A stretch of 34,320 nucleotides of DNA from Candidatus Hinthialibacter antarcticus (GTDB lineage: Bacteria > Hinthialibacterota > Hinthialibacteria > Hinthialibacterales > Hinthialibacteraceae): assembly GCA_030765645.1 (NCBI GenBank), contig JAVCCE010000014.1, forward strand, positions 1 through 34,320, given 5' to 3'. The position numbers were made by a program, and so were the translations under genes. This document shows, piece by piece, positions 1 through 34,320 of the stretch (the first letter of the stretch is position 1; every line of letters starts with the position of its first letter). The notes beneath the pieces were generated by a model. It did no database searches. It saw only the letters and a list, made by a program, of their open reading frames with translations, and had not been told where the DNA came from.

Positions 1-50
1 AATGAATCCCACCTTTGGTTTTCGATGCGCTTTTTCGATACGCTTCTATT

Positions 51-137
51 GGTGGGTTTCGCTGCGCTCAACGCCACCCTACTTGAAACGCATCATTCAT
101 CCGAGCCGGGTAGGGTGGGCTCGTGAAGCAGCCCACC
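51..137. repeat. Two REP-like palindromes (family A)
   Basis: GGTGGGTTTCGCTG...CCACCCTAC (51-81) and TAGGGTGGGCTCG...CAGCCCACC (111-137) are imperfect hairpins with GTGGG/CCCAC arms. The same arms recur at 23985-24013, 24072-24095, 24181-24204, 31683-31702, 31864-31892, 31918-31943 and 34191-34219, always between genes. They look like REP-type dispersed palindromes. Confidence 0.75.
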
Positions 138-464
138 GCGAAAATATACATAACGAAACTTAGTTTCGCGCAGGGTGGCAAGCCAAGACGGCGCGTTAGC
201 GCTAGGGGGGATCACGCAGGAGCGCGAGTATCTATACTCGCATCAGTGGATGCCGTTGTGGACAACGCCGCGCTCCCAGGAATACAGTGATGAAAACTCA
301 ATCCGCACAGTATTCTGACAATCACTATAAATAGTCAAGGAGGCGGCATCCGAAGACACCGCCTCCCACTCATCGTCCGCAACCCTGACTCAGGCCAAAT
401 CATACCGAAAGAATACGCCATGATTTGTCCGTCATCAAGACAATTAAGGTGAGTCCCAATCATT

Positions 465-580
465 GGTTCTCACAAAGCGATCCGGTTATTTCGCCCCGAC
501 AGGGTCGCCGCTAAGCAACGAGATGTAAGGGCGGCTATTGCCAACCGGACCAATTTTTGAGAACCAAATAGATGAGAACC
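465..580. other. Nested inverted-repeat element, possible structured RNA
   Basis: GGTTCTCA (465-472) is the exact reverse complement of TGAGAACC (558-565), which is repeated directly at 573-580. Inside lies a second stem, TCCGGTT (481-487) with AACCGGA (543-549), and inside that a GCCGC/GCGGC hairpin (507-511 with 531-535) and a short CCC-GACA-GGG hairpin. The layout is a closed multi-branch fold, as in a structured RNA or a cruciform-forming repeat. I do not recognise a known RNA family and cannot tell the strand. On the minus strand the same DNA also holds a short open frame ending in GDPVGAK, which I do not trust as a gene. Confidence 0.4.
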
Positions 581-1162
581 GAGTCTCAACTGCCGTTATG
601 GTTGCTGGTCCAAATTCAATGAACTCAATGGAGAGAAAAACAGCCAACGCCTACGAGAACGAGGCCGATTGAGCAATGTTTATTCTCTCTGTGCACATTC
701 TACTATCGGCATGCTTGCTACAATTCTTGACAGAAGAAATAGCTGTTAATAACCAAGGAGAAAATTTGTAAACTCGCTCCATGCACTTGATTTTTGGATA
801 ACGTAGCAAAAGTTAACACCCATTAAATGATATTCGCTGAGATATATCCAAACCGAAGCCTACTACTTAAGGCGTATAATTAGAACACGTTACGACACAT
901 TTTGTTTTCAGGAGCGATTTTATTCTACAAATAGGCCATTTTGGGGTCGCAACATTTTTTTGTACCTTTAAATAGACCATCCAATTTTTTGCCTGTGGAT
1001 AAGTTGTTAATGTAATCTTGCCGAAAAACTCATTTCCTCAAACTTTTGTGTGGGTTAGGGCGATTCTATTCATTATGTCCGCATTGCTTTCCGGTACAAC
1101 GAACATCTATAGATACAAGACACACAAGCGTCTGCATTTCCGTATAATGTGGTCGCCTGTGA

Positions 1163-1191
1163 TTGACAGAGCCATATCAGAAAAATATAAT
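1163..1191 (+). promoter_or_regulatory. Consensus sigma-70 promoter of tRNA-Leu
   Basis: TTGACA (1163-1168) and TATAAT (1186-1191) are both perfect consensus hexamers separated by exactly 17 bases. The predicted start point falls about 1198-1200, just upstream of the tRNA at 1207. This is what a strong, constitutive stable-RNA promoter should look like. Confidence 0.9.
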
Positions 1192-1206
1192 GCGCATTCG
1201 TCTATT

Positions 1207-1289
<83 letters not shown>

Positions 1290-1321
1290 TAGAAACTCAA
1301 ACGCAACGAGAATGCGTTCAC

Positions 1322-1351
1322 TTGACAAGGTGAAACGGAACTCGATACAAT
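1322..1351 (+). promoter_or_regulatory. Probable sigma-70 promoter for the small ribosomal protein gene
   Basis: TTGACA (1322-1327) and TACAAT (1346-1351) are separated by 18 bases, giving a strong promoter about 50 bases before the ATG at 1405. The leader carries a small CCCC...GGGG hairpin (about 1355-1370). Confidence 0.65.
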
Positions 1352-1404
1352 TCATCCCCTAAGTCGGGGACTAATCGACAGAGCCACATCGAAAGGGAAA
1401 ATTC

Positions 1405-1500
1405 ATGCCCTGCGGTAAAAAGAAAAAACGCTTGAAAATCGCTACCCATAAGCGCAAAAAGAAGCGCCGTCAAAATCGGCACAAAAAGCGTAAAAGCTAG
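1405..1500 (+). CDS. AURKAIP1/COX24-type tiny basic ribosomal protein (31 aa)
   Basis: This very short gene encodes 31 residues, over half of them Lys or Arg, starting MPCGKKKKRLK and containing ATHKRKKKRRQNRHKK. That pattern matches the AURKAIP1/COX24-domain proteins, which in Bacteroidetes have nearly the same form (MPSGKKRKRHK...ATHKRKK). The family includes ribosome-bound peptides of the bS22 type, so a role on the ribosome is inferred. The ATG follows AAAGGGAAAATTC, a reasonable ribosome binding site, and a good promoter lies at 1322-1351. A perfect 22-base palindrome follows at 1513-1534, then spoVG 65 bases downstream. It is easily missed by gene callers because of its size. Identity is fairly secure from the motif; the exact ribosomal name is not. 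Confidence 0.85.
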   Translation: MPCGKKKKRLKIATHKRKKKRRQNRHKKRKS

Positions 1501-1512
1501 CTTCTAACTCCT

Positions 1513-1534
1513 GCGCGGCGGATATCCGCCGCGC
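1513..1534. promoter_or_regulatory. Perfect 22-base GC-rich palindrome
   Basis: GCGCGGCGGAT and its exact reverse complement lie back to back between the small ribosomal protein gene and spoVG. No T-run follows, so it is not a standard intrinsic terminator. It could stabilise the upstream mRNA end or weaken read-through into spoVG. Confidence 0.55.
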
Positions 1535-1562
1535 AACTGACTACATCAATGGAAGGCGCTCT

Positions 1563-1892
1563 ATGATGGATATCACAGAAGTTAAAGTTTACCCTGTCCG
1601 CAAACACGACGATAAACTCAAAGCGTTTGCGACAATCATATTGGATGATTGTTTTGTTATTCGTGACCTAAAAGTCATTAACGGCAATACAGGGCTTTTT
1701 GTGGCAATGCCCAGCCGCAAAAAAGCTGACGGAACCTACGCCGATATCGCCCACCCGCTGAACCAGGACACACGCCATAAAATGGAACAAACGGTTCTTG
1801 GCGAATACAACAAAGTCATGGAAGAATTAGAAGCCAATGGCGGCGAAAGCTTTGGCGACTATGACAACCGGGACGAAACCATCGGCGCGTAG
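1563..1892 (+). CDS. spoVG: SpoVG family protein
   Basis: This encodes a 108-109 residue SpoVG-family protein. The N-terminal ITEVKVYPV strand, LKAFATIILDDCFVIRDLKVI and the GLFVAMPSRK motif, followed by DIAHPLN, are the family signature. SpoVG proteins bind nucleic acid; in Firmicutes they affect division-septum and virulence gene regulation, while in non-spore-formers the role is poorly known. GGAAGG (1551-1556) serves either of two adjacent ATGs, 1563 or 1566; the second gives the usual family start (M-D-I-T-E-V). The acidic tail EANGGESFGDYDNRDE is typical. It lies 62 bases after the tiny ribosomal protein gene, probably partly co-transcribed, and ends at a terminator shared with the convergent murI. 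Confidence 0.95.
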   Translation: MMDITEVKVYPVRKHDDKLKAFATIILDDCFVIRDLKVINGNTGLFVAMPSRKKADGTYADIAHPLNQDTRHKMEQTVLGEYNKVMEELEANGGESFGDYDNRDETIGA

Positions 1893-1932
1893 TCAGCAAG
1901 AAGCGGTAATCCAAACGTAACTCGCCTAACAG

Positions 1933-1964
1933 CAGGTTGCTGGAAAAATCCGGCAGCCTGTTTT
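1933..1964 (+). terminator. Rho-independent terminator after spoVG
   Basis: CAGGTTGCTGG (1933-1943) pairs with CCGGCAGCCTG (1950-1960), using two G-U pairs, around an AAAAAT loop, followed by TTTT. It sits between the convergent spoVG and murI genes. Confidence 0.8.
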
Positions 1965-1979
1965 CGTTTGCCTATTGGT

Positions 1980-2891
1980 TTAGCGGGTTTTCTGCGCAAC
2001 GCTCTCAAACCATTGGATGCCATGCGCAAACACCGAGTCTTTGTAGAGATGAATCTGCTGCACCATCTGGAAAAAGTCTGACGGCGCCTCAACAAAACGC
2101 GCCGATGGCTTACCGCCAAAGCGATGATACATTCGCTCAAACCCCGCAATATCGTCAGAGGCGTAAAATAAATCTCTCCACTGCTTTTCCTGCGACGCCA
2201 GCTGGTTCTGTTCGAGATAGTGCGCCACCTCGCGGGTCACTTCTTCGGCGGAATTGACCAGCGTGACCGAATCGCCCATTACCGTTTGAATGACATCAGC
2301 CAACAAGGGGAAATGAGTGCATCCCAAAATCAAGACATCAATATTTTCGTCGCGCAGGCCGGAGAGATATTGTTCCGCAGCCTGGATCGCGACCGGGTGT
2401 TCGGTCCAATCTTCTTCAACCAGCGGCACAAACAACGGACACGCCCGGGCGACAATATGAAATTGTGGGTCGAGTGAGCGCAGCCGGTCTTGATAAGCGG
2501 CGCTTTTGATGGTGCTCTTGGTGCCGATGACCCCGATGCGTCCATTTTTGGTTGCAGCGGCGGCGGCCCTCACCCCCGGCTCGACCACGCCCAGCACCGG
2601 GCCGGGAAAAACGGCTTGCGCTTCTTTCAGCGCGACCGAGGACGCCGTGTTACAGGCTGCCACAATCACTTTAACTTCATGGCTTTTTAAAAACTGAGTG
2701 ATTTCTACGCTATAGCGTTTGACTGTTTCAGGCGACTTTGCTCCATAGGGAACCCGCGCCGTATCGCCAAAATAACAGAGCGTCTCTTGAGGCAGCTGAT
2801 CTTGCAAACATCGCGCGACCGTTAAACCGCCAATTCCAGAGTCAAAAATGCCAATGGCCGCCTGCGAACCGGGCCGGATGGATTCATTCAT
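1980..2891 (-). CDS. murI: Glutamate racemase MurI
   Basis: MurI interconverts L- and D-glutamate in the cytoplasm and supplies D-Glu for peptidoglycan. The protein (303 aa from the chosen start) has the N-terminal IGIFDSGIGGLTVA motif (catalytic Asp 17), YFGDTARVPYG, the first catalytic Cys in VAACNTAS (Cys 80) and the second in LGCTHFPLL (Cys 191). Length is a little over the usual 260-290 because of the C-terminal tail. The ATG at 2891 is preferred since GAGG lies 6 bases upstream; an in-frame TTG at 2930 would add 13 residues. It is transcribed alone, away from the AT-rich gap on its right and towards spoVG. Confidence 0.96.
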   Translation of the reverse strand: MNESIRPGSQAAIGIFDSGIGGLTVARCLQDQLPQETLCYFGDTARVPYGAKSPETVKRYSVEITQFLKSHEVKVIVAACNTASSVALKEAQAVFPGPVLGVVEPGVRAAAAATKNGRIGVIGTKSTIKSAAYQDRLRSLDPQFHIVARACPLFVPLVEEDWTEHPVAIQAAEQYLSGLRDENIDVLILGCTHFPLLADVIQTVMGDSVTLVNSAEEVTREVAHYLEQNQLASQEKQWRDLFYASDDIAGFERMYHRFGGKPSARFVEAPSDFFQMVQQIHLYKDSVFAHGIQWFESVAQKTR

Positions 2892-3711
2892 CTTGCGCCT
2901 CATTTTTGAATTATCCGTTTGCGCCTTCAAAACGATTTAATAGATAGCAATCGCTCTAATTACAAACGGCTTGGTCAATCGTAAGTATCTGTGAGTAACT
3001 GATACTTTGCCTCATTGATCGGTTTTTATCAGTATAACTTGAATTTGCGCCTCAAAGTTAGCATTAAGGTAATTCTATCTCGCTAATTTCTTCTAATTAA
3101 GAGGGTTAAGTCTATTTATCCATGCTGAATAACATTCACTTCATTTAAGTTATTCACAATGTAACTTATGGATTTAGCGGAAGTTACACTAGACCAAACA
3201 TGTGGAATCTCCTGTGGATAATGTGTGAATAGAGCAAATGCTAAGTAAAAACGAGAATCAAGGGCGGTGTTACATAAGAATCAATTTTCTTAATGTTTCT
3301 TGTTTTAATATCTCAATTTACAGTAATTCAGGTAATTTTTTAGCGCTATTTTGATTGTTGACATCCTGTGAATAAAATCGGGAGGCGCCTTCATAAAGAT
3401 GTGTTACACCGCCAGATAGAGTCGCTCAAGGTCGCACTATATATTGTTTAAAACTTGATGATAAAATCAATATGTTGTATTTACCTCTTTTCATAATCCT
3501 AGCGTTGCGCACAATATAAATACGAATCAATTTTAAGACGAGTTGAAACGCAAAAGATTTAATGAGTGCTCTCAATAAGAAAGACGGACTTTTTGTCTTC
3601 ATACGAACGGGCAGGGTCAATTTCATTTCTTCATAAACTCTGTAAACTGTTTAAAACCTTGAAGCGTCATACGCCAGAGAAATCGAGACGCTGCCTGAAT
3701 TACACACTTGA
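2892..3711. other. AT-rich gene-free gap with DnaA-box-like 9-mers
   Basis: This 820-base gap between the divergent murI and sigma factor genes holds no convincing gene. It is clearly richer in A and T than its surroundings. It contains TTATTCACA (3150-3158), TGTGGATAA (3213-3221), the one-mismatch TGTGAATAG (3224-3232) and TGTGAATAA (3367-3375), all matching or nearly matching the TTATNCACA DnaA-box consensus on one strand or the other. A very AT-rich stretch lies at about 3280-3360 between the last two. It must also contain promoters for murI and the sigma operon, but I could not place them. Confidence 0.5.
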
Positions 3712-4359
3712 TTGAATGGAGTTGGAACCTTTTATTGTTCCAGTTCGACTAAACCATTGAACGAACAGAATGAACATACGCTGGCTTCTTCTGATGAAGA
3801 ACATGAAGTCATTCGCGCCTGTCAGGCAGGCGACGAAACTGCGTTTGAACAGTTATACCGCTTGTACAGCGGTCAAGTGTTTAGCATTGCGATGCGCGTG
3901 ACCGGGTCGCAACCCGAAGCCGAAGAAGTCACCCAGGAGGTGTTTGTTTCCGTTTATAAAAACATTCACCGCTTCGAGTTTCAATCAGCCTTCTCGACCT
4001 GGCTCTATCGCATCGTAGTTCGACGAGCGGCGGATTCGTTTCGCAAAGTAAAGAAACACATCATCAACCGCATCTCGATGGACTCAGACGAACACGCGCC
4101 GGTCTATTCGCTGGCCGACAAAGGCCACACGCCCCGCGAGGCGTTGGTTGATTCTCAAAACGAAAACACGCTGGAACGCGCGGTCCAAAAACTGGGAACC
4201 AAACATCGAACCATCGTCGTTCTGCGGTATGTACAAGATTTAAGCTATGAAGAAATCGCCCAGGTATTAGAATGCCGTATCGGTACCGTAAAGTCGCGAT
4301 TGAACCGGGCGCATAAACTGTTAAAGCAACACTTGGAAGAAATGGAATATAAAGTCTGA
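3712..4359 (+). CDS. ECF RNA polymerase sigma factor (RpoE-like)
   Basis: This is an extracytoplasmic-function sigma factor. Region 2 spans about residues 34-110 (FEQLYRLYSGQVF, the core-binding EAEEVTQEVFVSVYKN, STWLYRIVVRRAAD) and region 4 about 152-205 (LGTKHRTIVVLRYVQDLSYEEIA with the helix-turn-helix IGTVKSRLNRA). It would direct core polymerase to envelope-stress promoters and be held inactive by the product of the next gene. The start is uncertain: the frame opens after a TGA with TTG at 3712, no ATG occurs before residue 61, and TTG at 3757 is an alternative; neither has a clear ribosome binding site. It heads a three-gene set with an anti-sigma factor and an RseB-like protein. Confidence 0.93.
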   Translation: MNGVGTFYCSSSTKPLNEQNEHTLASSDEEHEVIRACQAGDETAFEQLYRLYSGQVFSIAMRVTGSQPEAEEVTQEVFVSVYKNIHRFEFQSAFSTWLYRIVVRRAADSFRKVKKHIINRISMDSDEHAPVYSLADKGHTPREALVDSQNENTLERAVQKLGTKHRTIVVLRYVQDLSYEEIAQVLECRIGTVKSRLNRAHKLLKQHLEEMEYKV

Positions 4360-4403
4360 TTGTATGCCGCACCCACGATACAATTATTGTAGGCGAAACG
4401 ATT

Positions 4404-4922
4404 ATGATAAACATTCAACCGGACCAAGACATGGAGTTCAACCGCCAAGCAGCGGTGCGCCGCGTTATGGACGGGGAAGCCACGCCCGACGAAATCGCAT
4501 TCGTTCAAAACCGGATCGAACGCTCCGAACTGTGGATGCGCTCTTCACAACGGGTAGAGGCGATGATGAACGACGCCCGCAACCTTCCCGAATTTACGCC
4601 GCCGGATCGCGTGTGGAAAAAAATTCGCTCCACCGCCCATTGTACGCAACCCGACAGCAGTTTGGCGGGGTGGTTCCAATTCTCATTCGTGGGCCGTCGC
4701 GCCTTACGTTTCGCGCCCGCCGCGATGGGGCTATTGCTCATCGTCGGATTCTGGTTCTCACAGCCCGGCGTGCAGTCGGTTTATGAAATTGTCGAAGTCA
4801 CCGACGAAAGCCGGTTCGGGATTGAAGCCGAAGCCTATATCGCCTACCACGACCTCTCAAATGAAAACGCCTCCGCCCGGGACGGTCTGATCGCCTATTA
4901 CACATACGGACTCTCTGAATAA
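4404..4922 (+). CDS. Membrane-bound anti-sigma factor (RseA-like)
   Basis: A 172-residue single-pass membrane protein directly after the ECF sigma gene. The N-terminal cytoplasmic part (AAVRRVMDGEATPDEIAFVQ...) resembles the anti-sigma zinc-finger/RseA-type helical domain but lacks the HxxxCxxC zinc motif. One hydrophobic segment (about residues 102-118, FAPAAMGLLLIVGFWF) is followed by an extracytoplasmic tail of about 50 residues. The architecture and gene order support a role in holding the sigma factor at the membrane. The stop and the next start overlap (TAATG), so translation of the RseB-like protein is probably coupled. Sequence similarity alone would be weak; context carries the call. 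Confidence 0.85.
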   Translation: MINIQPDQDMEFNRQAAVRRVMDGEATPDEIAFVQNRIERSELWMRSSQRVEAMMNDARNLPEFTPPDRVWKKIRSTAHCTQPDSSLAGWFQFSFVGRRALRFAPAAMGLLLIVGFWFSQPGVQSVYEIVEVTDESRFGIEAEAYIAYHDLSNENASARDGLIAYYTYGLSE

Positions 4923-5983
4923 TGCATGGACTGATTCGCCCCATTTTTGTGATTGTCTGCTTGGCGGCTTTGGTTGCGCCCAGCCACGCAGGATCAGACG
5001 GCAAGTACGTCAAAATTCTGCGGGAATCCATCCACGCTTCGCTGTCCGCCTCTTATGTCGGCGTGTGCACCTACAAACAAAAAACCGCTGACGGCGAGTG
5101 GGAAACTTGGCTCAACGTAAACCGGGGGTCGGAAGACCAGAAAAAAGTCGACATTATCTATCCCGAATCAATGAGCAGCGTGTCTATCGTCCAAACCGAA
5201 GGCGCGTTTTGGATGACGCCGCTCAATGAAAAAGACTTGAAAAAAATCCAGAACGCCATCAAGCCCATCGCCTGGTATCGCATCTTGAAAAAAGGCGAAG
5301 CGCTTGAGTTTGAAGACTTCGATCTTCTCACCCAAAATTACGTCATCAAAAAAAAGGGACACGAAACCATCGCCGAACGTCCGGTGTGGAAACTTGCTGT
5401 CTATTCAAATAAAGACACCAGGCCCTCAGCCGAAGTGTGGATTGATAAAGAAACCAAAGTTCAACTCAAATATATTCGTTACGACGCCAACCATGAACAA
5501 GTTGAAAAACTAAAATTCAACCAGATCGAATTTACCCAGCCGCCTAGCTCCGATGTGTTTACGCGCACGGGCCTCGAAAAAATTATCGATATCGCCCAGC
5601 AAGAAAAAAAACCGCCTGTCGCAGAAATCGCCTTTACGCCGCTAGCGCCGACTTTTTTGCCACCGGGCTTCAAACGAAAGTTTGTCCATAGTTGGGACGG
5701 CCACAACGGCCCGACCCTGCATGTGTTATACACGGACGGCTTTGCGGCGTTGTCGTTTTATCAACGCTTTCAAAATACAAAAGAAAAAGAATGGGCGGCG
5801 GCGAACGACATTGAATGCCCCAAAGTGAGGAAGTTTAATTTTCATGGGCGCGATTTATATATTCGCGACATTGATGATTTGCACATTGCCTCAATGGGAG
5901 ATATTCACCCCTGTGAGATCGCCGAATCGCTCTGCAGTCTTGAAGCCAAACCCGAGCTGGTCAAACATTTAGACGACGATTGA
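4922..5983 (+). CDS. MucB/RseB-like periplasmic sigma-regulatory protein
   Basis: A 353-residue exported protein. A signal peptide is clear (IFVIVCLAALVAPSHA, cleavage near residue 23). The N-terminal domain (about 30-220) is a LolA/RseB-like beta-sheet fold: SYVGVCTYKQ, DIIYPESMSSVSIVQTEG, RPVWKLAVYS and PSAEVWIDKETKVQLKY are the expected strands. The C-terminal part (FLPPGFK, LHVLYTDGFAALSFYQ) matches the MucB/RseB C-terminal domain. In RseB systems this protein binds the anti-sigma factor in the periplasm and senses mislocalised lipids or envelope proteins. Its start codon overlaps the anti-sigma stop by one base, completing a sigma/anti-sigma/RseB operon. No RseP or DegS gene is seen nearby. 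Confidence 0.88.
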   Translation: MHGLIRPIFVIVCLAALVAPSHAGSDGKYVKILRESIHASLSASYVGVCTYKQKTADGEWETWLNVNRGSEDQKKVDIIYPESMSSVSIVQTEGAFWMTPLNEKDLKKIQNAIKPIAWYRILKKGEALEFEDFDLLTQNYVIKKKGHETIAERPVWKLAVYSNKDTRPSAEVWIDKETKVQLKYIRYDANHEQVEKLKFNQIEFTQPPSSDVFTRTGLEKIIDIAQQEKKPPVAEIAFTPLAPTFLPPGFKRKFVHSWDGHNGPTLHVLYTDGFAALSFYQRFQNTKEKEWAAANDIECPKVRKFNFHGRDLYIRDIDDLHIASMGDIHPCEIAESLCSLEAKPELVKHLDDD

Positions 5984-6406
5984 ATATCCTTCATCCGGTA
6001 ATTGAGTACCGATGTTGATGGATCGCTTAATTTTGTTTAGGAAAACGTATTCCGGCATGTCAAAAATAGGCAAACCAAATCAGGCATGGGTGCAACTCTG
6101 GAAGCGCCTGTGCCTTTCGCAACGAAAGTGCAAATTATTTTGAGATGGCTTCAAGTATTTCTTGCGCCCCAAGAGGCCAATGTCATTGACTTAAGACTTT
6201 TAGCCCCCCTTTTTAAGGGGGGACGGCGCTGAAAGCGCCAGGGGGGATTTCAAAACAGCACAAACAAAGCGATACATTCAAACAATATTTCAAAGGCTGG
6301 CTTCATTTTATTCAGCCTGGGCTCGCCACCCCTTAAGTCAATCATATTGCCCAAGGGGCGGGGAATTAAACCCGAATTAGATTAAATCCAAATCAAAATA
6401 AAACCA
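5984..6406. other. Intergenic region filled by repeats
   Basis: No gene is seen. Most of the space is the MITE-like element at 6178-6349. Before it, GGGTGCAACTCTGG at 6088-6113 is a short repeat that recurs at 29811-29837 with the following GCGCCTGTGC. The region separates the convergent RseB-like and GGDEF-CopG genes. Confidence 0.6.
6178..6349 (+). mobile_element. MITE-like element, copy 1 (complete, 172 bp)
   Basis: The left terminal inverted repeat CAATGTCATTGACTTAAG (6178-6195) matches the right end CTTAAGTCAATCATATTG (6332-6349) in inverse, with two mismatches. Inside are a C-rich/G-rich block (CCCCCCTTTTTAAGGGGGG), a GGCGCTGAAAGCGCC hairpin and the core AACAGCACAAACAAAGCG, all shared with the copies at 19940-20089 and 27415-27617. 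There is no coding capacity, as expected for a non-autonomous element. I did not see a clean target-site duplication. Confidence 0.75.
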
Positions 6407-7087
6407 TTAACTCTCGATCGGCTTGGGCGCATGTTTCGCCAACACGTCGTCGACCGCTTCTCGGATGACCGAGTCAAGCGTACGCCCTTCATATTGGACT
6501 AATTCGGTGAGCATTTCGAGTTGAATGGACGTTAATTGAACCGTGTTGGCCTCATGCGAGGGGGGTTCGATAAAACAAATTTGGCTCTTGCCTTTTTGTT
6601 GCGCTAAATAGACCGCCTCCCGAAGCCCGCGAATGAGTTGACCGCGATGACTGGCGTCGTCAGGAAACCGCCCGGCGGCGACGCTCATGGTGATATGAAT
6701 TTTAGGACGGGTGCGAATCGCATCAGCCATTGCGCAAAAACGCCGCTGCAATTCTTCGCCAAAGCGCGCGGCCTGTTCACGGTCAACGCTTGGCGCAACC
6801 AATAGAAATTCATTCACGCCGATGCAATCAATAAACACATCTTCGGGCGTCTGTTCCATCAACACGCCCAGGAGGCCGGAAGCCGCTTTTTTGAGCGCTT
6901 CGGGTTTGCGTTGCGCAAGCTCGGCGAACGAATCAATACAACAAAGAAAAAATGTAATAGATTGCTCTTCGTCCGCCGCCGAAGACAACAGGCGGTCAAG
7001 CGTCGCAGCGCTTTCGTCTTCATTCAAGCCGAGCGCAGCGTGCAGCAAATCAGTCACAGATTTAGAAAAAATCAGCTGAGCGCCCAC
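6407..7087 (-). CDS. Degenerate GGDEF-like domain fused to a CopG-type ribbon-helix-helix
   Basis: The 226-residue protein has a GGDEF-type fold over about residues 40-172: SITFFLCCIDSF, the active-site hairpin position reads CIGVNEFLLVAP (89-99) instead of GG(D/E)EF, and the family's closing AVYLAQQKGKSQICF is at 158-172. The loss of both glycines and of an RxxD inhibitory site argues against cyclase activity. Residues 183-218 (VQLTSIQLEMLTELV...SVIREAVDDVLAKH) look like a ribbon-helix-helix DNA-binding domain. A GTG start at 7087 is chosen because GGAGG lies 7 bases upstream; no ATG fits. A perfect 6+3+6 palindrome at 7159-7173, 72 bases upstream, is a possible operator. The joint architecture is unusual; function is unknown. 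Confidence 0.8.
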   Translation of the reverse strand: MGAQLIFSKSVTDLLHAALGLNEDESAATLDRLLSSAADEEQSITFFLCCIDSFAELAQRKPEALKKAASGLLGVLMEQTPEDVFIDCIGVNEFLLVAPSVDREQAARFGEELQRRFCAMADAIRTRPKIHITMSVAAGRFPDDASHRGQLIRGLREAVYLAQQKGKSQICFIEPPSHEANTVQLTSIQLEMLTELVQYEGRTLDSVIREAVDDVLAKHAPKPIES

Positions 7088-7158
7088 AGGGTGCCTCCAA
7101 AGACAAAATCAAAATATTCAATTACTCGATTCAGTATATGCTTAGATGATAAATATTA

Positions 7159-7173
7159 AACACTTGCAGTGTT
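7159..7173. promoter_or_regulatory. Palindrome AACACT-TGC-AGTGTT, possible operator
   Basis: A perfect 6-base inverted repeat with a 3-base spacer lies in the AT-rich gap between the divergent GGDEF-CopG gene and the small Cys-protein gene. Its size suits a dimeric repressor, and the CopG-type domain encoded next door is one candidate. This is inference from position and symmetry only. Confidence 0.35.
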
Positions 7174-7350
7174 AAATTATGATAAGGGCGTAATGAAATA
7201 CTGTATCGTAATGAAGCAGCATTTCATTATATTCGAGGTTTGGTTGTCGCTGAAAGAGAACGCCATTTTATCATAAAAAATATTCGGAGTTCTGGCGGAT
7301 AGGGCAAAACACCGATATGCTATCGTCGATCCATTTTCATGAGGGTGAAG

Positions 7351-7605
7351 ATGAAGTTTCACGAGCGGTTAAAACAAACCCGAAAACGACGATACGGCGC
7401 CAAAGAAGGCGATGAAGAAGAAGACCCAAAGCCCAAAGGCCCGAATTGTCACAATTGCGTCAGTTTTGAAATTACTTGGGATTTTAAATTCCCCTACGGC
7501 TGCAAAGCAATGGGCTTCAAAACCCGAAAAATTCCTACCATGGAAGTGTATGAAGCCTCCGGCTTTCATTGCCAGAAGTTTCAACCCAAAAATAAAAAAA
7601 AGTAA
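7351..7605 (+). CDS. Small conserved four-cysteine protein
   Basis: This encodes 84 residues from the ATG at 7351, which has GAGG 6 bases upstream; an ATG at 7339 would add four residues and lacks such a site. After a basic/acidic N-terminus come CHNCVSFEITWDFKFPYGC and KIPTMEVYEASGFHCQKF. I recall short bacterial proteins with the same CxxC...TWD...PYGCKA...SG..CQ.F pattern, often labelled uracil-DNA glycosylase although they are far too short for that enzyme. Four conserved cysteines suggest a metal-binding knuckle. It ends 22 bases before the convergent pdxH stop. Role unknown. Confidence 0.8.
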   Translation: MKFHERLKQTRKRRYGAKEGDEEEDPKPKGPNCHNCVSFEITWDFKFPYGCKAMGFKTRKIPTMEVYEASGFHCQKFQPKNKKK

Positions 7606-7627
7606 TGGCGTGTCAAGCGATTCTACT

Positions 7628-8272
7628 TTACGGAGCAAGCCGCTCGATCTTCCAGCCGCCGTCGTCTTGTTTGATGTATAACAAACGGTCATGTAAGCGG
7701 TTTGATCGGCCTTGCCAAAACTCAATTGCGCGGGGAACCACCCGGTATCCGCCCCAAAACGGCGGCCGGGGAATATCGCCGTCTTCACATTCCGTCTCGA
7801 TTTTTTGATATGCGTCTTCTAACTCTTTGCGGTCGGCAACCACTTTACTTTGCGGCGAGGCCCAAGCGCCCAGGCGGCTTCCTATTGGGCGAGAATAAAA
7901 ATATTCATCTGATTCTTTTGGGGATAGATGTTTTATATCCCCTTCGATGCGCACCTGGCGTTCTAGCGCTCCCCACCAAAAAACCAAAGAGGCTTTGGGA
8001 TTAGCGTCAAGTTCTCTCGCTTTACGGCTTTCGTAATTGGTGAAAAATGAGAACCCGTCTGCGTCGACGGATTTCAATAGTACCATGCGGGCGGAAGGCG
8101 CACCATCCAGGCTCGCAGTTGCCAGCGTCATTGCCGTCGCGTCATAGGCGTTATGGGTTTTGGCTTCTTCAAACCAGACCGTAAATTGCTCAATGGCGTC
8201 CAAATGGGCGTCTGCCTCAACCAGACTTCGAACGCCGGGGTTTTGTTCTCTTTCATTCCCAGATTGGCCCAT
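7628..8272 (-). CDS. pdxH: Pyridoxamine/pyridoxine 5'-phosphate oxidase
   Basis: PdxH uses FMN and oxygen to make pyridoxal 5'-phosphate. The 214-residue length is normal. Family motifs include AMTLATASLDGAPSARMVLLK (FMN binding), FFTNYESRKARELDANP, ALERQVRIEG, YFYSRPIGSRLGAWASPQS and the C-terminal PRPPFWGGYRV...EFWQGRSNRLHDR, which holds the substrate-binding Arg and His. The ATG at 8272 has GAGGGAAAGA directly upstream; a TTG at 8284 would add four residues but contains that same ribosome site. It supplies cofactor needed by several enzymes, including the two aminotransferases later in this window. It is a single-gene unit, convergent with the small Cys protein. Confidence 0.96.
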   Translation of the reverse strand: MGQSGNEREQNPGVRSLVEADAHLDAIEQFTVWFEEAKTHNAYDATAMTLATASLDGAPSARMVLLKSVDADGFSFFTNYESRKARELDANPKASLVFWWGALERQVRIEGDIKHLSPKESDEYFYSRPIGSRLGAWASPQSKVVADRKELEDAYQKIETECEDGDIPRPPFWGGYRVVPRAIEFWQGRSNRLHDRLLYIKQDDGGWKIERLAP

Positions 8273-8619
8273 TCTTTCCCTCAATACTCGTTGATATTTG
8301 CGTTCAATATTTTAGCGCCCCGGGCAGATCAACATACAGTGTGAAGAGCAATATCAAAAATATTTAATATAAGTTGTTGACAAGCAAGTGAAAATCCGGC
8401 AAAATTACATTGTATGTAATGTTAGTCTTTGAATTTGGTTGAGGGACATTGTTTTTTTGCGATGAGGTAGGATGGAGCCGTTTCTCCATCCTGCGTTTTC
8501 CCTTCTTATTTACGTTCCCTCTCAAGCGCGGTGAATGCGCCGCAAAATAAAACCGCCAAGCGTGTTTGGCTGTTTCGTTGTTACAAGCGATATCACAGAA
8601 ATCCTCAGAGGAGACGATG
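8273..8619. other. Divergent intergenic region
   Basis: No gene is seen between the divergent pdxH and coiled-coil genes. The stretch 8285-8450 is AT-rich and should contain both promoters, though I cannot place them. A perfect 9-bp hairpin lies at 8469-8492, listed separately. Confidence 0.5.
8469..8498 (+). terminator. Terminator-like hairpin in the leader of the coiled-coil gene
   Basis: AGGATGGAG (8469-8477) and CTCCATCCT (8484-8492) form a perfect 9-bp stem with a 6-base loop, followed by GCGTTTTC. No plus-strand gene lies upstream within 800 bases, so this may end a short non-coding transcript or act as an attenuator for the gene starting at 8620. Confidence 0.45.
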
Positions 8620-9909
8620 ATGGAAGACACTACCCCTATCCAGACAGAAACAAAAAGCGGGTCCGGTTTTTGGATCGGCTTTTGGCTGACGCTGTTGCTT
8701 GTCGCCGCCGTGGGCGGAGCAGGCGCGTATTTAGATTTTCGCCTGCAACAGTTTGAAGACCAGATTGTTCAGCAGCAAAGAGATATTTTACAGAACCGCG
8801 AAAATGCGAAAGTGTTTACGCAAAATCTGACCGGCACCTTAGACTCACTCTCAACCATGATGAACCAGACGGTGACCTCGTTCACGCAACACACCACCAA
8901 ACTGGCCGCCGTCATCGAAAAGAAAGAAAAGTCGCAAAGCGAATATTTGCAAACCGCCATTGAAGAACTCAACCTGCGCATCCAAAAAGAAAACGAGACG
9001 CTGCGGATTTCATTGGCCGCCTTGTCGAAAGAATTGAGCGACACCAACTCGGTTTTGCGCGTGGTTCAAGCGAAAGCCGTCTCGGCGGACCAACGCGCCG
9101 AACTCGCCAACCAAAAAATCGCCGCGTTGCAAGACGCCGTTGAAAATGATTTCAGCAACCTGACCCAGTTGGCCAAAGCGATGAGCGAATCCATCCAGGC
9201 CGAATTTGAAACACAGGCCGCGACATTCAGCCGCGACATCAGCGCCTTAAACGAAACGTCGCAACGCGGCCTACAAAAAATCGACAACCAGGTCGCTTCC
9301 ATCGACGCCGCCCAACGCGATAGCGCCAAACAAGTCGCCCTGCTTAGCGAAAACGTATCCGGCGTGAAATCACAACAAAGCGATATCGCCAAAACAGTCG
9401 CCGACAATGCGAACTGCGTCAGCGGGACGGTTGATACGTTGCAAAGCAATTTGAAAACCATGGCCGGGCAATTAGAAGTCGGCTTCGCGGCGGCGGTCGA
9501 ACAAAACGACGTGTTGCGCTCTGACCTCGCCGAAATTGGTTACACGCTGACCGAACGCACCGAAGACCTGCTGGTGCAAATGATCGATGCGCAAAAAGCC
9601 GTCAAGCAAGATTCAACCAGCGCCGAAGGAATTCGCACATCGCTCGAAACATACGCGCAGGACGTAACCAAATTCATGCACACCTTCGCAGGCGAGATGT
9701 CGTCGCTCAATCAGACTGTGCAAACATTGACCGACCGCGTCATCAAAGAGAAATCCAGTTCCGTCGCCGCAACCGTTATCGAAGAGACAATCCATAATAC
9801 GGATGCGCCTGTCGTTTCAGAAAAAACCTACGATGAAGAAACAGAAGAACCCAGCGAGCCGAAAACCATCGGGTTGAACACGCTGGAGTTTCCGCAACAC
9901 GACCATTAA
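8620..9909 (+). CDS. Membrane-anchored long coiled-coil protein of unknown function
   Basis: This 429-residue protein has a short cytoplasmic N-terminus, one transmembrane segment (about residues 17-38, FWIGFWLTLLLVAAVGGAGAYL) and about 330 residues of extracytoplasmic heptad-rich helix (LQQFEDQIVQQQRD..., LNLRIQKENETLRISLAALSKEL..., LLSENVSGVKSQQSDIAK), ending in an acidic tail. No enzymatic motif is seen. The pattern resembles apolipoprotein-like or chemoreceptor-like helical bundles, but the methyl-accepting hairpin is absent. The ATG at 8620 is 6 bases after GAGGAG; the adjacent ATG at 8617 is also possible. It is a single-gene unit ending in a strong terminator. Confidence 0.85.
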   Translation: MEDTTPIQTETKSGSGFWIGFWLTLLLVAAVGGAGAYLDFRLQQFEDQIVQQQRDILQNRENAKVFTQNLTGTLDSLSTMMNQTVTSFTQHTTKLAAVIEKKEKSQSEYLQTAIEELNLRIQKENETLRISLAALSKELSDTNSVLRVVQAKAVSADQRAELANQKIAALQDAVENDFSNLTQLAKAMSESIQAEFETQAATFSRDISALNETSQRGLQKIDNQVASIDAAQRDSAKQVALLSENVSGVKSQQSDIAKTVADNANCVSGTVDTLQSNLKTMAGQLEVGFAAAVEQNDVLRSDLAEIGYTLTERTEDLLVQMIDAQKAVKQDSTSAEGIRTSLETYAQDVTKFMHTFAGEMSSLNQTVQTLTDRVIKEKSSSVAATVIEETIHNTDAPVVSEKTYDEETEEPSEPKTIGLNTLEFPQHDH

Positions 9910-9937
9910 TTCTTCAATACTATATAGACGTAATGAA

Positions 9938-9969
9938 ACGGGTTGGCTTTTCGCCAGCCCGTTTTTTTT
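9938..9969 (+). terminator. Strong rho-independent terminator
   Basis: CGGGTTGGC (9939-9947) pairs with GCCAGCCCG (9953-9961) around TTTTC and is followed by a run of eight T. It ends the coiled-coil protein gene and faces the convergent mqnC. Confidence 0.9.
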
Positions 9970-9986
9970 GTGGGCGGCTTGTTGGC

Positions 9987-11024
9987 TTAGTTCAATATCT
10001 GGTAGAGGGTGTTGCGTTTTTTGGGGGTGAAGCCAGCGTCTTCGACCAGTTTGCAGACTTCTTTTTCATTGCTGCAATTGTGGATGCCAGTGGCGGCGAC
10101 CACGTTTTCTTCCATCATGGTTCCGCCCATGTCGTTGGCGCCAAAGAACAGCGCCATCTGCCCAACCTGTTTGCCCTGGGTGATGAACGACGCCTGCACG
10201 TTGGGCACGTTGTCGAGATACATGCGCGAAATCGCCAGCGTCTTTAGATAATCGACGGCGCCGGATTCGGGCACGTCTTCCATGTCGGTGTTGGAGCCTT
10301 GAAACGTCCAGGGAATAAACGCGGTGAATCCGCCGGTGCGGTCTTGTAATTCGCGAATGTGGTTGAAATGTTCGACCCGCTCTTCGATGGTTTCAATGTG
10401 GCCGAACATCATGGTCGCGGTGGTGCGCATTCCTAATTTGTGCGCTTCTTCGTGAACGTCGAGCCATTCCTGGGTGAGGCATTTTCCCTTGGTGATTTTT
10501 TTACGCACCCGGTCGCTGAGAATTTCCGCCCCGCCGCCGGGGATGGTGTCCAGCCCGGCTTCTTGCAGCTGCGCCAACACCTGCGCGATGGGCATCTTAT
10601 ATTTTTTGTGAAAGAAATAAATTTCCGGCGCGGAAAACGAGTGAAGGTCTACTTTGAATTTCGATTTGATTTCGCGTAATAGGTTCGTATAAAAATCGAA
10701 CGGCAATTTGGGATGCAGTCCGCCTTGCATCAAAATCTGGGTTCCGCCGACATCGACTACTTCTTGAATTTTTTGCAGGATTTCATCTATCGGCAAGACA
10801 TAGCCGTCGTCTTGATTAACGGTGCGATAAAACGCGCAGAAGTCGCAGGTGGCGGCGCACACGTTTGAGTAATTGACGTTGCGGTCAACGACATAGGTTA
10901 CGATCTCCGGCGCGGCGATGGTCATGCGCATTTCATGGGCGCGTTCGCCCAGAGCCATCAGGTCGTTTTGTTGAAACAAATTGACGGCGTCGTCGAATGA
11001 AAGTCGGTTGTTAGGCTTAATCAT
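9987..11024 (-). CDS. mqnC: Cyclic dehypoxanthinyl futalosine synthase MqnC
   Basis: MqnC is the radical SAM enzyme that cyclises dehypoxanthine futalosine in the futalosine route to menaquinone. The 345-residue length fits. The 4Fe-4S ligands are in NVCAATCDFCAFYR (Cys 56, 60, 63). Other family hallmarks are ILMQGGLHPKLPFDFY, HSFSAPEI, DTIPGGGAEILSDRVR, TATMMFGHIET and the C-terminal GKQVGQMALFFGANDMGGTMMEENVVAATG, which separates MqnC from MqnE. The other mqn genes are not in the window. The ATG at 11024 overlaps the end of the upstream TPR lipoprotein gene by 8 bases, so translation is probably coupled. Its presence implies a respiratory organism using menaquinone. Confidence 0.95.
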   Translation of the reverse strand: MIKPNNRLSFDDAVNLFQQNDLMALGERAHEMRMTIAAPEIVTYVVDRNVNYSNVCAATCDFCAFYRTVNQDDGYVLPIDEILQKIQEVVDVGGTQILMQGGLHPKLPFDFYTNLLREIKSKFKVDLHSFSAPEIYFFHKKYKMPIAQVLAQLQEAGLDTIPGGGAEILSDRVRKKITKGKCLTQEWLDVHEEAHKLGMRTTATMMFGHIETIEERVEHFNHIRELQDRTGGFTAFIPWTFQGSNTDMEDVPESGAVDYLKTLAISRMYLDNVPNVQASFITQGKQVGQMALFFGANDMGGTMMEENVVAATGIHNCSNEKEVCKLVEDAGFTPKKRNTLYQILN

Positions 11025-11472
11025 TGTTTGCGGTTTCTGTTAACTGTTCGGCGGCAATTCGTCGATGCAGGTTTAACATTTCAATTTTTACTTCTTCTTT
11101 TTGTAGTTTAAACTCGGAATCAATAAATGCCAGGATCAGGCGGTTGGCGGCTTCAGCAAAATCACCTTGTTCGGCTGCTTGTTTTCCTGCGGTGAGGTTG
11201 GCGTCGCGGTCCCAGGGGCGATACTTGAGCAGCTCGCGGCTCCAGCGCGCGGCTTCGTCGGTCGCGCCCGAAACCAGAGCGCACACCGCCATGCCTTTGA
11301 TGGCGTCGACGTCGTATTTATTTTTCTGGAGTAATGTTTGATAGCCCGCCTGGGCGCTGTGTGCGTCGCCTGCTTTAAGCGCGGCCTGAGCGCTGCTCAA
11401 CACCGCTTCCCGGTTGTCTGAACAGGAAACAGTGAGGAGAGTAAGAACAAGACAAAGAGTGAGTATTCGCAT
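11017..11472 (-). CDS. Small TPR-like lipoprotein
   Basis: From the ATG at 11472 this encodes 151 residues. The signal sequence MRILTLCLVLTLLTVSCSD ends in a lipobox (TVSC), so it should be a lipoprotein. The rest is helical with tetratricopeptide-like pairs (VLSSAQAALKAGDAHSAQAGY, NLTAGKQAAEQGDFAEAANRLI). The frame stays open back to 11541, but that extension translates a REP-like palindrome (HPNPLPEGEG) and is not part of the gene. No good ribosome site precedes the ATG. It overlaps mqnC by 8 bases; a functional link to menaquinone synthesis is not evident. Probably a scaffold or assembly lipoprotein. Confidence 0.75.
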   Translation of the reverse strand: MRILTLCLVLTLLTVSCSDNREAVLSSAQAALKAGDAHSAQAGYQTLLQKNKYDVDAIKGMAVCALVSGATDEAARWSRELLKYRPWDRDANLTAGKQAAEQGDFAEAANRLILAFIDSEFKLQKEEVKIEMLNLHRRIAAEQLTETANND

Positions 11473-11495
11473 GAGGTTTTTGAACGCGCGGTTGG

Positions 11496-11530
11496 CTCCC
11501 TCTCCCTCTGGGAGAGGGTTGGGGTGAGGG
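11496..11530 (+). repeat. REP-like palindrome (family B)
   Basis: CTCCCTCTGGGAGAGGG followed by TTGGGGTGAGGG is an imperfect hairpin element. Close copies occur at 21020-21054, 24033-24064, 24135-24170, 24236-24271, 33928-33963 and, inverted, 33995-34031. All are between genes, and they create false reading frames containing PLPEGEG. Confidence 0.8.
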
Positions 11531-11619
11531 AATACATCCAATCACGATTGTCAGATTTTTTATTTCTTTTTAAGAAGTTAGCGATCCGCTTTCAGTCGGC
11601 TAGGGGTAGCGTTTTTTTG

Positions 11620-11703
11620 ATCCCCCCGTCCATCGTAGCGGACACCCCCCTTATATAAAGGGGGCGAAAAGCCAGGGCTTAGAGCCTTAAGTCAATGGCA
11701 TTG
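11620..11703 (-). mobile_element. MITE-like element, partial copy (one end only)
   Basis: Read on the minus strand, this begins with the terminal repeat CAATGCCATTGACTTAAG (11703-11686), then AGCCCTGGCTTTTCGCCCCC and a GGGGGGATC end, matching the left half of the copy at 27415-27617. The other terminus is missing. It lies downstream of the sugar transferase gene. Confidence 0.65.
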
Positions 11704-11757
11704 CTCTTTAATCTCCCCCCATCTTGGAAGGAGGATAAAACGCAGCCCACCGGAAAC

Positions 11758-13209
11758 TTAATACGCGTTTTTGAAGGAGACCAATGTTTTGAGGATGATT
11801 TTTATATCCAAAAACAGCGACCAGTTTTTGACGTAGTAGAGGTCGTGTTCGGTGCGTTTGTCGACCGAGGTGTCGCCGCGCCATCCATTGACCTGCGCCC
11901 AACCGGTGATGCCGGTTTTGACCATGTGGCGGCGCATGTAGTTAGGAATCTCGCCCTTAAACTTGTTGACGAAATAAGGGCGTTCAGGACGCGGCCCCAC
12001 AAGGCTCATGTCGCCGCGTAACACATTAAAGAACTGCGGCAGTTCATCCAAGTTATATTTGCGCAAGAAGCGACCAATGATGGTGGTGCGCGGGTCGTTT
12101 GAGGTCGCCCAGATGGGGCCGGATTCTTGCTCGGCTTTATCCACCATCGAGCGGAACTTGAATATGTGAAAGCGGCGTCCGTCGTTGCCGACGCGCTCTT
12201 GTACATAGAAGACCGGCCCGCGCGTGTCGAAGCGAATCAGCGCCGCGATGAACAGCATCAGCGGAGACGCAACGATCAGCGCCATGCTTGAGATCACAAC
12301 GTCGCAGGAGCGTTTGAGCAAACGGCCTGCGCCAATCAGCGGCGACTCGTCAAACAACAGCGCCGGCATTTCTTCGATCTCTTCCACCTGCACCCGCTGC
12401 GCCAAGAGGTCGTACAGTTCCGGCGTCATGCGGTAGGGCGTGTTGTGTTGATGGCAGGTGTTCATAATTTCTAAAATTTCGCGGTGATCTTCGGGCAGCA
12501 TGGTAATCACCACCTGGTCAACGCCGCCTTGTTTTAACAGCGCGTCCAGATCGTTCTTCACGCCGATGCACGGGATCGCGTCTTTCGGCGAAGCGGTTTC
12601 CGCAAAGGTCACCGGTTTGTTTTCGGTTGAGACAAAACCCAACACTTGATACTGAGAGCCGTAATATTGCAGCAGTTTGTCTTGAAACTTGCGGCATTGG
12701 CTCGCCGGGCCGACCAAGACGGTTTTGAAGAAAATGATGCCGCGGCCCATTAAATACATTTGCGCTTGTTTGAGAAGATAATGAGTTGCTACCACGCCCA
12801 GGCTGGAAAACGGAATCGCCAGCCCCACCGTCAAGCGTGAAAACTCAAAGCCGCGATAGTTAAACAACAGCGCCATGACAAATATATAGTTGACTAGAGT
12901 CGCAAGAATCAGCGTTACCACCCACACTTGGCGGTCTAAGCCCACGCGGCGTTGATACAGCCCGATGCGCTCGAAGACAAACAGCCCGAGGGCGGAGATC
13001 ATCAACGCCAGCAAAAGGTAGGGTTCAAATTCAGGAACCAGCCCGCTGTTGGGTGCGACAAAATCAAACAGCGGGGTATAAAAGCGGACCATATAGGCAA
13101 GCAGAAATGTGCCGACTAACACCAAACCATCAACCACCGCAAGAATAAGGGCGGGTATGATGTAACGGTCGTGAATTTTTGGGGCAGACTTGTTTGTGCG
13201 CTTTCGCAT
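11758..13209 (-). CDS. Polyprenyl-phosphate hexose-1-phosphate transferase (WcaJ-type)
   Basis: This 483-residue membrane enzyme transfers a sugar-1-phosphate from a UDP-sugar to undecaprenyl phosphate, the first step of exopolysaccharide or O-antigen assembly. Four N-terminal membrane segments (about residues 17-41, 64-81, 97-116, 126-146) are followed by a CoA-binding-like region (160-260) and the catalytic bacterial sugar transferase domain (298-483): [60 protein letters not shown] and [15 protein letters not shown]. The sugar cannot be told from the sequence. No glycosyltransferase cluster surrounds it; the neighbouring gene at 13490-15199 on the same strand could act in the same process. 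The ATG start at 13209 gives normal family length. Confidence 0.93.
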
Positions 13210-13489
13210 AAGCGGTTATTCCACACGCAATGGGCCAGCGGTTTGCCAACCCCCATTCGTCCTGAACGCCGAAAAAATTGTGCAACTGCCTAGCGCCAAA
13301 GGTGAGACGGGTCCGGTACTGTTGATCGCTGAATATAAATTATAGGCAGTATAATTGCTGATTGTCAAGCAAATATTTGATAAATCTGCATTTAAATCTT
13401 CGGGTTCATGTAACATCTAATCTCATGCACCCAAACTGCCAGATAATTAGACTAAAACTATATCCCTTATACGTCCTCTTGTCACGTGT

Positions 13490-15199
13490 TTAGCTTGATT
13501 TTTCTACATTTTGGATCGATGACAACTTAAATCGGCTTTCTTCTTCACCCATACAATACGTTTCAGACACAACGACGCCGCCTTCAAGATTGGCCTGCTC
13601 TATCTCTTGTTGAGACAGGGTATAGCCGCGTACGTCTAACTCTTGCGGCTGAAAATAGCGCGACTGAGGCACATAACGCGCCGGGAACTCGTCGCCGATT
13701 TGCAAGCCTTTGAGGCGAGCGCCATTCTCTAGAGATACGATTGTTTTGATGGATAGGTTATTTTTGTCAAAATGAATTTCCCGCTCAAAACGCACCGGCG
13801 AGGGTTTTGCGCCCAACATTAATATCTTGCGAATCAGCCCTTTTAGGTGATACGCCGTCCAAGACGTCCACCCGGTCAGCAACATCACCACCCGAAAGAT
13901 GATGAATTTCCACGGGGTGAAAATTTTGGTTGGGGCTTTATGACAGCGCCCTTTGATGGTGAGAGCGCCCTCGTCTAGTTGTATAGTATGCGCTTCGTCG
14001 ATCCACTGGCTGGTGAAGACGGCGCCGTTTTCGAGTTGACCAATCACCCCACAGTTATTCACGCACAAGCGCTGCCCTGAAACCGAGAAATGTTTTACCA
14101 CCCCGCCTTTGGCGGCGTTGATTACGGTGTAGGCGTCTCCGTTTCGCGCAGCGAAAACCTTCGCTCCGGGAAACCACTTGCGCTCGTTTTCGCGCTGATA
14201 CGGCAGCAGCGGCCGTTCCGCCGGGCGCTCGCCATAATCAATGTACGAAAGCATCAACTCTGGAATGCGGTAAACCATGTAGCGCTCGTTTTGAATTTCA
14301 GGCGGAACCAACGCGCCGTCGCGCAGCCCCTCCAACATGCGGTCAGCGATGGTCGCCGCCAGCGGAATCTCTTTGCTCAGCAATTCATAGCCATGCGGAT
14401 AAAAATGCAGCGTCTGGCGGCTGCCCGCCGTGCCGGCGTAATGTCCGTTTGGATAGACAAAGTAACTGGAGAACTCGACCCAGCGTTTCAGAAACGGCAA
14501 AAAGCGCTCGTCTTCGTAGTGCAACCGCAATTTTGACATGAAACTAATTGTGGCGGATAAATACCCCGGATCGGCGCCGTCATACTCCAAACACCAGCCC
14601 TCTTCGTGGCAATATGAGAAAAATTCGTTCAATTTTTCATCAAACGATCTCTTTATGCGTTCATCCTGCACCAAAAGGTAGGCTTCGTACATAGGCAAGA
14701 CCGCCATCGCATGATGATTGGCTAAAACGCCCGATTCATCGGTGCTGGCGAGAAACAGCCCGGCGCGGTGGATGGTCTTGAGCAGCGGTTCTTTTAAATC
14801 CGTGGGGATGGCGTCGCCTAACTGCCTGATACTGTCGCACATAACGTAGACGAGAAACCCGGTCGGCCCCGCCCAACCGCGCTCGTTGGGATAAAACTCG
14901 TCGAACGAACCATCGTTGTGTTGTATCTTCGTCCAATACTCCATCCCCGCCAAAGTCCACTCTAAAACCTTTGGATGTTGGTAATAGGGATTCGACGGCA
15001 TACAATTTGCGTAGCACAATGCAAGAGCATGAACGCCGAATTGGGCGATGGAGTTCGGGAAGTCTGTACTGCGGCATAACCAGAACTCCCGGTTCATGCA
15101 GCCATAGGTCGGCGAAAACTGGTTGCGATCTTCTGAAGACAGCAACCGTGGAACTTGAGAAAGCGATTTTTGTGCGTAAATTGTACGTAGTTCAACCAT
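13490..15199 (-). CDS. Uncharacterised protein, probable alpha/alpha-toroid fold
   Basis: About 569 residues from the ATG at 15199 (a TTG at 15217 would add six); neither start has a clear ribosome site. I do not recognise a named family. The first 340 residues are rich in paired helices with aromatic and Gly motifs (TYGCMNREFW, NDGSFDEFYPNERGWAGPTGFL, ESGVLANHHAMAVLPMYEAYL, PGYLSATISFMSKLRLHY), like the toroids of polysaccharide lyases and heparinase-type enzymes. The C-terminal part is beta-rich, as in the sandwich domain of such proteins, with a hydrophobic stretch (FTPWKFIIFRVVMLLTGW). No signal peptide is evident. It precedes the WcaJ-type transferase in transcription order by 280 bases, so a glycan-related role is plausible but unproved. 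Confidence 0.75.
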   Translation of the reverse strand: MVELRTIYAQKSLSQVPRLLSSEDRNQFSPTYGCMNREFWLCRSTDFPNSIAQFGVHALALCYANCMPSNPYYQHPKVLEWTLAGMEYWTKIQHNDGSFDEFYPNERGWAGPTGFLVYVMCDSIRQLGDAIPTDLKEPLLKTIHRAGLFLASTDESGVLANHHAMAVLPMYEAYLLVQDERIKRSFDEKLNEFFSYCHEEGWCLEYDGADPGYLSATISFMSKLRLHYEDERFLPFLKRWVEFSSYFVYPNGHYAGTAGSRQTLHFYPHGYELLSKEIPLAATIADRMLEGLRDGALVPPEIQNERYMVYRIPELMLSYIDYGERPAERPLLPYQRENERKWFPGAKVFAARNGDAYTVINAAKGGVVKHFSVSGQRLCVNNCGVIGQLENGAVFTSQWIDEAHTIQLDEGALTIKGRCHKAPTKIFTPWKFIIFRVVMLLTGWTSWTAYHLKGLIRKILMLGAKPSPVRFEREIHFDKNNLSIKTIVSLENGARLKGLQIGDEFPARYVPQSRYFQPQELDVRGYTLSQQEIEQANLEGGVVVSETYCMGEEESRFKLSSIQNVEKSS

Positions 15200-15405
15200 T
15201 TTGCAATTATCTAACAAATTTCTAACAAAGAGATTTTTTTAGGTTCCCATTCTAAATTCAGTTGTGTAGAATATAACTGCCCTGACCAAATGTTTGGAAG
15301 GGACAAGCAAATGGAACCTGATATTGTGAATTCTAAATTTCGTTGCTTTAATGCAAGTTTTACGCTTGCTTTTTTATGTCTAGCCCCGTTAGGAGAGAGA
15401 GTCGA

Positions 15406-15792
15406 ATGAGTCTAACCAAACGAAACGTCTCAGAAGCGGAGATGCGCATACTGAACGTCTTGTGGGAGCACGGCCCCGCGACCGCGCGTGAAGTGCGGGA
15501 GCGCCTGCTCGCCAAGACCAAGTTAGCGTACTCCACGGTCATCACCCTGTTGCAGCGCCTCGAAATCAAAGGCGCCGTAACCCACACGAAAAGCGAGCGC
15601 GGCAAAGCGTTCATTTTTCATCCGGTCATGAAGCCCGAGCAAGTGCGGCAACGGGCGCTGGCCTCCGTTATCAAACATTACTTTGATAACGATCCTGTCC
15701 CTTTGTTTTCGACCCTGGTCAAAACAAACCCGCTGAGCAAAGAAGAAATCAAACAGTTTCGCGATATCCTCGACGAAGCGGGCGGAAAGTAA
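15406..15792 (+). CDS. BlaI/MecI-family winged-helix repressor
   Basis: A 128-residue protein from the ATG at 15406, preceded by AGGAGAGAGAG. Motifs SEAEMRILNVLWEHGPATAREVRERL and YSTVITLLQRLEIKGAVTH form the N-terminal winged helix; the C-terminal segment (VRQRALASVIKHYF...PLSKEEIKQFRDIL) is the dimerisation part. Family members are dimeric repressors removed by proteolysis by a BlaR1/M56 sensor peptidase. No M56 gene is nearby, so the partner must be elsewhere or absent. It is transcribed alone and ends at a terminator. Its targets may include itself, but I found no clear TACA-TGTA operator upstream. Confidence 0.9.
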   Translation: MSLTKRNVSEAEMRILNVLWEHGPATAREVRERLLAKTKLAYSTVITLLQRLEIKGAVTHTKSERGKAFIFHPVMKPEQVRQRALASVIKHYFDNDPVPLFSTLVKTNPLSKEEIKQFRDILDEAGGK

Positions 15793-15825
15793 TCTAAGTT
15801 TACTCTAAGTCACACGCTTACATTA

Positions 15826-15859
15826 AGAGCGCTGGCATACGAATGCCCGCGCTCTTTTT
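15826..15859 (+). terminator. Rho-independent terminator after the BlaI-type gene
   Basis: AGAGCGC (15826-15832) pairs with GCGCTCT (15849-15855), and GGCAT with ATGCC inside it, with a single mismatch and an ACGA loop; TTTTT follows. Confidence 0.88.
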
Positions 15860-15964
15860 ATTTGGGTGAATCCATCAACACAATTTGAGTTTTTTTCCTA
15901 ACCGCTTGTTTGTCTCTTGCGTTGATAGAGAGAGCACACAACGACCTCCGGGGGGAGAAGAACC

Positions 15965-16672
15965 ATGATACGAACAAACACAAGCCTTTTTTATGTCACC
16001 TGTTGTCTGGTCATCGTCGCGATGGTTGGATGCGACAACGCAGACAAAGAGAATTCACAAGACGGCTTCGCCAAGCGCAGCGCGCACAACCATGAACTAT
16101 TGAATTATCGAATTGACGGCCCGGTGCAACTGGTGAACCAGGACATTTATTATTTGTTTGCGATGCTTCAAAGCGAAAACGGTATACCCATGGTCGTCTC
16201 GCCGAATTTCAATAAAACGACAGTGACATTCAGTTTAATGAACCCGGCCCTCGGCGATGTGTTTGAATTACTGCGAAAGTAATTGCTGATTGATTATGAA
16301 GTGAAAGACATAAATGGCGATGCCATTCTTTTTGTTTATGAATATGGCGCAACCCCCAAAATAGGTTTTCGTTTTCCGAACGACCCGAACTTCAAACCCG
16401 AAAATGACCACCCCATCCTGAACAAGCGCATACAAGGGCCGGTTCAGTTTGTGAATCAGGATATGGATTTTCTGATTTCGATGTTGAATGCGGAACTCGG
16501 CGTTTCAATCCAAAAGCAATTTGAACGCAATCTGAATGTAACGATAAACCTGATGAACCCAACGCTTCAACAAATTTTGATCGCAGCGTGTTTTGAAAAC
16601 AATGTCGCTTACCAGGTAGGAACAACCTCAAACGGCGTCGAAGTGCGGTTGTATGACACAACAGATTTGTAA
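15965..16672 (+). pseudogene. Two-repeat STN-like lipoprotein gene interrupted by an in-frame TAA
   Basis: The ATG at 15965 follows GGGGGGAGAAG and starts a lipoprotein signal (LVIVAMVGC lipobox). The frame reads 105 codons, meets TAA at 16280-16282, and continues open in the same frame to 16672. The two parts hold tandem homologous domains: RIDGPVQLVNQDIYYLFAML...LMNPALGDVFELLRK-stop-LLIDYEV and RIQGPVQFVNQDMDFLISML...LMNPTLQQILIAAC. The stop falls inside the first domain, at a place where the protein should continue. Each repeat resembles the STN (secretin/TonB N-terminal) domain. A CAA to TAA change would explain it. Either the gene is inactivated, or the stop is read through. Without the stop the protein would have 235 residues. 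Confidence 0.8.
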
Positions 16673-16781
16673 CCGCGATGACAATGCCCCCTTTTTATCA
16701 AGGGGGGCGCTTACTTCAAACATATTGAATTTTGAATCACTTGGGGGGATCAAACAGCGTAAATTCTGACTAACACCCGCA

Positions 16782-17444
16782 TCACAGCAGGGTCAAATCG
16801 ATGTTCTTAAACTCGACGGTGCAGGAGGGGTGATGGCCTTGCAGCGCGATGAAGCCGCGATGGTAAGAGGAATCGCGCGTTTGAGCAACGAGTTCGCCGT
16901 TGACGAATATCGTTTGCTGGTCGTCGATACAACGAACTTCCATCGAAAACCATTCGCCGTCTTGGGTCAAAACTTTATCGGCTTTTGTTATGTTGTATAA
17001 ACTTCCGGTTGGATTTTTGGCGCCGTTGTTATCGACCTGCGCCTCATAGCCGCGCGGCCAGGGACGCAGACCAAACCCGGGATGCTGCGCCCGAAAAAAC
17101 ACGCCGCTGTTGCCGCCGTCGCTGACGCGGACATCCAACGAGAATATGATATCGGTGAATTCATCGTACGCTGTCGCCAGATAGCCCATGCCGCCTGTGA
17201 CCGACAACACGCCGTCTTTTACCCGCCAGCGCCCCGGGCCGTGAGCGCGCCAGCCCGACAAATCGCGCCCGTTGAACAGTGCGATTGACGACCCCGGCTG
17301 GGCGTGTTTCACAAACGCTTCAATCGCTTCTTCAAAGTCGCGGTTTTGCACTGCCGTGGTGCAACAAGTAAACGAAAGCGCGATCCATCCTGCCATGAAA
17401 ATGCAAAAACAAACTGGAACGATGAGTTTGCGTTTGGCGTTCAT
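16782..17444 (-). CDS. DUF1080 (3-keto-disaccharide hydrolase-like) exported protein
   Basis: This 220-residue protein has a hydrophobic N-terminal signal (VPVCFCIFMAGWIALSFTCC), perhaps a lipoprotein signal. The rest is a DUF1080 concanavalin-like beta-sandwich: SIALFNGRDLSGWRAHG, GRWRVKDGVLSVTG, DIIFSLDVRVSDGGNSGVFFRA, GYEAQVDNN and GFIALQGHHPSCTVEFKNI. The family includes 3-keto-glycoside hydrolases and is abundant in planctomycete-like and FCB bacteria. The ATG overlaps the stop of the penicillin-acylase gene by four bases (ATGA), so the two are translationally coupled. The substrate is unknown. Confidence 0.9.
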   Translation of the reverse strand: MNAKRKLIVPVCFCIFMAGWIALSFTCCTTAVQNRDFEEAIEAFVKHAQPGSSIALFNGRDLSGWRAHGPGRWRVKDGVLSVTGGMGYLATAYDEFTDIIFSLDVRVSDGGNSGVFFRAQHPGFGLRPWPRGYEAQVDNNGAKNPTGSLYNITKADKVLTQDGEWFSMEVRCIDDQQTIFVNGELVAQTRDSSYHRGFIALQGHHPSCTVEFKNIDLTLL

Positions 17445-19852
17445 TTGATTTGCAGAATTTCTGTTTCTTTGACGTAGGGTTCAACTTTTTCCCGAGACAG
17501 CGGCGCCGGGTGCATGGCGCCGCTTTGCCAGAGGCCCATTGTCGCGGTGCGAAATGGGCTATCAATGCGCTCGGAGTTACCAATCGGCAAGAGCGACTGC
17601 GCCCCGTCTACATCGTGCATGGGAACCCATTGCGTGTATGACTGGGCCATCTGAGAGAAGATGGTTTCGCCGTCGGTGTTGCGCAGCGCAGGCGCGGTCA
17701 GATCATGCGCCCGGTCGAGCGAACCGAAGCCGTCCAGCGTATCAAAATAGCCCAGGCGCTGATTGTTTGCGCGTTGCGTCGCGTTGGCATGCCACTGTTG
17801 CGGGTCGCCGCCGAAACGTTGGTTGGCTTGGCGCCAAGCGTTGCTTAGGGTTTGTTCGATGAAGCCAATTTCATCTTTGCTCCAAGCCGTTTTAGATTTT
17901 TGTTCCATGCGCGATTGCAGCGTCTTCAAATATAAACACAAACCCGATTGCCCTCCGCCATACTCCGCCGCCAGCGGGGTTTGAATGATGCGAAACATGC
18001 TGCTCATCATGCCGACCAGTTCAGTTCCCGGCGAGGCGTTGTTGATGACCGCGCCGCTTTCATACCACGGTTCGAGATACTCAAGCGCCGCCAGCGCGGG
18101 CGCCGGGAGTTCATGCTTCAATTCATCGCGTAAGTAATACCCCGCCTGGATGATGGTTCGCTTGGGCGCGTTGACGGAATCATAGTGAATGTCGAGCACG
18201 TCTTGGGGCGTGAATTGCGATTTCGCTTCGAGCCGTTCACGCAGCCGCCATGAACGGGTGGTGTCGCCGCCTGAACCGGTGCTGATTCCAACCGGGGCCG
18301 GATAAAACGACCCAATCGGGCGGTGGTTTCCGCTATAGACATAGCCGCGTTTGGGGTTGAGAACATGCGGCAACAAACGCTGCGGCGCATAGCCCTGCCA
18401 GTCATACGTAGATGACGAACCGTCATGCGCCACCGCGCCGCCGTCGATTGCCGAGGCCGAGCGAATGGGGATCGCCGCCCCCAAACTGTAGCCAACGCCG
18501 CCGTCCGCGTCAGCGAAAACCGAATTCAAACTGGGGAAGCGCCAGTCGCTCAGCGCATCGAAAAACTCATTCACGTTTTGGGCGCGCATCATCTTGATCG
18601 CCGCTTGGATGGTCTCGCGGTCGGTCTCGCAAACCGGTACGCGCTTCATCGTAAACCAATCGCCCGCTTTAACGGTCGGCGCAATGTCGCTGACAATGGG
18701 GCCAAGGTGCGACTCGCGTACGGTCAGTTCAACCGGGGCGCCGTCTTTGACCTTGATCGTTTCTTTGATGACGCGCAGGTCGCGCCACTCGCCGTCAAAG
18801 TAATATTGGTTTTCTTTTTCAGGATCATTGCTGGTAACCAACTTAAACTGGTCGGCCTGATCGGCGCCGAGAGCGGTCGCGCCCCATGAAACGTGTTCGT
18901 TCCAGCCAATTAAAATGATGGGGCTGCCAGGAACGCCAACGCCGCGCGCGTTGAAGGTTTTGCCCTTGATATGAAATTCATAAAACAAGGATGGATTGCG
19001 CACCGGCGTTTGCGGGTCGCTGCACAACACCGACGAACCCGTCGTGGTCAGGTCGCCGCCCACCGCCCAGGCGTGGCTGAATTTTGGCCCGTCTTCTAAT
19101 ACGCTGGCTTCTTGCGGGAACCCTTTGCTTTCAAGAAACGCGTTGACCTCATCAATCCATTCATCGCTCACGTCTTCGCGTTTGACCACGGCGGCGCCGT
19201 CGTCGAACACGCGCTGCGCGTTTTTCATCCGGCGTTCTAATTCTTGCGATTGCTCACGGCCCATTCCGCGAAAGCCGCCGCGCGGCATCGCGCCCCGCGT
19301 CCCGGCGAGGTGTTTGTAATACTGCATGGCGTCGTTGAGGCCTTCGGTCGCGAAGAAGCGGCCAATGTTCCACCAACAGGCGATGCTGTCGGCGGGCGTC
19401 CAGGTTTCGGTCTTCACGCCCAGTTTTGCAAAGAGAGGATGGAGGTCTTGTTTGTGCGTATTAAAATACGCATTGACGCCGTCGCTGTAGGCTTGCAGCA
19501 GGCGCGTTGATTCAGCGTCCAGATTTTGCGCGGCTTGTTTGGCGGCGCGATAAAAACCGAGGATGCGCATTTTTTTGTCGAGTTCGATAGTGGTGCGGTC
19601 GCGGTTTTGGTGCTTTCGGTCGCCGATTGTTTCAGCCAGGCGGCCTTGGATGGTGCGCAGCGACAGCGTCATTTGGAAGCCGCGGTCTTGGGCGCAGGCA
19701 TAGCCCAGGCCATACATCGCTCCCTCGTCGCTTTCCGCGAAGATGTGCGGGACGCCCCATTGATCGTGGAGAAGTTCTACCTCGGCAGCGTGAACTGTTG
19801 TCACAATCAAACAAAGAATGAAACAAAATATGAACGAGAGACATGGTCTCAT
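17441..19852 (-). CDS. Penicillin acylase-family (Ntn hydrolase) secreted enzyme
   Basis: An 803-residue S45-family precursor, close to the usual 750-850. A signal peptide spans residues 1-22 (FIFCFILCLIVTTVHA). The alpha-subunit region has VELLHDQWGVPHIFAESDEGAMYGLGYACAQDR. The nucleophile Ser is at residue 259 in KFSHAWAVGG, where autocleavage should expose it; most family members have SNAW, so His 260 replaces the usual Asn. Beta-subunit motifs include SSVLCSDPQTP, GSPIILIGWNEHVSWGAT, RGYVYSGNHRP and NSERIDSPFR. It would cleave amide bonds in small molecules such as acyl-homoserine lactones or peptides, outside the cytoplasm. The ATG at 19852 has GGAG 7 bases upstream. It is followed by the coupled DUF1080 gene. 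Confidence 0.92.
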   Translation of the reverse strand: MRPCLSFIFCFILCLIVTTVHAAEVELLHDQWGVPHIFAESDEGAMYGLGYACAQDRGFQMTLSLRTIQGRLAETIGDRKHQNRDRTTIELDKKMRILGFYRAAKQAAQNLDAESTRLLQAYSDGVNAYFNTHKQDLHPLFAKLGVKTETWTPADSIACWWNIGRFFATEGLNDAMQYYKHLAGTRGAMPRGGFRGMGREQSQELERRMKNAQRVFDDGAAVVKREDVSDEWIDEVNAFLESKGFPQEASVLEDGPKFSHAWAVGGDLTTTGSSVLCSDPQTPVRNPSLFYEFHIKGKTFNARGVGVPGSPIILIGWNEHVSWGATALGADQADQFKLVTSNDPEKENQYYFDGEWRDLRVIKETIKVKDGAPVELTVRESHLGPIVSDIAPTVKAGDWFTMKRVPVCETDRETIQAAIKMMRAQNVNEFFDALSDWRFPSLNSVFADADGGVGYSLGAAIPIRSASAIDGGAVAHDGSSSTYDWQGYAPQRLLPHVLNPKRGYVYSGNHRPIGSFYPAPVGISTGSGGDTTRSWRLRERLEAKSQFTPQDVLDIHYDSVNAPKRTIIQAGYYLRDELKHELPAPALAALEYLEPWYESGAVINNASPGTELVGMMSSMFRIIQTPLAAEYGGGQSGLCLYLKTLQSRMEQKSKTAWSKDEIGFIEQTLSNAWRQANQRFGGDPQQWHANATQRANNQRLGYFDTLDGFGSLDRAHDLTAPALRNTDGETIFSQMAQSYTQWVPMHDVDGAQSLLPIGNSERIDSPFRTATMGLWQSGAMHPAPLSREKVEPYVKETEILQIK

Positions 19853-19939
19853 TTTTTTCTCCAATCAAAAATCGCCAATCAGAAAATAAATACTGTCTTC
19901 AGATTCGCCATTTGTACTATCCCTCCGGTGTCTTCGACG

Positions 19940-20089
19940 CCACCCTCCTTATTAAGGGGGGACGGCGCTGAAAGCGCCAGGGGGGATCACAAAACTGCAC
20001 AAACAAAGCGATACATTCAAGCAATATCTCAAGGGCTGCCGTCGCGACGCGACGCCTTGCCCTTGCCACCCCTTAAGTCAATGACATTG
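19940..20089 (+). mobile_element. MITE-like element, copy lacking its left end
   Basis: From TTAAGGGGGGACGGCGCTGA through ACAAACAAAGCG to the right terminal repeat CTTAAGTCAATGACATTG (20072-20089), this matches the complete copies at 6178-6349 and 27415-27617. The left terminal repeat is absent, so the element looks truncated. Confidence 0.7.
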
Positions 20090-20196
20090 GGCTAGGGGGG
20101 GTCAGTTTGAGCAGACAATCTATCTATTCCATTTGATACTAATACAGGAAAACAGTCCAAATGTGAATGATATAGAATGTGAATGATATAGTTTGC

Positions 20197-20961
20197 TTAC
20201 GGCGTCTCAAAACGGGCGGGCTGGTAGAGTTTGGCGCGTTGCAGTTGGTGTTCGGCTTCCAACATGAATTGAGGATTTTCGACGATGCGGGTCTCACCGG
20301 CGGGGGCAGTCTCTTTCGGCGCGAACATGGTAAACACATCGTTGAGCGTGTCGCCGCCCCAGGCGATCAGTTCTTGCGCGATGCACTTGAGGCCAACTTC
20401 ATCACAGGCATTTCGAAAGCGTTCGGCGCTGGCTGATTCAGCGCGCCAATGTGGGTTCTCAACGGTCAATTCATTTGTGTTCGGGTCGCGATGGGCGCCC
20501 ATATTTGAATGATGAATGAAACCCATCCCGTCGGGCTTCAAGATGCGGGCGAACTCTTTGGCGTAGTCGTCCATCACCTCGCCCTCGGCGTGGACGAGTG
20601 AATCCCAACTGAAGATCAAATCGAGCGAAGCGTCAGCAATCATCGGCAGCGAGCGCCCGTCGTTGACGTGATATTCGATATGCGAGTCGGCGGCGAAGCG
20701 CTGCTTGCAGGCGTCGATGCAGTTGCTGACCAGATCGACCAGCACCAGCTCGTTGCACATGTGTTTGACGTATTGGGTGGCGCGTCCATAGCCGGGCGCG
20801 AGTTCTAACACCCGCGCTTTGGGAAACAGCGGATGTACGCGCGGAAAAATAGTTCCCCACCAAAGATAGTCGGTGCCGCCCCAGCAGCCCGACCACTCGT
20901 CGCCGTTTTGCGACCAGTCGTAATTTGACCAACTATCTAAATTTTCTTCGATGGTTCCCAT
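20197..20961 (-). CDS. SAM-dependent class I methyltransferase
   Basis: A 254-residue protein. SAM-binding motif I is VLELAPGYGRATQYV (about residues 51-65), followed by VLVDLVSNCIDACKQRF (motif II), DGRSLPMIADASLDLIFSWDSLVHA (motif III region) and EFARILKPDGMGFIHHSN (motif IV/V). The N-terminus is rich in Trp (NYDWSQNGDEWSGCWGG). The substrate cannot be predicted. The ATG at 20961 has GGGA 9 bases upstream; a TTG at 20991 is a weaker alternative. It lies between the penicillin acylase and M16 genes on the same strand, with repeats on both sides, and is probably transcribed alone. Confidence 0.88.
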   Translation of the reverse strand: MGTIEENLDSWSNYDWSQNGDEWSGCWGGTDYLWWGTIFPRVHPLFPKARVLELAPGYGRATQYVKHMCNELVLVDLVSNCIDACKQRFAADSHIEYHVNDGRSLPMIADASLDLIFSWDSLVHAEGEVMDDYAKEFARILKPDGMGFIHHSNMGAHRDPNTNELTVENPHWRAESASAERFRNACDEVGLKCIAQELIAWGGDTLNDVFTMFAPKETAPAGETRIVENPQFMLEAEHQLQRAKLYQPARFETP

Positions 20962-21019
20962 GATTTTATTCCCGCGTTTAATTCGTCCCAACCATTGGGA
21001 GAAGGGCTCAATTTATATT

Positions 21020-21054
21020 CCCCTCTCCCCCTGGGAGAGGGCTAGGGTGAGGGG
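21020..21054 (+). repeat. REP-like palindrome (family B)
   Basis: CCCCTCTCCCCCTGGGAGAG followed by GGCTAGGGTGAGGG, a copy of the element at 11496-11530. It lies between the M16 homologue and the methyltransferase. Confidence 0.75.
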
Positions 21055-21097
21055 GCCTTTTAGTTTCTCCCCCCATCTTTGGGAGAGGAAAAAACAA

Positions 21098-22372
21098 TCA
21101 CTCTTGCGCGTTTGAGGTCGCGACCGTCAACAGGCGATGGGTAAACAAGCGCTCGGCGGTTTCGCGGATGGTCTCAGCCGTGACCGACTGAATGTCATCA
21201 GGAAACGCGTTGGCGTATTCCCAACCCAGCCCGGCGATTTCATACGCGCCATAGCGGCCCGCCTGCCCCATATTGGATTCCATCGACATGACGTAGCTGC
21301 CGCAGATATACGTCTTGGCGCGGTGTAGTTCTTCGTCGGCAACCAGTTCAACCTTGAGCCGTTCGATTTCCGCCTCGGCGCATCGCAAGGCTTCTTCGCG
21401 ATTTTTCGGCGTGGTGACGGTGTAAACCAATAGCGGCGAATGCTCCATGCGCGGCGTGTAGGCCGCGCCCACCTGGTAGCACAACCCGCGCTTCTCGCGA
21501 ATTTCTCGAAACAGGCGCGAGTCCATCGAGCCGCCTAAAATCGAGGCGATCAGGCGCAATGTTAGCGATTCGCGCTGATTGAGCGAACAGCCGGGGTAAC
21601 CCAACACGACATAGTCCGACTCGGTCTCACGACGGACAAAGCAATCTTTATTTTCTGAAAGGACGCCCGGCGAAATTTCACTTGGCGGCGTCTCCGAGCG
21701 ATCAGCGGTGCGTTGCGAAAATGCCTCTTCGACAATGGATAACACGTCGCTGTTTTCACTGCCGCCGACCACAGAAACCACCAACTGTCCGCTTTCAAGC
21801 GCGCGGCGGCCATCGCTGGCAATGTCATCGCGTGAAATCGCGTCGAGGGTTTCGACCTTGCCCAGGCTGGGCCAGGCGTAGGGGTGCGATCCATAATAAA
21901 ATTCGCTGAAACGCCGCATGGTATAAGTCAACGGCGAGTCGTCGTCTTCGAGAATGTTCATGCGCACCAGCTCGCGTTCGCGCGCCAGTTTGTCTTCGGG
22001 GAATTGCGAGTCGTCCAACAAGGTCAAGACGGTTTGCAAATCTTCTTTGAGAACGGGAGTGGTGGTGAGCAGATCAATGCTGCTCCAGTCTTTTCCTGCT
22101 TCGGCTTTAAAATGGGCGCCGTTGCCTTCGAGGCGGTCAGCGATCTCGTCTTCGCTCCATTGCGACGTGCCCGCCGAGAGCATCCGCATCGCCAAGTTGA
22201 CCCGGCCCGCTTCAGGCGCAGGCTCATATTTCGAACCCGTCCGCGACAAAATGCGCACCGCGACAATCTGGTTATATGGATTGGGGGCGTATAACAGCGC
22301 CGACCCGTTTTCGAGCGAACGGCGCTGTACTTCGCGTTTTGGAATATGAATCGCGACGGGCGCAGAGGTCAT
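21098..22372 (-). CDS. M16-family peptidase homologue lacking the zinc motif
   Basis: A 424-residue protein of the M16 (insulinase/mitochondrial processing peptidase) fold. The domain starts RRSLENGSALLYAPNPYNQIVAVRIL. At the position where active members have HxxEH the sequence is GRVNLAMRMLSAGTS (residues 56-70), with no His or Glu, so the zinc site is lost. The C-terminal half keeps the substrate-binding motif SRLFREIREKRGLCYQVGAAY (286-305). Such inactive subunits usually pair with an active one in heterodimers. The active partner is not in the window. It is followed by no close gene but is preceded, 5 bases upstream in transcription order, by gpmA, so the two are likely co-transcribed. 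Confidence 0.88.
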   Translation of the reverse strand: MTSAPVAIHIPKREVQRRSLENGSALLYAPNPYNQIVAVRILSRTGSKYEPAPEAGRVNLAMRMLSAGTSQWSEDEIADRLEGNGAHFKAEAGKDWSSIDLLTTTPVLKEDLQTVLTLLDDSQFPEDKLARERELVRMNILEDDDSPLTYTMRRFSEFYYGSHPYAWPSLGKVETLDAISRDDIASDGRRALESGQLVVSVVGGSENSDVLSIVEEAFSQRTADRSETPPSEISPGVLSENKDCFVRRETESDYVVLGYPGCSLNQRESLTLRLIASILGGSMDSRLFREIREKRGLCYQVGAAYTPRMEHSPLLVYTVTTPKNREEALRCAEAEIERLKVELVADEELHRAKTYICGSYVMSMESNMGQAGRYGAYEIAGLGWEYANAFPDDIQSVTAETIRETAERLFTHRLLTVATSNAQE

Positions 22373-22377
22373 AGAAA

Positions 22378-23124
22378 TTATTTCGCCTTACCTTGGTTCG
22401 CGACTGCGTCCATCTTTTTCTTGAGTTCTTCTTCGTCGATCAAGTAGTAATGTTTGATCGGCTTCAAGTTTTCGTCCAACTCATACACCAGCGGAACGCC
22501 AGTGGGGATATTCAACCCGAGGATTTCTTCTTCGGACATATCGTCGAGGTGTTTGACCAGCGCGCGCAGGCTGTTGCCGTGGGCGGCGATCAACACGCGC
22601 TTGCCCGCTTTGATGTCCGGCGCGATCACGTCGTTCCAGTAAGGCAGGACGCGCTCGAGGCAGTCTTTCAAGCACTCGGTGGTCGGCAGTTCTTCCGGCT
22701 TTAAATCTTTGTAACGCGGATCGTGTCCCGGCCAGCGTTCGTCGCTTTTTTCGAGGTCTAACGGCGGGATGTCATAACTGCGCCGCCAGATTTTGACTTG
22801 GTCTTCGCCGTATTTCGCGGCGGTTTCAGACTTATCGAGGCCCTGCAAGCCGCCGTAGTGGCGTTCGTTGAGGCGCCAGGTGCGAATCACGGGGATCCAC
22901 ATCAGGTCGAGTTCGTCCATGACCGTCCACAAGGTGCGGATCGCGCGTTTGAGCACGGAGGTATAGGCGATGTCAAACACGAAGCCTTTTTCTTTCAGCA
23001 TTTCGCCGCCGGCTTTGGCTTCGGCGCGGCCCTGGTCGGTCAAATCAACATCGGTCCAACCCGTGAAGCGGTTCGACAGGTTCCAGACGCTTTGGCCGTG
23101 GCGGATCAAAACTAATTTGTACAT
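22378..23124 (-). CDS. gpmA: 2,3-bisphosphoglycerate-dependent phosphoglycerate mutase
   Basis: GpmA interconverts 3- and 2-phosphoglycerate in glycolysis and gluconeogenesis. The 248-residue length is standard. Motifs: [12 protein letters not shown] (catalytic His 9), [49 protein letters not shown] and [16 protein letters not shown] (His 182). The ATG at 23124 is the family start, with GGAG about 9 bases upstream; the open frame upstream adds 42 unrelated residues and is not used. Only 5 bases separate its stop from the M16 homologue's start, giving a likely two-gene unit without obvious functional link. Confidence 0.96.
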
Positions 23125-23308
23125 GGTGCATACTCCATCATTATGTTTATTGTGGTCCAAATTTTCGTACCGGAAGATTATACGCCAACCGCGCTCAGAA
23201 CCAACGAGCGCGAACCAGTTCAAATATAATCTATTGTGAGAGGGATTCAATCAAAAGAGCGGTTGGCTCGTCTGTTGTAGGCAGGCTTTGCGGATTCATG
23301 CTACTTTT

Positions 23309-23764
23309 TTACGACCAGTGGCGAGACCACCAGTATTTCACAAATTCGGTGTTGATATCGAGAATCGCAGTCGGATCGACCCGCCCAAAGGTGACGTCAA
23401 TTGCAATCTTGAACATATACGTCTCTTTTTCGACCCGCACCACCCGGCCCTTCATCGAATTGGGGTTGGTTTGAATCGACGGCTTCGACATCGTCTTTTT
23501 GTTTGAAAATACGCAGATCACGTCCTGCCCGTTCGCCAGCGCATGGATCGACTTGAGCAACATGCCGGTCTTGCTCACGTTGATGGTTTTGCATTGCACT
23601 ACTTGCTCGGTGTCAATCACCAGCACGAAGCAATTCAATTGCAGATCAATGCGCTTTTCGCGATTCTTTTCGCGGCGCGGCGAGGGCTTCACCGGCGAAT
23701 TCGGGTCGCCCATGCTCGATTTTGGTCTTGGCTTAATTTTCTTAACCGGCTTCTTCCAAAACAT
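23309..23764 (-). CDS. PilZ-domain protein
   Basis: A 151-residue protein with a Lys/Pro-rich N-terminus. The c-di-GMP-binding pattern is present: RREKNREKR (RxxxR, residues 31-35) followed by NVSKTGMLL (62-70), in place of the usual (D/N)xSxxG. The domain strands FVLVIDTEQVVQCKTINV and GRVVRVEKETYMFKIAIDV match PilZ. It is therefore a likely c-di-GMP effector, in contrast with the degenerate GGDEF protein in this window. No partner is adjacent. The ATG at 23764 gives the normal length; upstream is repeat DNA. Confidence 0.87.
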   Translation of the reverse strand: MFWKKPVKKIKPRPKSSMGDPNSPVKPSPRREKNREKRIDLQLNCFVLVIDTEQVVQCKTINVSKTGMLLKSIHALANGQDVICVFSNKKTMSKPSIQTNPNSMKGRVVRVEKETYMFKIAIDVTFGRVDPTAILDINTEFVKYWWSRHWS

Positions 23765-24387
23765 TTCGTGTTGTACCTATCTACGTTTTCTTAACTCAAA
23801 CCTAGTCGACATCTATCGCTGAGCCGTTCCGGCGCACTGAGACTAAGTGAATCACACGCTCGGCGTTTAGCAGCCAATTTGTAATTGAGTTTTGTTATTT
23901 TCGTTCTTCCTTGAATGCTTTCTTAATTCATCACCACATCAATCGCTGAGCGCTTTGCACGCGCTGAGACTGTGCTAAATCCAAGGTAGGGTGGGCTCGC
24001 GAAGCAGCCCACCGAGCAATGTTTTAATTCGTACTCTCCCCCTGGGAGAGAACCAGGGCGAGAGTTTTTTCTGGTGGGTTAAGAACCCACCCTACAATCG
24101 ACCAAGATACTTCCGCTCGCTAAGCGCCAACCTACCCCTTCTCCCTCTGGGAGAGGGTTGGGATGAGGGGCAGTTGAAATTGGTGGGTTAAGAACCCACC
24201 CTACAATCGCTGCATCTATCGCTAAGCGCCAACCTACCCCTTCTCCCTCTGGGAGAAGGTTGGGATGAGGGCAATCAAAAACGAGACCTGCCTGCCGTAG
24301 GCAGATTGCTTCGCTGCGCTCGAAATGACATGAACAGACATTTTCCCTTATATACAATAATCGGATATTACTGGAATGAGTTAAGTT
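23765..24387. other. Intergenic region dominated by alternating palindromes
   Basis: No gene is seen. Bases 23765-23980 hold no recognisable element beyond possible promoter DNA for the PilZ gene. Bases 23985-24271 are the alternating family A and B palindrome array listed separately. The PLPEGEG-containing reading frames here are artefacts of those repeats. Confidence 0.65.
23985..24271. repeat. Alternating array of family A and B palindromes
   Basis: Order: A (23985-24013), B (24033-24064), A (24072-24095), B (24135-24170), A (24181-24204), B (24236-24271). The last two A-B pairs form a direct tandem repeat of about 109 and 95 bases that also shares the linkers CTACAATCG and CGCTAAGCGCCAACCTACCC. 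A-family hairpins have GGTGGGTT/AACCCACC arms; B-family have CTCCCTCTGGGAGAGGG. Confidence 0.8.
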
Positions 24388-24822
24388 TTATTTTGAGGAA
24401 TGATCGTTTGCATACTTCACAATGGCAGATTGTAATTCACTCGACCCCAATACTTGGTCTAATCCTTGAGAATAATGGTAGTTCACAAATTTGAACGAAC
24501 CGTCGCTCATTTTTTGTAGAATGTAATAAGAAAAATGTGAGATTTCGCCTCGGTAAGATGCAGGCATGTCATTATGGAAGAACAAAAATATGAACTCGTC
24601 GTTTTCAGCAATGAATCGAACTCTCTTTGGTGAGAACGATCCTTCTAAATGCTCTTGTAGCAAATTTTGTTCACCGTACCATTTGATATCCCTTTGCATA
24701 TTTCGCTGTGTTCGTTCTCCCATTAAAGAAAGCGTTTTTTCTATGTTGGTATTGTCATGCAGGTTTTTGATAATACCGCCCATGAAATGCAACGCTTCTT
24801 TATAGGGTTCGTCTACAAGCAA
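24388..24822 (-). CDS. Uncharacterised small protein
   Basis: About 144 residues from a TTG at 24822 (AGGA 9 bases upstream, in-frame TAG just before) or 131 residues from ATG at 24783. I do not recognise a family. The sequence is soluble, mixed alpha/beta in character (LSLMGERTQRNMQRDIKWYG, RVRFIAENDEFIFLFFHND, HFSYYILQKMSDGSFKFVNYHY), without signal peptide or membrane segment. Base composition is more AT-rich than neighbouring genes. It sits next to the palindrome array and has no operon partner, so it may be a lineage-specific or acquired gene. That it is coding is probable from its even amino acid use, not certain. Confidence 0.55.
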   Translation of the reverse strand: MLVDEPYKEALHFMGGIIKNLHDNTNIEKTLSLMGERTQRNMQRDIKWYGEQNLLQEHLEGSFSPKRVRFIAENDEFIFLFFHNDMPASYRGEISHFSYYILQKMSDGSFKFVNYHYSQGLDQVLGSSELQSAIVKYANDHSSK

Positions 24823-25036
24823 CGAAGAATCCTATTTTGTAATTTGAAATACCCGAAACGCCGCAGCGAATTAATAAGGGGGGGATAAGTTTGTTCAGTT
24901 CCACAGATTCAGACCGAACATATACTATGTCCACTCCCATTTAAATAACGTAGCGATCAGAAAAACCGTACGCAGAAATCACGCCCTTTGTCGATTTTAA
25001 GTTATTATTGTTCAATATTCCAAAGGATGGCTAGCA

Positions 25037-25837
25037 ATGCAGAGTGAATTTACCGAAAAAAACTGCGTTGTTCACGGGAACAAGGCGTCAGTGTATGAGT
25101 GCGTCGAGTGTGGGCGCGACTATTGCTCCGCCTGTCTTACCATGGTGGAAGGTGAGCCATTCTGTGAAATTTGTTGGGAACGCAACCTCGCAACCCTCGC
25201 GCCCAAACCCGACCCCAACGTAACCTATACCCCCAGCGTCCCCTGGCAAAACTGGCGGCGCTTAGGCGTTTGGAACGCCTTCTGGGAAACCGCCATCCAA
25301 CCGCGCGTGTTCTTCTCAAAAATTCACGCTCAGGTCGGCATCGGCGCCGCACTGTTTTTTGCGCTGGTTTGCGTCCTATTTCTGTGGTACCCGATGAACG
25401 TCATCTATGTGAAATTATTGATCCCGCCGATGTTAAATACCATCACCCAGCAGGCGGCTGAAAACCCCTCCTCGGTCGCGATGGCCGAAGAAATGCGCGG
25501 GCGCATTGAATCGATCACCTCACTCGACCTGTTGGCGATGCCGCTACTATTTATCATCAATTACCTGGTGTTTTCGTCATTGATCCAACAGATGATGATC
25601 CGCATGATGCAAGGAAAGCAGGGCTATTCCGCCACGCTGCAGATTCGCTGTTACGCCATGATTTCCCAAATATTTCTGCTGATTCCCTTCCTGGGGTTCT
25701 TTTTGGCTGAACTTTCCACCTTAGTGATATGTACGCAAGGCTTTCAGTCGGCCCAGGGGCTGTCGAGGGCGCGCGCGCTTTTGGTTGCGCTGGTTCCGGC
25801 TATGATTAGCTTGATCGGATTACCCTTTTCGATATAA
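25037..25837 (+). CDS. Zinc-finger (B-box-like) plus YIP1-domain membrane protein
   Basis: A 266-residue protein. The N-terminus holds a cross-brace zinc finger of B-box type, with ligands C10, H13, C22, C25, C30, C33, C43 and C46 (CVVHGNKASVYECVECGRDYC...FCEIC). The rest is a YIP1-like domain with about five hydrophobic segments (ALFFALVCVLFLWYPM, DLLAMPLLFIINYLVF, CYAMISQIFLLIPFLGFFLAEL, ALLVALVPAMISLIGLPF) and a HAQVGIGAAL entry. Such fusions occur in several FCB and related bacteria; the function is unknown, probably membrane organisation or transport. It is followed 53 bases downstream by a radical SAM gene on the same strand. Confidence 0.85.
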   Translation: MQSEFTEKNCVVHGNKASVYECVECGRDYCSACLTMVEGEPFCEICWERNLATLAPKPDPNVTYTPSVPWQNWRRLGVWNAFWETAIQPRVFFSKIHAQVGIGAALFFALVCVLFLWYPMNVIYVKLLIPPMLNTITQQAAENPSSVAMAEEMRGRIESITSLDLLAMPLLFIINYLVFSSLIQQMMIRMMQGKQGYSATLQIRCYAMISQIFLLIPFLGFFLAELSTLVICTQGFQSAQGLSRARALLVALVPAMISLIGLPFSI

Positions 25838-25890
25838 GATGACAATACAGGTCAAGATTAAACCGGACGCAGCGCCGGTCTGGAGGAACA

Positions 25891-27372
25891 ATGGGTCTCA
25901 AAGTCTTTTTAGGTAACGGCCCCTGGCTGGTCGATGGGTATTATGGAGTCCGCGCCGGTTCGCGCTGGCCCCATTTGGAAGAAAACGGCAATCAATACCT
26001 GCCGTTTCCGTTCTATTTGGCCTACGCCGCCGCCATGCTCGAAGATAAAGGCCACAAGACCCTGACCGTTGACGGCGTCGCCGAACGCATGCAGGAAGAC
26101 GCCTACGTCCAACGCGCAACCGAATTTATTCCCGATGTCTGTATCTTAGAGGCGTCGGTCGCCTCGCTGCCGATGGATCTGCGCCAAGCGCAAAAGATCA
26201 AAGCGGTCTGTCCCAACACGAAGATTATTTTTTGTGGAATCCACGTTGATATGTACCGCCCCGAGTTTATTGATGAAAACCCGGTGGTCGATTTTGTTCT
26301 CAAGGGTGAATACGACCTGGTAGCGGGCAAACTAATCGACGTGATGGACGCCAAGGGCGATTATTCAACGATTCCAAACCTGGTCTACCGCGACCCGGAC
26401 GGCATAGCCCGCGAGACCGAAAACGGCGAGATCATCATGGACCTCGACTCGCTGCCCTGGCCGCTGCGCCGCGACCTGCCCATGCACAATTATTGGGACC
26501 TGCCGGGCGGAATCCCCGACCCCAGCCTGCAACTCTGGGCCAGCCGGGGCTGCCCGTTTAAGTGCATCTTCTGCGCATGGCCGCAGATCATGTATGGCAA
26601 CAATAAATACCGCACCCGCGACCCCAAAGACATCGTTGACGAGATCGAGTGGTGCGTCAAAGAATACGGCTTTAAGTCGTTCTATTTCGACGACGACACC
26701 TTTAACATCGGCAAGAAACGCATCATGACGTTTTGCGACGAACTCAACAAACGCAACATCGGCTTGCCGTGGGCGGCGATGTCGCGCGCCGATACCTCCG
26801 ACCCTGAAACCTTCAAGGCAATGAAAGACTCCGGCCTGATGGCGATTAAATTCGGCGTCGAGTCGGGTTCGCAACAGTTGGTTGACAACGCCGAGAAAAA
26901 CCTCGACCTCAAAAAAGTCGAAGATGCGGTGACGGTATGCCACGACTTAGGCATCAACGTCCACCTGACGTTTAGCTTCGGGCTTCCCGGCGAAACCTGG
27001 GAAACCGTACGCAAGACCATCAACTTCGCGAAACATCTCGACCCGGAGACGTTGCAGTTCTCTATCATGACGCCGTTCCCCGGTTCGAGTTTTTATAAGA
27101 TGCAAGAAGAAGCCGGTAAGTTGCTCACCAAAGACTGGTCGCAGTATGACGGCGGGACCACCTCGGTCGTCTGCACCGATGAACTCAGCGGCGACGATTT
27201 AGAGAAGGCCCTGCAGATGGCCTACAACCAGTGGGACTGGCACAAGACGCTGCGTCCGCTGCGCGACTTCAATCACTTCAAACGCTTGATGAAGCGTCCC
27301 CGCCATTCGTGGCACACGTTTAAGTTTCTCGCCAAGCGCCACATCCGCCGCATCATGCACGTCGGTGCGTAG
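25891..27372 (+). CDS. B12-binding-type radical SAM protein
   Basis: A 493-residue protein of the BchE-like class. The N-terminal region (about 1-170) is a Rossmann fold of the cobalamin-binding type (KVFLGNGPW, PFYLAYAAAMLEDKGHKTLTVDGVAE, TKIIFCGIHVDMYRPEF, DFVLKGEYD). The expected DxHxxG cobalamin motif is not seen, so B12 may not be bound through a lower His ligand. The radical SAM domain follows, with the 4Fe-4S cysteines in RGCPFKCIFCAW (221, 225, 228), FYFDDDTFNIGKKR, IKFGVESGS and TFSFGLPGET. Substrate unknown; related proteins act in lipid, cofactor or natural-product modification. GGTCTGGAGGAAC precedes the ATG. It ends just before a MITE-like element. Confidence 0.92.
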   Translation: MGLKVFLGNGPWLVDGYYGVRAGSRWPHLEENGNQYLPFPFYLAYAAAMLEDKGHKTLTVDGVAERMQEDAYVQRATEFIPDVCILEASVASLPMDLRQAQKIKAVCPNTKIIFCGIHVDMYRPEFIDENPVVDFVLKGEYDLVAGKLIDVMDAKGDYSTIPNLVYRDPDGIARETENGEIIMDLDSLPWPLRRDLPMHNYWDLPGGIPDPSLQLWASRGCPFKCIFCAWPQIMYGNNKYRTRDPKDIVDEIEWCVKEYGFKSFYFDDDTFNIGKKRIMTFCDELNKRNIGLPWAAMSRADTSDPETFKAMKDSGLMAIKFGVESGSQQLVDNAEKNLDLKKVEDAVTVCHDLGINVHLTFSFGLPGETWETVRKTINFAKHLDPETLQFSIMTPFPGSSFYKMQEEAGKLLTKDWSQYDGGTTSVVCTDELSGDDLEKALQMAYNQWDWHKTLRPLRDFNHFKRLMKRPRHSWHTFKFLAKRHIRRIMHVGA

Positions 27373-27977
27373 GCGCTGGCATAGCGAAAAAAGAAAACCA
27401 ACCCCCCTCTAACTCAATGCCATTGACTTAAGACTCGAAGCCCAGGCTTTTCGCCCCTCTTTTTAAGGGGGGTGGCGCTGAAAGCGCCGGGGGGATCCAA
27501 AAACAGCACAAACAAAGCGATACATTCAAGCAATATCTCAAGGGCTGCCGTCGCCTGCCTGCGGCAGGCAGGCTTCGCGACGCCTTGCCCTTGCCACCCC
27601 TTAAATCAATGACATTGCCCTCTAACTCCACCCGGACTTCGGTGGGAGAACTTGCTGCGCCGCATCGGTGTATGCCGTTGTGGACAACGACGCTCCTTCC
27701 GCCTAATAGCGCTCAATCCATTTGTCGCCCGTCGGATGGCTGACCCCATAACTGCGGCATAAATCCGACTTGCTCCAGTGTCCTGCCATCCAATCCGCGA
27801 TAAACCAAACTTTCCCGTGCATGGCGCAAGTTTCCTTTCAAGGCATCCAACCGACTCCTTTCGTCTCGTCGGCTCATACCTTAAACTTGTAAATGATCTG
27901 ATCGGTTTATACCCTGTTTTGGCTCCCCTTTTTTAAGGGGGGATCAGGCGTAATGATGAAAAACAGAAACGGTTGTT
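27373..27977. other. Intergenic region with a MITE copy and fragments
   Basis: No gene is supported. It contains the complete MITE-like element at 27415-27617, a TTGTGGACAAC palindrome (27671-27681) that also occurs near 256-266 in a GATGCCG/ATGCCG context, and at 27920-27945 another C-rich/GGGGGGATC fragment. The ABC permease promoter should lie near the end. Confidence 0.6.
27415..27617 (+). mobile_element. MITE-like element, complete copy (203 bp)
   Basis: The terminal inverted repeats CAATGCCATTGACTTAAG (27415-27432) and CTTAAATCAATGACATTG (27600-27617) match with two mismatches. The body shares GGCGCTGAAAGCGCCGG, ACAAACAAAGCGATACATTC and GCAATATCTCAAGGGCTGCC with the copies at 6178 and 19940. 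It also carries an inserted palindrome, CCTGCCTGCGGCAGGCAGG (about 27554-27572), that the others lack. Confidence 0.78.
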
Positions 27978-29762
27978 ATGTCGAATTCTTCGATCCAACA
28001 ATTTAACTTCACGCGCTCAGAGATAATACGCTCCACGCTTTTTTTGTGGCGCGAGCGGCCCCACGTGTTCAATAACCCCGTTATCTTGCGCGAAGTGGTG
28101 ACCCATCTGCGCAACCCCGGCACGCTCTGGCAATTGGGCGTGTTTATGTTGGCGAGTTCGATCGTGATCTGCGTCTTTTGGACGATCACGCTCGAACAGA
28201 TGCAACATTCAATCGCGACGAACTTCACCCGCGAAATGTTTATGGTGCTCAACTTATTTTTCGGCAGTTTTATTTTGCTGCTGGTCCCGTTGCAAAGCGC
28301 CGCCGCGATCAACCTTGAAAAAGAGCGCGACAGTTGGGACTTGTTAATCTCCACCAATATATCGCTGGGCAGCATTGTGTTTGGCAAACTGGTTTCGTCG
28401 CTGACTTATATTTGGTTGATCGCCATTTCGTTGTTGCCGATGTACGCCATTCTGATCCCGCTGGGAGGGATTGCTCCGAAGGAGATTTTATTCGTCTTTG
28501 CGATGATGACCGAGGGGTCGCTGTTGGTGGCGGTGTTGGGGCTGACCTGTTCAATCTATTGCAAGCGCGTTATCAGTTCAATCACGGCGACCTACATGAT
28601 CGGCGTAGGGTTCTTTTTCGGTTCGTTTCTTTTCAGCCTGTATTTACGGCAGGAATTGCGCTTGGAATTTCTTTCGTCCTGGCTGATGGCGTCGAATCCG
28701 GTTTTCCCCTATGTTCATTTTTTTGATGGCAGTACGCCGTTTGGAACAAGTGACTTTGTTGGAAGACACCCCTACGCCGCCCATGGCATGATGTACATCG
28801 GTATGATGGCGCTGATGTTGTTGTTTTCGTTTTGGCGCTTGTCAAAACGCGACGGCGTTCGCAGTTGGGAAGATTGGATCAACGATTGGATTGACCGCCG
28901 CGAGAAAACGCGCCTGCAAAAAAGCGCGAACACAATAGCGCTGCCTATGCGCTTGTTGCCCGACTACAAAAACCCGGTCGCGGTCAAAGAGCGACGCGGC
29001 ATCCAGGGGCGGCATCGGGTGCGCTCGTGGATGACGACCATCGGCTTGTTTATACTGCCGCTGATTGTGCTGCCATTGTTTCGAAATGAACGTATGTATT
29101 TTTGGTTTGTCTATGCGTTGGCGCCGATTTTGGTTCCGCTGATGGTTTTGCCGTATGCGTGTAACGCAGTGCGCGGCGAACGCGACCGCAGCACGTGGGA
29201 CCTGCTCAGCACCACGACGTTGACCACTCATCAATTGTTATGGGGAAAATTTTTCGCGGGGCTGCGTCAGTTTGAAGTCCGCTTATGGTCGTACTTGGTG
29301 TTCCCGACGTTTGTGATTTTTTGGATGGGGTTTTTTGGGCAATTCCCCGACCAATTTGAGTTTGACGACATTGGTTGCATTGTCCTCACGTGTTACGCAG
29401 TCGGCGTTTTTTATCTGGCGCTTGGCATTTACCTGTCCTGCGCGTGCCGCAAAACTCTGACTGCGTATGCCATTGGTTTCGGCGTCGCGATACTGGCCTA
29501 CTTTATCATTCCATTGATGATTCTCGTTGTGGTGCAAACTTTTATGCGCGGTATACAAGAAAACATTTGGGTGTTTTGGGCGGCGGTGTCTTCGCCTTGG
29601 ATCGCCGCGATGGCGCATATTAATCCACCCAGAGGCCGTGGTGAAGAATATTATGTCGTGCTCATTTTACAATGCGGCGGACTGTTGTGGGCTGCGTATG
29701 TTCTTTATTTAAAGGCGCGAGACCGCTTGGCCCGATTAAGCGAACGCCGCGACGAGGGCTGA
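27978..29762 (+). CDS. Double-length ABC-2-type transporter permease
   Basis: A 594-residue membrane protein with two homologous permease halves. Half 1 (about 1-290) has LREVVTHLRNPGTLWQLGVF, LLLVPLQSAAAINLEKERDSWDLLISTNISLGSIVFGKL; half 2 (about 300-590) has KNPVAVKERRGIQGRHRVRSW, LVPLMVLPYACNAVRGERDRSTWDLLSTTTLTTHQLLWGKF. The repeated ERDxxWDLL...T...L..GK motif is typical of ABC-2 permeases, and each half has about six hydrophobic segments. It would export an unknown substrate with an ATPase. No ATPase gene is in the 1 kb on either side, so the partner is elsewhere. The ATG at 27978 has only a weak ribosome site. Confidence 0.88.
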   Translation: MSNSSIQQFNFTRSEIIRSTLFLWRERPHVFNNPVILREVVTHLRNPGTLWQLGVFMLASSIVICVFWTITLEQMQHSIATNFTREMFMVLNLFFGSFILLLVPLQSAAAINLEKERDSWDLLISTNISLGSIVFGKLVSSLTYIWLIAISLLPMYAILIPLGGIAPKEILFVFAMMTEGSLLVAVLGLTCSIYCKRVISSITATYMIGVGFFFGSFLFSLYLRQELRLEFLSSWLMASNPVFPYVHFFDGSTPFGTSDFVGRHPYAAHGMMYIGMMALMLLFSFWRLSKRDGVRSWEDWINDWIDRREKTRLQKSANTIALPMRLLPDYKNPVAVKERRGIQGRHRVRSWMTTIGLFILPLIVLPLFRNERMYFWFVYALAPILVPLMVLPYACNAVRGERDRSTWDLLSTTTLTTHQLLWGKFFAGLRQFEVRLWSYLVFPTFVIFWMGFFGQFPDQFEFDDIGCIVLTCYAVGVFYLALGIYLSCACRKTLTAYAIGFGVAILAYFIIPLMILVVVQTFMRGIQENIWVFWAAVSSPWIAAMAHINPPRGRGEEYYVVLILQCGGLLWAAYVLYLKARDRLARLSERRDEG

Positions 29763-29805
29763 GCGCGTTTAACGATATGTCGATCACAACCCCTTAGATA
29801 CATCG

Positions 29806-29885
29806 GGCGCGGGTGCAACTCTGTGAGCGCCTGTGCATAAGGGCCTTAAAGCCCGCACTGAAGCGAAGAGAGATGTACCCGCGCC
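29806..29885. repeat. Hairpin-rich element between convergent genes
   Basis: GGCGCGGGT (29806-29814) is the exact reverse complement of ACCCGCGCC (29877-29885), and a GGGC-CTTAAA-GCCC hairpin lies between. The piece GGGTGCAACTCTG...GCGCCTGTGC (29811-29837) also occurs at 6088-6113. It may act as a two-way terminator for the ABC permease and DNA glycosylase genes. A DnaA-like 9-mer, TGTGCATAA (29832-29840), falls inside. Confidence 0.5.
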
Positions 29886-29922
29886 TGATAGATAAAACGT
29901 AGCAATATTTTTTAGACGGCGT

Positions 29923-30570
29923 CTACTTTTCGCGCCCGCGTTCGATGTTAACGTACGCATACAGATACCACACCGCGACACTGCGATAGGGGCGCCACAC
30001 ATCGCTCACCGCTTCAATTGTTTCACGCGCATTTTTCTCGGGAATCTCGTACAGGTCTTTCACCGCGTTTAAAATGGCGATGTCGTCAAAGGGGAAAACG
30101 TCCGGGCGGTTCATGGTGAAAATCATATACATCTCCGCCGACCAACGGCCTAACCCTCTTACTTTGGTCAGCGTTTCAATGACTTCCTCATCAGGCATGA
30201 AATTCAATTTTCGAAACGAGAGTTCTTTGTTATCGACCAACTCAGCAAGATGGCGAATGTACTCCACCTTACGAGCAGACAACCCGGCGCTACGCATATC
30301 TTGTTCGTTAATTTGCAACAGGTTTTGCGGCGTTATCTTCTTGCCATTTAAAAATACGCGCACGCGACCGCGTATGGTCTCGGAAGCTTTCTTGGATAAC
30401 TGCTGGCTGGCGATGGTGCGATAGAGCGACTCGAACCCGCCGATGCGTTTGTTTTCGATGAGCGTACACGGCCCGATTTGTTTGATGACGCCCGCTAGAG
30501 TCGCATCGTTTTTTTTGAGGTGCGCAATCGCTTTCTTCCTATCGAACGGCGCGGTTGGCTTTGTCGGCAT
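29923..30570 (-). CDS. DNA-3-methyladenine glycosylase II-type (HhH-GPD) enzyme
   Basis: This 215-residue enzyme would remove alkylated bases from DNA in base excision repair. It has FESLYRTIASQQLSKKASETIRGRV, then the helix-hairpin-helix region LTKVRGLGRWSAEMYMIF (about 135-151) and catalytic Asp in DVFPFDDIAILNAVKDLY (FDD at 161-163), as in AlkA. It lacks the N-terminal domain of E. coli AlkA, matching the short form. There is no Fe-S cluster Cys motif, so it is not an Nth/MutY type. The ATG at 30570 follows GGAAGAAGCAAC. The frame continues upstream for 138 codons but that part is antisense to the divergent aminotransferase. The two genes share a 69-base promoter region. Confidence 0.92.
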   Translation of the reverse strand: MPTKPTAPFDRKKAIAHLKKNDATLAGVIKQIGPCTLIENKRIGGFESLYRTIASQQLSKKASETIRGRVRVFLNGKKITPQNLLQINEQDMRSAGLSARKVEYIRHLAELVDNKELSFRKLNFMPDEEVIETLTKVRGLGRWSAEMYMIFTMNRPDVFPFDDIAILNAVKDLYEIPEKNARETIEAVSDVWRPYRSVAVWYLYAYVNIERGREK

Positions 30571-30639
30571 GTTGCTTCTTCCTTTTCGGGCGTACGGGTT
30601 TACGATGGTTATGACATTATACCAAACAAGGACGCTCAC
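30571..30639. promoter_or_regulatory. Shared promoter gap of divergent glycosylase and aminotransferase genes
   Basis: Only 69 bases separate the two start codons. The stretch TTTACG...TGACATTATACC contains plausible -35 and -10 elements for the rightward gene, but no perfect consensus is seen. Each gene has its own purine-rich ribosome site at the edges (GGAAG on the left, AAGGA on the right). Confidence 0.4.
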
Positions 30640-31662
30640 ATGCCAACCATGCCGCCGCGAATTGATATCCCCACCTATTGGCGTGAAAGAGACGCCGTCT
30701 ATCTGCATTTGGGCGAGAACCCGCTGCCGCCGACGGAGAACGTCCAACGCGCCATCGCCGCAGCCGCGCAACACGCCAACCGCTATCCCGATACCAATTG
30801 CCTGGCGCTGCGTAAGAAACTGGCTCTCTATGTCGGCGGCAATGTGAAGCCTGAGAACATCATTGTCGGTAACGGTTCGGATGAATTGATTGACCTCGCG
30901 ACGGTCGCGTTTACGGAAGAAGGCCAATCGGTCGCGACCTTTGAACCGAGTTTTTTTGTGTATCGCTTCGCGGCGCAACGCCATAACCGCAAAGTCGCAA
31001 GACTTGAGCGGACAGTAGAGTTTGATTTACCAAACGCGCAGTCTATCACCAGCGATTCCGCTCTTACATTTATCGCCAACCCCAACAACCCCACCGGAAC
31101 GCTGACTGCGCGTGGTCATCTGCTGGCGGTATTAGATTCATTGCCTGGAGTCAAAGTCATTGATGAATGTTATTTTGAATTCAGCGGCGAGACCGTGGTT
31201 GATTTGATTCATGAGCGCGACGACCTCATTATCTTTCGCAGCCTGTCGAAGAGTTTTTCCCTGGCGGGATTGCGCATTGGGTATGCAATCGCCAGCGGAG
31301 CGCTGATTGAACGCTTGGCGAGTTTTGCGTTGACCTTCCCCGTGAACATCATCGCCCAGGCGGCGGCGGTGGCGGCTTTGAATGACGTGGACGAGATGAA
31401 GCGCCGCGTCGCGCAACTCATTGAGCAGCGCGACTGGCTGGCGGGCGAGATGCGAGCATTAGGCGCGGAAACGCTGCCGTCGTATGCGAATTTTATTTTG
31501 ACGCTGTGGCCGCGTGATGCGGGCCTCGCCGACAAATTACGCGCCGCTGGAATCTTTGTTTCAAACCAAAGCGCCAACATCGGCGGCGAGCGCGTCGCCT
31601 TGCGCATCGGCGTGGGAACGCGCGAAGAAAACCAACGAGTGGTCGACGCGCTGAAACAATAA
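30640..31662 (+). CDS. HisC-like class I/II aminotransferase
   Basis: A 340-residue PLP enzyme of the histidinol-phosphate aminotransferase family, possibly HisC itself. Motifs: LHLGENPLPPTENVQRAI, RYPDTNCLALRKKLALY, IIVGNGSDELIDLA, TFIANPNNPTGT, VKVIDECYFEFSG and FRSLSKSFSLAGLRIGYA with the PLP-binding Lys 204. Related enzymes include CobD (threonine-phosphate decarboxylase) and aromatic aminotransferases; no his or cob genes are adjacent, so the substrate is open. The ATG at 30640 follows AAGGACGCTCAC. The upstream open frame (from 30520) overlaps the divergent glycosylase and is rejected. Confidence 0.9.
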   Translation: MPTMPPRIDIPTYWRERDAVYLHLGENPLPPTENVQRAIAAAAQHANRYPDTNCLALRKKLALYVGGNVKPENIIVGNGSDELIDLATVAFTEEGQSVATFEPSFFVYRFAAQRHNRKVARLERTVEFDLPNAQSITSDSALTFIANPNNPTGTLTARGHLLAVLDSLPGVKVIDECYFEFSGETVVDLIHERDDLIIFRSLSKSFSLAGLRIGYAIASGALIERLASFALTFPVNIIAQAAAVAALNDVDEMKRRVAQLIEQRDWLAGEMRALGAETLPSYANFILTLWPRDAGLADKLRAAGIFVSNQSANIGGERVALRIGVGTREENQRVVDALKQ

Positions 31663-31963
31663 GGCGATCCCCAGATGGAAACGGTGGGTTGAGAACCCAG
31701 CCTGCACTTTCTTTCGTGTCATCGCGAGCGTAGCGAAGCGATCTCGGTATCAATAAAACCGTAGCCGTAGCGGCTGTCTTGAAATTCAAGGCCAGTGTTG
31801 TTGTAGTAGAACCATGCCTCCCTTTTTAAGGAAGGTGGCGCGTAAGCGCCGGAGGGATCAGCCGTAGGGTGGGTCGCACTTTTTGACCCACCACTTAATT
31901 GATTCAAACATATATTCGGTGGGTCGAAAATGACCCACTCTACATTGAATTATTATCAATAAA
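31663..31963. other. Intergenic region with REP-like palindromes
   Basis: No gene is seen between the convergent aminotransferase and GNAT genes. It holds family A palindromes at 31683-31702, 31864-31892 and 31918-31943 and a fragment of the MITE body (CTTTTTAAGGAAGGTGGCGC...GGAGGGATCA, about 31822-31859). Confidence 0.65.
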
Positions 31964-32479
31964 TTACGCTTGAAATTCACTCTCGAGAACTGACATCACG
32001 ATGATGTCCTGATAGGCGCCTTGGGTGAAGAAGCATTCGCGCAGGCGGCCTTCTTCAACAAAGCCGAGTTTGCGGTACAGGCCCGCCGCGCGTTCGTTAA
32101 ACGCGAACACCTGCAAACACACGCGATGCAGATTGAGTTCAGCAAAACAATAGCGTACCAATGTTAAAAACGCGTCTTTGCCATAGCCTTTACCCTGGTG
32201 CGAGGGGTCGAGGTGGATGCCGATTTCGGCCTGTCGGTTTTTGTGGTCGAGGTCTTTGAGCAAGACGTAGCCCACCGCCTCCTGCTGTTTGGCGTCAACA
32301 ATAAACACTTTCGTACGCGACGTTGCGTACGCTTGATACCATTTGTTTTGTTCAATATCGGAAACCGGCAGGTCGCTGAAATGCAGCCCCATCAATTCGG
32401 GATGATTGCGCCAAGCGCGCAGACGCTCTACGTCACGTTCTTCGATGGCGCGTAATGTGGTGATCTCGCCGCAAATCAT
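31964..32479 (-). CDS. GNAT N-acetyltransferase (PseH/RimJ-like)
   Basis: A 171-residue acetyltransferase. The N-terminal TLRAIEERDVERLRAWRNHPELMGLHF, the acetyl-CoA loop HLDPSHQGKGYGKDAFLTLVRY, LHRVCLQVFAFNERAAGLYRKLGFVEEGRLRE and the C-terminal YQDIIVMSVL are the usual RimJ/PseH arrangement. Together with the aminotransferase gene 2 bases upstream, it most likely N-acetylates an amino-sugar nucleotide, as PseH does after PseC. Alternatives such as ribosomal-protein acetylation cannot be excluded. The ATG at 32479 is chosen; the longer open frame starting near 32920 is antisense-frame artefact of the upstream gene. Confidence 0.9.
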   Translation of the reverse strand: MICGEITTLRAIEERDVERLRAWRNHPELMGLHFSDLPVSDIEQNKWYQAYATSRTKVFIVDAKQQEAVGYVLLKDLDHKNRQAEIGIHLDPSHQGKGYGKDAFLTLVRYCFAELNLHRVCLQVFAFNERAAGLYRKLGFVEEGRLRECFFTQGAYQDIIVMSVLESEFQA

Positions 32480-32481
32480 AG

Positions 32482-33768
32482 TCAGGCCTTTTCGTTGAAC
32501 GTCAACACCGTGTGTATGACATACTCGACTTGCTCGTCGGTCATATCGGGGAACATCGGCAGGCTGAGGATGCGCTTCCAAATTTCTTCGGCGATGGGAC
32601 AGCGCGCGCCGCGACCGGCGTAGTAGGGGTGTTTGTGAATCGGGAAATAATGGACGCCCGGCGCTACGCCGTTGGCTTTGAGATGAGTAATCAAGCGGTC
32701 GCGTTCCGGCGTTTTGATGTGATAAATATGCCATGACGAAAAGACATCGTCGTGTTCGGGCGGCGTTTCGATCCAAGCCACGTCGTTGAAGGCTTCGTTG
32801 TAGCGCTCGGCGATGCGGCGGCGCTTGCCGTTGTTTTCTTCGAGGCGGCGCAACTGCACCCGCCCCATCGCAGCCGCCATATCGCTCAGGTGATATTTGT
32901 AGCCAAGATCGTTGACCCAATACTGCCAGGCGTAGACGCTTTCATGGGCGGTGCGCACATAGGTATCTTTTGAAATGCCCATCCAACGCAACTCGCGCAG
33001 TTTTTTCGCCCAGTCGCCGTTGTTAGTCGCGACCGCGCCGCCTTCGCCGCAGGTCAGGTTCTTCACCGCATGAAACGAAAAACAAGTCGCAGGCGAAAGC
33101 CCGCCGATTTGTTTGCCTTTATAAAACGCGCCGCAGGCATGGGCCGCGTCTTCAATGATTTTAATGTCGCGGTCGCCGATGATTTCGCGCAGGCGGTCGA
33201 GTTCGACCGGATGGCCGCCGTAATGCACTGGCATAATCGCTTTGGTATTTTTGGTGATCTTGCGTTTTACGTCGTTGGGGTTCATGCACAAGGTGTCTTC
33301 ACAGACATCCGCAAACACCGGGGTCGCGCCGCAATATTCCACCACGTGTCCGGTTGAAATAAACGTGACCGTGGGGACGATCACTTCGTCGCCGGGCTGC
33401 AAATCGAGCAGCAACAACGCTAGGTGCAACGCCGCTGTCCCTGAATTGACCGCGACCACATGCTCGACGCCGAAGGCTTCGCCCAGTTCTTTTTCAAACT
33501 CGGCGGTGACCGGGCCGAGCCCAAGCCAGCCGGAACGCATCACGTCCGTCACCGCTTGAATTTCTTCTTCGGTGATGGAGGGACGAAACACGGGGATCTG
33601 CTCGTCCGCTTGTTTTGCTTTCGAGTAAGGCGGGTGGATATGCGCGACATTTTTTAGCGGCACGGCTTCGCTCCCAAGGGCTATTGGCGCGTTCATTCGC
33701 GGCTGACGCCGCTTTAATTTGGCGGCCAGATAGCGAATGGGTTTCAGCGCAGCATTCTGCGTATTCAT
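32482..33768 (-). CDS. DegT/DnrJ/EryC1/StrS-type sugar aminotransferase
   Basis: A 428-residue PLP enzyme that aminates a keto-sugar nucleotide. An N-terminal extension of about 55 residues precedes the family core: QIPVFRPSITEEEIQAV, AVNSGTAALHLALL, GDEVIVPTVTFISTGHVV, PVHYGGHPVEL, IEDAAHACGA (Asp 207) and CFSFHAVKNLTCGEGGA with the PLP Lys 236. The C-terminal half has GYKYHLSDMAAAMGRVQLRRL and PGVHYFPIHKHPYY. It lies 2 bases before the GNAT gene, so the two form an operon resembling the PseC-PseH pair of amino-sugar synthesis. GAGGG lies 7 bases before the ATG at 33768. Confidence 0.93.
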   Translation of the reverse strand: MNTQNAALKPIRYLAAKLKRRQPRMNAPIALGSEAVPLKNVAHIHPPYSKAKQADEQIPVFRPSITEEEIQAVTDVMRSGWLGLGPVTAEFEKELGEAFGVEHVVAVNSGTAALHLALLLLDLQPGDEVIVPTVTFISTGHVVEYCGATPVFADVCEDTLCMNPNDVKRKITKNTKAIMPVHYGGHPVELDRLREIIGDRDIKIIEDAAHACGAFYKGKQIGGLSPATCFSFHAVKNLTCGEGGAVATNNGDWAKKLRELRWMGISKDTYVRTAHESVYAWQYWVNDLGYKYHLSDMAAAMGRVQLRRLEENNGKRRRIAERYNEAFNDVAWIETPPEHDDVFSSWHIYHIKTPERDRLITHLKANGVAPGVHYFPIHKHPYYAGRGARCPIAEEIWKRILSLPMFPDMTDEQVEYVIHTVLTFNEKA

Positions 33769-34320
33769 AAGCGTCCCTCAACCAAATAGAATCATATCAG
33801 AAACCGCCCATTGACGGTCATTATTAACTATCGTCAATAAAAATAGAGAGTTAAGAAGAAAATTGGGGAGCAAACCAGGAAATGGCTGGCGCGGTGAGGT
33901 ATTACGGTCAGCAGCGCGACAATGTAGTCCCTTCTCCCTCTGGGAGAAGGCTAGGATGAGGGTTTAATTTGTGCATTACAAAAACGATATCTGAACCCTC
34001 ACCCCAACCCTCTCCCAGTGGGGAGAGGGAGCAGGCGTGTGCGTTTATGGGGGGGTGGCGCTGCAAACGCCGGGGGGATTCGGGCGCAACACCCTTTCTT
34101 TTCATGCGGCTCACCAGGAGGTTCGCCCTCCCCACATCATTCGAAATATTGGTGGGTTATTACCTGCCGTTCATGATGATTGAAACATTGCAGGGTGGGC
34201 TGCTTCGCGAGCCCACCCTTGTATCTTTCTTGTAAGTTGAATAGAAAAAGACGAAGCCTCGGGATGAGAGTACACCCACGAGGCTTTGTGAACGGCAGAT
34301 CGTCCCACCCTGGGTCCGTC
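33769..34320. other. Intergenic region with repeats at the window edge
   Basis: No gene is supported. It holds an AT-rich stretch (33790-33870) likely containing the promoter of the aminotransferase operon, family B palindromes at 33928-33963 and inverted at 33995-34031, a MITE-body fragment near 34046-34080, a family A palindrome at 34191-34219, and a terminator-like hairpin at 34245-34287. Confidence 0.65.
34245..34287 (-). terminator. Terminator for a leftward gene beyond the window
   Basis: AAGCCTCG (34254-34261) pairs perfectly with CGAGGCTT (34279-34286). On the minus strand the stem is followed by CGTCTTTTTC, so it would end a transcript coming from the right, outside the window. Confidence 0.6.

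Follow-up and report, generated by a model that had tools for sequence, protein, structure and literature searches.

The stretch of 34,320 nucleotides of Candidatus Hinthialibacter antarcticus DNA that was analysed here (the window) encodes a 226-aa protein in which a degenerate GGDEF-like domain precedes a C-terminal ribbon-helix-helix (RHH) domain, and this domain make-up is firm. Proteins of the same order, referred to below as the GGDEF-RHH family, were found in three bacterial phyla, designated clade A (the phylum of the window), clade B (a second phylum) and clade C (a third phylum). Many GGDEF domains are degenerate, often with obscure roles; here a whole family pairs such a domain with one of DNA-binding type. 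A 22-bp target site is predicted for it, as is a target gene in one of the phyla. Computation gave the domain make-up, the degeneracy, the family, the leuC linkage and the dyad; DNA binding, autoregulation, repression and a ligand are inferred. With moderate confidence, we propose that the members of the family are autoregulating DNA-binding regulators, which in clades B and C are perhaps nucleotide-responsive. The window protein itself is likely to be a regulator. The features of its gene are as follows.

6407..7087, minus strand: gene of the 226-aa GGDEF-like/RHH protein, GTG start, stop included (open reading frame and full-length relatives)
7094..7098, minus strand: Shine-Dalgarno-like GGAGG, 6 nt 5′ of the GTG (read from the sequence)
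6569..7003, minus strand: GGDEF-like domain, residues 29-173 (PF00990, AF2 model and VIA-align)
6806..6820, minus strand: GVNEF in place of GG[DE]EF, residues 90-94 (alignment with two canonical GGEEF proteins)
6434..6544, minus strand: RHH domain, residues 182-218 (AF2 helices and hhalign to the clade B/C tails; its own Pfam match is sub-threshold)
Parts of the RHH domain, minus strand: ribbon at about residues 182-186, helices at residues 187-199 and 204-218 (AF2 helices)

Full-length relatives of the window protein occur in six further genomes within the phylum. Its start lies where these six relatives align at MG (LG from a TTG in one of them), the six starts having been picked within this analysis. 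The initial annotation had read the N-terminal part as GGDEF-like, and the Pfam scan bore this out, as PF00990 matched residues 29-168 with an E-value of 2.2e-6 and 28.0 bits, above the gathering score of 23.8 bits. An AF2 monomer model built from an input of three sequences (mean pLDDT 65.4, pTM 0.61) contained a GGDEF fold, and its best VIA-align match was the GGDEF domain of DosC (4zve; Z 18.0, rmsd 2.6 over 156 residues). The fold-search matches listed for the model spanned residues 7-177 and barely covered the tail, and the ribbon strand was not formed in the monomer model.

The tail had been assigned to the RHH fold in the same annotation, which proposed profile searches of both parts of the protein. 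The GGDEF part exceeded its cut-off; the window tail on its own stayed below those of the RHH families, and it was the relatives that passed. Specifically, the whole window protein gave Antitox_RHH with an E-value of 0.031, below the cut-off, and the isolated tail gave Antitox_RHH (E 0.0038) and RHH_3 (E 0.02), both sub-threshold; under the refuting condition of the annotation, these matches alone would have counted as weak. The RHH_3 gathering score of 21.6 was exceeded in three of six scanned clade B/C members (26.5, 28.9 and 23.3) and in one of three members of the second family of the window's order (genome G007, 23.4), and hhalign matched the clade A tails to the clade B/C tails (97.4%, E 1.4e-11), so that by sequence comparison the two sets of tails are homologous. 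The tail is classed as an RHH domain because relatives pass the RHH_3 cut-off and the tails match profile to profile. PDB sequence searches with the tail profiles returned no strong RHH match: the clade A profile hit k-cTRP5 best (E 7.2e-7 over five repeats) and the antidote 5ceg at E 0.88, and the clade B/C profile gave a single match, an RNA helicase, at E 0.77. A whole-protein profile reached the CopG-type entries 7by2 (E 0.53) and 6x0a (E 0.84). Mean pairwise identity was much higher in the RHH than in the GGDEF part in clade B (0.79 versus 0.48) and clade C (0.76 versus 0.56), hardly better in clade A (0.40 versus 0.33), and 0.30 versus 0.33 in the window's own family; ribbon identity between clades A and B was only 0.19.

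To define the spread of the family, genomes were scanned with a profile of the seven full-length proteins of the window's phylum, the window protein included (A1), and with a wider profile of 17 rows (A6). Positive genomes, each with one above-threshold match, made up 7 of 14 in clade A (A1), 24 of 68 in the phylum of clade B (A6) and 14 of 103 in that of clade C (A6). The A1 profile also matched clade B and C members as far as the RHH domain, its counts being 16 of 68 in the former phylum and 4 of 103 in the latter, where three matches reached the RHH. In wider samples of 386 (A1), 389 and 385 (A6) genomes, which overlap and for which at most seven candidates were scored per genome, the matches listed at full length belonged to these three phyla, G183 aside. 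The G183 match, which extends to profile position 218, was rejected: it runs through a stop, and the open reading frame encodes an ordinary GGDEF protein. Among the matches listed for the 389-genome sample, those of the family scored at least 167 bits and ended at profile position 218-219, whereas other GGDEF domains scored at most 146 bits and ended at 168-195. No relative was found in the viral contigs scanned. Within clade A, the relatives are 21-46% identical to the window protein and are full length in seven genomes of two families, the window's included.

In a tree of GGDEF domains, a branch with support 95/92 separated 34 members from 30 ordinary GGDEF domains. The tree covered 34 of 44 members, with ten left out, and 30 of 45 ordinary domains, all picked for an intact motif; flags were raised for clade A, whose branches are long, and for a bootstrap that had not settled. 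A single fusion in the common ancestor of the GGDEF-RHH proteins would be the simplest reading of this tree. One broken gene copy was observed (G483, locus L106, 6116-6939, minus strand), split into two pieces by an internal stop; the copy in a close relative, G484, is free of stops as far as its contig extends.

The signature of the window protein had been noted as GVNEF, and the RxxD site as absent. Both observations hold when the protein is aligned with two canonical GGEEF proteins, of which one is encoded in the window genome itself: no RxxD precedes the GVNEF loop, and the I-site columns read P..V. The columns that we take, from PleD, to be those of the metal-binding Asp and of the Asn hold Cys and Ala in the window protein. 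Across the family, GG[DE]EF was intact in 0 of 44 aligned members and RxxD was present in 0 of 44, the table holding the 45 members found minus the broken G483 copy, excluded for its internal stop and fragments. The manner of degeneration differs by clade. The metal Asp is retained in 24/24 and the Asn in 23/24 members of clade B, where the loop reads GGDA- in all 24, with Ala replacing Glu; both residues are retained in 13/13 members of clade C, in which the loop is one residue short in all 13; neither is present in any of the seven members of clade A, the window protein among them. Since the metal Asp and Asn are kept in clades B and C and lost in clade A, a guanine-nucleotide pocket may persist in the former two and can hardly persist in the window protein. 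A response to a nucleotide, one of the two options first suggested, fits clades B and C and does not fit the window protein.

The neighbourhood of the clade B genes pointed to a possible target. Of 24 loci, 23 have leuC no more than 3.2 kb downstream and in the same orientation, and the contig of the remaining one stops 141 bp past the GGDEF-RHH gene; leuC was identified by TIGR00170 for the G441 copy and by BLAST for the others. Between the two genes there is nothing, a methyladenine glycosylase gene, a methyltransferase gene, or others. An unbiased count of 5-mer dyads revealed TACAT-N10-ATGTA in 17 of 24 clade B upstream regions, whereas in ten shuffles of these regions no dyad occurred in more than 2. 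When extended to ATACATA-N8-TATGTAT, a consensus derived from the same clade B sequences that it scores, the dyad was present (at least 12 of 14 positions) upstream of 21/24 genes versus 0/602 control windows taken from the same loci, and the 100 bp 5′ of the sites showed no clear mutual similarity (276 pairs). No other site in the fetched DNA of the 24 loci reached 12, so that a leuC standing apart from the gene has no site of its own there; the dyad goes with the GGDEF-RHH gene and not with leuC, even where genes separate the two. TTGACA lies inside the dyad in 9 of the 24 best sites. If this TTGACA is a −35 box, protein on the dyad would cover it, which suggests autorepression; the repressor role is putative and drawn from the position of the dyad. 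The conserved family and the clade B dyad upstream of the gene lend support to the DNA-binding regulator put forward in the initial annotation.

In clade C, sites of at least 12/14 were scored upstream of 8 of 12 genes (G484 being excluded for its contig end) versus 1 of 341 control windows. We consider this dyad doubtful because the upstream regions are AT-rich, the unbiased count gave AT-repeat dyads only (7/13), a number of the scored sites turned out to be direct repeats or AT runs, and some overlap the ribosome-binding site. In clade A the dyad was found upstream of 0 of 7 genes, the best score being 9/14.

At the window locus, two further features were marked upstream of the gene.

−35 at 7175-7170 and −10 at 7151-7146, minus strand: promoter-like site of the window gene (from the sequence)
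7155..7177, no strand assigned: palindrome ATTTAACACT-GCA-AGTGTTTAAT, over the promoter-like −35, a weak candidate operator

At up to one mismatch, the palindrome occurs nowhere else in the genome, and one as good arose in about 10-15% of shuffles (0.095 and 0.146). When two mismatches were allowed, the pattern gave 2 forward matches and 1 reverse match in its own genome: 7155-7177 was matched on either strand, and the remaining match, with 2 mismatches, lay elsewhere. A control with the pattern written backwards returned 4 and 6, so the pattern is not special at this level. It was not found upstream of the genes of the six relatives, and as an operator of the window gene it is a weak candidate. 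The clade B dyad scored 9/14 at best upstream of the window gene; with up to three mismatches, it had one match in the window (3152-3173; 0.44 expected by chance). A leuC linkage was considered for the window gene and rejected, as leuC lies on contig C15 and the gene on C14, and the 16 kb around leuC in this genome held no dyad of 11/14 or better.

The window gene is flanked by a MucB/RseB-like gene, an 88-aa open reading frame and a pyridoxamine-phosphate oxidase gene. The 88-aa frame (7339-7605, plus strand) is divergent from the window gene and encodes four Cys residues, with no Pfam match. An ECF sigma factor gene, a 172-aa open reading frame and the MucB/RseB-like gene stand in a row at 3712-5983 (plus strand), resembling an envelope stress operon of the sigma-E type; the 172-aa product, which had no Pfam match, is perhaps an anti-sigma factor. 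Between the MucB-like gene and the window gene, positions 6190-6260 carry inverted repeats and C/G runs (agcccccctttttaagggggg, then ggcgctgaaagcgcc), which may be a small repeat element or a terminator. Elsewhere in the window, three open reading frames (11017-11541, minus strand; 24079-24357, minus strand; 33969-34235, plus strand) encode near their starts peptides resembling PHPNPLPEGEG, PHPNLLPEGEG and PSPQPSPSGER, which gives the impression of translation through a short interspersed repeat. The neighbours of GGDEF-RHH genes change between lineages. In three other clade A loci (L061, L062 and L063, of G004, G005 and G003), a gene encoding radical SAM, SPASM and C-terminal SEC-C domains lies upstream on the same strand, the G004 copy being an anaerobic sulfatase maturase (TIGR03942); no sulfatase maturase gene lies upstream at the window locus.

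These data allow a different account of clade A, namely that its protein is decaying or repurposed, with the RHH helices retained for dimerisation, a ribbon that has ceased to read DNA, and a role for the whole as a protein-binding scaffold. In clade A, the metal Asp, the Asn, the GGDEF loop and the ribbon conserved in clades B and C are gone, none of its seven genes keeps the dyad, and its gene neighbours vary by lineage. However, retention of the full length in seven genomes of two families at such low identity argues for use, the G007 tail lies above the RHH_3 cut-off, and a palindrome covers the promoter-like site of the window gene. We hold this account to be possible but somewhat unlikely.

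For clade B, the dyad might be bound by another regulator, the RHH tail doing something else, since a dyad at a promoter is usable by any repressor. The dyad nevertheless precedes the GGDEF-RHH gene even when other genes intervene before leuC, and clade A, in which the ribbon is changed, is without it, and we regard such a division of roles as improbable.

Still less probable is that the family consists of diguanylate cyclases, active or residual, or of c-di-GMP receptors. Degenerate proteins with AGDEF and SGDEF loops that possess cyclase activity exist (PMC3974145, consulted in part); in addition, the metal Asp is kept in clades B and C, and the Asn nearly always. A gene of one BLAST family also stands divergent from the GGDEF-RHH gene at three clade B loci (L101, L099 and L097), and Pfam confirmed PilZ in two of these genes and not in the third, hinting at a tie to c-di-GMP. 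Against this stand the lack of both GG[DE]EF and RxxD in all 44 members, the Glu-to-Ala change throughout clade B, the shortened loop throughout clade C and the loss of the metal Asp throughout clade A; as far as the sequences tell, none of the members resembles a working cyclase. An RHH antitoxin of a toxin-antitoxin pair, to which the presence of Antitox_RHH and CopG_antitoxin among the weak Pfam matches would point, is highly implausible, given that no recognisable toxin gene adjoins the window gene in gene lists that began at 60-100 aa, a size that smaller toxin frames could escape, and that the identified neighbours in other loci are leuC, the sulfatase maturase gene and others.

Returning to the autoregulating DNA-binding regulator that we favour, its mechanism might run as follows. 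The RHH tail would dimerise and bind a palindrome at the promoter of the gene that encodes it; in clade B, this same site would perhaps also serve leuC downstream. The GGDEF domain would make no c-di-GMP and would act instead as a dimerisation and input module that alters DNA binding. Its probable ligand in clades B and C is GTP or a related guanine nucleotide, which would be bound and left uncyclised. For the clade of the window, in which both the nucleotide site and the ribbon have changed, the input and the target site would have to be different, or DNA binding may have been lost. Because the metal Asp and Asn are both gone from the window protein, a partner or another ligand is a likelier input for it than a nucleotide. 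A more far-reaching version, which we offer tentatively, is that of a nutrient-sensing family whose GGDEF domain, itself non-cyclising, would respond to GTP or (p)ppGpp and thereby switch an RHH repressor of its own gene and, in one phylum, of leuC (with leuD), the window's clade having swapped both the input and the DNA site. If true, this would link a non-catalytic GGDEF domain to the synthesis of amino acids, and not to biofilm or motility. The family would in any case provide a test case for whether a non-catalytic GGDEF domain can sense a nucleotide for transcription.

Several known systems resemble the GGDEF-RHH family in part. In NikR, the RHH is N-terminal and a nickel domain forms the C-terminal part; like the GGDEF-RHH proteins, NikR combines an RHH with a separate sensing domain that controls DNA binding, and it differs in that their RHH is C-terminal and is joined to a GGDEF domain. 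In PdeA/CC3396, a non-cyclising degenerate GGDEF domain binds GTP and regulates its partner EAL phosphodiesterase, whereas the output in the present family is a domain of DNA-binding type. The initial annotation knew of no described protein of this order, and our literature search agreed, as the titles and abstract openings of open-licence papers contained no description of a GGDEF and RHH fusion; the RHH mentioned in two reviews, in the parts consulted, is that of CdbA. In contrast to the GGDEF-RHH proteins, CdbA of Myxococcus xanthus is a small protein in which c-di-GMP is bound by the RHH regions, according to the sections consulted (PMC7156744). CodY is described, in the part of the source used here, as a sensor of GTP and branched-chain amino acids (PMC5314169). 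It offers a functional parallel only, on the condition that clade B senses GTP and controls leuC, the comparison leaving aside kinship in sequence or fold; were the nutrient-sensing version true, a CodY-like job would be done by an unrelated domain pair.

The closest precedent is found among PucR-type regulators. For the window protein, membership of the PucR/CdaR group was considered and set aside, as PF17853 and PF13556 (HTH_30) were not listed for it up to an E-value of 10, a range in which the HMMER filters drop most weak matches. A degenerate GGDEF domain beside a DNA-binding domain is, as a general principle, already known from these regulators, for example MabR (Rv2242), which like the window's family has a GGDEF-fold domain without catalytic or inhibitory motifs adjoining a DNA-binding domain, and which, in the portion of the report consulted, forms dimers and tetramers and has an effector not identified there (PMC11617747). 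The two differ in their output, which in MabR is the PucR C-terminal helix-turn-helix (PF17853, PF13556; PMC11617747, as far as consulted) and in the GGDEF-RHH family is an RHH domain attached to a GGDEF part that matches PF00990.
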